Shown here: positions 1 to 64,000 of the stretch, one piece after another | Layout: each line of letters begins with the position of its first letter | Numbering within the stretch: position 1 is the stretch's first letter | Source of the DNA: Halostagnicola sp. A56 | GTDB taxonomy: Archaea; Halobacteriota; Halobacteria; Halobacteriales; Natrialbaceae | Length of the DNA: 64,000 nt | NCBI RefSeq assembly: GCF_000691505.1 | Contig: NZ_JMIP02000014.1 | Span: 485,943 to 549,942 of the forward strand | Direction: 5' to 3' | The notes under the pieces: model-generated | Database searches by the model: none | Told to the model about the DNA's origin: nothing | The model's input: the letters and a program-made list of their open reading frames with translations, nothing else | Position numbers and translations under genes: made by a program

Positions 1-995
1 TACAGGACGGGACCGGAGCTATCGAGTTTGATCGCGACGGCGATCAGCGCGATCACCGGCGCGAGCGCGACGAGCGCAGTCAGCGAGAACAGGACGTCGA
101 AGCCGCGCTTGAACAGATGGTCTATCGGATCCCACGGTTCGAGATCGACGGTCACCAGTTCGCCAATCTGGTCGTCGGAAATCAGGACCGAGTCGGTGTA
201 CTCCTGGTGGACTTTCACGTCGACGCCGTGTTCGTAACAGGCGTCGAGCGAACCGAAGAACTCGGCGCGGTCGGCTCGTCGAAACGCCAACACGACGGTG
301 TCGACGTCGTACTCGACCAGTACGTCTTCGATCCTCGAGAGGCCGCCGAGTCGGTCGAGGTCAGTGAATTCGTCGTACTTGAGGACGAGGCCGTCCCTGG
401 GGATGGACCCGCCGTCGGGGACGGCCTCGATGCCCGTCGAGTCCCCCTCCGCGACGAGTTGACTGGAAAGGGCACTGGTCGGACAGAGATACCCCAGGAT
501 AGGACCCTCGAGCTGTACGGAGATCTGTTCGATCTGCTCCGGATCGTCGCCGACAAGCAGCGTCCGACCCGAATCGTTCGCCGGACGCCGGCGCATTCGG
601 ACGAACCACGCCGGAATCGAAACCGAAAGCAGGCCGACCACCATCACGAGCGTCGCTCGCGGGAGCCGGTGGGACCACTTGAAAAACCCGAACGCCGCGA
701 TCGCGAGCCCGCCGGTTACGACGCGTTTTTGCGCGAGGAACACCGTATCGAGTACGCGCCGTGGTCGCGGTTTGTAAAGCGGAAGCAGGCAGCCGACCAT
801 GACGATCGAACAAAGGCCGACGGCCCACAGGAGCATCCCGCCGGAGAGCGTGTGTACGTCCAGGCGGTTGAAGAGCGGAACGTAGGTGGTAAACTGCTGT
901 TGGACCGCTGGATGGTTCGCTATGAGCACGGAGAGAGTGGTCACTCCGACCACGCCGGCCGCGCTGACGAGTCGATAGCGCCATCCGGTCAACAT
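1..995 (-). CDS. Polyprenyl-phosphate sugar phosphotransferase (bacterial sugar transferase family), 3' part beyond window
   Basis: The frame is open from an ATG at 995 to the window edge, so about 331 N-terminal residues are visible and the C-terminal catalytic part is missing. Four hydrophobic segments occupy roughly residues 5-25, 45-70, 85-105 and 110-130. They are followed by a soluble CoA-binding-like region (LLVGDDPEQIEQI near 145, later VDTVVLAFRRAD). The frame then enters the start of the catalytic domain: basic KRGFDVLFSLTAL followed by a membrane helix and AIKLDSSGPVL, which is the classic opening of the family (PF02397). Known members move a sugar phosphate from a nucleotide sugar onto a membrane polyprenyl phosphate to start exopolysaccharide or glycan synthesis. 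The active site lies outside the window, so the sugar is unknown. The glycosyltransferase, FkbM and epimerase genes at 6-13 kb fit a surface-glycan setting. Confidence 0.85.
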   Translation of the reverse strand, partial: MLTGWRYRLVSAAGVVGVTTLSVLIANHPAVQQQFTTYVPLFNRLDVHTLSGGMLLWAVGLCSIVMVGCLLPLYKPRPRRVLDTVFLAQKRVVTGGLAIAAFGFFKWSHRLPRATLVMVVGLLSVSIPAWFVRMRRRPANDSGRTLLVGDDPEQIEQISVQLEGPILGYLCPTSALSSQLVAEGDSTGIEAVPDGGSIPRDGLVLKYDEFTDLDRLGGLSRIEDVLVEYDVDTVVLAFRRADRAEFFGSLDACYEHGVDVKVHQEYTDSVLISDDQIGELVTVDLEPWDPIDHLFKRGFDVLFSLTALVALAPVIALIAVAIKLDSSGPVL

Positions 996-1020
996 TCGTT
1001 CGTCAGGACAGACGGAACGT

Positions 1021-1038
1021 ACATAACACCTGTTATGT
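1021..1038. promoter_or_regulatory. Perfect 8+2+8 palindrome upstream of the sugar transferase
   Basis: The sequence ACATAACA-CC-TGTTATGT is a perfect inverted repeat centred about 35 nt upstream of the ATG at 995, where a haloarchaeal promoter or operator would sit. A related imperfect copy lies at 1464-1479. A regulator binding site is inferred; no cognate regulator is known. Confidence 0.45.
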
Positions 1039-1548
1039 TATGATCGAGCCAATATGACGTTATTCTATCACCATCGAGTTCACCGAGAGATACACGACAG
1101 AACATGATGGATACACCGTGGTACGGTTTCCGAGCGATCGCTTGACGGGACGTAGTTGCGAAGTGATCGGACTTATTTCGGCGAGAAAACGGATCGTAAC
1201 TGGCCGAAACCGTCTCCCTCGGCGGACAGCCATGCGAACGTGAACGATCGGGCGCTACCTGACTCTGGGTCGCCGCTTGTGCGTGGTGGTATCGTGACCT
1301 CTTTCGAATAGACTCCGTTCCGAAATGGGTCGTTCTCACCGGCCGCCGGTGGTTCGAGAACGTCACGGATCGATCGCTCGAGACCCGTTCTCCGTCGCGA
1401 ACCGGCTCAAACGACTGTATAGGTGTTTATTCGAGCAGAATACCCAATCCACCAATAGCTAAAACAACAGATATGTTATAATAATCGCCCAGAGAGTATT
1501 TCAACACGCCATCGAAATAAGTCGAATCAGAGTATCGGTGTCGTTTCG
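1039..1548. other. Divergent intergenic region
   Basis: About 500 bases separate the divergently transcribed sugar transferase and the secreted protein. Open frames here have no haloarchaeal codon pattern or recognisable product. Base composition falls towards AT near 1420-1500, which suggests the promoter of the gene at 1549. Apart from the palindromes listed separately I see nothing in it. Confidence 0.5.
1464..1479. promoter_or_regulatory. Imperfect palindrome related to 1021-1038
   Basis: ACAACA-GATA-TGTTAT shares the TGTTAT half-site and a one-mismatch partner half-site with the palindrome at 1021-1038, but has a 4-nt spacer instead of 2. It lies about 70 nt upstream of the gene starting at 1549. 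The pair suggests shared control of the two divergent genes; this is inference. Confidence 0.3.
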
Positions 1549-2547
1549 ATGAATGCGAATCAGCCAACGAAGCCGCCCGCCCGTCCCTCCGGAGTCACCA
1601 CCATGTTCGCGAACGTCTGGTCCCGGTCGATCCGGTCGTGTCGTGTGTCCGAGCGTCCGAAACACGCCCTCGTCGGGTTGATCGCGTCTCTGGCCGTGAT
1701 CGGCGCAATTCTTGGGGCTGGTATCGGGGTCGGAGCAGCGGGTGCCGTTAGTGACGCCTCGACCGGGTCAATTGAGCAGGGTGTTGTAGGGACATCGAAC
1801 GAGACGGAAGTTACGCTTGCGGGAACAGCCACAACGTCGAGCCATCCAGATAATATCGTAGTAGTTCGCCTAGGAGACGGTCTCGTCGTCAGTGGGAAAT
1901 CAGTAAATGAAACGTCGGATCAAACCTTCTTGCGACACGAATCTGGTAACATTAGGGAAGAAAACTTAGTGGTCTCTGGGTGGAGGGGCCAAGATGTTGT
2001 ACAGTACAATGGCGAACCTATTGAAGTGAGAGATTCGGAAGAGCATATTGTGTATTCAGATGGCGAGTCACCCGATTTAATCACCGAAGATTCATCGACG
2101 CCGATCGAAATCAATCCAAATACTGGAACGCTTCAGACCAGAGCAGCGGAGGCAACTGAAGGGATCCCCATCGTTGACGCTCAAAATGGTGAGGAGATCA
2201 CCTACCGAAATTTCGGTGAACCCGTTCTCGAGTCGGAAATAACCAACATCAATGACCCTGCTGAAGGAGAAAACCTGATCGTCAACGCGACGATCAGTAA
2301 CGATGGTTTTCAGTACTTCACTGGAACACCCACACTTTCGTGGTACGATGGAGATTCCGGCGAGTGGAGTGACGTTGGTGAAAATTACGTTGTTATCGAT
2401 CCTGACGAAGAAGAAGAGATCTCCTTCGAAATCGGAACTGAAGAAGGAGATAGTTCGGTCACCGAAATTCGGTTAGATGCCGATGATTCTAGAGAATTCG
2501 GAGATAGCCGAGACAGCCAAGACATAGAAATCGAAGCGGCTGAGTAA
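1549..2547 (+). CDS. Secreted protein of unknown function with a C-terminal Ig-like/CARDB-like domain
   Basis: The 332-residue product has a basic N-terminus and a strong hydrophobic segment at about 45-68 (LIASLAVIGAILGAGIGVG), read as a signal peptide or N-terminal anchor. Downstream it is acidic and beta-rich. Residues about 215-325 (VLESEITNIN, NLIVNATISNDG, then PTLSWYDG and a glutamate-rich IDPDEEEEISF strand) have the spacing of CARDB/Ig-like surface domains in archaeal secreted proteins. I do not recognise the middle third. There is no C-terminal PGF-type anchor. An inner Met at 1603 (MFANVWSR) is an alternative start. From about residue 95 the codons become noticeably AT-richer than in the neighbours, which hints at recent acquisition. 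Confidence 0.65.
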   Translation: MNANQPTKPPARPSGVTTMFANVWSRSIRSCRVSERPKHALVGLIASLAVIGAILGAGIGVGAAGAVSDASTGSIEQGVVGTSNETEVTLAGTATTSSHPDNIVVVRLGDGLVVSGKSVNETSDQTFLRHESGNIREENLVVSGWRGQDVVQYNGEPIEVRDSEEHIVYSDGESPDLITEDSSTPIEINPNTGTLQTRAAEATEGIPIVDAQNGEEITYRNFGEPVLESEITNINDPAEGENLIVNATISNDGFQYFTGTPTLSWYDGDSGEWSDVGENYVVIDPDEEEEISFEIGTEEGDSSVTEIRLDADDSREFGDSRDSQDIEIEAAE

Positions 2548-2734
2548 CTGCGTCATACACGGGACAGATTCGAACACCAGATCATAAGTTTTCTCTCTCA
2601 GACAACGGTAAGAAAGTCCGAACGTCGGTCGAACCTGACCATCAGTCAATCCGAAACGGCTCGTTCGCGACACGTAAGTGTCGTGGCAAATGCGGTTGCG
2701 CAACCCTAAAGCGGACGGACTCTGTGGATCAGAT

Positions 2735-4519
2735 ATGGAGTATCACGAGGCAGCGGATTTCCTCTTTGGTCTGCGGCGGTTCCGTCCGAAACCGGGGACG
2801 GAGTCGACGGCCGACCTCCTGGCCCACCTCGAGGACCCGCACGAGGGCGTCGATTTCGTGCAAGTCGCGGGCTCGAACGGCAAGGGGTCGACCGCGCGAA
2901 TGGTAGAGCGAACGCTTCGCGAAGCCGGTCTCTCCGTCGGGCTCTACACCTCGCCACATCTCGAGGACCTGCGCGAGCGCGTCCGCGTCGACGGTCGGAA
3001 GATCCCCCGGAGTGCGGTCAGTTCGTTCGTCGAAGCGAGTCAACCCTACGTGACCAGCCGGGGTGCCGACGGCGAATCGCCGACGTTTTTCGAGACGATG
3101 ACCGCGCTCGCGCTCTGGTATTTCGGCCGCGAAAACGTCGACGTCGCGATCCTCGAGGTCGGCATCGGCGGCAAGTTCGACGCGACGAGCGTCGTCGACC
3201 CGGTCGCCAGCGCTGTGACCAGCGTCAGCCTCGAGCACACCGGTATCATCGGCGAGACGAAAGCGGAGATCGCCCGCGACAAGGCCCACGTCGCCCCCGC
3301 GGACGCGCCGCTCGTGACGGGCGTCACCGACGACACGCTCGAGTCAGTCCGCGCGGTCGCGGGTGACGTGTTGACTGTCGGCCACGACGGCGAGACGGTC
3401 GAGCACGGCGCGGGTGATCGCCAGATGGACGAGCGATCCCGGTCGGTTGCACAGCCGGACGTTCGAGTGACCTACGACGGCCGGGCGAACCACGTCGAGG
3501 CCGACATCGAACTCGCCGGCGACGACTGGGCCGTCGAGACGCGGATCCCGCTCCCGGGCGAACACCAGGCCGAAAACGCGGGTATCGCGGCGGCGCTCGC
3601 CCGGCAGGTCACGGACGTGACCGACGCCGAACTCGCACGCGGCTTGCGAAACGCCCACTGGCCCGGCCGATTCGAGGTGCTCGACACCGACCCGCTTACC
3701 GTCCTCGACGGCGCGCACAACCCCGGCGCGTGCGAGCGGGTCGCCGAAACCCTCTCGACGTACGAGTACGACGACCTTCACCTCGTGTTCGGCGCGATGC
3801 ACGACAAGGATCACCGCGAGATGGCAGACGCCCTGCCGACGCCCGACTCGGTCGTCACCTGCGAGCCGACGGTGGACCGGGCCGAGGACCGAGCGGTCCT
3901 CGCAGAGGTGTTCGCCGACGCCGGCGTCGACGCCGACGACGTCCACACGGACTCGGCCGTGCAGGACGCCCTCTCGAGCGCGCTCGAGCGCGCGGGCGAC
4001 GGCGACGCGGTCGTCGTCACTGGCTCGCTCTTCGCGGTCGCCGAAGCCCGGTCCCGATGGACCTCACCGGACGTGCCAAAGCGCATCCAGTCCCTCGAGG
4101 ACGCCCGCGAGACGCTCGAAGGGGCCGACGTCACCGAAAAGGGCGTCTACCGGATGCGCGGCAAGGCCGTCCACCGAGTCGTCAAGACGAACCTGCAGTA
4201 CAGACAGGCCTCCTACCTGAAACAGGAGCTTCTGAGCCTCGGCGGCGAGTGTGCCCTCTCGGGACTCCAGCGCGAGGACGAGCGGACCGACGCCGTCCTG
4301 ATGGGGACGCTTTCCCAGTTCAAGCGCCTGACCGACAAACTCGAGGCCCAGCCCTACGGATTGGCCGAGGTGGCCCGCGAACTGCGCGAGACGCTCGAGA
4401 TCGGCGGGTCCGAGCCCGACAGCGAGTACCCGTGGCAGGACCGAACGGCGGTGATGGGCATCCTGAACGTGACGCCCGCGAATCCGGATCTGGTGGCTGA
4501 CGGCGACCTCGAGTGGTAG
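2735..4519 (+). CDS. folC: Folylpolyglutamate/dihydrofolate synthase with a truncated dihydropteroate synthase tail
   Basis: The start at 2735 (MEYHEAADFLFGL) fits the FolC N-terminus and gives 594 residues. The P-loop SNGKGSTA is at about 47-54, followed by TSPHLEDLRERVRVDG, LEVGIGGKFDATSVV and the Mur-ligase-like C-domain with LDGAHNPGA. FolC adds glutamate to dihydropteroate or folate using ATP. After about residue 450 comes the linker found in haloarchaeal FolC-FolP fusions (GVYRMRGKAVHRV). The protein then reaches MGILNVTP at 574-581, the first strand of dihydropteroate synthase, but continues only as ANPDLVADGDLEW before stopping. The roughly 250-residue TIM barrel is absent, and no frame in the next 110 bases restores it. 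FolC activity is probably kept; DHPS activity cannot be encoded here. In relatives the fusion is bifunctional, as far as I recall. Confidence 0.9.
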   Translation: MEYHEAADFLFGLRRFRPKPGTESTADLLAHLEDPHEGVDFVQVAGSNGKGSTARMVERTLREAGLSVGLYTSPHLEDLRERVRVDGRKIPRSAVSSFVEASQPYVTSRGADGESPTFFETMTALALWYFGRENVDVAILEVGIGGKFDATSVVDPVASAVTSVSLEHTGIIGETKAEIARDKAHVAPADAPLVTGVTDDTLESVRAVAGDVLTVGHDGETVEHGAGDRQMDERSRSVAQPDVRVTYDGRANHVEADIELAGDDWAVETRIPLPGEHQAENAGIAAALARQVTDVTDAELARGLRNAHWPGRFEVLDTDPLTVLDGAHNPGACERVAETLSTYEYDDLHLVFGAMHDKDHREMADALPTPDSVVTCEPTVDRAEDRAVLAEVFADAGVDADDVHTDSAVQDALSSALERAGDGDAVVVTGSLFAVAEARSRWTSPDVPKRIQSLEDARETLEGADVTEKGVYRMRGKAVHRVVKTNLQYRQASYLKQELLSLGGECALSGLQREDERTDAVLMGTLSQFKRLTDKLEAQPYGLAEVARELRETLEIGGSEPDSEYPWQDRTAVMGILNVTPANPDLVADGDLEW

Positions 4520-4630
4520 CTCGGTAAGCCGTTTCCGCTGTCGCCTGATTTCTGCGCCGGTGACTGGCCAGACGAATCAAGCGGTCTATTGTAAACATAC
4601 ATTACGGTGAGGTCACAAGTGGTGGCAGAG

Positions 4631-5782
4631 ATGTCTTCCGGAGACTTCGACGGATACGGCGGTCGGCACGTCCCCGAGCCACTCGAGGAACCGCTCGAGG
4701 GACTCGCGGACGCGTACGACGAGATCGGAACGAGCGACGAATTTCAGGCCGATCTGCGCTCCCTGCTCGAGGAGTTCGCGGGCCGGCCGACGCCGCTTTA
4801 CTACGCGAGCAACTTGAGCGAGCGCTACGGAGCCGAGATCTACCTCAAACGCGAGGATCTGCTCCACGGCGGCGCACACAAGATCAACAACGCGCTGGGC
4901 CAAGCGCTGCTGGCCAAACGCGCCGGCAAGGATCGCCTGATCGCCGAGACGGGCGCAGGCCAGCACGGCACCGCGACGGCGATGGTGGGCGCGCTGCTCG
5001 GCCTCGAGACGGAGATCTACATGGGGAAAAAGGACGTCCAGCGCTAGGAGATGAACGTCTTCCGCATGCGACTGATGGGAGCCGAGGTCAACGAAATGAC
5101 CCGCGGGGGCGAAGGGCTGGCAGACGCCGTCGACGCCGCCCTCGAGGACTTCGCCCAGAACGTCGAGGACACGCACTACCTCGTCGGCAGCGTCGTCGGT
5201 CCGGACCCGTTCCCGCGGATGGTCAGGGACTTCCAGAGCGTCATCGGCCGAGAGGCTCGCGAGCAATTCGTCGACCGGACGGGCGAACTGCCCGACGCCG
5301 CGGTCGCTTGCGTCGGCGGCGGCTCGAACGCCATCGGGCTCTTTCACGCCTTCCGCGACGATCCCGTCGACTTCTACGGGGCCGAAGGCGGCGGCGAGGG
5401 CTCGGACTCGAGTCGCCACGCGGCACCGCTCGCGAGCGGCGCGGACGACGTCATCCACGGGATGAAAACGCGCGTCATCGACGAGGACGTCGAGGTCCAC
5501 TCGGTCTCGGCAGGTCTCGACTACCCCGGCGTCGGCCCCGAACACGCCATGTTCCGCGCCGTCGGCCGCTGTGAGTACAGCGGCGTCACCGACGACGCGG
5601 CGCTCGCCGCGTTCCGGGAACTCAGCGAAACGGAGGGGATCATCCCCGCCCTCGAGTCGAGCCACGGGCTCGCTCGAGCGATTCAACTCGCCGAGGAGAC
5701 AGACCACGAGCGCATCCTCGTCAACCTCTCCGGACGCGGGGACAAGGACATGGAGACCGCAGCCGAGAAGTTCGATCTCTGA
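4631..5782 (+). pseudogene. trpB: Tryptophan synthase beta chain interrupted by an in-frame TAG
   Basis: Read through, the gene gives about 383 residues of TrpB, the PLP enzyme that joins indole and serine. The start at 4631 ([18 protein letters not shown]) matches haloarchaeal TrpB; an upstream Met at 4607 is less likely. The PLP lysine is in HGGAHKINN (Lys84), the catalytic glutamate in AETGAGQHG (Glu106), and the phosphate loop GGGSNA and the conserved C-terminus are intact. Codon 139, at 5045-5047, is TAG where the family has glutamine (GKKDVQR-stop-EMNVFRMRLMGAEV), so CAG to TAG is the simplest explanation. The frame is otherwise undamaged on both sides. No trpA or trpC is nearby, so this may be a stand-alone copy. 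Either the allele is null or the base is an error. Confidence 0.85.
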
Positions 5783-5853
5783 CCGGTCGCCGGCTCACGC
5801 GAGCGCCGCTTCGTGCCCACTCTATTTATCGGCGTACGCGAATTAGACGAGTA

Positions 5854-6024
5854 ATGACAGAAGCTGCGATCGTTCGTCGCCTCAACATCGTCATCGTCCT
5901 TCTGGTCGCCGTCCTCGCACTTCTCGTCCTGCCCGTTCTTCCGAACCTCCTCGTCCTAGTCGGCGTCGGAGCCTTTCTCGTCCTCGGCGGCGCGCTCGCT
6001 TGGTCGCTGGCGCAGGGGCTGTAG
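5854..6024 (+). CDS. Small membrane protein, 56 residues
   Basis: The frame encodes 56 residues beginning MTEAAIVRRLNIVIV. Two hydrophobic stretches follow (IVIVLLVAVLALLVLPVL, then NLLVLVGVGAFLVLGGAL), so it is probably a two-helix membrane protein. A TATA-like TATTTAT at about 5822-5828 lies about 28-32 nt before the ATG, as expected for a leaderless haloarchaeal transcript. Such short hydrophobic proteins are common and uncharacterised in haloarchaea. No function is proposed. Confidence 0.7.
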   Translation: MTEAAIVRRLNIVIVLLVAVLALLVLPVLPNLLVLVGVGAFLVLGGALAWSLAQGL

Positions 6025-6067
6025 CCGTTCCTGTGGTACTGTTGGTACCGAAACGTCAGCCGATGCC

Positions 6068-7129
6068 CTACAACACGCCGGACTGGTCCTGTAGCGTCCG
6101 GTAGAGCTCGAGATATTGGTCTCTGATCGCGCTTCGGTCGAACGCGGTAAAGCGGTCGTCGAAGTCGCGGTACTCGAGGTCGCCCGCGCTGATGATCGCG
6201 TTCGTCAACTCCTGTTCGCTGGTGGTGCGAAAACCGCGGTCCCAGCCCTCGACGAGTTCGTGGGCGCTCGAGTCGGCGTGGTACTCGACGATACCGACAC
6301 AGCCCGAGGCCAGCGCCCAGAGCATCTCCGTCGGGAAGACACAGCGTTCGGCCGTCTGAGCGAAGACGTGCGCGCCGCGGTAGACGGCGACTCGCTCCTC
6401 GCGGGAGCATTCGCCGGCGAAGCGGACGCGGTCGTCGATCCGCAGGTCGCTCGCTAACTCCTCGTAGCGCTCGCGTTCGGGACCGTCGCCGATGACGACG
6501 GCGTTCCAGCCTCGCTGGCGGATCTCCGCCAGTGCGAGCAGGAGACTCTCTAGGTTCGCGCCCTCGTCGAGCCGTCGGGCGTAGACGACTTCCACCTGTG
6601 CTGCCGGCACGACATCTCGTATCAGATCGGTATCGATCCGGTTCGGGATCGGCGTCACCTGTTCGGTCTCGGCCCCGGTCTCCTGTACCCAGGTGCCGAC
6701 GAGTTCCGAGGGCGTTACGATCCGATCGGGCTGGCTCGTCGCCCACCGGGTGAGTCTGTCCTCGGCGACGCCACCGTCGCCGTACCACTCGAGGACGAAC
6801 GGACAGCGGGCAAGTCTCGAGCCCCAGTTGGCGGCGATCACCTGCCCCGGCGGCGTCGCGCTCGCGTGGATGACGTCCGGTCGAGCGGACGCGAGGACGA
6901 ACGGGAGTCGAAGCAGAAAGGACGCACGTGCGTCGAGACCCGTCGAGACGGCGTGATAGGTGATCCCACCGCGTTCGTAGATCGATTCCTCGCCGGCCCA
7001 GAACTGCGCACAGAAGACGTGGACGTCGTGTCCGCCGTCGCAGATCCCCTCGACGACCTCGCGAAATCGCCGGTTCGTCTCGCTCTCTCGGTGCTCGAGC
7101 GTTTCGAACGAGACGAACGCGACGTGCAT
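6068..7129 (-). CDS. Glycosyltransferase, GT4-like
   Basis: The 353-residue product has the two-Rossmann GT-B arrangement. The N-domain runs from MHVAFVSFETLEHRES to about 170 and includes ARPDVIHASATPPGQVIA. The C-domain carries VIGDGPERERYEELA at about 225, then a glutamate-containing donor-binding segment (ERCVFPTEMLWALASGCVGIVEY). That segment corresponds to the E-x7-E region of GT4 enzymes, with the second acidic residue in VEYHADSSAHEL. No signal peptide or membrane helix is seen, so it should act at the cytoplasmic face. The gene stands alone between oppositely oriented genes. Sugar donor and acceptor cannot be read. The neighbouring sugar transferase, FkbM and epimerase genes suggest glycan assembly. 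Confidence 0.88.
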   Translation of the reverse strand: MHVAFVSFETLEHRESETNRRFREVVEGICDGGHDVHVFCAQFWAGEESIYERGGITYHAVSTGLDARASFLLRLPFVLASARPDVIHASATPPGQVIAANWGSRLARCPFVLEWYGDGGVAEDRLTRWATSQPDRIVTPSELVGTWVQETGAETEQVTPIPNRIDTDLIRDVVPAAQVEVVYARRLDEGANLESLLLALAEIRQRGWNAVVIGDGPERERYEELASDLRIDDRVRFAGECSREERVAVYRGAHVFAQTAERCVFPTEMLWALASGCVGIVEYHADSSAHELVEGWDRGFRTTSEQELTNAIISAGDLEYRDFDDRFTAFDRSAIRDQYLELYRTLQDQSGVL

Positions 7130-7282
7130 ATGCCGTCGGGACGCAGCCCCGGATTAAAAAATCACCTAAGTTATCTGATCAGCGGGCGGTCGGTACGGCT
7201 CACCTCGAGGACTGAACGTCCGCAGAATCCGCACGATTGGCCCCCTGCGCGGGAACGACTGGGGTCGCGCCTGTCCATCAGA

Positions 7283-7960
7283 TCACTCGTCGTCCGGCAT
7301 CACGTCCTCGATGGTCCCGTCGATGAACTCGTCGAGTCCATCGAGCAGGCCATCTTCCTCGTCGGCTTCGTCTCCGGTCTCCTCGTCCGCTGCACTCTCT
7401 TCGTCGTCTTCTGTGTCGTCAGTTTCCTCGCTCTCGTCGTCTTCCCCTGCCTCCTCGTCGCCGCTCTCTCGCTCGCTATCTGCATCGGTCTCTTCGTCCG
7501 TTTCGTCATCTTCGTCACGTTCCCCGGTATCGTTCTCGCCGCCAGTCTCTTCCTCGTCGTCGCTTTCGTCTTCGTCGTCAGATTCGCCCGCCTCGTCCGA
7601 TCCGTCGTCTTCGTCGCTTTCTCCCTCTGGGTCTCCATCGTCCGCTTGCGCTCCGCCCGAACTATTCTCTATCGCGTCTATTGGTTCATCGCCGCGCTCG
7701 TCACCGTCACCGCCGCTGGACGACTCACCGTCGCTCGTAGTCTCGTTGGCCGCACTATCCGTCGAATTGACGTTCGAGGACCCCTCGAGGTCGCCGAGCG
7801 ATTCAGGATCGTTGTCGCCGGCCGTTCCCTCGTCGAAGAACCCGGGGCCGATCACCGCGACCGTCAGCCCGAACGCGACGAGGACGACCAGCACCGTGAG
7901 GACGACCGTCGTAACTGCTGCGGGCTGTTCTTCGCCGCCGGATTCGGCCTCGTCTGGCAT
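7283..7960 (-). CDS. Membrane-anchored, extremely acidic low-complexity protein
   Basis: The product has 225 residues. A single transmembrane helix at about 15-40 (VTTVVLTVLVVLVAFGLTVAVI) is followed by an extracellular-type region of Ser/Gly/Asn, then about 110 residues that are mostly Asp and Glu with Ser, Gly and Thr. It ends in a short amphipathic tail (GLLDGLDEFIDGTIEDVM). The N-terminal helix resembles archaeal type IV pilin-like or N-terminally anchored proteins, but no pilin peptidase motif is evident. An acidic tail of this kind would bind cations or stay hydrated at the surface; that role is inference. The composition also makes the opposite strand open and serine-rich, which is an artefact. 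Confidence 0.7.
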   Translation of the reverse strand: MPDEAESGGEEQPAAVTTVVLTVLVVLVAFGLTVAVIGPGFFDEGTAGDNDPESLGDLEGSSNVNSTDSAANETTSDGESSSGGDGDERGDEPIDAIENSSGGAQADDGDPEGESDEDDGSDEAGESDDEDESDDEEETGGENDTGERDEDDETDEETDADSERESGDEEAGEDDESEETDDTEDDEESAADEETGDEADEEDGLLDGLDEFIDGTIEDVMPDDE

Positions 7961-8189
7961 CGTCCGTTACTGTTCTGTATTCCTGTATTTCGTTAACCGT
8001 ACCCAACACGCGTTCGGGCGACTCGGTCCGGCGGCCCGATCAGATAATCGCCCTCCCACGACCACGTGACAGACCGTTGGTCTCGGCGGGACGAACTAGG
8101 CCGGACCTACGAGGGGGTTTCGCCACGGCATACCCGCGGTCTCGAGGGGAAACGGTTACTGACTCGACCCGAGATAGTCGAGGTAGCCG

Positions 8190-10100
8190 ATGTACGATAT
8201 CGAACGCTATCTCAACATCCGAAGCGCCTACGGCGCGTCGTTCGGCCCCGACGGCGAGTCCCTCTCGTTTCTGATGAACACGACCGGCGTCCCGCAGGTC
8301 TGGACGCTCGAGGACCCCCTCTCCTGGCCCGAACAGCGCACGTTCACGGACGAACAGGTGAGCTTCGCCTCGTGGTCGCCCGAACGGCCCGAGTTGCTCT
8401 TCGGGATGGACGAGGGCGGCAACGAACGCGCCCAACTGTTCCGACTCGACGCCGAAACTGGCCTCGTCCAGAACCAGACCCGAGCGCCCGACGCGAAACA
8501 CCGCTGGGGCGGCTGGAGTCACGACGGCGAGTGGTTCGCGTTCACCTCAAATCGGCGTGACGAGTCCGTGTTCGACGTGTACGTCCAGCGGCGTGCAGAG
8601 AGCGGCGACGTCGACGGGCGAAACTCGAGCGCACAAGAGTCGTCGTCTCCCGCCGACGCGACGCTCGTCTTCGAAGGCGACGGCTGGCTCACGCTCGCGG
8701 GCTGGAGCCCCGACGATTCGAAACTGCTCGTCTCGAAGGCCTACTCGAACTTCGATCAGGACCTCTACGTGCTCGACCTAGCACCGGGCGACGGCGAAAC
8801 TGACCTCGAGTCCATCGACCCCGGTTCGACCGAACTCGAGCACCTCACCCCACACGAGGGCAACGTTCGCTATCAGAGTGCCAGCTGGGCACCGATACCG
8901 CCGGAGGGCGAGGAGAGTCCGGGACTCTATCTGATTACGGATCGCGGGTCCGACACGCTCGAGCTCGCGTATCTGGACTTCGAGACGAAAACGCTCGAGA
9001 CGGTCGCCTCGGGCGGCGAGTGGAACGTCGACGGTATCGCGGTCGACGACGAGACCGGCCGGTTCGTCTTCTCCCGAAACGTCGAGGGCTACACCGACCT
9101 CACGGTCGGGGAGTTCGATTCTGACGCACCGACGAACTTCGAGACGTTTCCCGAACCGGATCTGCCGGGCGGTATCGCCGGCGGCGTGAGCTTCGGCCCC
9201 GACGCGGAGCGATTCGCGGTTTCGACGTCCGGCGATACGATCAACACGAACGTCTTCGTCGTCGACGTAGAGACCGGTGAGTCCGACCGGTGGACCGCGG
9301 CACCGACGGCCGGCATCTCCCGCGAGCGCTTCCGTGAATCGACGATCGAACACGTCGAGAGCTTCGATGAACTGGAGGTGCCCGGCTTTCTCACACTCCC
9401 CGAATCGACCGGGCAGGGGGCGACGCCGGTCATCGTCGACATCCACGGCGGCCCCGAGAGCCAGCGCCGGCCGTCGTTCTCGAGCGTCAAGCAGTACTTC
9501 CTCGATCGAGGCTACGCTTACTTCGAACCCAACGTTCGCGGTTCAGCGGGCTACGGCAGCGAGTACGCGAGCCTCGACGACGTCGAAAAGCGTATGGACT
9601 CGGTTGCCGACATCCGCGCCTGCGTCGAGTGGCTGCAAAATCACCTGGCGATCGACCCCGATCGAATCGCCTGCAAGGGTGGTTCCTACGGCGGGTTCAT
9701 GGTACTCGCCGCGCTGACGGAGTACCCCGACCTCTGGGCGGCCGGAATCGACGTCGTCGGCATCGCCAACTTCGTCACCTTCCTCGAGAACACCGGCGAC
9801 TGGCGGCGGAAACTCCGAGAGGCGGAGTACGGCTCGCTCGCCGACGATCGGGAGTTCTTAGAGGAAATTTCGCCGATCAATAACGTCGAGTCGCTCGAGG
9901 CGCCACTTTTCGTCCTCCACGGCGAGAACGATCCGCGGGTGCCCGTCGGCGAGGCGGAACAGATCGTCGACCAGGCTCGAGAGCAGGGCGTTCCCGTCCG
10001 AAAGCTCTTTTTCGACGACGAGGGTCACGGCTTCTCGAAACTCGACAACCGGATCGAGGCCTACGCCGAAATCGCGGACTTCCTCGACGAGCACGTGTAA
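8190..10100 (+). CDS. S9 family serine peptidase (acylaminoacyl-peptidase/prolyl oligopeptidase type)
   Basis: The 636-residue protein starts MYDIERYLNIRSAYGASF. An N-terminal seven-bladed beta-propeller (about 1-370) contains repeated S-W-SPD/E-type motifs such as FASWSPERPELLFGM and LAGWSPDDSKLLVS. A C-terminal alpha/beta-hydrolase domain (about 385-636) carries the nucleophile in GGSYGGF (Ser499), the aspartate in HGENDPRVP and the histidine in DDEGHGFS. These form the complete catalytic triad. Members cleave short peptides or remove acylated N-terminal residues in the cytoplasm. There is no signal peptide. Length and motif order are those of a full-length enzyme. It is transcribed alone, with divergent and convergent neighbours. 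Confidence 0.92.
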   Translation: MYDIERYLNIRSAYGASFGPDGESLSFLMNTTGVPQVWTLEDPLSWPEQRTFTDEQVSFASWSPERPELLFGMDEGGNERAQLFRLDAETGLVQNQTRAPDAKHRWGGWSHDGEWFAFTSNRRDESVFDVYVQRRAESGDVDGRNSSAQESSSPADATLVFEGDGWLTLAGWSPDDSKLLVSKAYSNFDQDLYVLDLAPGDGETDLESIDPGSTELEHLTPHEGNVRYQSASWAPIPPEGEESPGLYLITDRGSDTLELAYLDFETKTLETVASGGEWNVDGIAVDDETGRFVFSRNVEGYTDLTVGEFDSDAPTNFETFPEPDLPGGIAGGVSFGPDAERFAVSTSGDTINTNVFVVDVETGESDRWTAAPTAGISRERFRESTIEHVESFDELEVPGFLTLPESTGQGATPVIVDIHGGPESQRRPSFSSVKQYFLDRGYAYFEPNVRGSAGYGSEYASLDDVEKRMDSVADIRACVEWLQNHLAIDPDRIACKGGSYGGFMVLAALTEYPDLWAAGIDVVGIANFVTFLENTGDWRRKLREAEYGSLADDREFLEEISPINNVESLEAPLFVLHGENDPRVPVGEAEQIVDQAREQGVPVRKLFFDDEGHGFSKLDNRIEAYAEIADFLDEHV

Positions 10101-10138
10101 TTCTCGGCTGTGACCCGGCCCGCTTCGGTGGAGCCGCG

Positions 10139-11199
10139 TCAGGAGATGACGCCGGTCGTCGTGGCGACCTCTCGAGCGGCCTCCTCGTTCATCCCGTCGC
10201 CGAGGATGGTGTACCGGTCGCGGATCGCGTGACAGGTCGTCAGCGCCTCTATGACGGTCTCGTCGTCGATACCGAGTTCGGCCGCGGTCGTCGGCGCGTC
10301 GATGCTATCGAGCGCGACCTGATGTCCTGCCAGATGCCGCGCTCGCCGTCGTGGAGGTAGGCGGTCATGATCGAGCCGACGCCGACCTGATGGCCGTGGA
10401 GGGCGGTACCGGGCTCGAGCCGGTCGAGCTGGTGCGAAAAGAGGTGTTCGGCACCGCTTGCCGGTCTCGAGGAGCCGGCGATGGACATCGCCACGCCCGA
10501 GGAGACCAGCGCTTTGGTGACGATCCAGGCCGACTCCTCGAGGCCGGGGCGGACGTGATCGGCGTTGTCGACGAGGATCTCCGCGGTCATCTCCGCCAGC
10601 GCGCCGGCGAAGCCGGAGTACTCGACGTTCTTGAGCCGGTGGGCGAGCCGCCAGTCCATCACGGCGGTGTAGTTCGAGATAATATCCGCACAGCCGGCGG
10701 TCGTGAGCTCCCAGGGGGCGTCCGCGAGGAGTTCGGTGTCTGCGACGACCGCGAGCGGCGGTTCGGCGGCGACGCTGTGGCGCGTATCGCCGTCCGGTAC
10801 CGAGCCGCGGTTGCTGACGATGCCGTCGTGGCTCGCCGCCGTCGGCACCGAGCAAAAGCCCATCTCGAGGTGATGGCTGGCCATCTTCGCGATATCGATC
10901 GCCTTCCCGCCGCCGATGCCGACGAGGTAGGTCACCTCCTCGGCCTCGGCCGTCTCGATGACTTCCTCGACTGCTTCGAAGCTCGCCCGCTCGACGGTCA
11001 CGACGGCCGGATCGATCCCAGCCGCCTCGAGGTCGGCGGCGATCGGTTCCGCCGCGATCGACCGCGGCGTCGGACTCGTCACGAACAGGGGTCGCCCCCG
11101 AAGGTGGAGGTCGTCGACGACCTCGAGGAACCGCGAGCGAACGCCCTTGCCGACGACGACGTTTCGCGGCAGGCGAATCCACGTCGACTTATCGAACAT
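10139..11199 (-). pseudogene. egsA: sn-Glycerol-1-phosphate dehydrogenase, frameshifted near 10322
   Basis: The enzyme reduces dihydroxyacetone phosphate to sn-glycerol-1-phosphate, the backbone of archaeal lipids. From [19 protein letters not shown] the frame shows the nucleotide loop [13 protein letters not shown] and the metal site residues in [19 protein letters not shown] and TALHGHQVG. It reads on to ERGIWQDIR and then goes out of frame. The next frame continues with [18 protein letters not shown] and the proper C-terminus TTTGVIS, stopping at 10139. Adding one base near 10319-10326 (reverse strand ATCAGGTCGCG, probably one G missing) restores 353 residues, the normal length. All ligands precede the break, but about 60 C-terminal residues are lost. 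Because the enzyme is normally indispensable, a sequencing error or a second copy is likely. Confidence 0.88.
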
Positions 11200-11256
11200 A
11201 TCTCTGTGGAGGGCGGCCGCGATATAAAGGCGTTCTCGTCGCGAACGAGTGTCACC

Positions 11257-12045
11257 TCACTCGAGGGCCGTCGCTTTGATGTGGAAGTCGGGGCCCCGAT
11301 CCGCGAGCGTCTCGAGGGCGAAGCCGAGGTCACGGAGCGAGTCGAGGAATCCCTCGACCGAGGAGCCGTGGTCCTCGACCGACGGCCGCGTGTCCGCGGG
11401 GCGGTGAACCTCACAGTAGACGGTCCGGCAGCCATCGTCGGCCAGCGTTTCGGCCATCCCGTCGACCACGCGTGGTTCGGCTCCTTCCACGTCGATCTTT
11501 ACGACGTTCGGTCGTGGTAGCCCCTCGTCGACGAGGCTGTCGCCCCTGCGGGCGGGCACCGATATCGCGCCGCCGCCAGTCGCGGAACTGTCGGGATCGA
11601 GCGTGAGCGTTTCGTCGGCGTCCCACATCGCACACTCGTGCATCTGGCCGTCGACCTCGTTTCGCTCGAGGTTCGCTCGCCCCTGCCGGACGGTGTGTGG
11701 AGTCGGCTCGAACGCCTCGACACGCTGGGCTCGCTGACCGGCGAGACTCGAGTGAAATCCGATGTGCGCGCCGACGTCCCAGAACACGTCCGACTCCTCG
11801 AGTTCCGAGACCAGGTCCCGAACCATGATTCGCTCGCCGCTATCGAAGATCCGCAGCGATCGCGCGGCGCGACCGCGGGTGTCGAATGTCGCTTCGACGC
11901 CGGCGATCTCGAACGTCCGCGACTTGCGAGCGCGCCAGTACGCCATTGCGGCCCGCCTGCGGAGGCTCCGAAGCGCCTTGGTCGAGAGTGTCGCGGCACC
12001 CTCGTTTCGATAAATATCGACGGCACGCTGGATCGGCGTTGCCAT
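11257..12045 (-). CDS. FkbM-type SAM-dependent methyltransferase
   Basis: The 262-residue protein has a basic N-terminal stretch (residues 20-45, SLRRRAAMAYWRARKSR) and then a Rossmann methyltransferase. The SAM-binding motif is VFWDVGAHIGFHS at about 87-99, followed by VEAFEPTPHTV, the AMWDADETLTLD strand and the family signature VVKIDVEGAEP at about 185. FkbM enzymes methylate hydroxyl groups, often on sugars of surface glycans or of small molecules. The start at 12045 (MATPIQRAVDIYRNEG) is preceded by an AT-rich promoter-like stretch. It lies 57 bases upstream of egsA in the same orientation and could be co-transcribed with it. Confidence 0.88.
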   Translation of the reverse strand: MATPIQRAVDIYRNEGAATLSTKALRSLRRRAAMAYWRARKSRTFEIAGVEATFDTRGRAARSLRIFDSGERIMVRDLVSELEESDVFWDVGAHIGFHSSLAGQRAQRVEAFEPTPHTVRQGRANLERNEVDGQMHECAMWDADETLTLDPDSSATGGGAISVPARRGDSLVDEGLPRPNVVKIDVEGAEPRVVDGMAETLADDGCRTVYCEVHRPADTRPSVEDHGSSVEGFLDSLRDLGFALETLADRGPDFHIKATALE

Positions 12046-12291
12046 GATCCTCGAACCCTTGAACGGCGTAATAAGCCTTTTCCTACCAGACTAATTATCT
12101 ATATGTTAAGAGAGTTGTGAACGCGTAAACGTTCGATCCTTTGCTCTCGGGTCGTTGCGAGAGTCGGGACGGACGACGCACGTTCGTTGCCGCTCCCCGT
12201 GTAGGCGCGGTGTAGCCACGGTATCTAGGCGATGTCGTCCGAATCGTAGACGCCGATTTGTCCGCGCTGTCTCGAGCCGCCATCGATCTCG

Positions 12292-13281
12292 TCACATCGT
12301 CTCGAGGATCCCGAGGACGCGTTCTTCCGCTTCCCGCCCCGGGTCGTGGTCCGCTCCGTCACGGTCGCTCTCTCTGTGGTCGGCGACCGACCGGTCGACG
12401 GCGGTCGACAGCAGCGTCGACTCCCAGCCCAGATCGGCGAGTTTCGCCGTCGAAAGGACGTGGGGGTAGGACCGATAGAACGGAAAGTCGGCGGGTTCGA
12501 GTTCGCCGGCCTCGAGTTCGCGGCGGCCCGCGTCGACGACCTCGACGGACGTGTCCAGCGCCGACGCGATTAGCTCGATCGATTCCTCGAGCGTGACGAG
12601 TCGCCGGTCACCGACGTTGTAGGCCTCGCCCGGCTCGCCGCGCTCGGCGACGATCCGTAGCGCGCTGGCGACGTCCTCGACGTAGGCTCGGTGCCAGACG
12701 TTCGTCCCGTCGCCGGGGACGAGGACCCGATCGTACTCGTTCACGCGGTCGATCCAGAAGTCCAGCCGTTCGGTGTAATCGTGGGGCCCGTAGACGATGC
12801 AGGGTCTAACCGACATGGCGTTGACGCCGCGCTCTGCGGCCGCGAACACCGCCCGGTCGCCCTCGGCCTTTCGATTCCCGTACGTTTCGCTCGAGTCGTC
12901 GGTCTCCTGGTCGGTCGTACAGGGCTCGAGGGCCGTCTCGCCCTCTCGCTTTGGAATCTCCTCGCTCCCGTACGCTGCGCCACTCGAGACGTAGACGTAC
13001 GCGTCGGCGTCAGCGAACAGCCGCGTCGCCGCACGCACGTCCTTCGGGTGGTAGGCGACGCAGTCGAAGACCGCGTCGGGGTCGACGGCCGTGGCCGTGG
13101 CCTCGAGCGCCGAGTCGTTCGTTCGGTCGCCCTCGCGGTGGGTGACCCGGTCGTCCTCCGCGAACGGGTTTTCGTGGGTCCCGCGGGTGAATATCGTCAC
13201 GTCGTAGTCGTGCTCGAGCAGTTCCTCGACGAGGTGGCGGCCGATAAAGCGGGTGCCGCCGATAACGAGTGCGCGTTCCAT
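12292..13281 (-). CDS. NAD-dependent epimerase/dehydratase (extended SDR)
   Basis: The start at 13281 (MERALVIGGTRFIGRHL) gives 329 residues; longer open frame upstream lacks coding character. The glycine-rich NAD motif is VIGGTRFIG at 5-13. The SDR catalytic residues appear as SSGAAYG with SETYGNRKAEGD (Tyr-x3-Lys). The substrate-domain part includes CIVYGPHDYTERLDFW and YNVGD. Atypically the second motif is GGTRFIG rather than GGxGFIG, as in isoflavone-reductase-like or mRNA-binding chloroplast CSP41-like SDRs and many haloarchaeal paralogues. It probably acts on a nucleotide sugar, but the substrate cannot be read. The upstream region is shared with a divergent regulator at 13412. Confidence 0.85.
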   Translation of the reverse strand: MERALVIGGTRFIGRHLVEELLEHDYDVTIFTRGTHENPFAEDDRVTHREGDRTNDSALEATATAVDPDAVFDCVAYHPKDVRAATRLFADADAYVYVSSGAAYGSEEIPKREGETALEPCTTDQETDDSSETYGNRKAEGDRAVFAAAERGVNAMSVRPCIVYGPHDYTERLDFWIDRVNEYDRVLVPGDGTNVWHRAYVEDVASALRIVAERGEPGEAYNVGDRRLVTLEESIELIASALDTSVEVVDAGRRELEAGELEPADFPFYRSYPHVLSTAKLADLGWESTLLSTAVDRSVADHRESDRDGADHDPGREAEERVLGILETM

Positions 13282-13358
13282 GATCGTCCCAAGGACGGTC
13301 ACCGGGAAAACGATAGTGAAGACCGCTGGATGACGAGGTGTGAGGATTCGGGTTAACA

Positions 13359-13377
13359 CCACTGCTTTCCCCAGTGG
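13359..13377. promoter_or_regulatory. Inverted repeat in the promoter of the regulator at 13412
   Basis: CCACTG-CTTTCCC-CAGTGG has perfect 6-bp arms and a 7-nt spacer, centred about 45 nt before the ATG at 13412. It sits just upstream of a TATA-like AATATTC at about 13384-13390. It could be an autoregulatory operator; this is inference from position only. Confidence 0.35.
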
Positions 13378-13411
13378 GGCCGAATATTCACATCCATGTT
13401 CCTGCGAGCGA

Positions 13412-13801
13412 ATGTCCCGTCTGAACATGGTGGGACTTTCTATGAACGTCAACACACGGACTATCTCGACCGAGACAGTACTCCATTTGGTCGCCGACCC
13501 CCGGCGACGAACCATCCTCCGCCAACTCCGCGAGAACGGTGGTGTCATCGAAATCGAAACCCTCGCCGACGTCGTCACCGAGCGGTCCGCTCGGTCGAGT
13601 CCGAGCACAGAGACCGATCCACCGACCTCGAACACGGATGACCAGCGAATCGCTCGAGCCGAACTTCATCACACTCACCTCCCGCAGTTAGCCGATGCGG
13701 GCGTTATCGAATACGATAGCCGAACCGGGACCGTCAGGTACCGCTCTCACGAGCGGGTCGAAGCGCTCCTCGGATTCGTCTCGAGGCGACTCGAAGAGTA
13801 G
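13412..13801 (+). CDS. Small haloarchaeal winged-helix protein (DUF7344-like)
   Basis: The protein has about 129 residues from the ATG at 13412; downstream Mets at 13427 and 13442 are alternatives. The 13412 start is favoured because it lies about 25 nt after a TATA-like box, fitting a leaderless transcript. The core reads TVLHLVADPRRRTILRQL, then an acidic spacer with a low-complexity insert (SARSSPSTETDPPTS), then RAELHHTHLPQLADAGVIEYD and TVRYR. This is the helix-turn-helix plus wing pattern of many haloarchaeal regulators. The last codons (RLEE-stop) lie inside a tandem repeat that runs on beyond the stop. The target is unknown. Confidence 0.72.
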   Translation: MSRLNMVGLSMNVNTRTISTETVLHLVADPRRRTILRQLRENGGVIEIETLADVVTERSARSSPSTETDPPTSNTDDQRIARAELHHTHLPQLADAGVIEYDSRTGTVRYRSHERVEALLGFVSRRLEE

Positions 13802-13923
13802 TTGCTGCGGTAGTGACCTCGAAGAGTAGTCGTCGCGTTAGTGACTCGAGTACCAGCGGCTGAGTTCGTGGCCCAAGTACCAGCGGCTGAGTCAGTGACT
13901 CGAATAGTAGTTAGCGAGTTAGT
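13788..13923. repeat. Five degenerate 26-28 bp tandem repeats starting in a gene's last codons
   Basis: Units of 27, 28, 28, 26 and 27 bases begin near 13788, 13815, 13843, 13871 and 13897. Each runs roughly GACTCGAAGAGTAGTN followed by a less conserved part ending in TTAGT. The first unit contains the final codons and TAG stop of the regulator ending at 13801, and later units repeat the stop. Units three and four share an exact 17-base core (AGTACCAGCGGCTGAGT). The array fills most of the gap between convergent genes. Confidence 0.7.
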
Positions 13924-13957
13924 GCTCCCACAGCGCCAATCGTGTCTTCGACGTGAC

Positions 13958-14755
13958 TCACTCGTCTCTATTCCCGTCGAGTTGCCACGTGAATATCGCC
14001 TTCAGCACCATTACCAGACTGTTCGTCTCACCCGTCCCCCAGATCGCCGTCTCGTCGCGATGTCCGGGCGGCTCTGTGCCGTCTTCGGCCACGAGGACGC
14101 TCGCCAGCGTCTTCTCTTGATCGATCATCGAAAGGCGTCCGGCGGGCATATCCGACCAGTCCCACAGCGAGTCGAACGGTTCGGCGTTCGGGATCGACTG
14201 GCGAATCTCCGCGGTCGCAGCCGGCGACATCCCTGCAACCCGAATCATAACGCCCCGATCGGACGCCGCCCGAAGCGCGTCGGTGAGCGTCTCACAGAGG
14301 AGGGCTTCGACGGTCATGTACACGATTTCGTCCGTCGCCTCCTCGATGAACGACAGGAGCCGTTCGGTGATCGTTTCCCGCCCCGTCACGGTCCAGACGC
14401 CTCGTTGTTCCGACGACAGCGTTTTCGGCTCGAGCGAATCGAGCGCGTCCGTCAGCTCGTTCGCTCGGTGGACGTAGTCCTGTTTGAACCGCCGGCCGGC
14501 GGTCTCCGCGGAGATGGCGACGAATCGCCTGGGGCTCGAGTGCTGTACATCGACGAGGCCGCGGTCGCGCAACTCCGCGGCTGCATCGTACACGCGCGTT
14601 CGCGGAACCTCGGAGACGTCGCTCACGTCCTGGGCCGTTCCGTCGCCGAGGCTGACGAGCGCGACGAACGTCCGGGCGGCGTAGGCGCTCAGTCCGAACG
14701 CCTCGAGTTGTGTCGCGGCGCGAGACTCTGGTTCATCTCCCGTATTCTGGGACAT
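13958..14755 (-). CDS. TrmB-family transcriptional regulator
   Basis: The product has 265 residues. An N-terminal winged helix at about 15-80 (LEAFGLSAYAARTFVALVSLG, GTAQDVSDVSEVPRTRVYDAA, DRGLVDVQHSSPRRF) is the TrmB DNA-binding domain. The C-terminal domain resembles the phospholipase-D-like sensor part of the family (ERLLSFIEEATDEIVYMT, SDRGVMIRVAGMSP, LSMIDQEKTLASVL). TrmB proteins usually sense sugars or sugar phosphates. The gene is divergent from the paralogue at 15123 across a 367-base gap. It contains a cysteine (ALLCETL) but no metal motif. The ligand and targets are unknown. Confidence 0.85.
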   Translation of the reverse strand: MSQNTGDEPESRAATQLEAFGLSAYAARTFVALVSLGDGTAQDVSDVSEVPRTRVYDAAAELRDRGLVDVQHSSPRRFVAISAETAGRRFKQDYVHRANELTDALDSLEPKTLSSEQRGVWTVTGRETITERLLSFIEEATDEIVYMTVEALLCETLTDALRAASDRGVMIRVAGMSPAATAEIRQSIPNAEPFDSLWDWSDMPAGRLSMIDQEKTLASVLVAEDGTEPPGHRDETAIWGTGETNSLVMVLKAIFTWQLDGNRDE

Positions 14756-15122
14756 AATCGAAATGGGTCGTCGGTATGGAAATCTCCCCGAAGGGAGTCC
14801 GGTACACGGCGACAGCGTGGTTGGGACCCTACTTGAAGCCGCGTACCGGTTCCCACTTCACAGTCACCCCGTATATCTCTGTTGTGATTATCTGAGTGAA
14901 AACACCTACCGATTCGTTCGGTCGCCACACATTCGAGGGTCGTGTCGACTTCGCGCGTTGTATCAGACCCCCTCTTGGGGGCGGAAACGGAGTCTCTCTG
15001 GGGTTCGTAGCAGACCGGACTAACATGGCGTTTCCGTGAGATCGTGCCAAGCGGAAGGTGTTTTCACGTGGAGCGGTAAATGGTACTCAGCTACTGGATG
15101 TCCGGTGGTGGGGTTGGGACCC
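14756..15122. other. Divergent intergenic region between two TrmB genes
   Basis: The region must hold both promoters. It contains a CCCC-TCTT-GGGG hairpin at about 14971-14983 and an AT-richer stretch near 14875-14905 (TATCTCTGTTGTGATTATCTG). No gene with haloarchaeal codon use is visible. The gap is a plausible site for mutual control of the two regulators. Confidence 0.45.
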
Positions 15123-15953
15123 ATGGATGAGCTATCGAACCACGAAGAGGCAGTCGAACTGCTCCAACAGCTCGGGCTACAGGAATACGAGGCGAAGGCC
15201 TTCGTCGCACTGACCCGTCTCCGACAGGGGACTGCAAAGGAGATCAGCGAAGTTTCGGACGTTCCTCGTACTCGCGTGTACGACGCGGTGCGAGTGCTCG
15301 AGTCGAGCGGACTGGTCGAGATCCAACACTCGAACCCGCAGCGATTTCGGGCCGTTTCCGTCGCCGAAGCGGACGACACGCTCCAGCAGAAGTACGACTC
15401 GCGGACGGACTCGCTCAGAGACTCGCTCGAGGCGATCGATTCACTATCCACGAACGCCGAAACGGACGTCACCCATGAGGTGTGGTCGCTGTCAGGAATG
15501 GCCGGAATCACGAGCCGAACACAGCAGTTGATCGACGACGCCGATCAGGAACTGGTCTTCGTCCTCGGGGACGATGACATTTTCACCGAACAACTAATTG
15601 AGCGGATCAGGGCGGCCCAACAGCGCGGTGTCACCGTCATCATCGGAACGACGGCGGAGTCGATCCGCGAACGCGTACAGGATGAACTACCGGGAACCCA
15701 GGTCTTCGTGTCGGGTCTTGCGTGGCTTTCGGGCTCTCTCTGGTCGGGCGACGACACGGAGATCAGTCGGCTACTTCTGGTCGACCAGAGTTCGATTCTG
15801 GTGAGTACCTTCCACGAATCGTCGTCGGGCGAACACGAACGCGAGCAAGCTGTCTTCGGCCGCGGGTTCGACAACGGCCTCGTCGCGATCGCACGCCGCC
15901 TGATGGCGACCGGGTTGCCCGCCGTCGAGGACCCCGGTACCGACGAGACGTAA
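15123..15953 (+). CDS. TrmB-family transcriptional regulator
   Basis: The start at 15123 (MDELSNHEEAVELLQQLGLQ) gives 276 residues; the longer open frame upstream is not supported. The winged helix spans about 8-80 (LGLQEYEAKAFVALTRLRQG, TAKEISEVSDVPRTRVYDAV, SSGLVEIQHSNPQRFRAV). A coiled linker (DTLQQKYDSRTDSLRDSLEA) leads into a PLD-like domain with LIDDADQELVFVLGDDDIF, RGVTVIIGTT and LLLVDQSSILVST. It is clearly paralogous to the regulator at 13958-14755 and transcribed away from it. DNA binding is well supported; the signal is unknown. Confidence 0.86.
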   Translation: MDELSNHEEAVELLQQLGLQEYEAKAFVALTRLRQGTAKEISEVSDVPRTRVYDAVRVLESSGLVEIQHSNPQRFRAVSVAEADDTLQQKYDSRTDSLRDSLEAIDSLSTNAETDVTHEVWSLSGMAGITSRTQQLIDDADQELVFVLGDDDIFTEQLIERIRAAQQRGVTVIIGTTAESIRERVQDELPGTQVFVSGLAWLSGSLWSGDDTEISRLLLVDQSSILVSTFHESSSGEHEREQAVFGRGFDNGLVAIARRLMATGLPAVEDPGTDET

Positions 15954-16026
15954 CCTATTGCCCGAATCGGGACTCGATCGAACCGACTCCGTTTTTGCCG
16001 TCGGAACCGACCGTCGACTCGAACGC

Positions 16027-16461
16027 ATGCGTGGAACCTACGTTCTCGTTCTCTCTCTTGAGCGACCGACGACCCTCGAGGTCGGGTCGCTGGGACCGAT
16101 CGCGTTCGACGCCGGAACCTACGCCTACGTCGGCAGCGCGTTCGGCCCCGGCGGATTCTGCCGCGTGGATCGCCACGCCGAACTCGCCCGCGGCGAGCGC
16201 GAGACGCGCCACTGGCACGTCGACTACCTGCTCGGGTGCCCCGACGCGACCCTCGAGAGCCCCGTCTTCTTTCCGGACGAACGACGAGAGTGCGAACTCG
16301 CCCGGTCGATTCCCGGCGATCGATTTCGGGGGTTCGGTTCGTCGGACTGTGAGTGTGCGGGACACCTCATCGACGCGCCGTCTGACCGCGACGTTCTCGA
16401 AGCGTTACTCGAGAGCGGTGGGTGCCTCGAGGCTCCCTCGAGCGAGTCGAACGTCTCCTGA
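16027..16461 (+). CDS. DUF123 / GIY-YIG-like domain protein
   Basis: The start at 16027 (MRGTYVLVLSLERP) gives 144 residues. The protein matches the DUF123 pattern: GTYVLVL strand, FDAGTYAYVGSAFGPGG (the GIY-YIG-like core), a basic helix with RVDRHAELARGE, then HWHVDYLLG and a cysteine pair in SDCECAGHL. In other organisms this domain is found alone or fused to endonuclease III. Here endonuclease III is encoded separately at 47.6 kb. It is probably DNA-associated, but the reaction is unknown. The previous gene ends 73 bases upstream, and no inverted structure separates them. Confidence 0.8.
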   Translation: MRGTYVLVLSLERPTTLEVGSLGPIAFDAGTYAYVGSAFGPGGFCRVDRHAELARGERETRHWHVDYLLGCPDATLESPVFFPDERRECELARSIPGDRFRGFGSSDCECAGHLIDAPSDRDVLEALLESGGCLEAPSSESNVS

Positions 16462-16485
16462 CAGTGCGAGTGACGCGAGTGTGTC

Positions 16486-16591
16486 TCGGCGGCGACGGTG
16501 GGGGATGGAACTCGTCGAACCTACGGGGGCGACGGCGGGAGGAACCTCGTCGAACTACGGTGGCGACGGCGGGAGGTGGACCTCGTCGAAC
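16486..16591. repeat. Three 35-36 bp tandem repeats at the 3' end of a truncated response regulator
   Basis: Units at 16486-16520, 16521-16555 and 16556-16591 share a core GGCGACGGNGGGAGG and the ending CTCGTCGAAC. On the reverse strand the last unit encodes the C-terminal residues of the receiver fragment (FDEVHLPPSPP-stop). The other two are out-of-register copies beyond its stop. The structure parallels the array at 13788-13923. Confidence 0.7.
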
Positions 16592-16860
16592 CAGAACGAC
16601 TCGATCGTTTCGACCATCTCGACGAACTCGTCGGGGCAGTCCGGTTTCGTGAGGTACGCGTTGGCGGACAGTTCGTAGCTCTTGAGAATGTCCTCGTCGG
16701 CGTTCGAACTCGTGAGAACGAGGATCGGAATCCGGGGGTGATCGCCGTTCTCTCTGAGTTTCTCGAGGACCGCGAATCCGTCGGTCTTCGGGAGATTGAG
16801 ATCCAGCAGTAACAGCTGCGACCGACACCTGTTGCCGACACAGAAACTACTAATGAAAAC
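16555..16860 (-). pseudogene. Response regulator receiver fragment, N-terminal half missing
   Basis: The open frame encodes LLLLDLNLPKTDGFAVLE (phospho-acceptor Asp), then PRIPILVLTSSNADED and [14 protein letters not shown] with the conserved Thr/Ser and Lys. It ends WFDEVHLPPSPP. This closely follows the complete Rcp1-like regulator at 29860-30324, including the terminal aromatic segment. The frame is closed by a TAG upstream at 16861-16863 and has no start codon before the Asp strand. The first 50-odd residues of the fold are therefore absent, and the promoter region of the divergent AIM24 gene occupies their place. It is a decayed copy. Confidence 0.75.
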
Positions 16861-16896
16861 CTATATGACCGGACGAGAAACCTCACGTCTGTTATC

Positions 16897-17565
16897 ATGG
16901 AGTTACAAGAGTTTACGCAGTCTAACGCACCAGACGAAGGCGGCGATGGATTTCAAAAGGAGAACAACCGGTTGCTCGATATCCCGCTCGACGGAACCGT
17001 GATGGTCAAAGCCGGATCGATGGTCGCCTACACCGGCGACATCACGTTCACGGGAAAATCGTCTGCCGAAGGTGGTCTCACCGGAATGGTAAAGGAGGCC
17101 GTCAGCGGGGAAGGGACGCCTATCATGGAGGCGACGGGAAACGGCCACCTGTATATCGCCGAACAGAGCAAGAAGGTCCAGTTACTCGACCTCGATGCCG
17201 ACGAATCGATCTCGGTCAACGGAAACGACGTTCTCGCGTTCGAAACGAGCGTCGACTACGAGATCAACACCGTCAAGAGCATCTCGGGGATGGCGGCGGG
17301 CGGCCTGACGAACGTCTACCTCTCGGGTCCGGGGGAAGTCGCGATTTCGACCCACGGCGATCCGCTCGTCGTGACGCCGCCGGTCTACACGGATCCGGAT
17401 GCGACGGTCGCGTGGAGCGCGAATCTCTCCCCGTCGTTCGAGACGAACAAGCTGTTCGAGATCGGTCAGACCTCCGGCGAATCGGTTCAGATGGAGTTCA
17501 CTGGATCGGAGGGGTTCGTCGTCGTCCAGCCGAACGAAGAAGGGTCCGTAACACAGGCCCAGTGA
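16897..17565 (+). CDS. AIM24 / TIGR00266-family protein
   Basis: The 222-residue protein (MELQEFTQSNAPDEGGDGF) has the beta-rich AIM24 fold pattern: DGTVMVKAGSMVAYTGDITF, a glycine-rich VKEAVSGEGTPIMEATG, GHLYIAEQSKKVQLLDLD, then SVNGNDVLAFE, GGLTNVYLSGPGEVAISTHG and a C-terminal SPSFETNKLFEIGQTSGE. Bacterial and archaeal members are uncharacterised. The yeast namesake is a mitochondrial inner-membrane protein. No signal peptide is present. A TATA-like CTATATG at about 16861 is about 36 nt upstream of the ATG. Confidence 0.85.
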   Translation: MELQEFTQSNAPDEGGDGFQKENNRLLDIPLDGTVMVKAGSMVAYTGDITFTGKSSAEGGLTGMVKEAVSGEGTPIMEATGNGHLYIAEQSKKVQLLDLDADESISVNGNDVLAFETSVDYEINTVKSISGMAAGGLTNVYLSGPGEVAISTHGDPLVVTPPVYTDPDATVAWSANLSPSFETNKLFEIGQTSGESVQMEFTGSEGFVVVQPNEEGSVTQAQ

Positions 17566-17644
17566 GTGACGTCAACCGTGCCGTTTCGCCTCGAGCGACG
17601 TCACCGACAACTCGAGGCAGGGCGATACCCTCTGAAACGGCCGC

Positions 17645-17690
17645 GTTGACATCCTCCCCGCCCTGAAACCAAGCGTTCTCCGTATCCCCC
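17645..17690. mobile_element. Possible IS200/IS605-type (TnpB) element end remnant
   Basis: The sequence TTGACATCCTCCCCGCCCTG at about 17646-17665 resembles, from memory, the conserved end found beside TnpB (IS1341-type) genes in haloarchaea. No transposase frame accompanies it. It sits directly downstream of the htpX stop. A similarity search against known element ends is needed to confirm it. Confidence 0.35.
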
Positions 17691-17694
17691 GTAA

Positions 17695-18677
17695 TTAGCT
17701 CGCCTCCACCGCTCGCTGTCGGTCCCGCAACGCGGCGATTCGATCCTCCGTCGACGGGTGGCTGCCGAACAGTCGTCGCTCGAGTCGGTGGAGTCGCCGT
17801 CGAAGCTCCCAGTAGGCTGGCTCGGTCTCACCGTCGGGCCCGAGCATGACCTTCTCCAGTTCCGTCGGCTCGAGCGGGAGGATCGACAACGAGGAAACCC
17901 CGGAGACCTGCCGGAGGTCACGAGCGGGCGTCTCGGATATGTGATGGTCTAACTTCCCGAGGCATCGGCGAGGGCGGCCGGCGACCCAGTTATCTCCGCC
18001 GCCGCTCGATCGGCGGCGACCTCTCTGGCTCTCGAGAGGTGGGCCGTGATCGTTCTGCCGACGACCCAGATCACGGCCGACAGCGCCGCAAGCGGAACGA
18101 TGATGACGATCGTCCATCCGGGCCGCTCGATCGCCGTGATCCGCGATCGCATCCCGTCGGCGAGAACGACCGGGAGGGAAACGACAGTCATCACCATCGC
18201 ATCCCTGTTTTTGACGTGTGCGAGTTCGTGGGCGATCACCGCCTCGAGTTCGGCGGGTTCGAGCGATTCGACCGTCCCGAGCGAGAGGATCAGGTGGACA
18301 GAGTCCGGCCGAAAGCCGACGGTCAGGGCCTCTGGCGTCTCCCGCTCTGAGACCGCGATGGTCGGGACGGGAACGTCGAGCTGGGCGGCGACGCGGGTCG
18401 TCGTCTCGTAGAGGTCCGGTGCCGTTTCTCGGTCCACGGGGTGGGCGTCCGCGAGCCGTTCGACCGTTCCGAGATGCGTGTACTCGAGATACCCGATCGT
18501 CAGTAGCGCCCCAGCGGTAACGATGAAGGCAATCTGTGGTGCGAAAGAGCTCTCGACGACGGCCAAGAGCGCGTAGAAAACGATCCAGACGCCCGCGAGT
18601 AGTCCGATCGTCACGACCGACAACCCGAGTATGGCGGCGACCATCCGAAGGCGGAGACTCGCTGCTCGAGTGGACAT
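17695..18677 (-). pseudogene. htpX: HtpX-like M48 membrane metalloprotease, frameshifted near 17962
   Basis: The frame from 18677 has two N-terminal transmembrane helices (residues about 12-60) and the zinc site HELAH at 150-154 with the downstream AREVAADRAAAEITG glutamate. It has further helices at about 165-215. It ends prematurely as ALADASGS-stop. The next frame supplies GKLDHHISETPARDLRQVSG, PLEPTELEKVMLG and a C-terminus with HPSTEDRIAALRD, the usual HtpX end. Adding one base at about 17961 (reverse strand GATGCCTCGGG, one C missing) restores 327 residues. HtpX degrades misfolded membrane proteins. The zinc ligands precede the break, but the conserved HP-S-ED-RI region is lost. Confidence 0.85.
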
Positions 18678-18839
18678 GGTCGTGTCGTTTCGCTGCTAGA
18701 ATATAGTACTGCCTGACACGATCTTCGTCACGTCCGTGTGACTGCCTGCCGGGTGGGCGAATCGGTCGTTTCTCGATTTATATGAGAGAGCGATCTCGCA
18801 GTATTCAGACGAGATGGCGACCCACACCGCTCGGCAGGA

Positions 18840-19361
18840 CTACTCGTCCACGCCTAACTCCGGGTCAGCGTCCGAGTCGGCGACCGCGGCCTCGAGTAAC
18901 GTCTGGCGATCCTGAAAGTACGCTGGCGCGTCGTGGTCGGCTTCGAACTGGATCACTCGCTCGAGTGCGTCCCGCCACTCCTCGTCGCCCTGTTGTAGTG
19001 TCGTCGCGAGATCGGTGTAGTCGGCAGCGAGACTCTGAAAGGCGTCCATTCGGGCCTGTTTCGCCTCGACGATGGTCTGTTTTTGCTCGAGATCTGCTTC
19101 GAGTTCCTCGATCGCCTCGAGGTCGACCTCGGGTTCGCGACCGCCGGGACCGACAGCCGAGGAAGGGGATTCGGGGCCGGTCACCGAGTCCGGACGCTCC
19201 TCGAGGCGCGTTCGGATCGCCGCCATCTCGTCGTCGATCTCGTCAAGTAATGCGTCGGCTTCCGCGCCCATCCGCTCGACGGATCCCGAGAGCAAGCCCG
19301 CCTGCGTCCGGCAGTACTCGAGGAGTTCGTCGACCGACACCGAATTCGCGTCCTCGCCCAT
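18840..19361 (-). CDS. Haloarchaeal coiled-coil protein of unknown function
   Basis: About 173 residues are encoded from MGEDANSVSVDELLEYC (start 19361; a Met three codons upstream is an alternative). The protein is acidic and largely helical: a first helix pair around 15-65 (CRTQAGLLSGSVERMGAEADALLDEIDD), a Pro/Gly-rich spacer, then a long coiled coil (LEAIEELEADLEQKQTIVEAKQ) and a globular-looking C-terminus (YTDLATTLQQGDEEW). No membrane segment or catalytic motif is seen. I do not recognise a family with certainty. Confidence 0.65.
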   Translation of the reverse strand: MGEDANSVSVDELLEYCRTQAGLLSGSVERMGAEADALLDEIDDEMAAIRTRLEERPDSVTGPESPSSAVGPGGREPEVDLEAIEELEADLEQKQTIVEAKQARMDAFQSLAADYTDLATTLQQGDEEWRDALERVIQFEADHDAPAYFQDRQTLLEAAVADSDADPELGVDE

Positions 19362-19465
19362 ACTCCACATTGGGACTCGGGGTGCAAGTCAGTTGGGTCA
19401 CTGGTCGGAAAACGAACGTGACGGAGGTCGTCGCCGTTCGACGAGCGACCCACACCGAGACGCCC

Positions 19466-19960
19466 TCACTGGCGGGTCGACAATAGAAAGCAAATGCCGT
19501 AGAGCGATCCGAGAATCCCGCCGAACACCACGAGGCCGATCAGAGTCGGTCGGTGGAAATACGGGAACGGCCGCTCGAAGCCGACGACTCTCCCCCACAG
19601 CGGCACCAGCGTGGCGACGAGCGATCCCCAGAGAACGATCCCGTACAGGAGTCCGGCGACGGCCGTCGCGATCGGAAAACCGATAGGACGCTCGAGACTC
19701 GTCACGCCGAACGGATCGAGACGCGAAAGCAACAGTACGACAGCGAGAAAGGCGATCCCGGCGACGAAGCTGTGGAGGAAGTGAAACGCCCACGCGACGG
19801 CCACGTCGTCCTGCCTGTACAGGGTGGCGACCGCCGTCATTCGCCCGGTTCGGTGCAGGAAGACTCCGAACACTAACCCGGCGATGAGCGCGCCGATCAC
19901 GGCGCTGGCGAAGGCTTCGTCTTCGGCCTCTCGCATGTCGACCGCTCGTCCGACGGACAT
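19466..19960 (-). CDS. Polytopic membrane protein of unknown function
   Basis: The 164-residue product has about five hydrophobic segments (FASAVIGALIAGLVFGVFL, FHFLHSFVAGIAFLAVVLLL, FPIATAVAGLLYGIVLWG, an LVATLVPLW stretch and IGLVVFGGILGSLYGICFLL). Loops carry conserved-looking polar residues (HFLHS, a PYFHR histidine). The pattern is that of a small haloarchaeal integral membrane protein. No transporter signature is recognised. An inner Met at 19936 is a possible start. Confidence 0.65.
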   Translation of the reverse strand: MSVGRAVDMREAEDEAFASAVIGALIAGLVFGVFLHRTGRMTAVATLYRQDDVAVAWAFHFLHSFVAGIAFLAVVLLLSRLDPFGVTSLERPIGFPIATAVAGLLYGIVLWGSLVATLVPLWGRVVGFERPFPYFHRPTLIGLVVFGGILGSLYGICFLLSTRQ

Positions 19961-20452
19961 CTGTGCAAGTCCCCTCGAGCGATCGGTCGTTTGTTATTGC
20001 TTCGATACGAACGGTGCGCGAGCGCTTTCCATCGAGCGGTTCGAGAGTTACGCTCGAGGGTTTCGACGGCGACGTTCGTCCTTTCGACGGGGTCGGATAC
20101 GAGCGAACGGGCTTCGGTCGAGACCTCGATCGCAATCGGGGTCTACCGGTCGGGGGCTCGAGACGGTTGCTGTCGGTAACCTGTTCTTACAGCCGAATAG
20201 CTTCTATTCCGAACGCTCAGGGCCGCTCATACGCTGTCTTAAACGACCGGAGTACCAAAGCCCGCCGGTCAATCTGCTCGATGCTGTTCGTTCATCTCAC
20301 TTCGATCCGCTCTGGGGACGCTTCTTCGACCGACCCCCGCCCCCGATCCGGATCGGATGAGATACTATGATACGATTCGAGTCCTCCACAGACCGCGCCA
20401 GTAGTACCAGTACGCATCCGGACTCGAACGTCCGTCCTACCGGTGAGAGACG
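19961..20452. other. Intergenic region without a recognised gene
   Basis: About 490 bases separate the membrane protein and the HTH_10 regulator. Frames here lack haloarchaeal protein character (arginine- and serine-rich). An ACTATGATACG stretch at about 20365-20375 could be part of the regulator's promoter. I see nothing else. Confidence 0.4.
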
Positions 20453-21127
20453 ATGACGACGATCGCGGAGATAACGGTCACCGCCGCCGATTTCGCGCTC
20501 GCAGACACCTGCCAGTCCACCCCCGAGCTCGAGCTTCGAGTCGAGAGCATCGCCGGGGAAGGACACCAACCGATGCCGCTCATCTGGTTCTCGAACGTCG
20601 ATCGCGAGACTGTCGAATCCGCGCTCGCGGACGATCCGACCGTGTGCGAATTTCGGCAACTGCTCACCAGTTCCGACGGTACGGAGCGACTCTATCGCCT
20701 CGAGTACGACTCGAGCGTCGTCGACGTGTGCGATTGTGTCTTCGACTACGACGGCTCGATACTCGAGGCGAGCGTCTCGAACGGCCAGTGGACGCTCAGA
20801 CTACTTTTCCCGCGTCGAGAGAGCCTCTCGAGTGCGATGGGGGCCATCGAGGGCCACGAGGTCACCGTCGACGTCCGACGGATGGTCGAGGCGGGCCGGA
20901 ACGCCGACCTCGAATCGAGCGCGGCGCTGACCGAACCCCAGCGCGAAGCGATCGCGGAAGCCTACCGGCAGGGCTACTACGACGTTCCGCGCGAGATCTC
21001 GCTCGAGGAACTTGCACGGGAGCTGAACATCTCGCATCAGGCACTGTCCGAACGGCTCCGTCGGGCGAATCGCGTGCTCGCCGGCGAACAACTGAATCAG
21101 CCGCGAGGCGAGATCGTCCGGAACTAG
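20453..21127 (+). CDS. HTH_10 (bacterio-opsin activator-type) transcriptional regulator
   Basis: The protein has 224 residues. The N-terminal sensor-like region (about 1-155) starts MTTIAEITVTAADFALADTC and has the alternating strands of Bat-type N-domains. It is followed by the HTH_10 domain at about 160-215: LTEPQREAIAEAYRQGYYDVP, ISLEELARELNISHQALSERLRRAN. This C-terminal pattern is the hallmark of the haloarchaeal bacterioopsin-activator family. It has no GAF, PAS or receiver domain of its own. It is a single gene with its own promoter, and no target gene is obvious next to it. Confidence 0.88.
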   Translation: MTTIAEITVTAADFALADTCQSTPELELRVESIAGEGHQPMPLIWFSNVDRETVESALADDPTVCEFRQLLTSSDGTERLYRLEYDSSVVDVCDCVFDYDGSILEASVSNGQWTLRLLFPRRESLSSAMGAIEGHEVTVDVRRMVEAGRNADLESSAALTEPQREAIAEAYRQGYYDVPREISLEELARELNISHQALSERLRRANRVLAGEQLNQPRGEIVRN

Positions 21128-21472
21128 GCGAGCGGACTCACCGTGTGCGAACCGACCGACGGAACGTATCAATACTCACGCTAGTCGCGGAGTAGTGACG
21201 GTTCGGTCACCATACAGACGCTGTAGTGGATCCCCCACGACGGTTCGACGCTGCCTGTCATGGCGACAGCCTGCGGTTAGCTACGTAGGGGCACGTGGTA
21301 CCAGTAGCGCGTGGGCACCTCGTCTCCGACATCGCCCACACATCCGCGAGAACTGTCCGAAAGCGACCGCACGTTTCGACGAAACCGGTCGCTCGCCCTG
21401 TGAGCGCCGGGTCCCGTCTAACGGCGTCATCCGGCGTCTTTTAGACGAATTCGAGGAGAACCCTCGCCCACC
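21128..21472. other. Intergenic region without a recognised gene
   Basis: About 345 bases lie between the convergent HTH_10 regulator and the lipoprotein. No frame shows coding character and no clear terminator or repeat was seen. Confidence 0.4.
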
Positions 21473-22528
21473 TCAGAAATACGCCTGTGTCCGAACGGTT
21501 CCCGACACGGTCACCGCTCGACCGTCTTCCTCGACCGAGTAGTCCTCGAGCGTCGCGAACTCGTCGCCGAGATCGCGATTACGCTCGATGTACGACTCGA
21601 CGTCGTCCGCGACCGCGTTTCGTTCCGATTCATACAGGAAGACGGCGGAAATCTCCGCCGACTCGCCGTCGATCGAACTCGCCCTCGAGCGACCGATGAG
21701 TCCCGTTTCCCACCCGGCTTCCTCGCTCCCAGTTCCGAACCGTTCTTCGGGGTTTTCGGTTAGCACCCCGCTGTTGATGTGGCCCTGATCGAACTGCGAT
21801 AGCAGTTCGTTGGCGTCGTCATCGTCGGTTAGACGCGGAGAACCATCGACGTTCGCGTCGATCGCGATCTCGAGAACCGTGAGGTGATCGATGTTACTCC
21901 GGTCGGACGTGATCTGAATAATCACTTCCTCACCGACGCCGATCGCGGCGGTTCCGGTCTCGTAGAAATCGTACCCCTCGTATTCTCCTTCCCCCGAGAG
22001 GCCGTCGCCGGCCCAGTCCTCGAGGGTGTCTTCGACTGCGTCGGCTTCGAACGCACCCCCGAGGATGTCGATGGTGACGGTGGAGCGTTGCTGTGCTGTA
22101 GTCGTCTCGCCAAACTGGTTCTGGCGAGTGTACTCCCACTCCCACGCGAGGTTCTGGGAAAGCTGCCAGTCGAGATCGGAGGCAGGAACGCCGACCCGTT
22201 CACGAAGCTGGGCTACCGAACCGCCCTGTAGTTGCTGGTACCCGTCAAGTTCGTCCGCGTAGTCGAATATCGGTTCGGGGAGGACGTACTGGAACCCCGC
22301 GTCGGTTCGCGTACTTTCCGAAATCTCGAAGTCTTGGTTCCCCGACGTATCCAGTATCTCCTCGAACGCTGGGTCGGCGAGCCAGTTGCCCATCGACACC
22401 CCACCGTAGTCGTCGCCCCCGACGAACGGGATACTTCCCGTACAGCCGGCGAGACTCGCAATCCCCACTGTTGCAATGCCTGTACTGCCGCGCCGGATGA
22501 GACTCCGGCGTGATAGGTCTTCCCCCAT
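21473..22528 (-). CDS. TAT-exported lipoprotein of unknown function
   Basis: From the ATG at 22528 (a GTG two codons earlier is the alternative) the product has 351 residues. The N-terminus GEDLSRRSLIRRGSTG has the twin-arginine motif, followed by a hydrophobic stretch and the lipobox SLAGC, so the mature protein should be a lipid-anchored surface protein. The rest is acidic and beta-rich with repeated use of D-W, Y and E. Recognisable blocks include RERVGVPASDLDWQLSQNL, TVTIDILGGAFEADAVEDTL and VSGTVRTQAYF at the end. No enzyme motif or solute-binding fold is recognised. Upstream DNA is AT-rich, consistent with a promoter. Confidence 0.78.
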   Translation of the reverse strand: MGEDLSRRSLIRRGSTGIATVGIASLAGCTGSIPFVGGDDYGGVSMGNWLADPAFEEILDTSGNQDFEISESTRTDAGFQYVLPEPIFDYADELDGYQQLQGGSVAQLRERVGVPASDLDWQLSQNLAWEWEYTRQNQFGETTTAQQRSTVTIDILGGAFEADAVEDTLEDWAGDGLSGEGEYEGYDFYETGTAAIGVGEEVIIQITSDRSNIDHLTVLEIAIDANVDGSPRLTDDDDANELLSQFDQGHINSGVLTENPEERFGTGSEEAGWETGLIGRSRASSIDGESAEISAVFLYESERNAVADDVESYIERNRDLGDEFATLEDYSVEEDGRAVTVSGTVRTQAYF

Positions 22529-22715
22529 AGTCACAAATTTGATAGTATGGATGAATAACTATTCCGGTTCGGACAATATTCAGTTCAACAGGACTGTCTT
22601 TGTCGATCATCAGTTATTACCATCATACTTATCAATAGTTTGTCGGCAGCTCTCAGCAGCCACCTCCTGCTGGCGCGCTCGAGGTCAGTCCGGCTCGACG
22701 GCAGTAACGGAGCCG

Positions 22716-23675
22716 CTAGGCCAGCCGCTCGAGCGTGTCCTCGTTGGCCTCGATCAGTTGGATCAGGACGGACGCGAACAGCGATTCGACGCTCCAGATC
22801 GCGGTCTCGCTCCCGTCGTCGTCGACGACGCTCAAGAGCACGCTGTCGTCGTCGACGACGGCGATCCGTCCGGATCGTTCGTCTTCCGTTCGCGGTTCGC
22901 ACGGTTCGTGAACGCGGACGTTTTCACAGTCCGCGAGTCGCTCGCGAACCGACGGTGCGGTGCTGATGGCGGTGACCGAGACATCGTCGCCCGCCTGGTC
23001 CTCGAGAACGCGCCCTATTTCGGAGTCGAATAGCGCCGGCAATCGGACGGCGAAGACGATCCGCTCGTCGGCGTTCGAAAGCAGGTCGACGATGCGATCG
23101 TCGACGCGCCCGCGCCCTCGAACCGTCCAGATCTCTTCGGTGGTCTCCTCGGTCGGCGTTTCCGCCTGCACGCACTCGACGTACTCGAGGGCCCGATCCT
23201 GTTCGCGTTCGAACCGCGAACGAAGCGTCTCTCTGGCTTCCTCGACCCGGACCGGTCGGTATCGGATCGGACTGGCGTGGTGGACCTCGAGCAGGCCGCG
23301 TCGCTCTAAGTTCTCGGCGACGCTGTAGACCTGCGAGCGGGGAACGTCGGTGACCTCGGCGACGTCGCGCGCCGTTCCCGACCCCAGGCGGTGAAGCGCG
23401 ATGAAGACCTTCGCCTCGTAGCCGGTGAGCCCGAGGCATTCGAACGCCTCGACCGCGCTCCCTTCGTCGTTGGCGCGCGGTGCGTCGTCGGCGCGTACGG
23501 CGTTATCGGTGGGTTGTGCGTCGTCGCATACCGTGTTATCGGTGCTCGGAGCATCGTCAGAACGCGGTGTGGCGTCCGACTCCGACCGCTCACTGGCCTG
23601 TCCCGAGCCATCCGCTTCGGCCGGGCGCGCCGACTCGCTGGCTTCGGACTCGTCGTCATCTTCCGTCACGGTCAT
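22716..23675 (-). CDS. TrmB-family regulator encoded immediately after an RND exporter
   Basis: From the ATG at 23675 the product has 319 residues; a Met at 23732 is an alternative start. Residues 1-75 are an unusual disordered acidic tract with DDAxxTDN-type repeats. The winged helix follows at about 80-145 (LGLTGYEAKVFIALHRLGSG, TARDVAEVTDVPRSQVYSVAE, RRGLLEVHHASPIRYRPV). A PLD-like C-domain carries RIVDLLSNADERIVFAVRL and RIAVVDDDSVLLSVVDDDG. The exporter gene ends 72 bases upstream in the same direction, so the two are probably one operon and the regulator may control the exporter. Confidence 0.83.
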   Translation of the reverse strand: MTVTEDDDESEASESARPAEADGSGQASERSESDATPRSDDAPSTDNTVCDDAQPTDNAVRADDAPRANDEGSAVEAFECLGLTGYEAKVFIALHRLGSGTARDVAEVTDVPRSQVYSVAENLERRGLLEVHHASPIRYRPVRVEEARETLRSRFEREQDRALEYVECVQAETPTEETTEEIWTVRGRGRVDDRIVDLLSNADERIVFAVRLPALFDSEIGRVLEDQAGDDVSVTAISTAPSVRERLADCENVRVHEPCEPRTEDERSGRIAVVDDDSVLLSVVDDDGSETAIWSVESLFASVLIQLIEANEDTLERLA

Positions 23676-23747
23676 CACCTCGTCTGCGGGCGCGGGCCGC
23701 CATCTCGAGTCGCTTTCTCCACGGCAACTCACGACGCTGGGGATTCG

Positions 23748-26700
23748 TCATCGCTCGTCACCGTCCGAACCAGCGGACTCGGCTTCCTCAGACTGGAGTT
23801 TGGGGCGGCCGCCGTCGCTCGCCGCGGTCGCGGACGCCGGTCGGCTCGAGGGATCGAAGGAGACATCCGGCCCGAAATAGCGCGTCCAGAACACGAGCAG
23901 TGTCGGCAAGACGACGACGCTGGCGAGGAACGCGTACGTGATCGTCAGCGCGGTGATGATCCCGAACTGTCTGAGCACGGGCAGGATCGCGAACGCGAGC
24001 GTGCCAAAGCCGCCGATCGTCGTCGCCGCGCTTCCAAGCAGCGCGCCGCCGGTTCCGGTGACGGTCGTGTACATCGCGTGCCAGACGTTGCCCTGGCGCT
24101 CGAGTTCGAGAGTGTAGCGGGCGCTGACGTGGATGCTGTAGGCCACGCCGAGCCCGATAGTCAGGCTCGTGATCATCCCCGTCAGGACGTTAAACGGCAT
24201 CCCGATGAGGTACATCGTCCCGAGGATCCAGCTCACCGAGAACGCGACCGGGAGCAACGTTACGGCACCCAGCGTCGCGCTGTTGCCGGTCAGTCGGTAG
24301 GCCACGGAGAGGAAGACGAAGACGGACACGAGCGTGATCGCGAGACTCTGCAGGACCGTCTCGAGCAGGTCCTGTTCGACGACGTAGCTGACGACCGGGT
24401 CGCCCGTCGCGATGGCACTCCAGCGGCCGTCGGGTTCGGTGACGAACTGGTCGCCGCCCCCGCCGCTGTCGCCGATTCCCGCGGCGATCGTTCGCATTTC
24501 GTCGGTCGTCTCGTCGAAGCCCGCGTCCCCGTCGATGGCGACAACCATGCGGACGGACTCGTACTCGCCGTCGTCAGTTCGGTGGATGACCTGGGTTGCG
24601 CCCTCCTCGTTGACCTCGAAGAGTTCGTCGTACAGCGCGGAGACGTTCTCGTCGGGCACATCGTCGCCGTTCGTGTCCGCGGCGGCGTACGACTCGTTGA
24701 ACGACTCGTTCTGCGCGGCGGTCTCTTCCATCACCGAGAGCGGGCTCTGCACGTCAGCCTCGCCGTTTGCGAGCGTATAGGCGACGTCGCTTTCGGCCGC
24801 CTCGGCTTCCGCGTCTGCTACTCGCTCGAGCGTCTCGTCGTCGGTCACCGCCCCGTGCGTGAGTATCTCGGCTTGCGAGTCAGCACGCTGGAAGTTCTCG
24901 TTGACGTAATCGAGGTCGTCGGTGGCCTGGTACTCGCCGGGGCTCATCGGTCCGGGCAGGTTCTCAGTCCACCCGGGCGGGCTCTCCGCGAGGAAGTCCT
25001 CCTGGTTGAAACTGGTGTCGACCTGCGTCGCGCCGTAGACGCCGCCGGCGGTCAGCAACAGGACGGCGACGATGAGAATCAGCGGGGCCTTCCGCGCCGC
25101 AGTCGATCCTACGGCCAGGACGTCGCTGAAGCGCCCCTCACCGGTCCCGAACGCCCGCTTTCGCCGGTCGTAGCCGCGGGCCTCGAGGAACGAGTCGATC
25201 TCGATTTTCGCCGCGGGGACGAGCCCGCCGAAGACGATCAACGCGGCGACGATACCGACGGAGCTCACGATACCGAACTCCTGAATCGGGCCGATGGGAC
25301 TCACGAGGTTCGCGAGGAAGCCGATGGCGGTCGTCGCGGTGACCCAGACAAGAGCGATGCCGACGCCCGCGAGCGCGATCCGCATCGATCCGCGTACGTC
25401 GTCCGGCTCCTGTTTCCCGCCGGTCGCCTCGGCTCCCGACTGCGCGGTCGAGCCGCCCTCCACCCCGCGTTGCTCACGGTGGCGCATGAAGACGTGAATC
25501 GCGTAGTCGATAGAGAGCCCGATAAGTAAGACCGGGACGGCGACGAACATCTGGTTGAACGCGATCCCCGCCCACCCCATGAACCCGAACGTCCAGAGCA
25601 GGACGGCCCCGATGCCGGCCACTCCGAGGACGATGTCGATCGGATCGCGGTAGGCGACCGCGAGCGCGGCGACGACGAACAGGAGCGCGAGCGGGCCGAC
25701 GATGGCCAGACTGTCCGCCATCGAGCCGTCGATCTCGTCGGTGAGAATGCCGCCGCCGAAGACGATGTAACCGCCCGCGAGTTCGTCGTCGTCGTAGTCG
25801 GTCGCGAGTTCGCGGATGTCGAGTTGGCTCTCGACGATTCGGTCGCTAACCGCGCCCATCTCCGCACCGCCGCTCCCGCCGCCCGAACCGGACTGGGTGA
25901 TCAGGGTCATCCGCGCGTCAGCCTCGGTCGAGCCGGGTTCGTACGACGAGGGCATCAGTCCGAGCGCTGTGTCCCCGCCCGATTCGGCGTCGTCGCTCAA
26001 GGTCCGCTCGACGGCGTTTTCGAACTCCTCATCGTCGAGGCCCTCGAGCGCCTCGATCTGTTCTTCGAGCGAGGGCCGTTCGCTATCTTGGCCGCTCTCC
26101 TCGAGCGCCGCTTGCTCCTCCTCGAGTTGCTCGGATTCAGACTCGAGGGCCGCGTACTCGTCCTCGAGGACGCCCATCGTCGCGGCGGTGTAGACCTCCT
26201 CCATTTGCGCCGTCAGTTCGCTGTAGGCCTCCTGCTCCTGGACCTGTTCGCCGTACTCGGCCTCGAGTGCGGCGAGTTGGGACTCGATCGAGCGGGCGTT
26301 CTCGACCGCGTCTTCGTAGGCGGCGGTCTGTTCCTCGTCGAGTCCCGCGGTCGCCTCGGAGACGGTTTCGTCTATCTGTGCCTCGTACGCTTCGGCCTGG
26401 GCCTCGTACTCCGGACTCCCGGGCTCGGCCGTCGCGTTCAACTCCTCGTAGGCGCGCTGGGTTTCGCGAACGTCGTCGATACCCGCGCTGAGTCGCTCGC
26501 TGGTCGCGTTGAGTTCGGCGCTTCGGTTCTCGAGTTCGCTCCCCCGCTGTTCGAGTTCGGCGACCTGCTCGTCGGCGATCGCGGTGTAGGCCACGAGGTT
26601 CTCGACGCCGACGATCGGGTTCTCATCGGCGAGGGTGTCGTTGATCGACTCGTCGTCCCGAAGTTCCTGCTGGAACTCGAGCGAGGCGAGCAACGACTCC

Positions 26701-27005
26701 CGGGAGAGGGCGTTCTCGCTCGAGACGTTGACGGACGACGCGTCACCACCGTCGACGGCGTCGCTGTCGGTCGTATAGATCAACTGGACGCTCGTCGTGT
26801 TCGCCGCCTCCTCGGACGTGAAGTTCTCGTCGATGTAGGCCTGGGCCTTCCCTTCCGGCGAGTCGCTCTCGAACTGGTCGAGCGAGGAATCGTCGTCGAC
26901 CATCGTCGCCCCCGCCCCCACGAGCGCGGTCAGCACCAAGAGGACGACGAGGACCGTTTTGGTACGTGCCGTTACGACATCGGCGATGCGGTCGGGAACG
27001 CTCAT
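23748..27005 (-). CDS. RND/MMPL-superfamily exporter
   Basis: The product has 1085 residues. It has an N-terminal helix (KTVLVVLLVLTALVGAGATM), then a large extracellular loop (about 35-430), five helices with GLSIDYAIHVFMRHREQRG, a second helix-loop unit and five more helices with GLGVAYSIHVSARYTLE. The two GxxxDY/GxAYSIH segments are the sterol-sensing-like motifs of MMPL/HpnN transporters; the second lacks the acidic residue. The first loop contains about 200 residues of heptad-rich coiled coil (AELEQRGSELENRSAELN, QLEEEQAALEESGQ), unusually long for the family. Substrates are probably hydrophobic or lipid-like; this is inference. The TrmB gene follows. Confidence 0.88.
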   Translation of the reverse strand: MSVPDRIADVVTARTKTVLVVLLVLTALVGAGATMVDDDSSLDQFESDSPEGKAQAYIDENFTSEEAANTTSVQLIYTTDSDAVDGGDASSVNVSSENALSRESLLASLEFQQELRDDESINDTLADENPIVGVENLVAYTAIADEQVAELEQRGSELENRSAELNATSERLSAGIDDVRETQRAYEELNATAEPGSPEYEAQAEAYEAQIDETVSEATAGLDEEQTAAYEDAVENARSIESQLAALEAEYGEQVQEQEAYSELTAQMEEVYTAATMGVLEDEYAALESESEQLEEEQAALEESGQDSERPSLEEQIEALEGLDDEEFENAVERTLSDDAESGGDTALGLMPSSYEPGSTEADARMTLITQSGSGGGSGGAEMGAVSDRIVESQLDIRELATDYDDDELAGGYIVFGGGILTDEIDGSMADSLAIVGPLALLFVVAALAVAYRDPIDIVLGVAGIGAVLLWTFGFMGWAGIAFNQMFVAVPVLLIGLSIDYAIHVFMRHREQRGVEGGSTAQSGAEATGGKQEPDDVRGSMRIALAGVGIALVWVTATTAIGFLANLVSPIGPIQEFGIVSSVGIVAALIVFGGLVPAAKIEIDSFLEARGYDRRKRAFGTGEGRFSDVLAVGSTAARKAPLILIVAVLLLTAGGVYGATQVDTSFNQEDFLAESPPGWTENLPGPMSPGEYQATDDLDYVNENFQRADSQAEILTHGAVTDDETLERVADAEAEAAESDVAYTLANGEADVQSPLSVMEETAAQNESFNESYAAADTNGDDVPDENVSALYDELFEVNEEGATQVIHRTDDGEYESVRMVVAIDGDAGFDETTDEMRTIAAGIGDSGGGGDQFVTEPDGRWSAIATGDPVVSYVVEQDLLETVLQSLAITLVSVFVFLSVAYRLTGNSATLGAVTLLPVAFSVSWILGTMYLIGMPFNVLTGMITSLTIGLGVAYSIHVSARYTLELERQGNVWHAMYTTVTGTGGALLGSAATTIGGFGTLAFAILPVLRQFGIITALTITYAFLASVVVLPTLLVFWTRYFGPDVSFDPSSRPASATAASDGGRPKLQSEEAESAGSDGDER

Positions 27006-27429
27006 CGACGCGGCCCTCCGAAGAGAGCGCTGGGCTCGGCGGAAACCATTCTGTTGTTACGATCCTACAAAACGCTCGGTCAAGTACTTATTGGGAATCT
27101 AACATAATCGTGAAAGTCGCAACTGTTGACGAATCTGGGAATAATCGGGGGGAAGGACCTGATTCAATCGTATCTGAGTGTCCTCCTGAAAGAATAATAT
27201 TTTATTTTGATATATTCGGGAGCGACGTCCCCGATTTGATCCGTCGTCGTGTGACGGCTCGACGCTCGGTTTCGTTCGTTCATCGAAAAATATGACCTGG
27301 AAACGAACAGATCTAAAACTCTCATACTGTCCGTCACGGACCCAGACCGGTCCATCGTCCGGAACTACTATCAAATAACGAATATACCTATATTTACTCT
27401 CGAGTCGTATTTACTGTCGGTGTAAGACA
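27006..27429. other. Divergent AT-rich promoter region
   Basis: About 420 bases lie between the divergent exporter and hdeD genes. AT-rich stretches at 27165-27215 (AATAATATTTTATTTTGATA) and 27370-27400 (AATAACGAATATACCTATATTT) are promoter candidates. The second lies about 30-55 nt before the hdeD ATG. Short frames are not convincing genes. Confidence 0.5.
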
Positions 27430-28029
27430 ATGAGTTCTACCACGACCACAGACGAATCGACTCCCGGATACTCCCTCGAGCGCGGGTGGCGCACGCTCGC
27501 ACTCGCCGGCGGCGTTATCGGACTACTCGGCCTCTTTGCGATCGCGTTACCGGTCGTAACCGGCCTCTCGGTAGCCGTCGTGCTGGGCGCGGTGCTCATC
27601 GTGAGCGGGATCGTCCACGGCGCGCACTCGGTGACGACCCGCGGCTGGAAGGGCTCCGCCTGGCAACTCGCGGTCGGCGCCGTGAGCCTCGTCGCCGGGC
27701 TGTTCGTCCTCGCGAACCCCGTTATCGCGCTCGTGAGCCTGACGCTCCTGCTCGTCGCGTACCTGGTGGTCGACGGGATCGCCGAACTCTGGATGGCGAC
27801 CCGCATGGCCGGCGAGCCAGGCCGCGCGACGATCGGCGCGAGCGGCGCGGTCTCGCTCGTGCTGGCGGCGCTGCTCTGGGCCGGTTTCCCCGCCGACGCC
27901 GCCTGGGCCATCGGCCTGATCGTCGGCGTGAGCCTCCTGTTCACCGGGATCTCGATGGCCGCCGTCGCCATCTCCGGTCGACGCGGCGACGAGACGACCG
28001 CCCCCGCGGGCGAACCCCGCCGGGCGTGA
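27430..28029 (+). CDS. hdeD: HdeD-family (DUF308) membrane protein
   Basis: The protein has 199 residues with six predicted transmembrane helices in three pairs, each of DUF308 type: WRTLALAGGVIGLLGLFAI with LSVAVVLGAVLIVSGIVHG; WQLAVGAVSLVAGLFVLANP with LTLLLVAYLVVDGIAEL; then GAVSLVLAALLWAGFP with AIGLIVGVSLLFTGISM. The first ten residues are Ser/Thr-rich and soluble. E. coli HdeD is linked to acid resistance, but archaeal members are uncharacterised. It is monocistronic. Confidence 0.85.
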   Translation: MSSTTTTDESTPGYSLERGWRTLALAGGVIGLLGLFAIALPVVTGLSVAVVLGAVLIVSGIVHGAHSVTTRGWKGSAWQLAVGAVSLVAGLFVLANPVIALVSLTLLLVAYLVVDGIAELWMATRMAGEPGRATIGASGAVSLVLAALLWAGFPADAAWAIGLIVGVSLLFTGISMAAVAISGRRGDETTAPAGEPRRA

Positions 28030-28112
28030 GCGCTCGAGGCAGCGATTTTCACTATTTTGGCGATTGTAAGTAGCTGGCGCCACTGTGGCTGGTTGGGAGC
28101 GCAGATCTGGGG

Positions 28113-29813
28113 CTACGAGCCGTCCTCTCTCGAGGACTCGAACATCGACTCAAAGAATTTTCGCTCCGCGGTCCGCAAGTGCTGGTTGAGCGTCGCCGGA
28201 GAGATGTCGAGTCGCTCGGCGATCTCCTCGCCGGTGCTGCCCCGTGGCCAATCGAAGTAACCGGCGGCGTAGGCCGTCTCGAGCGCGACGCGCTGTTTGT
28301 CCGTGAGCTTTTCTTCGAGCACGGACTGTGCACCCAACTCGTCTGTTTCGCGTTGATCGTAGGATCGCTGGGACAGGTAACTGATGCCCTCGTGACTGTC
28401 CCGGACGAGTTCGACGATGCGGCGGGTGTCACGACCCTGCGGGAGTTGTACCACGAATCGAAACTCGCCGTCGTCGATCGTCACGGACGAGACCCGGCCG
28501 CCGTGGGTCGCGATGGTCTCGAACAGGGAATCGACGATGGGGGCGACCAGTTCGAACTGGAACTGATCGTCGCCCTTCGTGAGGAATCGAACGTCTTCGA
28601 ACCGCGTCGTCCGGTCGATGGCGTCTTCGAACGTGTCTTGAGACACGCCGTCGGCCGAGCCGTACGCCAGCAGCGTTTCGCCCTCCCAGATCAGGCGATC
28701 GAACCGGACCGTTACCGACGCTTCCGTCGAGAGGTCGACGAGCGGGTCCGCGAGGTCGTCGATCTGGAACTCGAGTTCGACGACGGCGTCGCTGACGAGC
28801 GCTTCCCGACGCTCGATCGCCGTGATCGCGTGTCCGATGACGTCGCCCAACCGAGAGAGCACGTCGCGTTCGGGGCCGGAGAACGCGTTGACTGTCGTCG
28901 AATACACGATCAGGACGCCGTAGACGAGCTCCTCGTGGCTGATCGGAACCGAGGCGACGGAGCGATAGCCGTACTCCAGTGCGACCTCGCGCCACGGTTT
29001 GAAGTCGGGATCGGTCCGCACGTCGGCGGTGATCTGGACCTCCTGTGACCGCAGTGCGCTTCCACCGGGGCCCTGCGCGAACTCGTCGTCGCCGGCGGTG
29101 ACCGTGATTCGCTCGAGATACTCTTCGTCGGAACCCGCTTTCGAACGCGGCGTGACCTCGTCGCTACCCGGATTCAGGCCGCCGATCCAGGCGAACTGGT
29201 AGGCGTCGGAGTCGGCGAGGCGGTCACAGACCTGCTGCTCGAGTTCCCGTCGCGTGTCGCTCGTAATAACCGCGTGGGTCGTATCGTGAGCGATCCGGTT
29301 CAGCCGGTTGAGCGACTCCATCTGCCGTCGGCGTCGCCGGCGTTCGCGGCGCTGTCGGGCGCGCTCGATCGCATGGTATATCGTCCGAACCAGAAGCGGG
29401 GTCGTGACTTCGTCCTTGACGAGGAAGTCCTGTGCGCCGCGTTGGATCGCCCGAACACCGATCTCCTGATCGCGAACGCCGGTCAACACGACGATCGGCA
29501 CCGATTCGGCCGTCTCGTGGACCGCCTCGAGCGTCTCAAGGCCGTGGCTGTCCGGCAAGTTCAGATCGAGCAAAACGACATCGATGCGCGTCGTCTCGAG
29601 GGTCTCGAGACCGTCCTCGAGGCGTGACTCGCAGGTGATCGTCGGCCGGTCGCCCGCCCGCTCGTCCAGGTCGAACCGCTGGGTGAGTTCCTCGGAATCC
29701 CGAAGCATTTCGCGGATCAATCGCGCGTCGCCGGGGTTGTCCTCGATCAGCAGGACGTGGATCGCCCGATCGGCGGCGGCCTCGTTCGCGTCCGTCGCCG
29801 TCTGTCGGTTCAC
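28113..29813 (-). CDS. Receiver-GAF-HTH_10 transcriptional regulator
   Basis: From a GTG at 29813 (reading VNRQTATDANEAAADRAIHVLLIEDN) the product has 566 residues. Upstream in-frame sequence overlaps the preceding gene and is arginine/serine-rich, so it is not used. The receiver domain (about 15-145) has [23 protein letters not shown] (acceptor Asp), PIVVLTGV and FLVKDE. A helical RRRERRRRRRQ linker leads to a GAF domain (about 185-340, including YGYRSVASVPISHEELVYGVLIV). A bacterioopsin-activator sensor region follows, then the C-terminal HTH_10 (LTDKQRVALETAYAAGYFDWP, GEEIAERLDISPATLNQHLRTAE). It is the last gene of a three-gene two-component operon and probably its DNA-binding output. Confidence 0.88.
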   Translation of the reverse strand: MNRQTATDANEAAADRAIHVLLIEDNPGDARLIREMLRDSEELTQRFDLDERAGDRPTITCESRLEDGLETLETTRIDVVLLDLNLPDSHGLETLEAVHETAESVPIVVLTGVRDQEIGVRAIQRGAQDFLVKDEVTTPLLVRTIYHAIERARQRRERRRRRRQMESLNRLNRIAHDTTHAVITSDTRRELEQQVCDRLADSDAYQFAWIGGLNPGSDEVTPRSKAGSDEEYLERITVTAGDDEFAQGPGGSALRSQEVQITADVRTDPDFKPWREVALEYGYRSVASVPISHEELVYGVLIVYSTTVNAFSGPERDVLSRLGDVIGHAITAIERREALVSDAVVELEFQIDDLADPLVDLSTEASVTVRFDRLIWEGETLLAYGSADGVSQDTFEDAIDRTTRFEDVRFLTKGDDQFQFELVAPIVDSLFETIATHGGRVSSVTIDDGEFRFVVQLPQGRDTRRIVELVRDSHEGISYLSQRSYDQRETDELGAQSVLEEKLTDKQRVALETAYAAGYFDWPRGSTGEEIAERLDISPATLNQHLRTAERKFFESMFESSREDGS

Positions 29814-29859
29814 CGGGTCGGAGTCCCGACCTCCGCGCGCTCGTGGGGGCTCGTGCTGG

Positions 29860-30324
29860 TCACTGTGAATCGTCCTCCGGCGGTAACCGGACCATCGAAA
29901 ACCAGAACTTCTCGAACGTTCGGACGGTCTCGATGAACGCGTCCGGATCGACTGGTTTCGTGAGGTAGGCGTTCGCACACAGATCGTACGACGTGATGAC
30001 GTCCTCTTCGGCCTGCGAACTCGTCAGGACGATCACCGGGATCCGCCGGAGCATTGGGTCGTCCTGCAGTTCCTCGAGAACCTCCTCGCCGTTCATCCGA
30101 GGCAGATTGAGGTCCAGCAAAACGAGGTCGGGCCGCGGCGCGTCCGCGTACTCACCTTCCTGGGAAAGGTACTCGAGCGCGTCGACGCCGTCGGAGACGA
30201 CGTCGAGTTCGATTTCGATTCGGCCGCGTTTGAACGCCTCTTTCGTCAGTCGAACGTCGCCGGGATTGTCTTCGACGAGCAGGATTCGAGCCGGTTCGGC
30301 GCTGGAAGTCGGTCGCTTTGTCAT
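29860..30324 (-). CDS. Single-domain response regulator (Rcp1-like)
   Basis: The 154-residue protein is a stand-alone receiver: [18 protein letters not shown] (acidic pair), [17 protein letters not shown] (acceptor Asp), [13 protein letters not shown] (Thr/Ser) and [14 protein letters not shown] (Lys). It ends with [16 protein letters not shown]. Such proteins relay phosphate between a kinase and other domains. Its start overlaps the kinase stop by four bases (ATGA), so translation is probably coupled. The fragment at 16555-16860 is a truncated paralogue. Confidence 0.92.
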
Positions 30325-33300
30325 TGCTGTAGCGGTGCTGGGAGTTGGACTGAGAACGTCGACCCGTCCGTACCGTTCGAATCGACCCAGATTCGACCGT
30401 CGTGTCGTTCGGCGATTCGCTGGCAGAGCGCGAGTCCGATTCCAGCCCCAGCGTACTCTTCGATGCTGTGAAGTCTGTTAAACACCTCGAAGATCCGGTC
30501 TGCGTCGGCCGGGTCGATTCCGATTCCCGAATCGCGCACCGAAATCGTCCACGATGACTGGGACTGCTCGGCGAAAACGGTCACGCGCGGCGACTCCCCG
30601 CCGGCGTAGGTGAGCGCGTTATCGAGGAGGTTCTGAAACAGCTGTCGCAGCTGTCCCGGGTCGCCGTAGACGGTCGGGAGCGATTCGATGGTAATCTCGG
30701 CGTCGGTCTCGTCTATCTTCATCTCGAGATCGGCTAACACGTCCTCGAGGAGCCGCTCGCAGTCGACCGGTTCGAACGGATTCCCGCCGGTATCGACCCG
30801 CGAGTACGCGAGCAGTCCGTCGATCATCTCCTGCATCCGGTCCGCGCCGTCGACGGCGAAGTCGATAAACTCCGTTCCCTCTTCGTCGAGTACGTCGCCG
30901 TACCGGCGCTCGACGAGCGTGAGATAGCTCGAGACCATCCTGAGTGGTTCCTGCAGGTCATGGGAGGCCGCGTACGCGAACTGCTCTAAGCGTTCGTTCG
31001 ACTCCTCGAGTTCGTCGACGAGCCCCTCGAGTTTTCGCTTGGAACGAACCCGCTCGGTGATGTCCTGTACCATCATCATGCCGGCGAACACCGTCCCGTC
31101 CTCGTCGCTGATCGGAAGCGTGTGTGCGTGCCAGTGCGAGTCGAGATACTCGAAGTCGAACGACCGTCGTTCCCCGTCCAGGGCGGCCCGAAAGTGCGGC
31201 TCGAGTGTCGTCGCGAGCGCCGCTGGGTACCGCTCCCAGAGCGTCGCGCCGACGATATCGTCGACGGTGGTGTCGACAGGGTGAACAGACTGTCCGCCGA
31301 CGAGCGTGTAGCGCAGTTCCTCGTCGAACAACGCGACCGCACCGTTCGGGAACTGCTCGACGAGGGTCCGGTATCGGCGCTCGCTCTCCTCGAGTGCGCG
31401 CTCGCGGGCTTTCCGCCGTGAGATGTCCCGCCCGATGCCGGCGAGCACCGTCTCCCCCTCGGGCGTCTCGAGGGCCGAGACGACGAACTCGTACTCGAGC
31501 GTCTCGCCGTCTCGCGTTCGAAGCGGCGTCTCGGTCCGGATCTGGCCCGCTTCGAATCCATGTTCGATCGCGCGTTCGACGGTGTCGTCCGCGAGCGCGA
31601 AGAACGTCGAGACGTGAACCGACTCGAGTTCGGCCGGCGAATATCCCGTTATTTCGGGGAGCGTCTCGTTCCAGCGTCGAAGCCGGCCGTCCTCGTCGAC
31701 GATACAGAACACGTCGTCGATCGTATCGAGTACGGCGTCGATGTACCGAACGTATCGCTGGAGGTGCTTTTCACGGCGCTGGCGGCCGAGTTCGTAGCTC
31801 ACCCACTGGGTGATGAGCTCGACGAACGTCTCTTCGGTCTGCGTAAACGGCGCGGACCGCGGCGACGTATCTTCGAAACAGAGCGTTCCGTATCGTTCGT
31901 CGTCGACGATCACTTCGCCGCCGAGATAGCAGTCTAACTCCCACCGATCGTAGACCTGATCGTCAATCGCGTCCGTCGCGTCGACCGTCGAAATGTCGGC
32001 AAATCCGAACAGGCCATCGGTCTCGAGCACCCGCTGACAGTACGTCTCCGACAGCGGCGCGACCGATCCCGGATAGATAGTCTTGCTCTCGCCGCTGGCG
32101 TGTGTCACCTCGAAGCGATCCGACTCCAGATCGGTCTTGGCAAGGTAACCGACCTCGAGGCCGAGCCGTTCGCGCCCGATCTCGAGCATCCGATCGACCT
32201 TCTCGTCGAACGACCGGCGTTGGTCCGACGCGATGGCGTACAGCCGATGCAGCGTTTCGGTGTTGTGCTCGCGTTCTCGTTCGATCGCCTTCTGCTCTGA
32301 GATATCCTGGAAGTAGACCGACAACCCCGTCTCGGAGGGGTGGGCGTTGATCTCGAACCAGCGCTCGAGGGGAGCCGGATAGTAGAATTCGAACGACGTC
32401 GGCTCCTGGGTCGCCATCGCCCGCTCGTACTCCGTGCGCAACGTCGAATCGGCCGTCCACTCGAAGGCTTCCCAGATCATCTCGCCGACCAGCCCTCGAT
32501 CGTGAAAGTCGATCAACTCCTCGGCGCGGTCGTTGAGGTACGTGAACCGCCAGTCGTCGTCGAGCGAGTAGAAGGCGTCGGTGACCCGGTCGAGGGTCGT
32601 CTCGAATTCGTCCTCGAGATGGGTTCGGTCGGTTACGTCTTCGAGCGAGTACACCGCACCGTCGAACTCGCCGTCCTCGTCGGTCAACGGCGCGCAGTGT
32701 GCCGATAGCCACACCCGCGTTCCGTCGGGGTGGTCGATCCCCAGCCGCTCGCCGTAGACCGCCTCACCCGTCTCTTCGACCTGGGAAAACGGCATCGCAT
32801 CGCCCGTTATCGGGTCGCCGCTGGCGTCGACGAGATTCCACCGGTCGTCGTCGTGATCGTAGGATCGGAGCGTCTCGAGGGGGCGACCGAGGAGTTCTTC
32901 CCCGCGGCTGTTCGCGAAGACGTTCCGGCCGTCGGCGTCGATGACGGTGATTCCGACCGGACTTGTCTCGACGATGCGGTCGGTGAGCGTCTCCGCGGCC
33001 CGCAGCGACCGTTTCGTTCGTCTGGTATCGATGGCCGACGCGAGGACGGTCCCGACGGATCGGAGGAACGCCTCTTCGTGGTCGTCGAACTCCCGTCGCT
33101 CTGTCGTGTACGCGCCCAGAACGCCCCACAGATCGTCCGCCGGGCCGATTCCAACGCAGAGCCCGCTCTCGAGTTCGTGGGCGTCGAACAGTTCCGGGCC
33201 GTCGAACCGAGGATCGGCCGCGAGCTCCGCGACGGCGACCGGCACCGCAGACAGCAGGTCGGGCGTCCCGTCGGACTCGTCGTTGGCCGGGATCGTTGCG

Positions 33301-33542
33301 GTCTCGACGGACCCCGACTCCCAGCCGTGGCCCGCCCGCAGGCACAACTCGTCGTCCCCGTCGATCGCCTCGAAAACCCCACAGCAGTCGGCCGGAAGCG
33401 TCTCTGCGACTACTTCGGCTCCCTCGTCCAACAGCTCGTCGACGTCGTCGGTCTCGAGGGCCCGCTGCCCGAGCGCAGCGACGGCCTCCTGCTGTCGAGT
33501 GCGAGATTGCAGAGCAGCTCGATGGTGGTCGGAGGTCGCCAT
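30321..33542 (-). CDS. Multi-PAS/GAF soluble sensor histidine kinase
   Basis: The product has 1073 residues with no transmembrane helix, so it is cytoplasmic. In order: GAF (about 25-180), PAS (about 185-315, with [15 protein letters not shown]), PAS (about 315-430), GAF (about 430-590), PAS (about 600-715, [15 protein letters not shown]), PAS (about 720-835), HisKA with [16 protein letters not shown] (phospho-His), and HATPase (about 950-1073; [33 protein letters not shown]). The N-terminal residues [18 protein letters not shown] lead straight into the first GAF. It is the first gene of an operon with a receiver protein and a receiver-HTH_10 protein. The signal, perhaps redox, light or a small ligand, is unknown. 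Confidence 0.9.
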
Positions 33543-33706
33543 GGTAGAATGGATTGAAAGAGAGGACCGAGCGGTGTAAATGTAGCGCTCGACCAGTTAG
33601 ACTGACAGAAAATCGGTTTCAGTTGATCGTCGGGCGACGCCGTCGGGGTCGACGGACGACCTCCGCGTTCCGACACCGCGACCCTCGTTCCGACGATTCG
33701 AATCAC

Positions 33707-36025
33707 TCATTCCGACGATGCGAACGTCGAGAGTCGAACCGTCTTCCCGTCCCGAAGGTGTTCGCGAATCCGGCGTCGATTCCACCCCAGCGCCGAGACG
33801 ATGCTCACACAGGCGCTGACGAGCAGGTTCGAGTAGTACTCGACGTCGACGGACGGACAGTCTTCGAACGCGAGCCGAACGCGCTCTATGCCGTCCGCGT
33901 CGTCGTCGGTCACCACGTATTCGACGGACTGACCGGGGTGGCGGTCGATCCCGTGGCGATCGTACCGCTCGAGGGCGGCGACCGTCCGCGTGCGCTGGCC
34001 GTACTCCTCGAGTCGACGCGAGACACGTTTCGTGTGGACGAGCCGGTCGGGGTCGACCGCGCCGCGTCGGAGTCGCCCGATTCGCGCCTCGAGCGCGTCG
34101 CAGACCGCCGCCGGGTCGCGCTCGCGGTCGAGGACCGCGACGAACTCGCGCTGGCTCTCGACGACGTACTCCGGCGTGCTCCGCTGGCGGGTCTCGATCC
34201 CGCGGAACTTGTAGCTCCCGTCCGTTCGCTTGCCGAAGTACTTGTTGAGCGCGCCCGGCCGCGTCGACCTCGACTGTGGGTGTGTGGGCGAACTCGAGCG
34301 AACAGGCGACGCCGAATCTCCCCCAACGGACGCCCCCTCGCTCGAGTCGCGCAACGGGACGAAACAGACCCACTCGTAGCGCCCGTCGTGCTCGAGATCG
34401 ATGCCGACCGAACTCGAGACGTCCTCGACGACCGCCTCGAGCGGTTCCGGGTCGTCCGCGCGGGCGGTCACCCAGAGGCTGTCGACGATGCCGTGGACAA
34501 CGTGCCAGCCGCCGTCCTCGAGTCGCGTTTTCGCCCGCAGGGCGATGTCTCGCGCGTAGGCGTTGATCGCCTCGTGGCACTCGATGCGACCGAACTTGGC
34601 GTTTCGATACCCCTGGTAGCCGAAACAGGACACCAGCACCCACTTGATCGCGCCCGACTCGGCCCGGAGCCGCCTCGCCGTCTCGTCCGCGAGCGAATCG
34701 GACTCGAGTCGCCGTTTGATCTCGGCGCGGTCGTCGAGCAACGTCGTGAGGACCTCCGGGAGGAAGCCGGGTTTCGAACACCGGTCGTACTCGAGGTCCG
34801 GAACGGTGGCCACGTCGGGCGGGGATTCGAACGTTGATCCGTCGCAATCATCGGATCCGTGTCCGCTCAGTCCATCGCCACCGGATCCGTGATCGCGGTC
34901 ACAGCCGATCGTCTCGGGGCTGACGTTTCGCCGGCAGATGATCCGCGGGTACAGCGACGCGAAGTCGATCTCGTGAACGTCCTCGTGAAAGCCGACCTCC
35001 GGCGAGAACGTGAACCCGCCGCGGTCGCCGGCGTGGAGCGTCGAGACGTCCTTGAACTCCTCGGGCTCCCACTTGTTCTGGGGCGCGAGCACGTCGTACT
35101 CGGTTCGCGCGAGCCGGATCTGTCTCGAGGTCAATAGCGTGCCGATGCTCCCGCGGGCGACCTCCTGTAGCGGTCTGCCGGTCTTTTCGACCATGTACAA
35201 CAGCCCCGGGAGCCCGGACTGGTGCCAGAGAAAGCTGTTGGATCTGTCGACGATCGCCCGTCCGGGAACGCGGTATCGGGCCGGCGAGTGACCGACCGCG
35301 CCGTAGCTCTCGTAGGTGTTCGCGCCCGCGATTCGACGCCAGCCGGGGAGCCGCCCCAGGTGAAACTCCTCGAGTCCCGCACGCGCGGCCGCCGACTCGA
35401 GGACGGGTACGAGTTCGCCGTGGCTCAGGACGAGCACGTCCGGATCGACCCGATCGAGGCGGCGGCCGATCGACCAGCAGACGTCCGCGGGGTCGCCGGT
35501 GACGCGCTCGCCGTCGAGTCGCAACTCGGAGACGTCCTCGTCGGCCAGCCCCGGGTCGTCGATCTCGATCTCGAGGGTTTGAAGCCCGCGCTCGGGGCCC
35601 CGGGTCGTCCGGGAGCCGCGCTCGGGCGTCGGGTCGATCCCGTTGTCGAGACAGTACCGAAAGCCCGGATCGAGGTCGACGTCGTACAGCCGAATCGTGC
35701 CGGGCGCGAGCGGTACGCGCCCGTCGCCTCCGCGAATCTCGCGAGCCAGCGTCCGAATTTCGTCGACGCGCTCGACGCTGACCCGCAGCAACTCCGTTCG
35801 GTCGTCGGCGTGACTCTCGTGGAGGTCTGCGGCCCACCGCTCGCGCGTCGTCCCCGACACCTTCGGATCCGACCGCAGGCGCGCCTCGAGCCCCGAGAGG
35901 TCGGGTGCCGAGACGAAAAGCGACGGGCGGTAGTGTTCGACCTCCCGAAACGTCGCCCCGTCCTCGGTGAGTCGCCACTCGCGGACGAGTCCGTCCTCGA
36001 ACTCGAATGTGTAAGGGGCGGTCAC
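33707..36025 (-). CDS. polB2: Divergent family B DNA polymerase, PolB2-like
   Basis: The product has 772 residues, initiated by GTG at 36025. Polymerase motif A is DFASLYPRI (Asp354). Motif B includes KWVLVSCFGYQGYRNAKFG (461-479). Motif C is HGIVDSLWV (Asp515), where replicative enzymes have YGDTDS, so the first aspartate is replaced by isoleucine. The exonuclease region (about 110-265) keeps only traces: LEIEIDD at the ExoI position, and no FD or YxxxD motifs. A low-complexity insert sits at about 376-405. It is shorter than replicative PolB. The start overlaps the stop of the small helical gene upstream by four bases, so it is the third gene of a coupled operon. A repair or translesion role is inferred, and catalysis itself needs testing. 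Confidence 0.85.
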   Translation of the reverse strand: MTAPYTFEFEDGLVREWRLTEDGATFREVEHYRPSLFVSAPDLSGLEARLRSDPKVSGTTRERWAADLHESHADDRTELLRVSVERVDEIRTLAREIRGGDGRVPLAPGTIRLYDVDLDPGFRYCLDNGIDPTPERGSRTTRGPERGLQTLEIEIDDPGLADEDVSELRLDGERVTGDPADVCWSIGRRLDRVDPDVLVLSHGELVPVLESAAARAGLEEFHLGRLPGWRRIAGANTYESYGAVGHSPARYRVPGRAIVDRSNSFLWHQSGLPGLLYMVEKTGRPLQEVARGSIGTLLTSRQIRLARTEYDVLAPQNKWEPEEFKDVSTLHAGDRGGFTFSPEVGFHEDVHEIDFASLYPRIICRRNVSPETIGCDRDHGSGGDGLSGHGSDDCDGSTFESPPDVATVPDLEYDRCSKPGFLPEVLTTLLDDRAEIKRRLESDSLADETARRLRAESGAIKWVLVSCFGYQGYRNAKFGRIECHEAINAYARDIALRAKTRLEDGGWHVVHGIVDSLWVTARADDPEPLEAVVEDVSSSVGIDLEHDGRYEWVCFVPLRDSSEGASVGGDSASPVRSSSPTHPQSRSTRPGALNKYFGKRTDGSYKFRGIETRQRSTPEYVVESQREFVAVLDRERDPAAVCDALEARIGRLRRGAVDPDRLVHTKRVSRRLEEYGQRTRTVAALERYDRHGIDRHPGQSVEYVVTDDDADGIERVRLAFEDCPSVDVEYYSNLLVSACVSIVSALGWNRRRIREHLRDGKTVRLSTFASSE

Positions 36026-36384
36026 GAGCGACCGTCCTCCGGACCGGTCGTCGCGGATTCCTCGAGTCTGGAATCGGTTTCCGCGAGTCTCGCCTCGATT
36101 TTCTCGAGCCGTCCCTCGGCGTCTTCGAGTTCCGTCTCCGCCTCCTCGAGCCGACCGCGGACCTGTCGGAGTTCAACCTCGTGGGCGAGCAACACCGAGA
36201 GTACGAGCGCGCGTTCGGGGTCCGTCGCGTTCGCGTGGCCCGCCGCGTCGGCGAACCCGCGGGCGCGCTCGAACAGGCGGTCGAAATCGGCCTGGTACTC
36301 CCGCCGGAGCGCACGGCGCATCGGTCCCCACTCGGACTCGAGGCTCGAGACCGCGTCGCGGTAGGTCGGGTTCGTCCGGCCCAT
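36022..36384 (-). CDS. Small helical/coiled-coil protein of the PolB2 operon
   Basis: From ATG 36384 the product has 120 residues. The N-terminal half is a mixed helical domain (MGRTNPTYRDAVSSLESEWG, RREYQADFDRLFERARGFADA, PERALVLSVLLAHEVELRQV). The C-terminal half is a regular coiled coil (GRLEEAETELEDAEGRLEKI). No catalytic motif or family is recognised. Its ATG overlaps the TGA of the RadA-like gene and its own TGA overlaps the polymerase GTG, so the three proteins are expected in coupled amounts. A bridging or clamp-adaptor role is possible; this is inference. Confidence 0.75.
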   Translation of the reverse strand: MGRTNPTYRDAVSSLESEWGPMRRALRREYQADFDRLFERARGFADAAGHANATDPERALVLSVLLAHEVELRQVRGRLEEAETELEDAEGRLEKIEARLAETDSRLEESATTGPEDGRS

Positions 36385-37091
36385 CAGCTCGACGCCTCCG
36401 TTTCGGGCGTCCGGAGTGATCCGCCGCTCGAGCCGCCGGGTTCCGGAGCCGCGTCGAACAATCCGCGATCGGCCGCCGCGACGACGGGATCGATCCGGTC
36501 GGCGACGCCGCAGCAGTCGACCCAGTAGGGGATCGTCGTCTGCCAGTAGGCTCCCTGCCAGTACCCCATCGTCTCCGCGCCGTCGCCCTCGAGGCGAACG
36601 CCCTCCCGCGTCCGGATGCACTCGACGCGGTGGTCTGCTCGCTCTGTGACCCGCTCTTCGGCCGCGTCGCTCGCCGCCGTGACCAGCACCGGAACCTCGA
36701 GCGCCCGTCCGAGTTCGGCCAGCGTCTCGAGGGTCGCCGCGAGCAGTTCCTCGCGTTCCCAGGCGGGGACGTCGTCGTCGCGATACCGGCCGACGACGTT
36801 CGGCGCGACGATAACCGACGTTCTCGGGGTCGCTTTCTCGACGACGCGGCGGACGATCGAGTGGTGCTGGTAGGCCGTAAACGACCGCGCGATACGAAGC
36901 GAGTCGAGGACGCGGGGACTCGAGGCACAGTCGTACAGCACCCGCGTCGAGGCGACGTTTCCCGCGTCGATCCAGTAGGCGGTGCCGGCGGTTTCCGCGA
37001 GCCGCGAACAGACCAGTTCGTGGAGGATCGGCGACCGCGCCGACGGCACTCGACAGCACGTCAGTCCGGGTTCGAACTCGAGTCGTGACAT
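36384..37091 (-). CDS. RadA/RecA-like protein with degenerate Walker motifs
   Basis: From ATG 37091 (another Met at 37118) the product has 235 residues. It aligns by eye with the RadA core: EPGLTCCRVPSARSPILHEL at the Walker A position, AYWIDAGN where RadA has YIDTEG, LDSLRIARSFTAYQHHSIV at the NIYVARAYNSDHQ position, TSVIVAPNVVGRYRD at Walker B and VPVLVTAAS where RadA has VLVTNQV. The G-x4-GK-T/S sequence and the Walker B aspartate are both lost, so ATP hydrolysis is unlikely. The N-terminal HhH domain of RadA is also absent. A TATA-like CTTATGG about 27 nt upstream supports leaderless initiation. It is the first gene of the polymerase operon. Confidence 0.75.
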   Translation of the reverse strand: MSRLEFEPGLTCCRVPSARSPILHELVCSRLAETAGTAYWIDAGNVASTRVLYDCASSPRVLDSLRIARSFTAYQHHSIVRRVVEKATPRTSVIVAPNVVGRYRDDDVPAWEREELLAATLETLAELGRALEVPVLVTAASDAAEERVTERADHRVECIRTREGVRLEGDGAETMGYWQGAYWQTTIPYWVDCCGVADRIDPVVAAADRGLFDAAPEPGGSSGGSLRTPETEASS

Positions 37092-37269
37092 ACCCGAACG
37101 GTCGGCCGGCCGATCCATAAGCGGCGGAACGCGGGTTCCGTAATTCCGATAGGGACGGGTTCGGGCGCGTTCGGGAGGAACGACGGGGGAGCGCTCGAGT
37201 GTTCGCGGCGACCACTCGAGTTCCGAAACGAGGGAGGCGGCGTCCAGACGAGAAAGAGGACCGCGGCGT

Positions 37270-38018
37270 TCACGCGAACAGCAAGACCGCGGCGTACCCC
37301 GCCGCGCCGAGCGCGAACGCCCAGAACCGGCTCTCGCGTTCGGCTGGCAGCTCCTCCTTGATGACGTTGAGGATGATCCCGCCAGCGAGGAAGGCAAAGA
37401 GCACCGAGACGAGCGGTTCGATGATCTTCACGGCGAATCCCACGGCGCGCCGACGAGCACCGCCGCCGCCAGCATCCAGCGCCCGTAATCGTGGTAAAGC
37501 CGGCCGTGATGGGATCGGAGCCCGGAGTCGTTCACGGCGAAGTGCAGCGCCATCGCGACGGCGAACGTCGCCAAGCCCGCGACGCCGGGACTCTCGCGGT
37601 GGACCAGCAGGTACCCGATGAGGGCGTTGTACGCAGCGAACGACCCGACGTGGATCCAAAAGACGCCCGTGCTCGGCTCGAGGCCGTACCGAAGAGCGGC
37701 GACGTTCGACTGGCGGACGTACTGCTCGAGGCCGTAGAAGGCGACGAATCCGACGAGCACGATCAGGTAGACGTGGGCCTCGGCGAACGAGACGACGGGA
37801 TCCCAGCCCGCGACCGTCAGCACCGCCTCGTGGATCTCCGGGATGATGTGGACGAAGACGTACGCGATGGAGACCCCGCCCGCGAACGAGAGCCACCGAC
37901 TGCGAGGAACGCGGTCCGCGAGCGCGAGTCGACCCACGAAGAGGTGGACGAGCGCGAGCGCGACGGCAGATACTGCGACGAGAAACGCGATGGGCGTCGA
38001 GAGGCCGCTTGCGGACAT
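37270..38018 (-). pseudogene. Polytopic membrane protein, perhaps ZIP-like, frameshifted near 37445
   Basis: The frame from MSASGLSTPIAFLVAVSAVA shows about six helices, including VSIAYVFVHIIPEIHEAV and MALHFAVNDSGLRSHHG, whose helix-embedded His, Glu and Asp recall ZIP metal transporters. It breaks after AAAVLVG as APWDSP-stop. The next frame continues AVGFAVKIIEPLVSVLFAF and GFIILNV-type sequence to the end (WAFALGAAGYAAVLLFA). Adding one base near 37441-37452 gives 249 residues with eight helices. The family is uncertain because the canonical HNxxEG motif is not seen. The gene lies between the Orc1/Cdc6 and polymerase operons, in the same direction. Confidence 0.7.
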
Positions 38019-38128
38019 CTCGAGAACGGACCACGCCGACAGGGATGTAGGTTGCAGGTGGTCGCTCGAGCGGACAGATTAGCGCGGCGAACCGTCCGCC
38101 GCTCGAAACGGTGGGAGACGCACCGCCC

Positions 38129-39157
38129 TTATTCGTCGTCGACCAGGCGGTAGGTCCGGCCCCGACGCTCGCCGACGGCCTCGATCAGGTCGTAGTGGAC
38201 CATCTTCGTCAGGTAGTTTCGCAGGGTTCGGTTGGTCTTCGGGTCCTCGACCGCCTCCTCGTAGGCCGCGTAGAGTTCGCCGGGTTCGATCTCGCCCGCC
38301 TCCGCGATGCGGTCGTAGAGCACCCGCTGGTGTTCGATCAACTGCTCGACGGTCTTTCGACGGATCGCCGTCCGCGCGTCGGGAATCGACGCCTCGAGCA
38401 CGTCGTCTGTGACCGACTCGAGGCCGCGGCGCTCCGCGCGACGAACCGCCGAGCGGAGAATGCCGATCCCGACGCGGGCGTCCCCCGCCGCGGCGTCGGC
38501 GATGGTCCGGAGGTGGCGCTCGCCGACTGCGCCCGGTTCGAGCCCCTGTACGGCGCGTTCCTCGAGAATCGCGACGAGTTCGTCCGTCCCGTAGCGGTCG
38601 AACTGAACGCGGGTGCCAGCCCGCAGTCGGGAGCGAACCCGGTCGTCGAAGCTCGCGAATAGCTCCTCCTCGCGGTTGGCGATCAACACGAGCGAGACGT
38701 GGGGGAGCCGATGGAGGTCGTAGAGCACCTCGGTCTCCTCGAGCTGGTCCACCTCGTCCAAAATCGCGACGATGGGTTGGTCGTCCGCGTCCGAAAGCCG
38801 CCGGAAGAGTTCGTCTTTCGGCGTCGAGCGATGGACATCGAACGCCCGGTCGACGGCCTCGAGAACGCTGTAGAGCACCCGAAACCGGGTGTACTCCTGC
38901 CAGCAGTTGACGTAGGCGGTCCGAACGCTCGGGAGCTGGTCGCGAAGCTGGTCGACGGTGTAGCGGGCGATACAGGTCTTGCCGACGCCGGTCGGGCCGA
39001 AGAGGAAGGCGGTCTCGGGCCGAGCGTCGGAGAGCAGCGGCTCGAGGGTCTCAGAGAGGTGGTTGACCGCCTCGTGGCGGTGGACCACCTCGCTCGGGAC
39101 GAAATCCTCGTGGAGGACGCGGTCGTCGACGATCACGGCTCGTGATTTGGGTGCCAC
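38129..39157 (-). CDS. orc: Orc1/Cdc6-family replication initiator
   Basis: From a GTG at 39157 the product has 342 residues. The AAA+ core has Walker A FGPTGVGKT at about 53-61, Walker B VAILDEVDQLEE and sensor LVLIANREEELF. A lid with IADAAAGDARVGIGILRSA follows, and a C-terminal winged helix (about 265-342, VEQLIEHQRVLYDRI, TNRTLRNYLTKMV, GERRGRTYRLVDD). Haloarchaea carry many Orc paralogues, some bound to origins and others not. No clear G-rich origin recognition box was seen in the flanking DNA, so an origin here is not claimed. The upstream palindrome at 39179-39204 may control it. Confidence 0.9.
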   Translation of the reverse strand: MAPKSRAVIVDDRVLHEDFVPSEVVHRHEAVNHLSETLEPLLSDARPETAFLFGPTGVGKTCIARYTVDQLRDQLPSVRTAYVNCWQEYTRFRVLYSVLEAVDRAFDVHRSTPKDELFRRLSDADDQPIVAILDEVDQLEETEVLYDLHRLPHVSLVLIANREEELFASFDDRVRSRLRAGTRVQFDRYGTDELVAILEERAVQGLEPGAVGERHLRTIADAAAGDARVGIGILRSAVRRAERRGLESVTDDVLEASIPDARTAIRRKTVEQLIEHQRVLYDRIAEAGEIEPGELYAAYEEAVEDPKTNRTLRNYLTKMVHYDLIEAVGERRGRTYRLVDDE

Positions 39158-39178
39158 TCCCTTAAGCGACGGTGCGGC

Positions 39179-39204
39179 GGTTCCGATAGTTCCGAAATCG
39201 GACC
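39179..39204. promoter_or_regulatory. Imperfect palindrome upstream of the Orc1/Cdc6 gene
   Basis: GGTTCCGAT and ATCGGACC form near-perfect arms (one bulged base) around AGTTCCGAA, 22-47 nt before the GTG start at 39157. Two TGATTCGGCG direct repeats follow at about 39220-39250. These could be initiator or repressor sites; only the symmetry is seen. Confidence 0.35.
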
Positions 39205-39409
39205 GGTCGTCGCGATGGTGATTCGGCGGTCGATTTTGATTCGGCGATTGATCCGACCCGAACCCGAATTAATCGACGGACGTTCGATGGCGCGTCGTCC
39301 TCGCTCCCGTGCGCGAAGTGACGATACGTTTCCGTCGCGAGGACAATATAGTGATCATATAAATTCTTAATGGGACTGTCGACGCGCCTGAACTCGAGGA
39401 AACCGACTC

Positions 39410-39823
39410 ATGTCCACGTCCGATAGCCTTTCCGACACCGACGGCACGGTACTCGAGGAGTACGTGCTCGGAGTTCGCATCGTCGAAACCGACGGGGCCG
39501 GCGACGACTACCGATTCGAGGCGCCCGACCACGTCGGAATCGCTTTCGATAGCCTCGAGGACGCCCGCTTGTATGCCGACGTCTACTTCGACGTTAACGG
39601 ATTCGTCGAGGCGGATACGGGCGCTCGCGGCGTGCCGCCCGAAATTATTCAGGCCGGCAAGGACACCCTCGCCGCGTACCTCCTGACGCTGCCCTGGGCC
39701 GATACGAACTGGGTCGCGTCGTTCTACGGCGTCACGCCGACCGATATCGACCGGTATCGCTCGTGGGTCCACGACAGGGCCGAGGAGATTCGGGCCGAAG
39801 TGACGACACAGGACCTCGAGTAG
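39410..39823 (+). CDS. Haloarchaeal protein of unknown function
   Basis: The 137-residue acidic protein starts MSTSDSLSDTDGTVLEEY. It has an N-terminal half with LGVRIVETDGAGDDYRFEAP and FDSLEDARLYADVYFDVNGF. The C-terminal half looks helix-turn-helix-like (VPPEIIQAGKDTLAAYLL, WVASFYGVTPTDIDRYRSW, HDRAEEIRAEV), similar to sigma- or RuvC-like DNA-binding helices in small haloarchaeal proteins. I do not recognise the family. A TATA-like CATATAAATT at about 39356-39365 lies 45-55 nt upstream, so a short leader is likely. It diverges from the Orc1/Cdc6 gene, which could link the two. Confidence 0.65.
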   Translation: MSTSDSLSDTDGTVLEEYVLGVRIVETDGAGDDYRFEAPDHVGIAFDSLEDARLYADVYFDVNGFVEADTGARGVPPEIIQAGKDTLAAYLLTLPWADTNWVASFYGVTPTDIDRYRSWVHDRAEEIRAEVTTQDLE

Positions 39824-39986
39824 TCGCTCTGCTCGACGGCTGTTTTCAGCGCTGGCTTTTTGATCTCGCGTGGCTGTTCTCCCGTCCCGTGATCCAGCGT
39901 TCGGCGTTCGATAGCGAGTCCAACCGTTCTCGAGTCGGGTAACTTGCCACCGTTCGGTCAGTTCCGCCGCGACGATTCGACCGGTC

Positions 39987-40027
39987 GCACGACGTGACGA
40001 CCGTCCGACTGCACGACGTGACGACCG
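39987..40027. repeat. Exact 17-bp direct repeat, 24-bp period, upstream of the PhoX-like gene
   Basis: GCACGACGTGACGACCG occurs at 39987-40003 and again at 40011-40027. It lies about 145-185 nt upstream of the ATG at 40171, before the AT-rich promoter. The arrangement suggests a tandem binding site for an activator, perhaps phosphate-responsive; this is inference. Confidence 0.5.
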
Positions 40028-40073
40028 ATCTCGAGTCCTCCATAGTGGTCAATAGTCCTTGGGAGATCCGGTT

Positions 40074-40150
40074 AGGATACAGGACAATAGATGTAGAAAA
40101 TAGAGAGATAATAGTATTTATTATACCTATTATAAACTTCCATTTATTGG
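40074..40150 (+). promoter_or_regulatory. AT-rich promoter of the PhoX-like gene
   Basis: A 75-base AT-rich stretch, unlike its surroundings, contains ATAGTATTTATTATACC and CCTATTATAAAC, the latter ending about 33 nt before the ATG at 40171. This is the position expected for a TATA box with a very short leader. Confidence 0.55.
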
Positions 40151-40170
40151 CGATTCGCTCATCAAATTGC

Positions 40171-42773
40171 ATGCCCGAATTTACCAGGCGGAACCTGATG
40201 GCATCGTCGATGGCAGCGGCGATCGGCGCCGGCGCGGTCGGCGTAGCCGGCGCAGCGGATCGACCGGACGAACACGACACGCTGACAGCTCCGTACGTCA
40301 ACGGAAAGCTCAAACGCTTCTCGACGACGGCGCGCGGTGCCGAGGTAACGGGGCCGTTCGTCTTCGAGACGGGCGAGTTGCTCTACAGCCTCCAGCACCC
40401 GAGCGACGACAACCCGGCGCCGTTCGATCGGGGCGGCGTCGGCGTCGTCGACGACTTCCGGTTTACGTTCGACGGAGACAACGACGACTTCGAGGAGCTT
40501 GCACCGCCGCGAACCAACGGGGAGCAAGGGCAGGTGCAGTCAGCAGGCGGACAGTATCGGCTTCTCGCGCAGTACGGTGACGAGATCAACGGCGGGACGG
40601 AGAACTGGGGATCCCCCAGACCCCCGACGGAGAGAACATCCCGACCGGCGACAACATGGACATGAACTTCTTCGTCTCGACGAACGAGGACAGCACCGAG
40701 GGCTATCTCTTTACGAACAACGAGAACACGCCCGGTTCGATCTCGCGAACGCCGATCAGCCGAACCGAGGAGGGGAGCTGGGAGGTCGACCTCGAGAACG
40801 CCGACGAGATCGAGAACCACGACGCCTTTCGCGAACTCGGCGGGACGAAGATCAACTGTTATGGCGACCTGAGCCCGTGGGAGACGCCCCTCTCGGCCGA
40901 AGAGGAGTACGATCACCCGCGCGTCGGCGGTCTGGCGACGGTCAGCGACATCGTCGAGGAAGGTAGCGGCGTCGGCATCCGCGGCGGCTGCGAGTTCTGG
41001 AACCGGCCCAATATCGACACCCTAACGGACGATCTCGACGAGATCTTCGGCGACGAGAGCTGGTATCCGATGGGGCTCAGCTCGACCTGGAGCATGGAGC
41101 GGCTGGCCGAGTATCTCGGCGCCGATGCCCCGGACCGGTCGGACGACGACGAGACGTACACGCCCATCGACGGCGACTTCCCGAACCGCTACCGGTACGG
41201 CCACATCGTCGAAATCGCCGATCCGACCGCCGAGGAACCTACCCCCGTCAAGCACCACGTATTCGGTCGCGCCGCGTGGGAATGTCCGGAAGTACTACCC
41301 GACGAGAGGACGGTCTACCTCGCCTCCGACGGCGGCGCGAAGGGAATCTACAAGTTCGTCGCCGACGAGCCGATCCCCGAATACGAGAGCCGGATGGACG
41401 TCAGCGGCACGCTCTTCGCGATAAAAGCGACCGAAGTCGGCGACGGACCGGTCGCCGAGACGGACCTCGAGGTCGAGTGGCTCGAACTGGGCAGCGCGAG
41501 CAACGCCGAAGTCGAATCCTGGATTAGCGACTACGACGGCGTCACGCAGGTCGACTACCTCGAGACCCACGCAGAGACCGACTGGGAGGACGACCTCGAG
41601 GCCGCGCTGGCCGAGGCCGACGAGGAGGTCGCCATCAACGGGAATCAGGACTACATCACCGACGAGGAGGTGGTCGAGTGGGGCCGACAGTACGAAGAAC
41701 GCGGCCCCGACGAGGTCGACGAGAACCTGCGCAGGGTCCCGTTCCTCGAGACGCGGGCCGCCGCCAAGGAGATTGGAGCGAGCGTCGAGTTCAACAAGGC
41801 CGAAGGGATCGACTCCCACGACGACGCCCAACCCGGCGACTTCATCTACTTCGGCATCTCCTCGCTCGGCGGGTACATGACCGACGAGGAAGGAGAACTC
41901 CGATTCGACGAGGTCGACAGCGGCGTCGTCTACCGCGCAGAACTCGAGACCGGATACGATGTCTCCACGCTCGAGCCGGTCATCGTCGGCCCGAACGCGA
42001 GCGACTCCAAGTCCTTAAAAGACGTTTCGCTGATCAACGTCGACAACGTGATGGTGATGGACGACGGCCGAGTGCTGCTCTGTGAGGACAAAGGCGGGTT
42101 CGGCAGGTCGTATTCCAACGACACCCTGTGGGTCTACGAACCGCCGGCGACGCTTCACGTCGACTCCCTCGGAGTCAGTCAGGAGGCGACGGGCGAAGTC
42201 GACCTGACGCTCTCGTCGGTTCCCAACGGACTCGCGGGCGGACGCATCACCGCGTCCGTCGAGCACACGGACGTCGCCGAGATCACTGGCGCGAACTATG
42301 CCGACGGCATCGAACTCACCAGCGACCCGACCGTTAGCGACGACGGCTCGACCATCGAGTTCAGATTCGCGGATATCGGAAACGAGATCGAATCCGGTGA
42401 GCGAAACGTCACGCTTGCATCGATCGAACTCGAGGGCGTCGGTGCGGGAACGACCGACTTCACGCTCGCGGTCCACGCGATGGACGACGATTCGGGGATG
42501 GCCATCGATCCCCAGCCGAGACCCGGCGTCATCGTCACCGGCCCGCCGTCGATCGGCGGTGGCGGACCCGGCGGCAGTCCTCCGACCGACCCTGACGGTG
42601 ACGGGATGTTCGAGGACATCAACGGCAACGGCCGACTCGACTACGACGACATCGTCGTCCTGTTCGAGAACATCGAGGGCGATTCCGTCCGACTGAACGA
42701 CGACGCCTTCGACTTCAACGAGAACGGCCGCATCGATTACGAAGACATCGTCGCGCTCGCCGACGAACTGTGA
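40171..42773 (+). pseudogene. PhoX/DUF839-type secreted protein with cohesin-like and dockerin-like domains, frameshifted near 40615
   Basis: The start MPEFTRRNLMASSMAAAIGAGAVG is a TAT signal peptide. A DUF839/PhoX-like beta-propeller follows (TGPFVFETGELLYSLQHP and later VFGRAAWECPEVLPDERTV), but the frame shifts at TENWGSP. The next frame gives IPQTPDGENIPTGDNMDM and runs to 42773. One extra base in the GGGG run at about 40611-40614 restores 867 residues. From about residue 665 a cohesin-like beta domain appears (LHVDSLGVSQEATGEVDLTL, SVPNGLAGGRITASVE). After a Gly/Pro linker come two calcium-binding dockerin repeats (DINGNGRLDYDDIVVLFENI and FNENGRIDYEDIVALADEL). PhoX enzymes are secreted phosphatases; activity here is not shown. 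The stop overlaps the next start by four bases. Confidence 0.8.
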
Positions 42774-43522
42774 ACTCGATAGGCGGAACCGACTCGAGCG
42801 GACCGACCGCCGACGCGCAGTTCCCGGTCCGAACGCCACAGCGCCGGCGGACGATCCGGACGCTCGCCGTTACGATGGCGATCCTTGTCGCGGTCGGATC
42901 GGCCGCGATCGGGGCGGTCGCAGTCGCCGGAGCCGAATCGGTTCCGAGCGCGACGGTCGGGAGTCAGGACGCGGCGACCGACCCGACGCTCGTCGTCTCC
43001 AACGGGACGGTCGATCCAGCGTCAAACGCGACACACCGTATCGCGCTGACCGACGCACCGGAAGGGCTCGCGGGATTCGAGGTTACGCTCGCTCTCGAGA
43101 CCGAGGGCGTCGCGACCATCGCAAACGCCAGCTATCCGGATCGGTTCGCCCTCTCGAGTGATCCCGTCGTGACCAGCGACGAGCAGACGATCACGCTCGA
43201 AGCGATCGACCTCGACGATGCGGTCACGCCCGGCGAAACGAACGTCACTCTCGCAGCGGTCGACGTTAGCGGTGTCGACCACGGCGTGACAGATCTGCGC
43301 GTCTCGGACGCCCAACTCGACGCCGATGGCGGTGACTCCATCGATCCGGCTCGAGCGGCCGGCACCCTCACCGTCGGTAACGGCGGGGAGGACCCAGCGA
43401 CACAGAACGAGTCCGCAGGAGATGACGGCTCGGACGGCGATTCGGTCCCCGGCTTCGCGGCCGGAATCGCGGTCGCCGCGATCGTGGGTAGTGCGGCCGT
43501 TCTGGTCGCGCGGCGACCCTGA
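42770..43522 (+). CDS. Surface-anchored cohesin-like protein with PGF-CTERM-type tail
   Basis: The product has 250 residues, initiated by GTG at 42770 within the stop of the dockerin-bearing gene (GTGA overlap). It has a basic N-terminus followed by a signal helix (TLAVTMAILVAVGSAAIGAVAVAG). A single beta domain at about 70-205 has the same signature as the cohesin-like domain upstream (ALTDAPEGLAGFEVTLALE, NASYPDRFALSSDP, PGETNVTLAAVDVSG). A Ser/Asp/Gly-rich linker leads to SVPGFAAGIAVAAIVGSAAV and ARRP, which fits the PGF-CTERM sorting signal processed by archaeosortase. A cell-surface scaffold that binds the partner's dockerin is inferred from the pairing. Confidence 0.8.
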   Translation: MNSIGGTDSSGPTADAQFPVRTPQRRRTIRTLAVTMAILVAVGSAAIGAVAVAGAESVPSATVGSQDAATDPTLVVSNGTVDPASNATHRIALTDAPEGLAGFEVTLALETEGVATIANASYPDRFALSSDPVVTSDEQTITLEAIDLDDAVTPGETNVTLAAVDVSGVDHGVTDLRVSDAQLDADGGDSIDPARAAGTLTVGNGGEDPATQNESAGDDGSDGDSVPGFAAGIAVAAIVGSAAVLVARRP

Positions 43523-44081
43523 TAACCGGCGAGAGCCGCCCGAGGCTTCTTTTTGCGGTGCGTCGTGATCGAACCCTTTCGAATGGGAGTTGTTCGGCGA
43601 CGATCGAATACCAGAATTTTGTATTGCAGTATATGATTTATTGGGGCGATGGCTGCGATTGAGATGTCCGATGAACGCCCGGATACGCCGTCGAACGCCG
43701 CAGGGCCGGCCCGTTCGCACGGCCATCATCTGTGGCAGTTGGATCACCAAACGAGACGCCCGAACCGGGGATGAGCGACAGCGAAGTCGACTCGAGCGAT
43801 TCCGCTACGGCCGGTCTGTGTAGGCACGAGCGGCCACGGAACTTATCGCGGTAGGCCTCGAGAGCACTGAAACCCCGGCTAACACACTGTGAGTCGAAAA
43901 CGCGAGTTGGGAGTTCGACTCGAGCACACTATAAGACCGTAACGGACGACCGGCCGCGATGAGGCTGTTATCGGGCTGTTTGCGTACCGACTGTGTTGGC
44001 CTCGAGGGGCAGTACAGATAGCGATATACACCGCACAGTACAGTGAAAATTTGTACATCGAAAATCACTCACTCAGAATGA
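43523..44081. other. Mostly non-coding region
   Basis: About 560 bases hold one possible small gene (43664-43774, listed separately) and AT-rich DNA before the gene at 44082. Longer frames on either strand lack haloarchaeal character. Confidence 0.4.
43664..43774 (+). CDS. Possible small leaderless protein, 36 residues
   Basis: The frame encodes MSDERPDTPSNAAGPARSHG followed by HHLWQLDHQTRRPNRG. A TATA-like GATTTATT is centred about 26 nt upstream, placing the expected transcript start on the ATG. Codons favour C or G in third position. A histidine-rich core is notable. Length is too short for certainty. Confidence 0.4.
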   Translation: MSDERPDTPSNAAGPARSHGHHLWQLDHQTRRPNRG

Positions 44082-44303
44082 ATGGAACGAGAACGCGTAC
44101 AGCGTCTCATTGGAGCGGCGATGATCGGGTTGGGGGGTATACAGGCTGTATTCGGTAGTATGAATGGCGATCTGGTTTTCGCCGGTTTCGGTATTGTGTA
44201 TGCGTTGATCGGTGGCCGCTGGTTTTGGATCGAAGCGTACCACTCGGATACCATTTCCATCCATATTGAGTACACGGTATATTATGAGCGGATTCATTCT
44301 TGA
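44082..44303 (+). CDS. Small membrane protein, 73 residues
   Basis: The product starts MERERVQRLIGAAMIGLGGI. It has two hydrophobic segments (IGAAMIGLGGIQAVFG and LVFAGFGIVYALIGGRWFW), and the C-terminal third is polar with a run of IHIEYTVYYERIHS. It is probably a two-helix membrane protein. The flanking DNA is AT-rich. No family is recognised. Confidence 0.6.
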   Translation: MERERVQRLIGAAMIGLGGIQAVFGSMNGDLVFAGFGIVYALIGGRWFWIEAYHSDTISIHIEYTVYYERIHS

Positions 44304-44535
44304 GAAGAATTCTATGACTCCCCTGCGCACTAAAGGAGTTCGGTGGGCCAGATGACTCGTCGCGATGAATCCCGACGAACAGCGGCTCCCACGAGATCCA
44401 AAGCGGTCCGCAGACGGGGAAATCGAGCTATATCTCGATTTCCCGGGCACCTTACTAATTCGTCTGGTGGCCATCAGCTATAGGTTCCAGTTCGATTACG
44501 AAAGTACTTTTTGATCGTCCATGAATCGTTTCGGT

Positions 44536-45069
44536 ATGGTAAACCTCTGGGAAGACATAGAAACCGGACCGAACGCGCCCGAAGAGATCTACGCCGTCGT
44601 CGAGTGTCTGAAAGGCGAACGCAACAAGTACGAGTACGACAAGGACGTTCCGGGCGTCGTCCTCGATCGGGTTCTCCACTCGAACGTCCACTACCCCTCC
44701 GACTACGGCTTTATTCCCCAGTCGTACTACGACGACGAGGACCCCTTCGACGTGCTCGTCCTCGTCGAGGATCAGACCTTCCCCGGCTGCATCATCGAAG
44801 CGCGTCCCGTCGCCCTGATGAAGATGGACGACGACGGCGAGCAGGACGACAAGGTCATCGCTGTCCCCTCCGAGGACCCCCGATACGACCACATTGAGGA
44901 CCTCGAGGACATTCCACAGCAGCAACTCGACGAGATCGACGAGTTCTTCGCGACCTACAAGAACTTAGAGGAAGGCAAGGAAGTCGAGACGCAGGGCTGG
45001 GAGGACAAACAGGCCGCCTACGACGCGATCGAACACGCACAGGATCTCTACGAAGAGAACTTCGCCTGA
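44536..45069 (+). CDS. ppa: Inorganic pyrophosphatase, family I
   Basis: From MVNLWEDIETGPNAPEEI (44536; a Met five codons upstream is less likely) the product has 177 residues, the normal family I length. It hydrolyses pyrophosphate to phosphate with magnesium. Catalytic residues are visible in EIYAVVECLKGERNKYEYD, the DYGFIPQ strand, and the signature DEDPFDVLVL followed by ALMKMDDDGEQDDKVIAV with its metal-binding aspartates. It is cytoplasmic. A T-rich terminator candidate follows at 45097. Confidence 0.95.
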   Translation: MVNLWEDIETGPNAPEEIYAVVECLKGERNKYEYDKDVPGVVLDRVLHSNVHYPSDYGFIPQSYYDDEDPFDVLVLVEDQTFPGCIIEARPVALMKMDDDGEQDDKVIAVPSEDPRYDHIEDLEDIPQQQLDEIDEFFATYKNLEEGKEVETQGWEDKQAAYDAIEHAQDLYEENFA

Positions 45070-45084
45070 GCGTCGCTGACCGAA

Positions 45085-45110
45085 CTGGGCGATCGGTTTT
45101 TTCGCCGGAT
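45085..45110 (+). terminator. Putative T-rich terminator after ppa
   Basis: A run of six T (GGTTTTTTCG, 45097-45102) lies 28 bases after the pyrophosphatase stop. T-tracts of this kind end transcripts in haloarchaea. Confidence 0.5.
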
Positions 45111-45135
45111 ACACACTCGGTACACAGCGCTCTCG

Positions 45136-45222
45136 GTAGCTGCGAATATTCGCAGTGGTGCGAAGATTCACGGGTGTAGCGATTCACGGTGGTTCACAGA
45201 ACTGCGGCGATTCACAGCGGTA
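45136..45222. repeat. Degenerate tandem repeats around GCGATTCAC
   Basis: The motif G-C-G-A-(A/T)-x-TTC-A/G-C recurs at least four times in about 85 bases (GCGAATATTCGC, GCGAAGATTCACGG, GCGATTCACGG, GCGATTCACAGCGG), with 15-20 base spacing, downstream of ppa. No gene lies within it. Confidence 0.4.
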
Positions 45223-45295
45223 ATCAACGCGCAGACTCGCATGCGTTATGAGCATGGGTAATTTTATTGGTCGCGGGAGCGTTGATTTACTCGTT

Positions 45296-45418
45296 ATGGC
45301 AGCAAAAGAGTCCCCCGTTGGATACCGGCGTTCAGACCCCGACGAACCCGAGACCGGCGTCGGGATGGCGCATCCGACGATCGTTCCGACGAACTTCGAA
45401 CCGGACGACGCCGAGTAA
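45296..45418 (+). CDS. Small haloarchaeal protein, 40 residues
   Basis: The frame encodes MAAKESPVGYRRSDPDEPET then GVGMAHPTIVPTNFEPDDAE. Codon use is strongly haloarchaeal. A TATA-like TTTTATT centred about 30 nt before the ATG supports a leaderless transcript. The protein is acidic with no membrane segment. I do not recognise a family, but the composition argues for a real gene. Confidence 0.6.
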   Translation: MAAKESPVGYRRSDPDEPETGVGMAHPTIVPTNFEPDDAE

Positions 45419-45571
45419 CGCGGGGCGTGTCGATCTCGAGTCGTCTCGAGTAGACACGGTCGGACGGCCGGCGATTCTCGGATCGCACCCTGGCCGCGAT
45501 CGGTGTCGGTCGTTCTCGAAAACAGTGTCTGGAAACGAAGGTTCTTGTATCCGCTCGGACTACCATCCCGC

Positions 45572-46915
45572 ATGGGTCTGTTTGACCGGTTACGGGGCGA
45601 TGGAAGCCCTCGAGTCGCGTTTATCGGAGTTGATGGTGTTCCCTACAGTCTTCTCAGGGATAACGAGGATCGCTTTCCGAACTTCGCGGCGATCGCGTCG
45701 GACGGGACGGCGAGCGAAATATCGAGCATCGTACCGCCGGAATCCAGCGCCTGCTGGCCCTCGTTGACGACCGGGATGAACCCCGGCGAGACGGGCGTCT
45801 ACGGCTTTCAGGACCGGGAGGTCGGCACCTACGACACCTACGTCCCGATGGGCAACGAAGTGCAGGCCACCCGACTCTGGGATCGCGTACAGGAGGAGGG
45901 GCGAAACGCGACGGTGATGAACGTGCCGGTCACGTTCCCGCCTCAGCGAAACGTCCAGCGGATGGTTTCGGGCTTTCTCTCTCCCGGCCTCGAGAAGGCG
46001 GCCTATCCCGACGACGTTCGGGACACCCTCGAGGGATACGAGTACCGGATCGACGTCAACCCGAAACTCGGCCACCAGGAGGACAAAAGCGAGTTCATCG
46101 AGGACGCCCACGCGACCGTCGACGCGCGTTACGAGGCGTTCAAACACTACATCGAGGAGGACGACTGGGACCTCTTTTTCGGCGTCTTCATGACGACCGA
46201 CCGGGTCAACCACTTCCTGTTCAGAGACTACGAGCGCGACGGCGAGTTCCGCGAGGAGTTCCTCGAGTTCTACGAGAAGGTCGACGACTACATCGGGAAA
46301 CTGCGCGAGGCGCTTCCCGAGGACGTCACGCTCATCGTCGCCTCCGATCACGGCTTCACCAGCCTCGATTACGAGGTTCACTTCAACGAGTGGCTTCGGG
46401 AGAACGACTGGCTCTCCTTCCGGACCGACGAGCCCGAAGAACTCGACGACATCGCCGACGAGACCAAAGCCTACTCGTTCATTCCGGGTCGGTTCTACAT
46501 CAACCTCGAGGGGCGAGAGCCCCGGGGGTCAGTTCCCGAATCCGAGTACGACGCGGTTCGTGACGAACTCAAGGCCGAACTCGAGGCACTCGAGGGGCCC
46601 GAGGGCCGCACGGTGGTCGATCGCGTCGTCGAGAAGGAAGCCGCCTTCCGCGGCGACCACGACGAGATCGCGCCTGATCTGGTCGCGATTCCGTCGAACG
46701 GCTTCGATCTCAAATCCGGCTTCAAGGCCGATTCGGAGGTGTTCACGACGGGACCGCGAAACGGTATGCACAGCTTCGACGACACGTCGCTGTACGTCGA
46801 CGATCCCGACGTGACGATCGACGGCGCCGACCTCTACGACATCGCGCCGACGATCCTCGATCTGATGGAGATCGAGTACAGTCGCGGCGAGTTCGACGGC
46901 GCGAGCTTGGTATAA
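45572..46915 (+). CDS. Alkaline phosphatase-superfamily phosphodiesterase/nucleotide pyrophosphatase-type protein
   Basis: From MGLFDRLRGDGSPRVAFIGV (45572, about 27 nt after a TTGTAT box) the product has 447 residues. Metal and catalytic features are AFIGVDGVPYSLL, PPESSACWPSLTTGMNPGETG (nucleophile region), MTTDRVNHFLF, VTLIVASDHGF and ATGPRNGMHS-like FTTGPRNGMHSFDD with the last histidine. These define the phosphodiesterase branch of the alkaline phosphatase superfamily. There is no signal peptide, so it is probably cytoplasmic. Similar haloarchaeal proteins are annotated as nucleotide pyrophosphatases; the substrate is not known. Confidence 0.88.
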   Translation: MGLFDRLRGDGSPRVAFIGVDGVPYSLLRDNEDRFPNFAAIASDGTASEISSIVPPESSACWPSLTTGMNPGETGVYGFQDREVGTYDTYVPMGNEVQATRLWDRVQEEGRNATVMNVPVTFPPQRNVQRMVSGFLSPGLEKAAYPDDVRDTLEGYEYRIDVNPKLGHQEDKSEFIEDAHATVDARYEAFKHYIEEDDWDLFFGVFMTTDRVNHFLFRDYERDGEFREEFLEFYEKVDDYIGKLREALPEDVTLIVASDHGFTSLDYEVHFNEWLRENDWLSFRTDEPEELDDIADETKAYSFIPGRFYINLEGREPRGSVPESEYDAVRDELKAELEALEGPEGRTVVDRVVEKEAAFRGDHDEIAPDLVAIPSNGFDLKSGFKADSEVFTTGPRNGMHSFDDTSLYVDDPDVTIDGADLYDIAPTILDLMEIEYSRGEFDGASLV

Positions 46916-46984
46916 ACTGATCCACCGCTCGAGAACCGGACGCGCGATCGATTCCATTTTCACCGTGAGGCGGCGAACGTAGCT

Positions 46985-47473
46985 ATGAGCGATCCGACGA
47001 CGAGTGGGGACGGTAAACGGCGAGGGGATACCGACGAGCGAGAGCGCACCCTCGAGGAAATCATTCACGCTCGCGGCCACGAGAACGTCAGCGCTGAGCA
47101 CGCGAGCACGTTCGAGATATCGACGGACGACTTTCTGACCCCCGCGGGCGACTGTATTCTCGCGATCGAAGCCGATCGCGCGCCAGCGGATTTCGACCCG
47201 GAGTTCGTCGCCGCCTGCCAGCGCCCCGACGCGACGATCACGGTCACGCTCGAGGCCGACGGCCACCGAGACTCGGTCCGGGGTGGCGGCGACCCGGCCC
47301 TCGAGTTCTCGAGCGAGCGCAGCGCGGTGGGCCGAACGAGCGAGTACGTCGACGAGCGGACGATCGCGCTCGAGGCGGAACACGCCGCGGAGGGGTTCGA
47401 TCGAGACCTCGTCGAGTCGCTTGCTGCGGGCGCGGACGTGACCGTGACGATTACTGTTTCCGTAGACGAGTGA
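46985..47473 (+). CDS. DUF371 family protein
   Basis: The product has 162 residues. The conserved core reads IIHARGHENVSAEHASTFEI, STDDFLTPAGDCILAIEAD and FVAACQRPDATITVTLE, which is the DUF371 pattern of archaea. Residues 1-25 are a disordered polar tail. The C-terminal part has EAEHAAEGFDRDLVESL and a final VTVTITVSVDE strand. A small beta-rich cytoplasmic protein is expected. Function is unknown. It is probably co-transcribed with nothing, having 69- and 122-base gaps on its two sides. Confidence 0.82.
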   Translation: MSDPTTSGDGKRRGDTDERERTLEEIIHARGHENVSAEHASTFEISTDDFLTPAGDCILAIEADRAPADFDPEFVAACQRPDATITVTLEADGHRDSVRGGGDPALEFSSERSAVGRTSEYVDERTIALEAEHAAEGFDRDLVESLAAGADVTVTITVSVDE

Positions 47474-47595
47474 GGGGCGTTTCAATGGCCGAGTGAGAGC
47501 GCGAGCGAGCGTTGTCACGGTGTCTGTCGGCGACCTAGAGTAGCCCCGGTGAGCGATCCAGTGGGGTTTTGCCCGCTCGAGCACTACGTGAATAC

Positions 47596-48422
47596 ATGAG
47601 CGAAGACCCGGAACCGTCGCGTAACATCAGCGGCGGTCTCGAGGGTGGCGGCGTCGCGGCAGCGTTCGACCCGGCGGAGGCCGAGACGCGGGCGGAGGCG
47701 GTCGTCGACAAGCTCGGCGAACTGTACTGGCAGAAGACCTACGGTGGGCAGGACGCCTTCACTTGTCTTGTCCGCACGATCTTGAGCCAGAACACGAGCG
47801 ACAAGGCCAGCCAGCCCGCACACGACGCGCTGCTCGAGCGCTACGGTGCCGACGAGTCGGGAGAAAACGAGACCGATCTGGCTGAGGCGCTCGCAAACGC
47901 CGCACAGAGCGAACTCGCCGAGACGATCAGTTCCGCGGGGCTGTACAACCAGAAGTCGGAGACGATCATCGACACGGCCGAGTGGGTTCTCGAGGAGTTC
48001 GGCTCCGCGGTGGCGTTCGACGCTTTCATCGCGGACGAGCCGTCGAAGACGGTTCGCGAGACGCTGCTCTCGGTTCGCGGCGTCGGTCCGAAGACGGCCG
48101 ACTGCGTGTTGCTCTTCGCGGGCGGTCGCGGCGGCGTCTTCCCGGTCGATACCCACGTCCACCGCATCGTTCGACGGCTCGGAATCGCGCCGCCCGGCGC
48201 GGATCACGAGGGGGTTCGCGAGGTCGTCGAACGCGACGTCCCGACGGCTAAATGCGGCTTCGGACACACGGCGATGATCCAGTTCGGCCGCGAGTACTGC
48301 AGTGCGCGCAAGCCGGCGTGTCTCGAGGATCCGGACGCCTGCCCGATGGGCGGACTGTGCGAGCAGGTCGCGTCTATCCCGCGACTGGTGCGGTCGTCGA
48401 TCCGGCCGAGACGCTCGAGTGA
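47596..48422 (+). pseudogene. nth: Endonuclease III, frameshifted near 48371
   Basis: The start at 47596 (MSEDPEPSRNISGGLEG) is favoured over an upstream Met. The enzyme removes oxidised pyrimidines and cuts the abasic site. Visible are LVRTILSQNTSDKASQPA, the helix-hairpin-helix LLSVRGVGPKTADCVLLFAG with its catalytic Lys, FPVDTHVHRI with the catalytic Asp, and the iron-sulphur cysteines YCSARKPACLEDPDACPMGG-LC. After CEQV the frame shifts. Unshifted sequence would read VYPATGAVVDPAETLE-stop at 48420-48422, the expected C-terminus. One missing base near 48370-48372 explains it. As written, translation runs on to 48489 with an arginine-rich tail. All catalytic residues precede the break, so even the shifted protein might work. 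Confidence 0.85.
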
Positions 48423-48576
48423 GTCCACCGGGGACCGAAGGTGGCCGCGAGACACCGTCGGCTCGCGCGATCCGTTCGGGATCCAATGACTTGCGAACGG
48501 TCCGCATGGGACTGGACGCGGCCGTTTCGAACTTCACAACCGTTTTATGTTGGACTCGGATAAGGCCGTGGCACCA

Positions 48577-49719
48577 ATGGCTGCAGACCCGACACGGGTT
48601 GCAGAGACGAGGGGAGCTGGGACGGAATCAACGACCAAATCGACGAGTGGCGTCTCTCGTCGGGGTATGCTGGCCGGCGTCGCGGCCGGATCGGCCGCGG
48701 GACTGGCAGGGTGTACGCGGATCTTCGGCGACGAATCGACGTCGTCCGGCGAGACGCTGACCGTCTGCGTCTGGAGCGGGAACTACGCGGATCGGTTCAA
48801 GGAGTCCGTCGTCCCGATGTACGAGGACGAATATGACGTGACGCTGCAGGTCGAAACCGGCTGGAACAACATCCTCGCGAACATCAGACAATCGCAGGGG
48901 AACCCGCCGTACGATGTCACCGTCACGGACGGCAACTTCTACTACCGTGGCCGTCAGGAGGGGCTCTTCGAGTCTATCCGGACGGAAAACGTTCCTCATC
49001 TCGAGGAGACCATCGACTACTACAGCGAGTTCCGCCCGACGGAGTACGGCATGCCGGTCGACGGCGCGCCGTGTAACATCATCTACCGGGAGGACCTCGA
49101 CTTCGAGCCGACCGAGTGGGCCGACATCTCCTCGAGCGAGGTCGACGACAGTCGGGGGCTCGGTATCGATACCGGCTTCTGGTGGTTCCCGGTTCACGCC
49201 GCCGCGATGGGCATGGACGATCAGGAGGCTGCCGGCGAACTCTACGACGAATCCCTCCACGGAGACGTTTTCGACGAGATCCGAGAGTGGAACGTCCAGA
49301 GCTGGGCCAGCAGCGGCCAGGACATCTGGCAGGCGTTCGAAAGCGGGACGATCGACGTCGCGCAGTGGTACTTCGAACAGACCGCCTACGACATCGGCGA
49401 CTACGACGGGCTCACGCACACGCTACCCGAGGAGACCACCGGCTACCTCAACCACTGGTGCGTGACGAGCGGGACTGACAAGCGCGACCGAGGCGAGGAG
49501 TTCATCGACTTTCTCATGCGGCCCGAGGTCCAGACCGAGTGGTCGAAATCGAGTCCGTCGCTGTTCTGTAACGCCGACATGGAGTACGCCAACGATCTCG
49601 GCGAGCAGCTGCCAACGAGCGCCGAGGAGGCACAGAACATCGCCTTCCCCGACTGGGAGTACCTCATCGACTACTACGACGAGTTCGAGTCCGAGTACTC
49701 GAGCATTCGAAACGACTGA
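48577..49719 (+). CDS. ABC importer solute-binding lipoprotein, polyamine (PotD)-type
   Basis: The ATG at 48577 lies about 27 nt after a TTTTATG box, so the transcript is probably leaderless. The product has 380 residues with TAT motif SRRGMLAGV, a hydrophobic stretch and lipobox GLAGC; it is therefore surface-anchored. The mature protein shows the extracellular solute-binding fold of the spermidine/putrescine class (LTVCVWSGNYADRFKESVVP, VTVTDGNFYYRGRQEGLF, YGMPVDGAPCNIIYRED, FWWFPVHAAAMGMD, FIDFLMRPEVQTEWS). The true ligand could be a polyamine, an amino acid derivative or another cation. It heads a four-gene operon. Confidence 0.88.
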   Translation: MAADPTRVAETRGAGTESTTKSTSGVSRRGMLAGVAAGSAAGLAGCTRIFGDESTSSGETLTVCVWSGNYADRFKESVVPMYEDEYDVTLQVETGWNNILANIRQSQGNPPYDVTVTDGNFYYRGRQEGLFESIRTENVPHLEETIDYYSEFRPTEYGMPVDGAPCNIIYREDLDFEPTEWADISSSEVDDSRGLGIDTGFWWFPVHAAAMGMDDQEAAGELYDESLHGDVFDEIREWNVQSWASSGQDIWQAFESGTIDVAQWYFEQTAYDIGDYDGLTHTLPEETTGYLNHWCVTSGTDKRDRGEEFIDFLMRPEVQTEWSKSSPSLFCNADMEYANDLGEQLPTSAEEAQNIAFPDWEYLIDYYDEFESEYSSIRND

Positions 49720-49724
49720 AGCCA

Positions 49725-50861
49725 ATGTCAGAAATAGAACTCTCCGGCCTGGAGAAGCGCTACGGCGACGAACTCGCCGTCGAAGACGTCTCCGTGACGA
49801 TCGAAGACGGCGAACTGCTCTGCCTGCTGGGTCCGAGCGGCAGCGGCAAGTCGACGACGCTGCGCATGATCGCCGGGCTCACGTCGCCGACCGACGGGAC
49901 GGTCCGCATCGGCGAGGACGACGTCACCGAGCGGCCGGCCTATGACCGAACGACCGCGACCGTGTTTCAGGACTGGGCGCTGTTTCCCCACAAGACGGTC
50001 CTCGAGAACGTCGCCTTCGGACTGCGGATGCAGTCGACCTCGACGGACGAACGTCGGGAGCGTGCTCGAGAGATGTTAGACCGCGTCGAGATGGCCGAGC
50101 ACGCCGACGACAACCCGACGAACCTGAGCGGCGGGCAGAAACAGCGGGTCGCGCTCGCGCGCTCGCTGGCGGTCAACCCGGACGTCCTCTTGCTCGACGA
50201 GCCGCTGTCGAACCTCGACAAGCGCCTGCGAGAGGACATGCAGATCGAACTCCGCGAGATCCACGAGGATCTCGAGAAGACGTTCGTCCACGTCACGCAC
50301 GACCAGGACGAGGCGTTCACGCTGGCCGATCGGATCGGGATCATGGCCGACGGCGAACTGGTTCAGGTCGGCGACCCCCACGAGGTCTACGAGAACCCGA
50401 AGAACCGATTCATCGAGGGCTTCCTCGGTGACACGAACTTCCTCGCGGGCGAGGTCGCGCGGACGACGGCCGAATCGGTCGTCGTCGAGACGGAACTCGG
50501 CCAGGAGATGATCCTCCCGAGCGACGGCGACGACGCGCTCGCCGTCGGGGAGTCACTCACGCTGTCGCTTCGTCCCGAGGTCCTCACGATCGGCGAGAGT
50601 CCGGTGGCGAACGACGCCGATCCGGAGACTGCGACCGTCGCAGACGGGGGAACGACGAACGAGATCGTCGGAACCGTCGAGAACGCCATTTACCGCGGCT
50701 CGACGGTTCGATACTCCGTCGCGATCGAGAATAGTTCGGTGTTCGTCGAGCGAACGGTCGCCGACTCGGGCGCGTTCGACGCCGGTGACGACATTCGCAT
50801 CCGCTGGAACGGTGCGGACGTACTCGCGTTCCGCGAAGACGGAACGAGGGTCGACCTGTAA
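49725..50861 (+). CDS. ABC importer ATPase, PotA-type
   Basis: The product has 378 residues starting 5 bases after the binding-protein stop. Walker A is GPSGSGKST at about 35-43, the signature LSGGQKQRVALARSLA at about 130-145, Walker B DVLLLDEPLSNLD and the switch histidine in FVHVTHDQDEA. A C-terminal TOBE domain (about 250-378; GEVARTTAESVVVETE, LSLRPEVLTIGES) marks it as the CUT/MOI class used for polyamines, iron or sugars. It energises the two permeases that follow. Confidence 0.93.
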   Translation: MSEIELSGLEKRYGDELAVEDVSVTIEDGELLCLLGPSGSGKSTTLRMIAGLTSPTDGTVRIGEDDVTERPAYDRTTATVFQDWALFPHKTVLENVAFGLRMQSTSTDERRERAREMLDRVEMAEHADDNPTNLSGGQKQRVALARSLAVNPDVLLLDEPLSNLDKRLREDMQIELREIHEDLEKTFVHVTHDQDEAFTLADRIGIMADGELVQVGDPHEVYENPKNRFIEGFLGDTNFLAGEVARTTAESVVVETELGQEMILPSDGDDALAVGESLTLSLRPEVLTIGESPVANDADPETATVADGGTTNEIVGTVENAIYRGSTVRYSVAIENSSVFVERTVADSGAFDAGDDIRIRWNGADVLAFREDGTRVDL

Positions 50862-50864
50862 CCC

Positions 50865-51788
50865 ATGTCCGGAAATTCGAACGCCACCGCGTCGGGTGCG
50901 ATAGAGCGGCTCTGGAAGCCGCTCGTAGCGCGCTCGCGCTCGAAGCGAGCGCTGTTGCTCATGGCCCCGCTCGTGATCTTCGAACTCCTGATATTCGTCG
51001 CGCCGTTCCTGATCCTGCTCCGAATCAGCGTCTCGGAGGCAGGTGAGCGCGGGACGGCCTACGCGGAGGGGACGTGGTCGGCGGACGCCTACGCGAATGT
51101 CCTCACGAGCGAGGTTCCGCGAGAGGTCATCGTCCACTCCTTTACGATCGGGCTCATCGCGACGGCGATCGCCGTCGCCGTCGGTCTCCTGTACGCCTAC
51201 GCGATCTGGCGGGCCGACGGATTCACCAAGTCGCTGCTGCTATTCTCGGTCGTCCTGCCGTTGCTGACGACGCTCGTCGTCAAGACCTACGCCTTCCGGC
51301 CGCTGCTCTCTCCCACCGGAACGCTGAACAGTCTCCTCGAGTCGGTCGGGTTACTCTCGACGCCGCTCGAGATCGTCCCGGGGCTCGCGGGAGCGATCGT
51401 CGGACAGGTGTACATCGTCCTGCCCTACGCCGTGCTGGCAATCTACAGCGTGCTCGCGACGATGGACTGGCAGTTAGTCGAGGCGGCCCGAGACCTCGGG
51501 GCGAGTCGGCCCCGGTCGGTCCTCGAGGTGGTCGTCCCGCAGGCGATGCCGGGAATCATCGTCGCGACGGTGATATCCTTCGCCTGGAGCGTCGGCTCCT
51601 ACGCCGCGCCGTTCCTACTCGGCGACGACGTCACGTTCGCGATGCGGGTCGAAGGGCAGATCCTGCGTGACTTCCAGTGGCCGACCGCGACCGCGCTGTC
51701 GGTCGTGATGATCGCGGCGATGCTCGTGGTGATCTCTGCGCTCGTCGCCGTCCTCTCGCGCTTCGGAGGTGAGGTGGAGTATGCGTAG
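50865..51788 (+). CDS. ABC importer permease, PotB-type
   Basis: The 307-residue protein has six transmembrane helices and the EAA-type cytoplasmic loop (QLVEAARDLGASRPRSVLEV) at about 205-225 that contacts the ATPase. The first helix is preceded by a basic N-terminus. It starts 4 bases after the ATPase stop, and its stop overlaps the next gene by 8 bases. Confidence 0.92.
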   Translation: MSGNSNATASGAIERLWKPLVARSRSKRALLLMAPLVIFELLIFVAPFLILLRISVSEAGERGTAYAEGTWSADAYANVLTSEVPREVIVHSFTIGLIATAIAVAVGLLYAYAIWRADGFTKSLLLFSVVLPLLTTLVVKTYAFRPLLSPTGTLNSLLESVGLLSTPLEIVPGLAGAIVGQVYIVLPYAVLAIYSVLATMDWQLVEAARDLGASRPRSVLEVVVPQAMPGIIVATVISFAWSVGSYAAPFLLGDDVTFAMRVEGQILRDFQWPTATALSVVMIAAMLVVISALVAVLSRFGGEVEYA

Positions 51789-52584
51789 AGAAAGCCTCGA
51801 GACGGCCCTCTTCCGGGCTGGCTACCTCGTGGTGTTCGCGTTCATGCTGTTGCCCCTCGCCGTCGTCGTCGTGACCTCCTTCGGCGCTTCGGGACAGATT
51901 GCGTTCCCGCCGGCGGAGTTCTCTCTCACCTGGTACGAATCGTTCTTCGACCAGACAGACTGGCTGCGCGCGTTCGACAACAGCCTGCTCGTGGGTCTGG
52001 GAACGGCGGTCGTCGCGACGATACTTGGCGTGACGGCCGCGTTCGGTCAGGAGATAGACGACGGGCTCGTGGGACGATTGCTCGCGCCGCTCGTTCTCCT
52101 GCCGATGTTGATCCCACCGGTCATCTTCGGCGTCACGCTGCTCGTGTACTTCACCGAGTTCGACCTGCAGGGGTCGTACGTGAGCCTGATCCTCGCGCAC
52201 ACGCTGTGGGCGACGCCGCTCGTCTACTTCGTCATGCGCTCGGTCTTCAGACGGTTCGACTGGCAGCAGTTAGACGCGGCCCACGACCTCGGCGCCGGCC
52301 CGGTGCGATCGTTCGTCCACGTCGTCCTGCCGAACGTAAAACACGGCATCTTCGTCGGCGCGCTGCTGGCGTTCATCGTCAGTCTGCAGGAGTTCGTGAT
52401 GGCGCTTTTCCTCTCGAATCACACCACCGAGACGATCCCGGTGGTCGCCTGGAACCAGCTCAGAAACTCGCTGTCGCCGATGGTCAGCGTCGTCTCGACG
52501 TTCCTGATCCTGATCTCGCTCGGCGCGATCTTACTCGCCGCCGCGGCGACGAACCTGAACTGGCTGTCGAAACAGCTGTCCTAA
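51781..52584 (+). CDS. ABC importer permease, PotC-type
   Basis: From ATG 51781 the product has 267 residues and six helices (AGYLVVFAFMLLPLAVVVV at the start). It carries the EAA loop LDAAHDLGAGPVRSFVHVV at about 170-190. It overlaps the preceding permease gene, which supports translational coupling and a heterodimeric permease. It is the last gene of the operon; a T-tract follows at 52642. Confidence 0.92.
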   Translation: MRRESLETALFRAGYLVVFAFMLLPLAVVVVTSFGASGQIAFPPAEFSLTWYESFFDQTDWLRAFDNSLLVGLGTAVVATILGVTAAFGQEIDDGLVGRLLAPLVLLPMLIPPVIFGVTLLVYFTEFDLQGSYVSLILAHTLWATPLVYFVMRSVFRRFDWQQLDAAHDLGAGPVRSFVHVVLPNVKHGIFVGALLAFIVSLQEFVMALFLSNHTTETIPVVAWNQLRNSLSPMVSVVSTFLILISLGAILLAAAATNLNWLSKQLS

Positions 52585-52723
52585 TCGGCGCTCTCGAGCG
52601 TTCGACGATTTTCGGGCGTTCTGTTGTCGGGCGTTCGATCGTTTTTTCATCGTCCGCAATATTGCTTTCCGAGGTATCTCCAAGTGGTTCCCTAAAGTCC
52701 CGATCTGTCGGGTTTTCGGTCAT
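52484..52723 (-). pseudogene. Possible gene remnant antisense to the permease end
   Basis: The frame starts MTENPTDRDFREPLGDTSES, an acidic N-terminus like many haloarchaeal proteins, preceded by a GAGG ribosome-site-like sequence. Its ATG overlaps the TGA of the small frame upstream (ATGA). After about 50 residues it runs antisense through the permease gene as arginine/serine-rich sequence. The 3' part of a former gene may have been lost. Confidence 0.3.
52636..52652 (+). terminator. Putative T-rich terminator of the ABC operon
   Basis: Six T at 52642-52647 within GATCGTTTTTTCATCG, about 58 bases after the last permease stop. Confidence 0.45.
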
Positions 52724-52872
52724 TGTTGATTCCTCTTTAAAAGATGTTCAGCGAACAATATGAACTGGCAGTTCGCAGTCTTGCTGATAGTATGCATGGG
52801 GAAATCGACGATAGCGGTAGCATCAGGGGTCACAGACCAGTTTTCCTTGAAGGTGTGAATGTACTGTCTCAT
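52720..52872 (-). CDS. Small hypothetical protein, possible remnant
   Basis: The frame begins MRQYIHTFKENWSVTPDATA and ends LFAEHLLKRNQQ, about 50 residues, with a possible TTG-initiated extension to 52914. Third positions are often C, which suggests real coding history in an otherwise AT-rich gap. It overlaps the next reverse-strand frame by four bases. No family is recognised. Confidence 0.35.
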   Translation of the reverse strand: MRQYIHTFKENWSVTPDATAIVDFPMHTISKTANCQFILFAEHLLKRNQQ

Positions 52873-52914
52873 CAATCCCTTCTCCTTCCGTAATCGTGTG
52901 ATGGTCGCCCCCAA

Positions 52915-53372
52915 TATACGGCATACGGAACTCTGTGATTTCTCTCGCCCCCGGTCATCTCACGAATTTTCTATGTAAACTAACAATATAATACTGTTGG
53001 TTACCTCAAAATTTCATCGGGGTGTTGCATGATTATTGGGGAGACTCATTTAACTTCCCCGCCGCTAACTGATAGCCAATTAGGACAGCGCATCATAGAA
53101 TACGTCTCATACCCTCTCCCTGGCGATTATAGTGCTCCCAATTCACGTATGATCCTGTGAGATTCGTCAGTCATAGGTTTTGCTCAAGACCGAGATCGTG
53201 AATGATTCCTGTTGGATACCATTGTATAACATGCTCTTAGGTGCCTACTCGAAGTGTTACGATCAATAGTAGGCCTCTGCACACCGGGTTCGCACGCTAA
53301 TTGGGTCAAAACACGTTGGACAAAAACGACAATCTTTTTCAGAAGATCTAGTTATTCATAGGCTGAGTAACT
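52915..53372. other. AT-rich intergenic region
   Basis: About 460 bases of clearly lower GC than the surroundings, without a credible gene. The end (GAAGATCTAGTTATTCATAGG at about 53341-53361) holds the likely promoter of the following gene. The composition suggests acquired or degraded DNA. Confidence 0.5.
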
Positions 53373-54614
53373 ATGACAATACTCCTTACCGGTGCCGACG
53401 GCTACATTGGTTGGCCAACTGCATTGCGGATTGCGTCGCGAACGGACGACTGCGTCGTCTGCGCGGACAACTTCTCCCGACGAGAGTGGGTTTCGGAGGT
53501 CGGCAGCACGAGCGCGACTCCGATTGCGACAATGGACGAACGCCTCGACGCCGCCCGGGATGTCCACGGACTGCGCAACCTGTCGTTCGTCGAGACCAAT
53601 CTGACGAACAAAGACTCCGTAAACGAACTCCTCGAGATTCATGAACCTGATACCATCGTCCACACGGCTGCCCAACCGTCTGCACCATACTCACAGATCA
53701 ATGGCGAACGGGCAAACTACACCCAGCACAACAACCTGCAGGCTACGCGCAACCTGCTTTGGGGGCTGGACGAACACGACCTGAACGACACCCACTTCAT
53801 TGAGACTACCACGACCGGCGTCTATGGGGCACCAGAGTTCCCCATTCCCGAAGGTGGCGCATCGATGGTAAATCAAGATAATCGTGATGAGGTTCCATTC
53901 CCAGCAATGGCTGGATCGTGGTATCACCTCACAAAAAGTCATGATGCTGCGAACATGCGCCTTGCACACAAACAGTTCGACATTCCAATTTCGGACGTTC
54001 GAACCGCCATTACTTATGGGACACAAACTGACGAAACAGCCGCTGATCCGCGACTAACAACCCGGTTTGACTTCGACTACTACTTTGGAGTCGTCGCCCA
54101 CCGCTTCTGCGCCCAGGCAATCGCTGGTTATCCGACGACGGTTTATGGCAAAGGCGAACAGCGAAAACCATTCATCAGCTTAGAAGACGCTGTTGAAGGA
54201 CTTGCCCAGCTTGCACTCGCTGATCCGGCTGACAGACCTGATGATCACGTCGTTTACAATCAGGTAACGCGCGCGATTAGCATCGTTGAAATGGCTAACA
54301 CTATCGCTGAGGTCGGCGATGAGTTTGATCTCGACGTCGCTGTGGAACACTTCGAGAACCCACGTGATGAGGATGAAACCCACAAGATGGAGATTGAAAA
54401 CGACCGCTACATGAATCTAATCGGTGAACAGCGCCAGACCTTCACCGAGGGTGTTCGTGATATACTCGAGACACTCATAACGTACGAGGAGACGATCACC
54501 GCCCACGAAGATCGGTTCCTCCCCGGCGTACTCGACGACTGGGAAAAAGAAGACGAGACGGAGCTCACGTACAATGGCGACGACGCCGACCAACCCACCC
54601 CTGATGCCAACTGA
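53373..54614 (+). CDS. UDP-sulfoquinovose synthase-like extended SDR
   Basis: The product has 413 residues. The NAD motif and family signature LTGADGYIGWPTALRIA begin the protein. Others are PDTIVHTAAQPSAPYSQI, THFIETTTTGVYGAPEFPIP, GSWYHLTKSHDAANM (catalytic Tyr-x3-Lys) and TAITYGTQTDETAADPRL, then FDYYFGVVAHRFCAQAIAGY. This set, in particular YIGWPTAL and SWYHLTKSHD, is that of SQD1/Agl3 enzymes, which make UDP-sulfoquinovose from UDP-glucose and sulfite. In archaea such enzymes supply sulfated sugars for S-layer glycans. Codons are AT-richer than most of the window. It overlaps or abuts the next SDR gene. Confidence 0.85.
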   Translation: MTILLTGADGYIGWPTALRIASRTDDCVVCADNFSRREWVSEVGSTSATPIATMDERLDAARDVHGLRNLSFVETNLTNKDSVNELLEIHEPDTIVHTAAQPSAPYSQINGERANYTQHNNLQATRNLLWGLDEHDLNDTHFIETTTTGVYGAPEFPIPEGGASMVNQDNRDEVPFPAMAGSWYHLTKSHDAANMRLAHKQFDIPISDVRTAITYGTQTDETAADPRLTTRFDFDYYFGVVAHRFCAQAIAGYPTTVYGKGEQRKPFISLEDAVEGLAQLALADPADRPDDHVVYNQVTRAISIVEMANTIAEVGDEFDLDVAVEHFENPRDEDETHKMEIENDRYMNLIGEQRQTFTEGVRDILETLITYEETITAHEDRFLPGVLDDWEKEDETELTYNGDDADQPTPDAN

Positions 54615-55611
54615 AAATACCGGAACACATATCCTTGTCACCGGAGGGTGTGGCTATATTGGCAGTAGACTCGTCCCGCAACTACAGGCCGACGACCGCG
54701 TTGCTCGGATTACGATCCTCGATTCGCTCGCAAGTGGTTCTCCGTCGAACCTCGTCGAAGCACAGTTCGATGGAACGCTCGAGTTCGTTCGAGGAGATGT
54801 CCGTAACTACGGTGATGTCGAAACGGCTATGCGAGATGTGGATCGTGTGGTCCATCTAGCTGCGATTACCGGCGCGGCAAGCACCCATGATCGGGCCGAC
54901 GAAACACGGGCAGTCAATCTTGAGGGGACTCGAAACGTGTTCAATGCTGCCCAAAAAACCGGTGTCGAGCGCGTTGTTTTCGCTTCATCGTGTAACAACT
55001 ACGGCCGTGCGACGAGCACGGAGATTGACGAGACAACAGAACCGGACCCTCTTAACCCGTATGCGGAGACAAAGTACGAATCTGAACAGCTCCTGCGCGA
55101 ATATCTCGATGAGGAGGCATTCACCGGAACGGCACTACGAATGAGTACAAACTACGGGTACAGCCCTGGGATCCGGTTTAATCTTGTTGTCAATCACTTC
55201 GTCTTCCGAGCGCTAACCGATCGGTCGTTGACAGTCTATGGGGACGGGAGCAATTGGCGACCATTTATTCATGTACGCGATGCTGCACGGGCGTACAAGC
55301 AAGCTGTCTGTAAGCCAGAGGCATGGTCGGAACCAGTGTATAATGTCGGTACAAACGATGAAAACTATCGTATCGAAACGATCGCCGAACTCGTGCGGGA
55401 AGAGCTCGATACCAACCTTGAGGTAACGTATCTTGAGGACAAAAATCCCGGGCCATCATATCACGTCAACTTCGATCTCCTCGCAGAGACAGGATACAAG
55501 ACGAAATGGACGCTCCGGAAAGGTGTCCGAGATCTAGCGACACGGTTTGCTTCCGCATCGAATCTCGAACAAAGTACTGAAATCGATAGCGTAACGGTCT
55601 TGCCATCCTAA
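54574..55611 (+). CDS. NAD-dependent nucleotide-sugar epimerase/dehydratase (extended SDR)
   Basis: The start at 54574, after a GGAG sequence 10 nt upstream, overlaps the preceding gene by 41 bases; a Met at 54604 is the alternative. The 345-residue product has HILVTGGCGYIGSRLVPQL, VVHLAAITGAAST, VVFASSCNNYG and NPYAETKYESEQLL (Tyr-x3-Lys), then TNYGYSPGIRFNLVVNHFV and FIHVRDAARAYKQAV. It resembles UDP-glucose 4-epimerase-type or dehydratase SDRs. With the sulfoquinovose-synthase-like gene it forms a two-gene nucleotide-sugar unit with shared low-GC codon use. The specific product is not readable. Confidence 0.83.
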   Translation: MATTPTNPPLMPTENTGTHILVTGGCGYIGSRLVPQLQADDRVARITILDSLASGSPSNLVEAQFDGTLEFVRGDVRNYGDVETAMRDVDRVVHLAAITGAASTHDRADETRAVNLEGTRNVFNAAQKTGVERVVFASSCNNYGRATSTEIDETTEPDPLNPYAETKYESEQLLREYLDEEAFTGTALRMSTNYGYSPGIRFNLVVNHFVFRALTDRSLTVYGDGSNWRPFIHVRDAARAYKQAVCKPEAWSEPVYNVGTNDENYRIETIAELVREELDTNLEVTYLEDKNPGPSYHVNFDLLAETGYKTKWTLRKGVRDLATRFASASNLEQSTEIDSVTVLPS

Positions 55612-55699
55612 GCCATATTTATATGAATTATATATGTTTTAAAACTGACCGTGACAGACATTCGCTACGCTTATCCCCCGGTCGGAAAAATAGCTGTGT

Positions 55700-56956
55700 A
55701 TGTCGGAGCAAACCAACCCGTTCGAAAGTTTGCAGTCCCAAATCGACGAGGCGAGCCCGTACGTCGATGCCGATGACGACGTCATCGAGCGTCTCAAACA
55801 CCCAGAGCGCGTGCTCGAGACGAATCTCACCGTCGAACTCGACGACGGATCGCTCGAGCGATTCAAAGCGTTTCGCTCTCAATTTAACGGCGACCGTGGC
55901 CCGTACAAGGGCGGCATTCGCTACCACCCGGGCGTTTCCCGTGACGAAGTGAAAGCGCTCTCCGGTTGGATGGTGTACAAGTGTGCAACCGTCGGGATTC
56001 CCTACGGCGGCGGGAAAGGCGGTATCATCGTCGATCCCAGCGAGTACTCGGCAGACGAGATCGAACGGCTCACGCGAGCGTTCGCGACGGAGCTCCGACC
56101 GCTGATCGGCGTCGACCGCGACGTTCCCGCGCCGGACGTAAACACCGGCCAGCGGGAGATGAACTGGATCAAAGACACCTACGAGACCCTCGAGAACTCG
56201 ACCCAGCCCGGCGTCATCACCGGCAAAGCGCTGGACTCGGGCGGCAGCGAGGGCCGCGTCGAGGCGACCGGCCGTTCGACCGTGCTCGCCGCGCGCGAAG
56301 CCTTCGACTACCTCGGGAAGGACCTCGAGGGCGCGACCGTGGCCGTGCAGGGCTACGGAAACGCCGGCTGGATCGCTGCGAAGCTGATCGACGAGATGGG
56401 CGCGAAAGTCGTCGCCGCCAGCGACTCGAGCGGCGGCGTCTACAACGCGGACGGGTTCGACCCGGTCGCCGCGAAGGACCACAAACACGAAACCGGATCC
56501 ATCTCCGGGTTCGAGGGCGCGACCGAGGAGATCACGAACGAGGACGTTCTCACGCTCGACGTGGATCTGCTGATCCCCGCGGCCCTCGAGAACGCCATCG
56601 ACGGTGATCTCGCGGAATCGGTGCAGGCCGACGTCATCTCGGAGGCCGCAAACGGCCCGCTGACGCCCGAAGCGGATCAGGTTATGGCCGACAAGGACGT
56701 GCTTGTCATCCCCGACATCCTCGCGAACGCGGGCGGCGTGACCGTCTCGTACTTCGAGTGGGTACAGAACCGACAGCGCTTCTACTGGTCCGAAGAGCGC
56801 GTCAACGAGGAACTCGAGTCGATCATCGTCGACGCCTTCGACGACCTCGTCGAGAGCTACGAACAGAACGATCTCGACTCGTTCCGAACGGCGGCCTACG
56901 TCGTCGCCCTCGAGCGGGTCGCCGGCGCGTTCGAAGAGGCCGGAACCTTCCCGTAA
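55700..56956 (+). CDS. gdhA: Glutamate dehydrogenase
   Basis: The product has 418 residues. It catalyses the reversible oxidative deamination of glutamate. The catalytic block is [20 protein letters not shown] with [20 protein letters not shown], containing the substrate and catalytic lysines. [10 protein letters not shown] supplies the aspartate. The dinucleotide fold is [16 protein letters not shown] at about 215, with an acidic loop (AASDSSGG) suggesting NAD rather than a firm NADP preference. The length is typical. A CTTATCC box about 30 nt upstream and a T-tract after the stop delimit a single-gene transcript. Confidence 0.95.
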
Positions 56957-57009
56957 TTCACCGGAACGCCAGCGTGACGGTGGCTACGGATGTTATATGG
57001 CGTTCCGTC

Positions 57010-57030
57010 GCCACCGATAGTTTTTTCCTG
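57010..57030 (+). terminator. Putative T-rich terminator after glutamate dehydrogenase
   Basis: Six T at 57021-57026 (GATAGTTTTTTCC), about 65 bases after the stop and just before the next gene. Confidence 0.4.
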
Positions 57031-57059
57031 AAGGCTTTCCATCGACTCAAATCAGTCGA

Positions 57060-57566
57060 ATGCTTCGAGAACGGGTGGCGGTCTATCGCGACCGCGTTCG
57101 ACGCGAACTGACGGCAGCTTTCAGAGCGGATCATACCCCACACGAGGTCGCCATCAGCTTCGCGATCGGGCTCTTCGTGACGTCGATGCCGACCGGCGGA
57201 CTCAGCCTCGGGGCACTCGCGATGCTCGCGTACTGGCAGTCCTGGGCGAGCAAAGCGGCGATGTTCGCGGCGGCTATCCTCCTGAACCCGCTCGTCAAGC
57301 CAGCCGTCTATCTCGGCAGTTACCGGCTCGGAACCGCGTTCCTCGGCTCGGAACAACTCGTAACGCTCGAGCACGACATCGCCGATATGGCGATCGGGTT
57401 CGTTCAGTTTCTGCTGGTCGGCAACGTCGTCATCGGAGCGATACTGTTCGCGATCGGCTATCTGGTCGCCTTCCACCTGACGCGGTCGTACCGCCGACGA
57501 GAGGGAACGACGGTTCGTTCCTCGGTCGTTTCGATGTCGCTGTTCCCGTTCAACCGCCGCAAGTGA
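57060..57566 (+). CDS. DUF2062 membrane protein
   Basis: The 168-residue protein starts MLRERVAVYRDRVRRELTAA. The DUF2062 core follows: HTPHEVAISFAIGLFVTSMP-TGG, the AMLAYWQSWASKAAMFAA helix, and NPLVKPAVYLGSYRLG. Then come two further helices (FVQFLLVGNVVIGAILFAIG and beyond) and a basic tail. Related proteins are small membrane proteins sometimes linked to glycosyltransferases. Function is unknown. Confidence 0.82.
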   Translation: MLRERVAVYRDRVRRELTAAFRADHTPHEVAISFAIGLFVTSMPTGGLSLGALAMLAYWQSWASKAAMFAAAILLNPLVKPAVYLGSYRLGTAFLGSEQLVTLEHDIADMAIGFVQFLLVGNVVIGAILFAIGYLVAFHLTRSYRRREGTTVRSSVVSMSLFPFNRRK

Positions 57567-57628
57567 TCGTCGTTGATCGTCTGACCCGAGGGTACTCCGG
57601 TAATCGGCCCGTCGATTCTCCGGCTCGA

Positions 57629-58771
57629 TTAGAGCCCGAGTTCCCGCCCGATGACGAGTCGCTGGATCTCGCTCGTGCCCTCGCCGATTTCCATGAGTTT
57701 CGCGTCGCGGTAGAATCGCTGGGGGGCGAAGTCGGTCGTGTACCCGTAGCCGCCGAGTACCTGCACCGCGTCCTCGGCGACCTCTCGAGCGGCTTCGCTG
57801 GCGTCTAGTTTCGCGAGCGCGGAGGCTTTCGTGACCGGGTCGCCCCGGTCGTATTTTCGGGCGGCCTCGTAGGTGAGCAGCCGCGCGCGTTCGGTTTTGC
57901 GGTACATCTCGACGACCTTGTCGCGGACGGCGTCGAACTTCGCGATCGGTTGTCCGAACTGTTCGCGTTCGGTGCTATAGCGTTTGGCGTGGTCGTAGGC
58001 CCCCTGTGCCAGTCCCGTCGAGAGCGCGGCGATCGAGATCCGGCCGCCGTCGAGGGTCGTTTTCGTCTGTTCCCACCCCTCGCCTTCCGCGCCGAGCAGG
58101 CGATCCGCCGGCAGGCGGACGCCGTCGAACGATATTTCGCACGTGGGCGAGGCGTTGAGTCCCATCTTCTCCCACGTCGTCGTCACCTCGAAACCCTCGT
58201 CCTCGTTCGGATCGACGATGAACGTCGAGATCCCGTCGTACCCCGCCTCGGGATCGGTCACGGCCTTGACGAGGATCGAACCGGCGACCGACGCGTTGGT
58301 GATGAACTGCTTGGTCCCGTCGAGAACCCACTCCGAGCCGTCTTTTCGCGCCGTCGTGCTCATTCCGGAGGCGTCCGACCCGCTTTCGGGTTCTGTAAGT
58401 GCCCACCCGCCGAGGTACTCTCCCTCGGCGAGGGGTCGAAGCCACCGTTCTTTCTGCTCGTCGGTGCCGAACAGCTCGAGCGGTTTCGACGCCAGAGAAG
58501 TGTGTGCGACGTACGAGAGCCCGACCGAGCCCGAGACGCGACCGAGTTCCTCCGCGACCAGCGCGTACATCATCGTATCGCCTCCGAGTCCGCCGTACTC
58601 CTCGCCGATCGGCACGCCCATGACGTCGAGTTCCGCGAGGACATCGAACACCTCCTCGGGAAACCGATGTTCGTCCTCGATCTCCTGAGCGATCGGCTCG
58701 ATCTCGTCCGTACAGACGTCTCTGACGGTCTGGCGAATCATCCGATGCTCGTCCGAAAGTTCGGCGGCCAT
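57629..58771 (-). CDS. Acyl-CoA dehydrogenase
   Basis: From ATG 58771 (MAAELSDEHRMIRQTVRDVC) the product has 380 residues, the standard length. It oxidises acyl-CoA at C2-C3 using FAD. Features are the N-terminal helical domain, the FAD-binding GGWALTEPESGSDASGM, the QFITNASVAG middle strands, GLNASPTCEISFDGVRLP, ALAKLDASEAAREVAEDAVQ-type helices and the C-terminal LGGYGYTTDFAPQRFYRDAK with GEGTSEIQRLVIGRELGL. The catalytic glutamate lies in AKLMEIGEG. It is transcribed opposite to its left neighbour and alone. Confidence 0.94.
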   Translation of the reverse strand: MAAELSDEHRMIRQTVRDVCTDEIEPIAQEIEDEHRFPEEVFDVLAELDVMGVPIGEEYGGLGGDTMMYALVAEELGRVSGSVGLSYVAHTSLASKPLELFGTDEQKERWLRPLAEGEYLGGWALTEPESGSDASGMSTTARKDGSEWVLDGTKQFITNASVAGSILVKAVTDPEAGYDGISTFIVDPNEDEGFEVTTTWEKMGLNASPTCEISFDGVRLPADRLLGAEGEGWEQTKTTLDGGRISIAALSTGLAQGAYDHAKRYSTEREQFGQPIAKFDAVRDKVVEMYRKTERARLLTYEAARKYDRGDPVTKASALAKLDASEAAREVAEDAVQVLGGYGYTTDFAPQRFYRDAKLMEIGEGTSEIQRLVIGRELGL

Positions 58772-58844
58772 ACGCAATACTTGCCGGCTCGAGGGATAAG
58801 CGCACCGACGGATATCAGGAGGCCGGCGGAGTCACTGACCGGCG

Positions 58845-60182
58845 CTACCAGCCGCGGTCGTCGAGTCCGTCGTCATCGTCCGGTTTCTCGTCGCGGTCCT
58901 CGCGAGCGTCCGTCGAACCGTCTCGGTCCGATTCGCCGTTCGCATCGGGTTCGCCGTCGTCGACCGATCCGTCCGCGTCGACCGATTCGTCCGTCGAATC
59001 GCGCGTCTCGTACCACTCGAACCCGTCGTCGTCGTCCGGTTCCGTCGTCGACCAGGACTCGTCAGTCTCGGAGTCGTACCCGTCTCGAGTTCCGTCGTCC
59101 CAGCCGGACTCTGTCTCTCGGCCCGCCGTCCCAGCGCCACCGGCCGTCCCGACCGGGGTGCCGCGTAGCGCCCCGCGAAGGTCCGGGATCAGATCGAGGT
59201 CGTCGTTCGTGTCCCCGAGCAACAAGAGCGCGTAATACCGGAAGTAGACCGTGATAGGCGTCCAGATGACCGACAGCAACAACAGGAACGCGAGGAAGGC
59301 ACCGATCATGAAGACGGTAAAGACGATGCCGCCAATCACGCCGAGATCAGCGAGGAGGACAAAGAGGACGAACGCCAGAATCGCGAACGGAATCGCGAGG
59401 ATGAATCCCGCAATGGCGATGACGAACCACGCGGTGATCGTGATAACGAGCATGATGATCCAGGCGAGCACGAGGTAGACGACGTACTCCGCCCAGTTGG
59501 CCTTGAACGTCGCCCAGAACCGGCTCCAGGCGCTCAATACCCCGCGGTCCTCAAGCAACATGATCGGGGCGACGAACTTGGCTGTAAAGCCGAGGATGAT
59601 GCTGTAGGCGAGCACGAACACGATTCCCGCCGCCAGAGCCCCCCACAGCGTGGCACCGGTCAGTTGATCGAGTACGTCCCCCCCGGTGAACTGGTAGTAC
59701 AGCAGTCCGCCTGCGATTGCGACCGGAATAGCGTTCAGGACGACTCGAAAGACGAACAGTCGAAACCCGCGTCCGACGTTCTCGAGGAAGTACCGCCTGA
59801 CGTGTACCTCCTCTGATCGCAGCGATTCGATGAAGACGAACTCCAGTATTGCCTGGATGAACAGATAGATCAGCCCGATTCCGAAGAGAATTGCTACGAA
59901 AACGAGCGCGACCGCGATCACCTGATCCACGGGGAACTCTTCGCCCGTTTCCTCTTCGTATAGTTCTTGAATACTCTCCTGGGACTCTCCCTGCGTGCCA
60001 GTCTGGGTTGGATCGTCGGCTACCATCCCGGGATCGGTCACCGGCACTCCAGGTCCGGAGAACCCGAGGCTGCTTACGAAGAAAACGATGAGCGCGAGTT
60101 TGAGGACCAGGCCGAGACTGATCGGCGTCAGGAACTCGCGAGTCGCGTCGATTGCGTCGCTGAGATCATCCACGGCATACAT
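58845..60182 (-). CDS. Haloarchaeal polytopic membrane protein of unknown function with acidic C-tail
   Basis: The product has 445 residues. It begins MYAVDDLSDAIDATREFLTP and has about six to eight transmembrane segments, including PFVAILFGIGLIYLFIQAIL-type and IIMLVITITAWFVIAIAGFI-type helices. A loop has SGPGVPVTDPGMVAD. After about residue 345 it turns into an Asp/Ser/Gly-rich tail (WSTTEPDDDDGFEWYETRD). A similar architecture is common in haloarchaea (DUF7544-like). No transport motif is recognised. Confidence 0.75.
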   Translation of the reverse strand: MYAVDDLSDAIDATREFLTPISLGLVLKLALIVFFVSSLGFSGPGVPVTDPGMVADDPTQTGTQGESQESIQELYEEETGEEFPVDQVIAVALVFVAILFGIGLIYLFIQAILEFVFIESLRSEEVHVRRYFLENVGRGFRLFVFRVVLNAIPVAIAGGLLYYQFTGGDVLDQLTGATLWGALAAGIVFVLAYSIILGFTAKFVAPIMLLEDRGVLSAWSRFWATFKANWAEYVVYLVLAWIIMLVITITAWFVIAIAGFILAIPFAILAFVLFVLLADLGVIGGIVFTVFMIGAFLAFLLLLSVIWTPITVYFRYYALLLLGDTNDDLDLIPDLRGALRGTPVGTAGGAGTAGRETESGWDDGTRDGYDSETDESWSTTEPDDDDGFEWYETRDSTDESVDADGSVDDGEPDANGESDRDGSTDAREDRDEKPDDDDGLDDRGW

Positions 60183-60345
60183 GATTGTCTCGGTGGTTGT
60201 ATCGCCACCATGAAAATAATACTGTTGTGAGTGTCACACGAAACGATCGGTTTCCAGTAGCTTCCGAACGGCACCCGCAGGCAGACATCCATTCTCGACA
60301 ACCGTTCGAGACGCATATATGCCTCACCGTCCTTAGCCACACCAC

Positions 60346-61152
60346 ATGGACATCCGTCAACTCGCGCGTGGCTCCATCGAATGGGGTCGTCTCGAGCGGG
60401 TCGCACGCACGCTGGCGGAGCGCTACGACCGGGACGTGGTGCGCGTCGAGTTTCTCGAGGCGGACAACTGGCTCTCGACGCCCTGCGTGATCGACGACGA
60501 GTTCTTCGTCAAGATCGTCTCCAAGCAGAACGCACTGGTCCACGCGGTGTTGACGACCGGACGAAACGTGGGTGCGTTCACGTCGGGGACCGAGGGCTTT
60601 TTCGATCGATTTGACACCCCTCGCCAGATGGTCGAACACGAGTACGACGCGACACAGCGAATCCGCGAAATTGGCCTCAACGCGCCGAAACCTATCGAAT
60701 CGTTCGAGGTCAACGGCCTCGGCGTCCTCGTCCTCGAGTACCTCCCCGACTTCCGGTCGCTCGACGACATCGACGACTCGGATGTCTGCGCTCGAGCGCC
60801 GGAACTGTTCGAGCTGCTCGCGACGATGCACGCGAACGAGTTGGCCCACGGGGATCTGCGCGCGGAAAACGTCCTCCTCTGTGAGGGAGAGCTCTACGTC
60901 ATCGACGCCACGAGCGTCTCGGCGGACCGTATGGACGAAACGACGGCCTACGACCTTGCGTGTGCGATGGCCCTCCTCGAGCCCCGAATCGGCGCTCGAG
61001 ACGCCGTTCGCGAGGCGGCGGCGGTCTACGACGCCGACGCGTTGCTGTCGGCGCGGGAATTCCTCGACTTCGTGCGAATGCGCCCGGACCACCAGTTCGA
61101 CTCCACGAGGCTTCGAAGCGAGGTCGAGAAGGTCGCAGACCTACAGGAGTGA
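60346..61152 (+). CDS. RIO-like/protein kinase-fold protein
   Basis: The product has 268 residues. A beta-lobe strand carries EFFVKIVSKQ (putative ATP-binding Lys). MVEHEYDATQRIREIGLNAP resembles the RIO inter-lobe region. LVLEYLPDFRSL precedes the catalytic loop LAHGDLRAENVLL (Asp and Asn) and LYVIDATS, which stands for the RIO metal-binding IDxxQ. No glycine-rich loop of the usual type is visible. It may phosphorylate a protein or a small molecule; archaeal RIO and aminoglycoside-phosphotransferase folds cannot be told apart here. Monocistronic. Confidence 0.75.
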   Translation: MDIRQLARGSIEWGRLERVARTLAERYDRDVVRVEFLEADNWLSTPCVIDDEFFVKIVSKQNALVHAVLTTGRNVGAFTSGTEGFFDRFDTPRQMVEHEYDATQRIREIGLNAPKPIESFEVNGLGVLVLEYLPDFRSLDDIDDSDVCARAPELFELLATMHANELAHGDLRAENVLLCEGELYVIDATSVSADRMDETTAYDLACAMALLEPRIGARDAVREAAAVYDADALLSAREFLDFVRMRPDHQFDSTRLRSEVEKVADLQE

Positions 61153-61397
61153 CTCGGTCGACCAGACTCCACTATCTGTCGGTACTGAAACGAGAAGGCG
61201 AAAGGCGTGGGCGAGCGGTGGATCCGTCCTCGAGGAGTTCGACGGAGCCGGAGACGAGCAGTACCGGTGAAGACGTGAAAAGCGTCTCGAACCGGTAACT
61301 CGTATGCCGGTCGGAAGGGACAAAAAGTTCCCGGTCGCGGAACCGACGTTGGTCACGCGGACTGTTCGTGAATCGAGCGCATCGTGCGCCAATCTGA

Positions 61398-62258
61398 CTA
61401 CCGTCGTCGGTCCGCGAGCGCGGGAAACGACGAGCGAACCCCCTCGACCGTCTCGGGATCGATCGTCGCCGTGACCAGCGCCGGATCGTCGCCGCTCGAG
61501 GCCAGGCGGACGCCCCAGGGATCGTAGACGGTCGAACGCCCGAGCAGGTCGGCGTCGTCGAACGATCCCGACCCGTTGATCGTCGCGACGTAACACTGGT
61601 TTTCGATCGCTCGAGCCCGCGAGAGCGTCTCCCAGTGATCGACTCGCGGGTAGGGCCACGCGCTGGGGATCAACAGCAACTGCGCGCCCGAGTCGACCAG
61701 TTCGCGGTAGAGTTCGGGAAATCGGAGGTCATAGCAGGTCGTCACGCCCATCGTGAGGCCACGGATCGTCGCCGTGTCGACGGACTCGCCGGGAACGAGT
61801 AGGTCGCTCTCTGCGGACTCGTACCCGAAGAGGTGGTGCTTTCGGTAGACCAACTCGAGCGCGCCGTCGGCGCTAAACAGGGCCGCGGTGTTCGCGAGGC
61901 CGGTTTCCGCGGGCGTCGAAACGGTGTCGGTCGCCGCGAGGTCTTCGACGATGCTGCCGGCCAGAACGGCCACGCCGTGGTCGAGTGCCGCATCTCTGAG
62001 TTGTCCGAACGTGCGCCCCTCGATCGGTTCGGCGTAGCTGGCGTATTCGTCGAAGGCGAAGTATCCAACGTTGAACAATTCCGGCAGCGCGACGAGGTCG
62101 GCCCCGGCCGCGGCCGCTCGAGCGACCGCCGCCGTCGCCCGGTCGACGTTTCCGTCGACGTCGCCTGGTTCGATAGCGATCTGTGCCAGGGCCAGTTCGA
62201 TCGCCGACCCCGTCGTCGATCGGTTCGGCGGATTCGAATTCGATCTGTCAGACACCAT
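61398..62258 (-). CDS. Carbon-nitrogen hydrolase (nitrilase superfamily)
   Basis: The 286-residue product shows the Glu-Lys-Cys triad: VALPELFNVGYF (Glu), YRKHHLFGYESAE (Lys) and TTCYDLRFPELYREL (Cys). LIPSAWPYPRVDHWE follows, then NQCYVATINGSG. These enzymes hydrolyse amides such as omega-amido acids or N-carbamoyl compounds. The substrate is not determined. It begins after a disordered polar N-terminus (MVSDRSNSNPPNRSTTG) and lies immediately after the SRPBCC gene in the same direction (6-base gap), so the two form an operon. Confidence 0.9.
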   Translation of the reverse strand: MVSDRSNSNPPNRSTTGSAIELALAQIAIEPGDVDGNVDRATAAVARAAAAGADLVALPELFNVGYFAFDEYASYAEPIEGRTFGQLRDAALDHGVAVLAGSIVEDLAATDTVSTPAETGLANTAALFSADGALELVYRKHHLFGYESAESDLLVPGESVDTATIRGLTMGVTTCYDLRFPELYRELVDSGAQLLLIPSAWPYPRVDHWETLSRARAIENQCYVATINGSGSFDDADLLGRSTVYDPWGVRLASSGDDPALVTATIDPETVEGVRSSFPALADRRR

Positions 62259-62264
62259 CTCGAT

Positions 62265-62699
62265 TCAGGGGGTCGATCGGAGGTCGTCCTCGAGCGCTCG
62301 GCGGAGGTTCTCGAGTTCGTCGTCGAGGTTCCGCTTGAAGAACGTCTCGACGCCGGGGAGTTTGCCATCGACGACGAACTGATTCTCGAGGCGAGCGCCC
62401 GTCTCGGTCGGGGTGATTTCGTGTTCGCCTTTCACGTCCATCACCTTCGACCGTCCGACGAACGCCACCTCGTTGGGCGGTGCTCGCGTTACGTCCTCGG
62501 TCTCGACCGTGATCGTCTGTCGAACCAGCGGAATCGGGAGTTCGACGTGCCACGTCGCCTCTCGGCCGGCTTCGTCGTCGATCGTGTACTCGGAGACGAC
62601 ACTAATCGCCCGCGCTCGGTTCTCCGGGTCGGAAATGAACTCCCAGACGCGCTCGGGAGTCGCCTCGACTTCGAACGATCGATCGACCCGTACTGTCAT
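62265..62699 (-). CDS. SRPBCC-family (polyketide cyclase/START-like) protein
   Basis: The start at 62699 (MTVRVDRSFEVEATPERVWE) gives 144 residues; sequence upstream is arginine-rich and non-coding in type. The alternating strands with VWEFISDPENRARAI and the C-terminal helix (FFKRNLDDELENLRRALED) mark the SRPBCC fold, which binds hydrophobic ligands. The last strand has GARLENQFVVDGKLPG. It precedes the nitrilase gene by 6 bases. Confidence 0.82.
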   Translation of the reverse strand: MTVRVDRSFEVEATPERVWEFISDPENRARAISVVSEYTIDDEAGREATWHVELPIPLVRQTITVETEDVTRAPPNEVAFVGRSKVMDVKGEHEITPTETGARLENQFVVDGKLPGVETFFKRNLDDELENLRRALEDDLRSTP

Positions 62700-62751
62700 G
62701 TGCGATACCTCCGTGGTTGACGGGTAAAAAGACGGTGAATCCTCGACTGAC

Positions 62752-62976
62752 TCAACTGAGCGTGACTTTCCAGGTCGTCGAGCGCGCGCGACCCCACTTT
62801 TCGATATCGACATCCTCCGACTTCTCCGCGAGGTGGGGCAGCCGAGCCCCGACCTGCTTCGACGAGAGGCCGATCGCCGATGCAATGTTTTTCGCCCGGA
62901 AGTACTGCTCTCCTCGGGCTGCACTCTCGCGGAGATACGAGAGAATGCGCTGTTCTTCGTTGGAGTAGTCGGTCAT
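62752..62976 (-). CDS. Small winged-helix protein (DUF7123-like)
   Basis: The 74-residue product is a single compact HTH: NEEQRILSYLRESAARGEQY, RAKNIASAIGLSSKQVGARL and a C-terminal wing (WGRARSTTWKVTLS). It is the size and pattern of conserved small haloarchaeal DNA-binding proteins. It is separated by about 52 bases from the SRPBCC gene in the same direction. Confidence 0.72.
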   Translation of the reverse strand: MTDYSNEEQRILSYLRESAARGEQYFRAKNIASAIGLSSKQVGARLPHLAEKSEDVDIEKWGRARSTTWKVTLS

Positions 62977-63237
62977 CGTCAGTACAGTATCTAGGGTTTC
63001 GGTCGCCTTAACTCTTAACGGGTGAGACCGGCCGCTGGGAGCAACTATCGCTGCTACTGACCGATCGACGCGTGTGTAATTCGTCGAACCAACGCTGTTG
63101 GGACTTGCACTCTCGAAGCAACGCTATCGTGGTCTGGACTTCCTCGAGAATACGTCCGCCATTCGACAGCCTGCGTCGAACGGATCGTCTCGCTGCCGGT
63201 CTCCACGAGGTCAACGGAGAATCGGACGACAGCGGAG

Positions 63238-63441
63238 TCAGTCCCAGAGGTGAATCCCGGCGACCGCGAGGATCGAAAACGCTACTGCGCCGGCGAAGCC
63301 GCCCGCGGCGGTGATTTCGGGGATGCCGCCGAGTTCGAGCGCACCCACGATCATTGCGATTGCACCGACGACGGCGAGCGCACCGAGTGCCATCGAGAGA
63401 CCGACGCCCTTGTCGGTTGCAGATTCCGTTTGCGTAGCCAT
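63238..63441 (-). CDS. Small haloarchaeal membrane protein, 67 residues
   Basis: From ATG 63441 the product is MATQTESATDKGVGLSMALG, then two hydrophobic segments (LAVVGAIAMIVGALELGG and AGGFAGAVAFSILAVAGI). It is probably a two-helix membrane protein (DUF7525-like). The N-terminus is polar and cytoplasmic or external. No function is known. Confidence 0.72.
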   Translation of the reverse strand: MATQTESATDKGVGLSMALGALAVVGAIAMIVGALELGGIPEITAAGGFAGAVAFSILAVAGIHLWD

Positions 63442-63546
63442 ATCACGGTGGTTTCGAGTGAACGCTCTTAATTGCACTCATTCGCTGCGGTTCGAGCGGC
63501 CGAGCCCTCGAGTTCGCATGCGGATTCAGGCATAGACGGTCACGCT

Positions 63547-64000
63547 TCACTTGATCGTCGTGTGGTCGGACTCCTCGTTGAGCGCGAGATTGGCGGCGAT
63601 CTCCGTGTTTCGCATCGCGTACCCCGCGGTCTGTTGGACGCTGACCAGCACCTCTCGAACTTTGAGGAGGTCATCGTTGTTCATCTCGGGTAACTCGGCC
63701 AGGATCTCCTCTTCCCGATCTGCGATGTCCCGGTAGAGCTTTCGGGCTTCGATCGTTTTGTCGTAGTCTCGCTCGACCGCCGACTCGACCGCGAGGGCGG
63801 TGATGTCGTCGACCAGTTCGGTCAGTTCCCGGATCTCGCGCATCACGTTGTTGTCGATGTCGAGGGTGTGACCCTCCGTCTCCATCACGATGTCCGCGAT
63901 GTCCTCGGCGTTGTCCGCGGTCAACTCGAGGTTCTTCGCGATCGATCGGTAGCCGATCAGCGGGAAGCCGCTGTTGAGCCCGACCGCGCGGGCGAGGTTC
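63547..64000 (-). CDS. PhoU-domain protein, N-terminal part beyond window
   Basis: The visible reverse frame is open to the window end and gives about 150 C-terminal residues (LARAVGLNSGFPLIGYRSIA, NLELTADNAEDIADIVME, MREIRELTELVDDITALAVE, ending DHTTIK). The heptad helices with repeated acidic positions are those of PhoU, which regulates phosphate uptake. Many haloarchaeal members carry an N-terminal AbrB-like DNA-binding domain; whether this one does is outside the window. Confidence 0.82.
   Translation of the reverse strand, partial: NLARAVGLNSGFPLIGYRSIAKNLELTADNAEDIADIVMETEGHTLDIDNNVMREIRELTELVDDITALAVESAVERDYDKTIEARKLYRDIADREEEILAELPEMNNDDLLKVREVLVSVQQTAGYAMRNTEIAANLALNEESDHTTIK

Follow-up and report, generated by a model that had tools for sequence, protein, structure and literature searches.

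On the minus strand of the 64,000-nt stretch of DNA analysed here, referred to below as the window, three overlapping genes encode iRadA, PPB2 and PolB2, and an Orc/Cdc6 paralogue lies close by (Table 1). One base is common to the iRadA stop and the PPB2 ATG (TGATG), and PPB2 and PolB2 share four bases (GTGA), in keeping with the overlaps of 1–4 bases reported by the first-pass annotation. Judged by family membership, the triad iRadA-PPB2-PolB2 is the haloarchaeal PolB2 mutasome locus, predicted to encode a three-protein translesion polymerase.

Table 1. Genes and promoter elements of the mutasome locus, in window coordinates
Feature	Position	Strand	Description
PolB2	33707..36025	-	GTG 36025 to 33707, 772 aa; ORF and translation
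PPB2	36022..36384	-	120 aa; small helical protein; ORF and translation
iRadA	36384..37091	-	ATG 37091 to stop 36384, 235 aa; ORF and translation
iRadA-PPB2-PolB2 promoter box	37115..37154	-	TATCGGAA 37151-37144, CGGAA 37140-37136, TATA-like CTTAT 37121-37117; model match 32.5 bits
Distal copy of TTTCGGAA upstream of the operon	37221..37228	-	sequence comparison
ZIP-like gene	37428..38018		between the operon and Orc/Cdc6
Orc/Cdc6 paralogue (TIGR02928)	38129..39136	-	proposed autoregulated regulator; ORF opens at GTG 39157
Orc/Cdc6 promoter box	39160..39202	-	TTTCGGAA 39197-39190, TATCGGAA 39188-39181, TATA-like CTTAA 39166-39162; 39.8 bits

iRadA is a RadA/Rad51 core-like protein without a P-loop (the label arCOG07763-like comes from PMC4104785). 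In profile searches the single protein stayed below the cut-off (TIGR02237 RadB, 6e-5; Pfam Rad51, 0.053), and the family profile matches Rad51 at 1.9e-8. At E 0.1, Pfam Rad51 recognises only 22 of the 37 family members; one has an RNase_H_2 match, and the F.A.Q motif is missing from 10 of the 37 aligned sequences. None of 69 ORFs assigned to iRadA by their position, of which 66 have at least 200 aa, contains the P-loop GxxxxGK[ST]. Compared with the 337 aa of RadA from the same genome, the 235 aa of iRadA are predicted to comprise a Rad51 core lacking both Walker A and the N-terminal helical domain, which bears out the earlier description of a RadA-like protein without Walker motifs. PADLOC gave no match for iRadA or PPB2.

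The small helical protein noted between the two larger ones can be identified as PPB2: it begins MGRTNPTYR, with the MGRT motif as published, is arCOG07300-like and matches PHROG phrog_30126 at 2e-24. PMC11791011 describes Arg3 and Arg9 as conserved, and both are present in all 36 aligned PPB2s; since these sequences were chosen by an MG[RK][TS] start, Arg9 is an independent observation and Arg3 is not. In 69 of 80 named loci PolB2 is directly preceded by a PPB2 whose start is of the MGR[TS] type; the choice of iRadA and PPB2 ORFs in the named loci relied on position and start motif rather than homology.

PolB2, described before as a divergent family B polymerase, is indeed one, matching NF004418 at 1.5e-234 and carrying HGIVDS as motif C. 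Motif A Asp354 is kept, and the first Asp of the motif C DxD is lost here as in all 81 PolB2 sequences compared, where the position holds Ile or Val. Together with a separate, stronger family B match on contig C5 of the same genome, this loss shows that PolB2 is not the replicative polymerase. A stretch provisionally assigned by eye to the Exo I motif of the proofreading exonuclease is not conserved across the 81 sequences. At the C-terminus a strict PCNA motif occurs in 1/81, and a looser L..[FY] ending in 73/81 (4% of random windows). Within PolB2, an IMS_C match appears only at E 0.1, and a PADLOC homing-endonuclease model matches at 8e-12.

The genes stand in the order iRadA-PPB2-PolB2, with both partners, at 80 of the 87 PolB2 places listed in 125 genomes of Natrialbaceae; the list stops at a weakest row of about 1e-39, polymerase matches in pieces were joined by hand, and the count excludes PPB2 matches weaker than 3.8e-9 as well as the second piece of any split iRadA match. 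Since the same order recurs, the association of the triad is not due to chance, and random association of the three genes is rejected; the triad is conserved in other genomes, as the first-pass annotation proposed to check, and its members are not rarely adjacent. The same families, in the same order and on the same strand, make up the PolB2 mutasome (the Sulfolobus Dpo2 operon and its relatives), described first as a damage-linked operon (PMC4104785, 2014) and then as a mutasome (PMC11791011, 2025), the orc1/cdc6 neighbour included. The likeness extends to the lost first DxD Asp, the MGRT arm and an iRadA without P-loop, and no protein feature tested speaks against membership. Induction and mutagenesis data from Sulfolobus are cited in PMC11791011. 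The earlier reading as a damage-tolerance module is thus supported, but the system was already known, so the triad itself is not new.

It is very unlikely that the operon is an inactive relic or serves replication control rather than lesion bypass. Such a reading could draw on the DxD broken in 81/81 sequences, on the regulation of replication or origin recognition raised as options in PMC4104785, and on an unpublished remark that polB2 can be deleted in Haloferax volcanii (PMC7776575). However, the motif A Asp and the second motif C Asp (Asp515) are invariant in 81/81, which a dead enzyme would not need, and a Sulfolobus PolB2 with the same Asp loss is reported to be active and required for targeted mutagenesis (PMC11791011).

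The Orc/Cdc6 assignment relies on TIGR02928 and Cdc6 lid matches and on a Walker A, GPTGVGKT, read by eye; PADLOC returned two weak matches for Orc. The start at GTG 39136 is preferred over GTG 39157 because it brings the promoter box to roughly the spacing seen at iRadA. An Orc1/Cdc6 gene close by and in the same direction had been annotated correctly, although the ZIP-like gene, present in 3/20 relatives only, intervenes. Orc is near the triad in 18/20 relatives, and an Orc match was obtained in 49 of the 80 named loci, 42 of these being on the same strand, with at least 34% identity and an iRadA ORF found.

A conserved direct-repeat box is common to the operon and the Orc gene. It consists of the direct repeat TTTCGGAA-nn-TCGGAA, ~45–60 bp upstream of the start and above a TATA-like CTTA, and is present at both iRadA and the Orc/Cdc6 paralogue. 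A distal TTTCGGAA copy lies between -180 and -70 in 17 of 21 iRadA promoters (the window and 20 relatives). Within the window the Orc box is the only exact double TCGGAA repeat, and 7/100 shuffles yield one. As the exact pattern TCGGAAN{1,3}TCGGAA also matches coding sequence, a model of 46 positions, using sequence only, was applied instead; 40 promoters were examined for it, of which 33 passed a pattern that failed to catch some visible boxes, and the model used 30. In its own genome three matches fall below E 0.01, at Orc/Cdc6, iRadA and a second Orc paralogue whose promoter was not among the rows of the model. No box was detected at radA in this genome, and the 230 bases read from its promoter hold no GGAA. 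The shared box was not found described in the literature searched, mainly open-access papers; 'promoter' is absent from the text of PMC11791011, and nothing on it occurs in the available part of PMC4104785.

Among promoters giving no row to the model, the box was detected in 18/23 for iRadA and 37/53 for Orc. A GGAA direct repeat is present in 25 iRadA and 29 Orc promoters of 41 named loci, against shuffled means of 0.4 and 0.3; neither promoter has one at 10 loci and only one of the two at 8. The repeat sequence changes in other haloarchaeal families, mostly alike in both promoters, and within a locus the two promoters agree in the bases before GGAA more closely than in any of 20000 permutations, made without locus L301; neither these nor the Fisher figures take relatedness into account.

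Orc genes often adjoin repeat-carrying origins, and GGAAAC of the box repeat is presumably also found in haloarchaeal ORB elements, two points that would suit an origin recognition repeat, with the locus a replication origin where Orc binds for initiation and not transcription. This is quite improbable, since at unlinked genes (iRadA, the second Orc, lone PPB2s) the repeat keeps a comparable spacing to the start, with a TATA-like CTTA below it, and the genome itself yields just three matches below E 0.01.

The preferred explanation, to which we assign a probability of roughly 70%, is that the PolB2 mutasome operon and the adjoining Orc paralogue form an Orc-controlled, autoregulated regulon that is also used by mobile elements. 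The Orc paralogue would bind the box, regulate its own gene and the iRadA-PPB2-PolB2 operon, and raise the expression of both after DNA damage; assisted by PPB2 and iRadA as accessory subunits, PolB2 would extend ends that are mismatched or blocked by a lesion. This reading is favoured because both promoters share the box, the box tracks Orc, and there is a precedent in the available part of PMC9738581, where the element bound by Sulfolobus Orc1-2, likewise an Orc/Cdc6 paralogue, is present both in its own promoter and in those of damage-response genes. The likeness concerns the mode of action only and does not imply orthology: the Sulfolobus element is ANTTTC, which is not the conserved element in the Orc promoter here, whereas the present box is a TTTCGGAA-type direct repeat of clade-dependent sequence, and its gene set (orc genes, mutasome, probable mobile genes) is narrow compared with the Orc1-2 regulon. 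Counted against the regulon are this different element, the radA promoter without GGAA, the boxless promoters (16/66 of close Orc genes and 5/40 of host-type triads, at E 0.01 and among the matches listed), the named loci lacking a GGAA repeat in one or both promoters, and a Halobacterium UV study in which radA1 was the most UV-induced gene and the available text names neither polB2 nor orc (PMC1224876).

Rather unlikely, by comparison, is a real box bound by another transcription factor, with the Orc gene just one target. Many of the targets probably belong to mobile elements, a Halorhabdus triad has a box-like repeat with no Cdc6 annotated in the stretch examined, and the only orc1/cdc6 gene in a Halobaculum stretch is initiator-type. 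A box match nevertheless occurs in 63 of 67 genomes with a close Orc (at least 72% identity) and in 13 of 58 without (125 genomes), the latter figure speaking for another factor and the comparison against it. Moreover, the box persists at Orc genes of genomes without a listed PolB2: according to the 150 box matches listed, 30 genomes have a close Orc but no host-type triad (defined by the best 40 iRadA places, at least 47% identity), the box lies directly at Orc in at least 21, and 14 of those 21 have no listed PolB2 place at all.

Besides these promoters, the box precedes lone PPB2 genes, iRadA-PPB2 pairs and integrases; 40 of 45 'other' box matches were examined, as were 9/13 lone PPB2 places and 9/10 pairs. 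Many of these box-bearing genes are probably mobile. PPB2s away from PolB2 have Lys3 in place of Arg3, and a lone PPB2 was found neither in the phage collection nor in viral contigs. By placing PPB2, iRadA and integrase genes of their own under the box, mobile elements may follow the damage signal of the host.

In ImuA-ImuB-DnaE2 systems a RecA-like protein without normal function, an adaptor and an error-prone polymerase are encoded in one operon. The parallel drawn with them by the first-pass annotation stands as a functional analogy but goes no further, as the polymerase here is of family B, not a C-family DnaE2, and none of the three proteins is ImuB-like. The parallel drawn in PMC11791011 is instead with Pol V. 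Like E. coli Pol V (UmuD'2C-RecA) under LexA, the haloarchaeal system would combine a multi-subunit mutagenic polymerase, a RecA-like partner and a regulator linked by a promoter box; Pol V homologues occur on mobile elements, and here, too, probable mobile elements carry subunits. It differs in a polymerase of family B rather than Y, a RadA-like partner without P-loop and a proposed AAA+ Orc-type regulator in place of LexA.

Damage sensing and the switch to mutagenic synthesis in archaea other than Sulfolobus are the wider question that the box addresses. Because the box is common to the mutasome operon, the Orc/Cdc6 gene and likely mobile-element genes, an SOS-like archaeal switch becomes testable, and its sharing by candidate regulator and mutasome offers an immediate test in tractable haloarchaea. 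A broader proposal, advanced tentatively and with more doubt than confidence, is a haloarchaeal SOS-like regulon built on an Orc/Cdc6 paralogue binding the TTTCGGAA-type repeat of its own and the mutasome promoters, with a joint change of box and regulator from family to family; in addition, proviruses and integrative elements would have adopted the box for integrases, small proteins and Lys3 PPB2s, and may thereby link both excision and a re-tuned mutasome to host DNA damage. Such mobile use, if true, would parallel in archaea the LexA-controlled prophages and the Pol V carried on plasmids; it would also assign a role to phrog_30126, the viral family of unknown function to which PPB2 corresponds.

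Three overlapping genes encode a RadA-like protein (iRadA), a small helical protein (PPB2) and a family B polymerase (PolB2), with overlaps of 1 base and 4 bases, as the first-pass annotation had described. The Orc/Cdc6 gene that it placed close by in the triad's direction is also present, separated from the triad by a ZIP-like gene (match to Pfam Zip at 3.6e-5, below the cut-off) which is found between the two in 3 of 20 relatives. Downstream of the operon lie a response regulator gene and one for a large sensor kinase, recovered by tblastn in 14 and 12 of the 20 relatives' stretches, respectively, some of which end nearby.

Coordinates of the triad and its neighbours in the window
Feature	Position	Strand	Basis
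iRadA, RadA-like	37091-36384	minus	ORF and translation
PPB2, helical, 120 aa	36384-36022	minus	ORF and translation
PolB2, family B polymerase	36025-33707	minus	ORF and translation
PolB2 C-terminus	33707-33772
Orc/Cdc6	38129 to about 39136	minus
Response regulator and large sensor kinase	29860-33542	minus

The proposed identities of the proteins are borne out. Against NCBIfam NF004418 the polymerase gives 1.5e-234, and it is divergent: in an alignment of the window protein with those of 80 loci from one genome scan (the named loci), the motif A Asp is retained in 81/81 sequences, and all 81 have [IV]VD as motif C, the first Asp of DxD being gone and the second present. Its C-terminus ends in L..[FY] in 73 of the 81 sequences, possibly a weak clamp-binding tail; the strict clamp-binding motif was found there in one of the 81. 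Elsewhere the genome holds a short remnant of a family B polymerase, containing two stops (L003, G000 C19:48864-48986). The N-terminus of the helical protein, MGRTNPTYR, is the PPB2 arm described in PMC11791011, and the protein belongs to PHROG family phrog_30126, annotated as function unknown. A P-loop was found in none of the 69 ORFs taken as iRadA, in keeping with a RadA-like protein devoid of Walker motifs; the profile of the family hits the Rad51 core (1.9e-8), and of 37 members taken singly, 22 give a Pfam Rad51 match at E 0.1 and one matches RNase_H_2.

The triad is a known system, since PMC4104785 described the operon and PMC11791011 named it the PolB2 mutasome. The former, in its available text, already reports that the operon is spread in archaea, haloarchaea among them, that it has an Orc neighbour and that it probably acts in the damage response; the latter likens the mutasome to Pol V and covers Sulfolobus PolB2 activity and damage-induced mutagenesis. 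The earlier idea of a damage-tolerance module thus stands as the PolB2 mutasome, and its novelty does not. PMC11791011 further reports an enriched association with SRAP (SOS response-associated peptidase) genes; one lies ~3 kb upstream of the triad on Halobacterium salinarum plasmid PHS1 (L233).

Co-occurrence and gene order were examined by searching each triad protein in 125 Natrialbaceae genomes, own genome included, and combining matches by position. Both partners were found on the same strand and in the same order at 80 of the 87 PolB2 places among the matches listed, one or both being absent at the other 7, and the full triad occurs in at least 68/125 genomes. An MGR[TS]-type PPB2 precedes the polymerase at 69/80 named loci, and 49/80 have an Orc match within the fetched stretch; an Orc gene lies near the triad in 18 of 20 relatives examined closely. 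Among plasmid stretches fetched with annotation, 13/15 have at least two small hypothetical genes directly upstream of the polymerase; none were found at Haloarcula marina, and the Halomarina stretch carries no annotation.

The triad and Orc share a promoter element. In relatives, iRadA is preceded by a repeated TTTCGGAA or TATCGGAA unit with a TATA-like CTTA downstream of it (in the window, ~29 bp before the start codon), and the region upstream of Orc is arranged in the same way. A sequence-only model of this box, built from an alignment of 30 elements of 17 genomes, gave three matches below E 0.01 in the own genome: at the Orc promoter (7e-10), at that of iRadA (1.5e-7) and at that of a second Orc paralogue (0.0036), the last having contributed no element to the model. 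Across the family, the model matches 76/125 genomes at E ≤ 0.01. Of the 150 hits among the matches listed, Orc accounts for 55, iRadA for 46 and lone PPB2 genes for 4; the other 45 fall elsewhere and include one Orc promoter, in genome G062, that a contig end splits. The box is present in 18/23 iRadA and 37/53 Orc promoters not used for building the model, and absent, among the matches listed, from 5/40 iRadA and 16/66 Orc promoters.

Close Orc orthologues (≥72% identity) and the box go together: a match occurs in 63/67 genomes with such an orthologue versus 13/58 without, and a congeneric genome (G020) lacking both triad and close Orc gave no match below 0.04. Thirty genomes have a close Orc and no host-type triad (the 40 best iRadA places, ≥47% identity); 27 have a box match somewhere, and 21, among the matches listed, have it directly at Orc. 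Of these 21, 14 have no listed PolB2 place and the others a more distant PolB2.

The repeat unit differs outside Natrialbaceae (for instance, Halosegnis and Halorarius have CCCGGAA, whilst TTCTGGAA or TTCCGGAA occurs in Halorientalis and Halorussus), and on sequence comparison it tends to vary alike in iRadA and Orc promoters. A GGAA direct repeat was found in 25 iRadA and 29 Orc promoters of the 41 named loci with both promoters (in both at 23, in neither at 10); shuffled sequences gave means of 0.4 and 0.3 and maxima of 2 and 3 in 300 shuffles. Within-locus agreement of the bases before GGAA at the 23 loci exceeds all 20000 permutations, and does so too for the 15 loci among them with Orc below 70% identity; for eight annotated plasmid pairs, 4/20000 permutations reach or exceed the observed sum. 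All these permutations ignore relatedness and rely on start codons picked by rule. The own partner ranks first in 5/8 plasmid pairs, second in Halorussus, fourth in Halalkalicoccus and last in Haloprofundus.

Anatomy, conservation and a shared, co-varying box are established. In the proposed mechanism the Orc paralogue would bind the box, autoregulate its own gene and co-regulate the iRadA-PPB2-PolB2 operon under damage. In Sulfolobus, Orc1-2 binds its own promoter and a damage promoter (PMC9738581). The Sulfolobus element, ANTTTC, differs from the box, and the two Orc proteins are compared by their putative role. The shared box was not found described in the open-access literature searched: the word promoter is absent from the available text of PMC11791011 and appears once in that of PMC4104785, for polB3 and dnaG. 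The data give no support to a global damage regulon, because the box was not found at the radA promoter of the own genome and the available part of a Halobacterium UV study (PMC1224876), where radA1 is the most induced gene, names neither polB2 nor orc. That study, and the fact that 14 rather than all 21 triad-less genomes lack a listed PolB2, make the explanation of a mutasome operon under Orc control slightly less sure.

Mobile elements would exploit the box, or Orc control. Lone PPB2 genes and iRadA-PPB2 pairs, many of them probably mobile, exist away from PolB2 in the 125 genomes, and extra two-gene copies are mentioned in PMC4104785. Such pairs (L072-L080) occur in G055, G070, G073 and other genomes; G055 has five, on the chromosome and smaller contigs. 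The box lies directly upstream in 6/9 fetched lone PPB2 loci (L081-L089; five by model, L085 by pattern) and 6/9 fetched pair loci. At L081, L082, L083 and L085 a common neighbour gene is homologous to a pleolipovirus regulator (24% identity to Halorubrum pleomorphic virus 3 ORF9). Lys3 is found in 16/17 PPB2s of both kinds of loci (the pairs L077 and L078 of G070 being near-identical copies); PPB2s adjoining PolB2 have Arg3 in 69/69 found by a pattern permitting Arg or Lys.

Forty of the 45 elsewhere sites were fetched. Fourteen (L197, L200, L201, L205, L208, L210, L217-L224) lie ~170-230 bp before genes of one family, with a conserved stretch in between; the sole member tested is an integrase. 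Five (L192, L196, L204, L212, L216) lie 181-186 bp before genes for small proteins (51-57 aa) that contain cysteine pairs, the one member tested having no Pfam match. Two sites lie before genes of a third Orc family, five resemble, by eye, what is left where Orc or the triad has been lost (box promoters remain at L191, L194, L195, L198 and L207), and the rest are without explanation or chance. Proteins of about 110 aa also stand behind box-like sites (L084, L143, L149, L150, L226), the gene at L149 near a second Orc paralogue.
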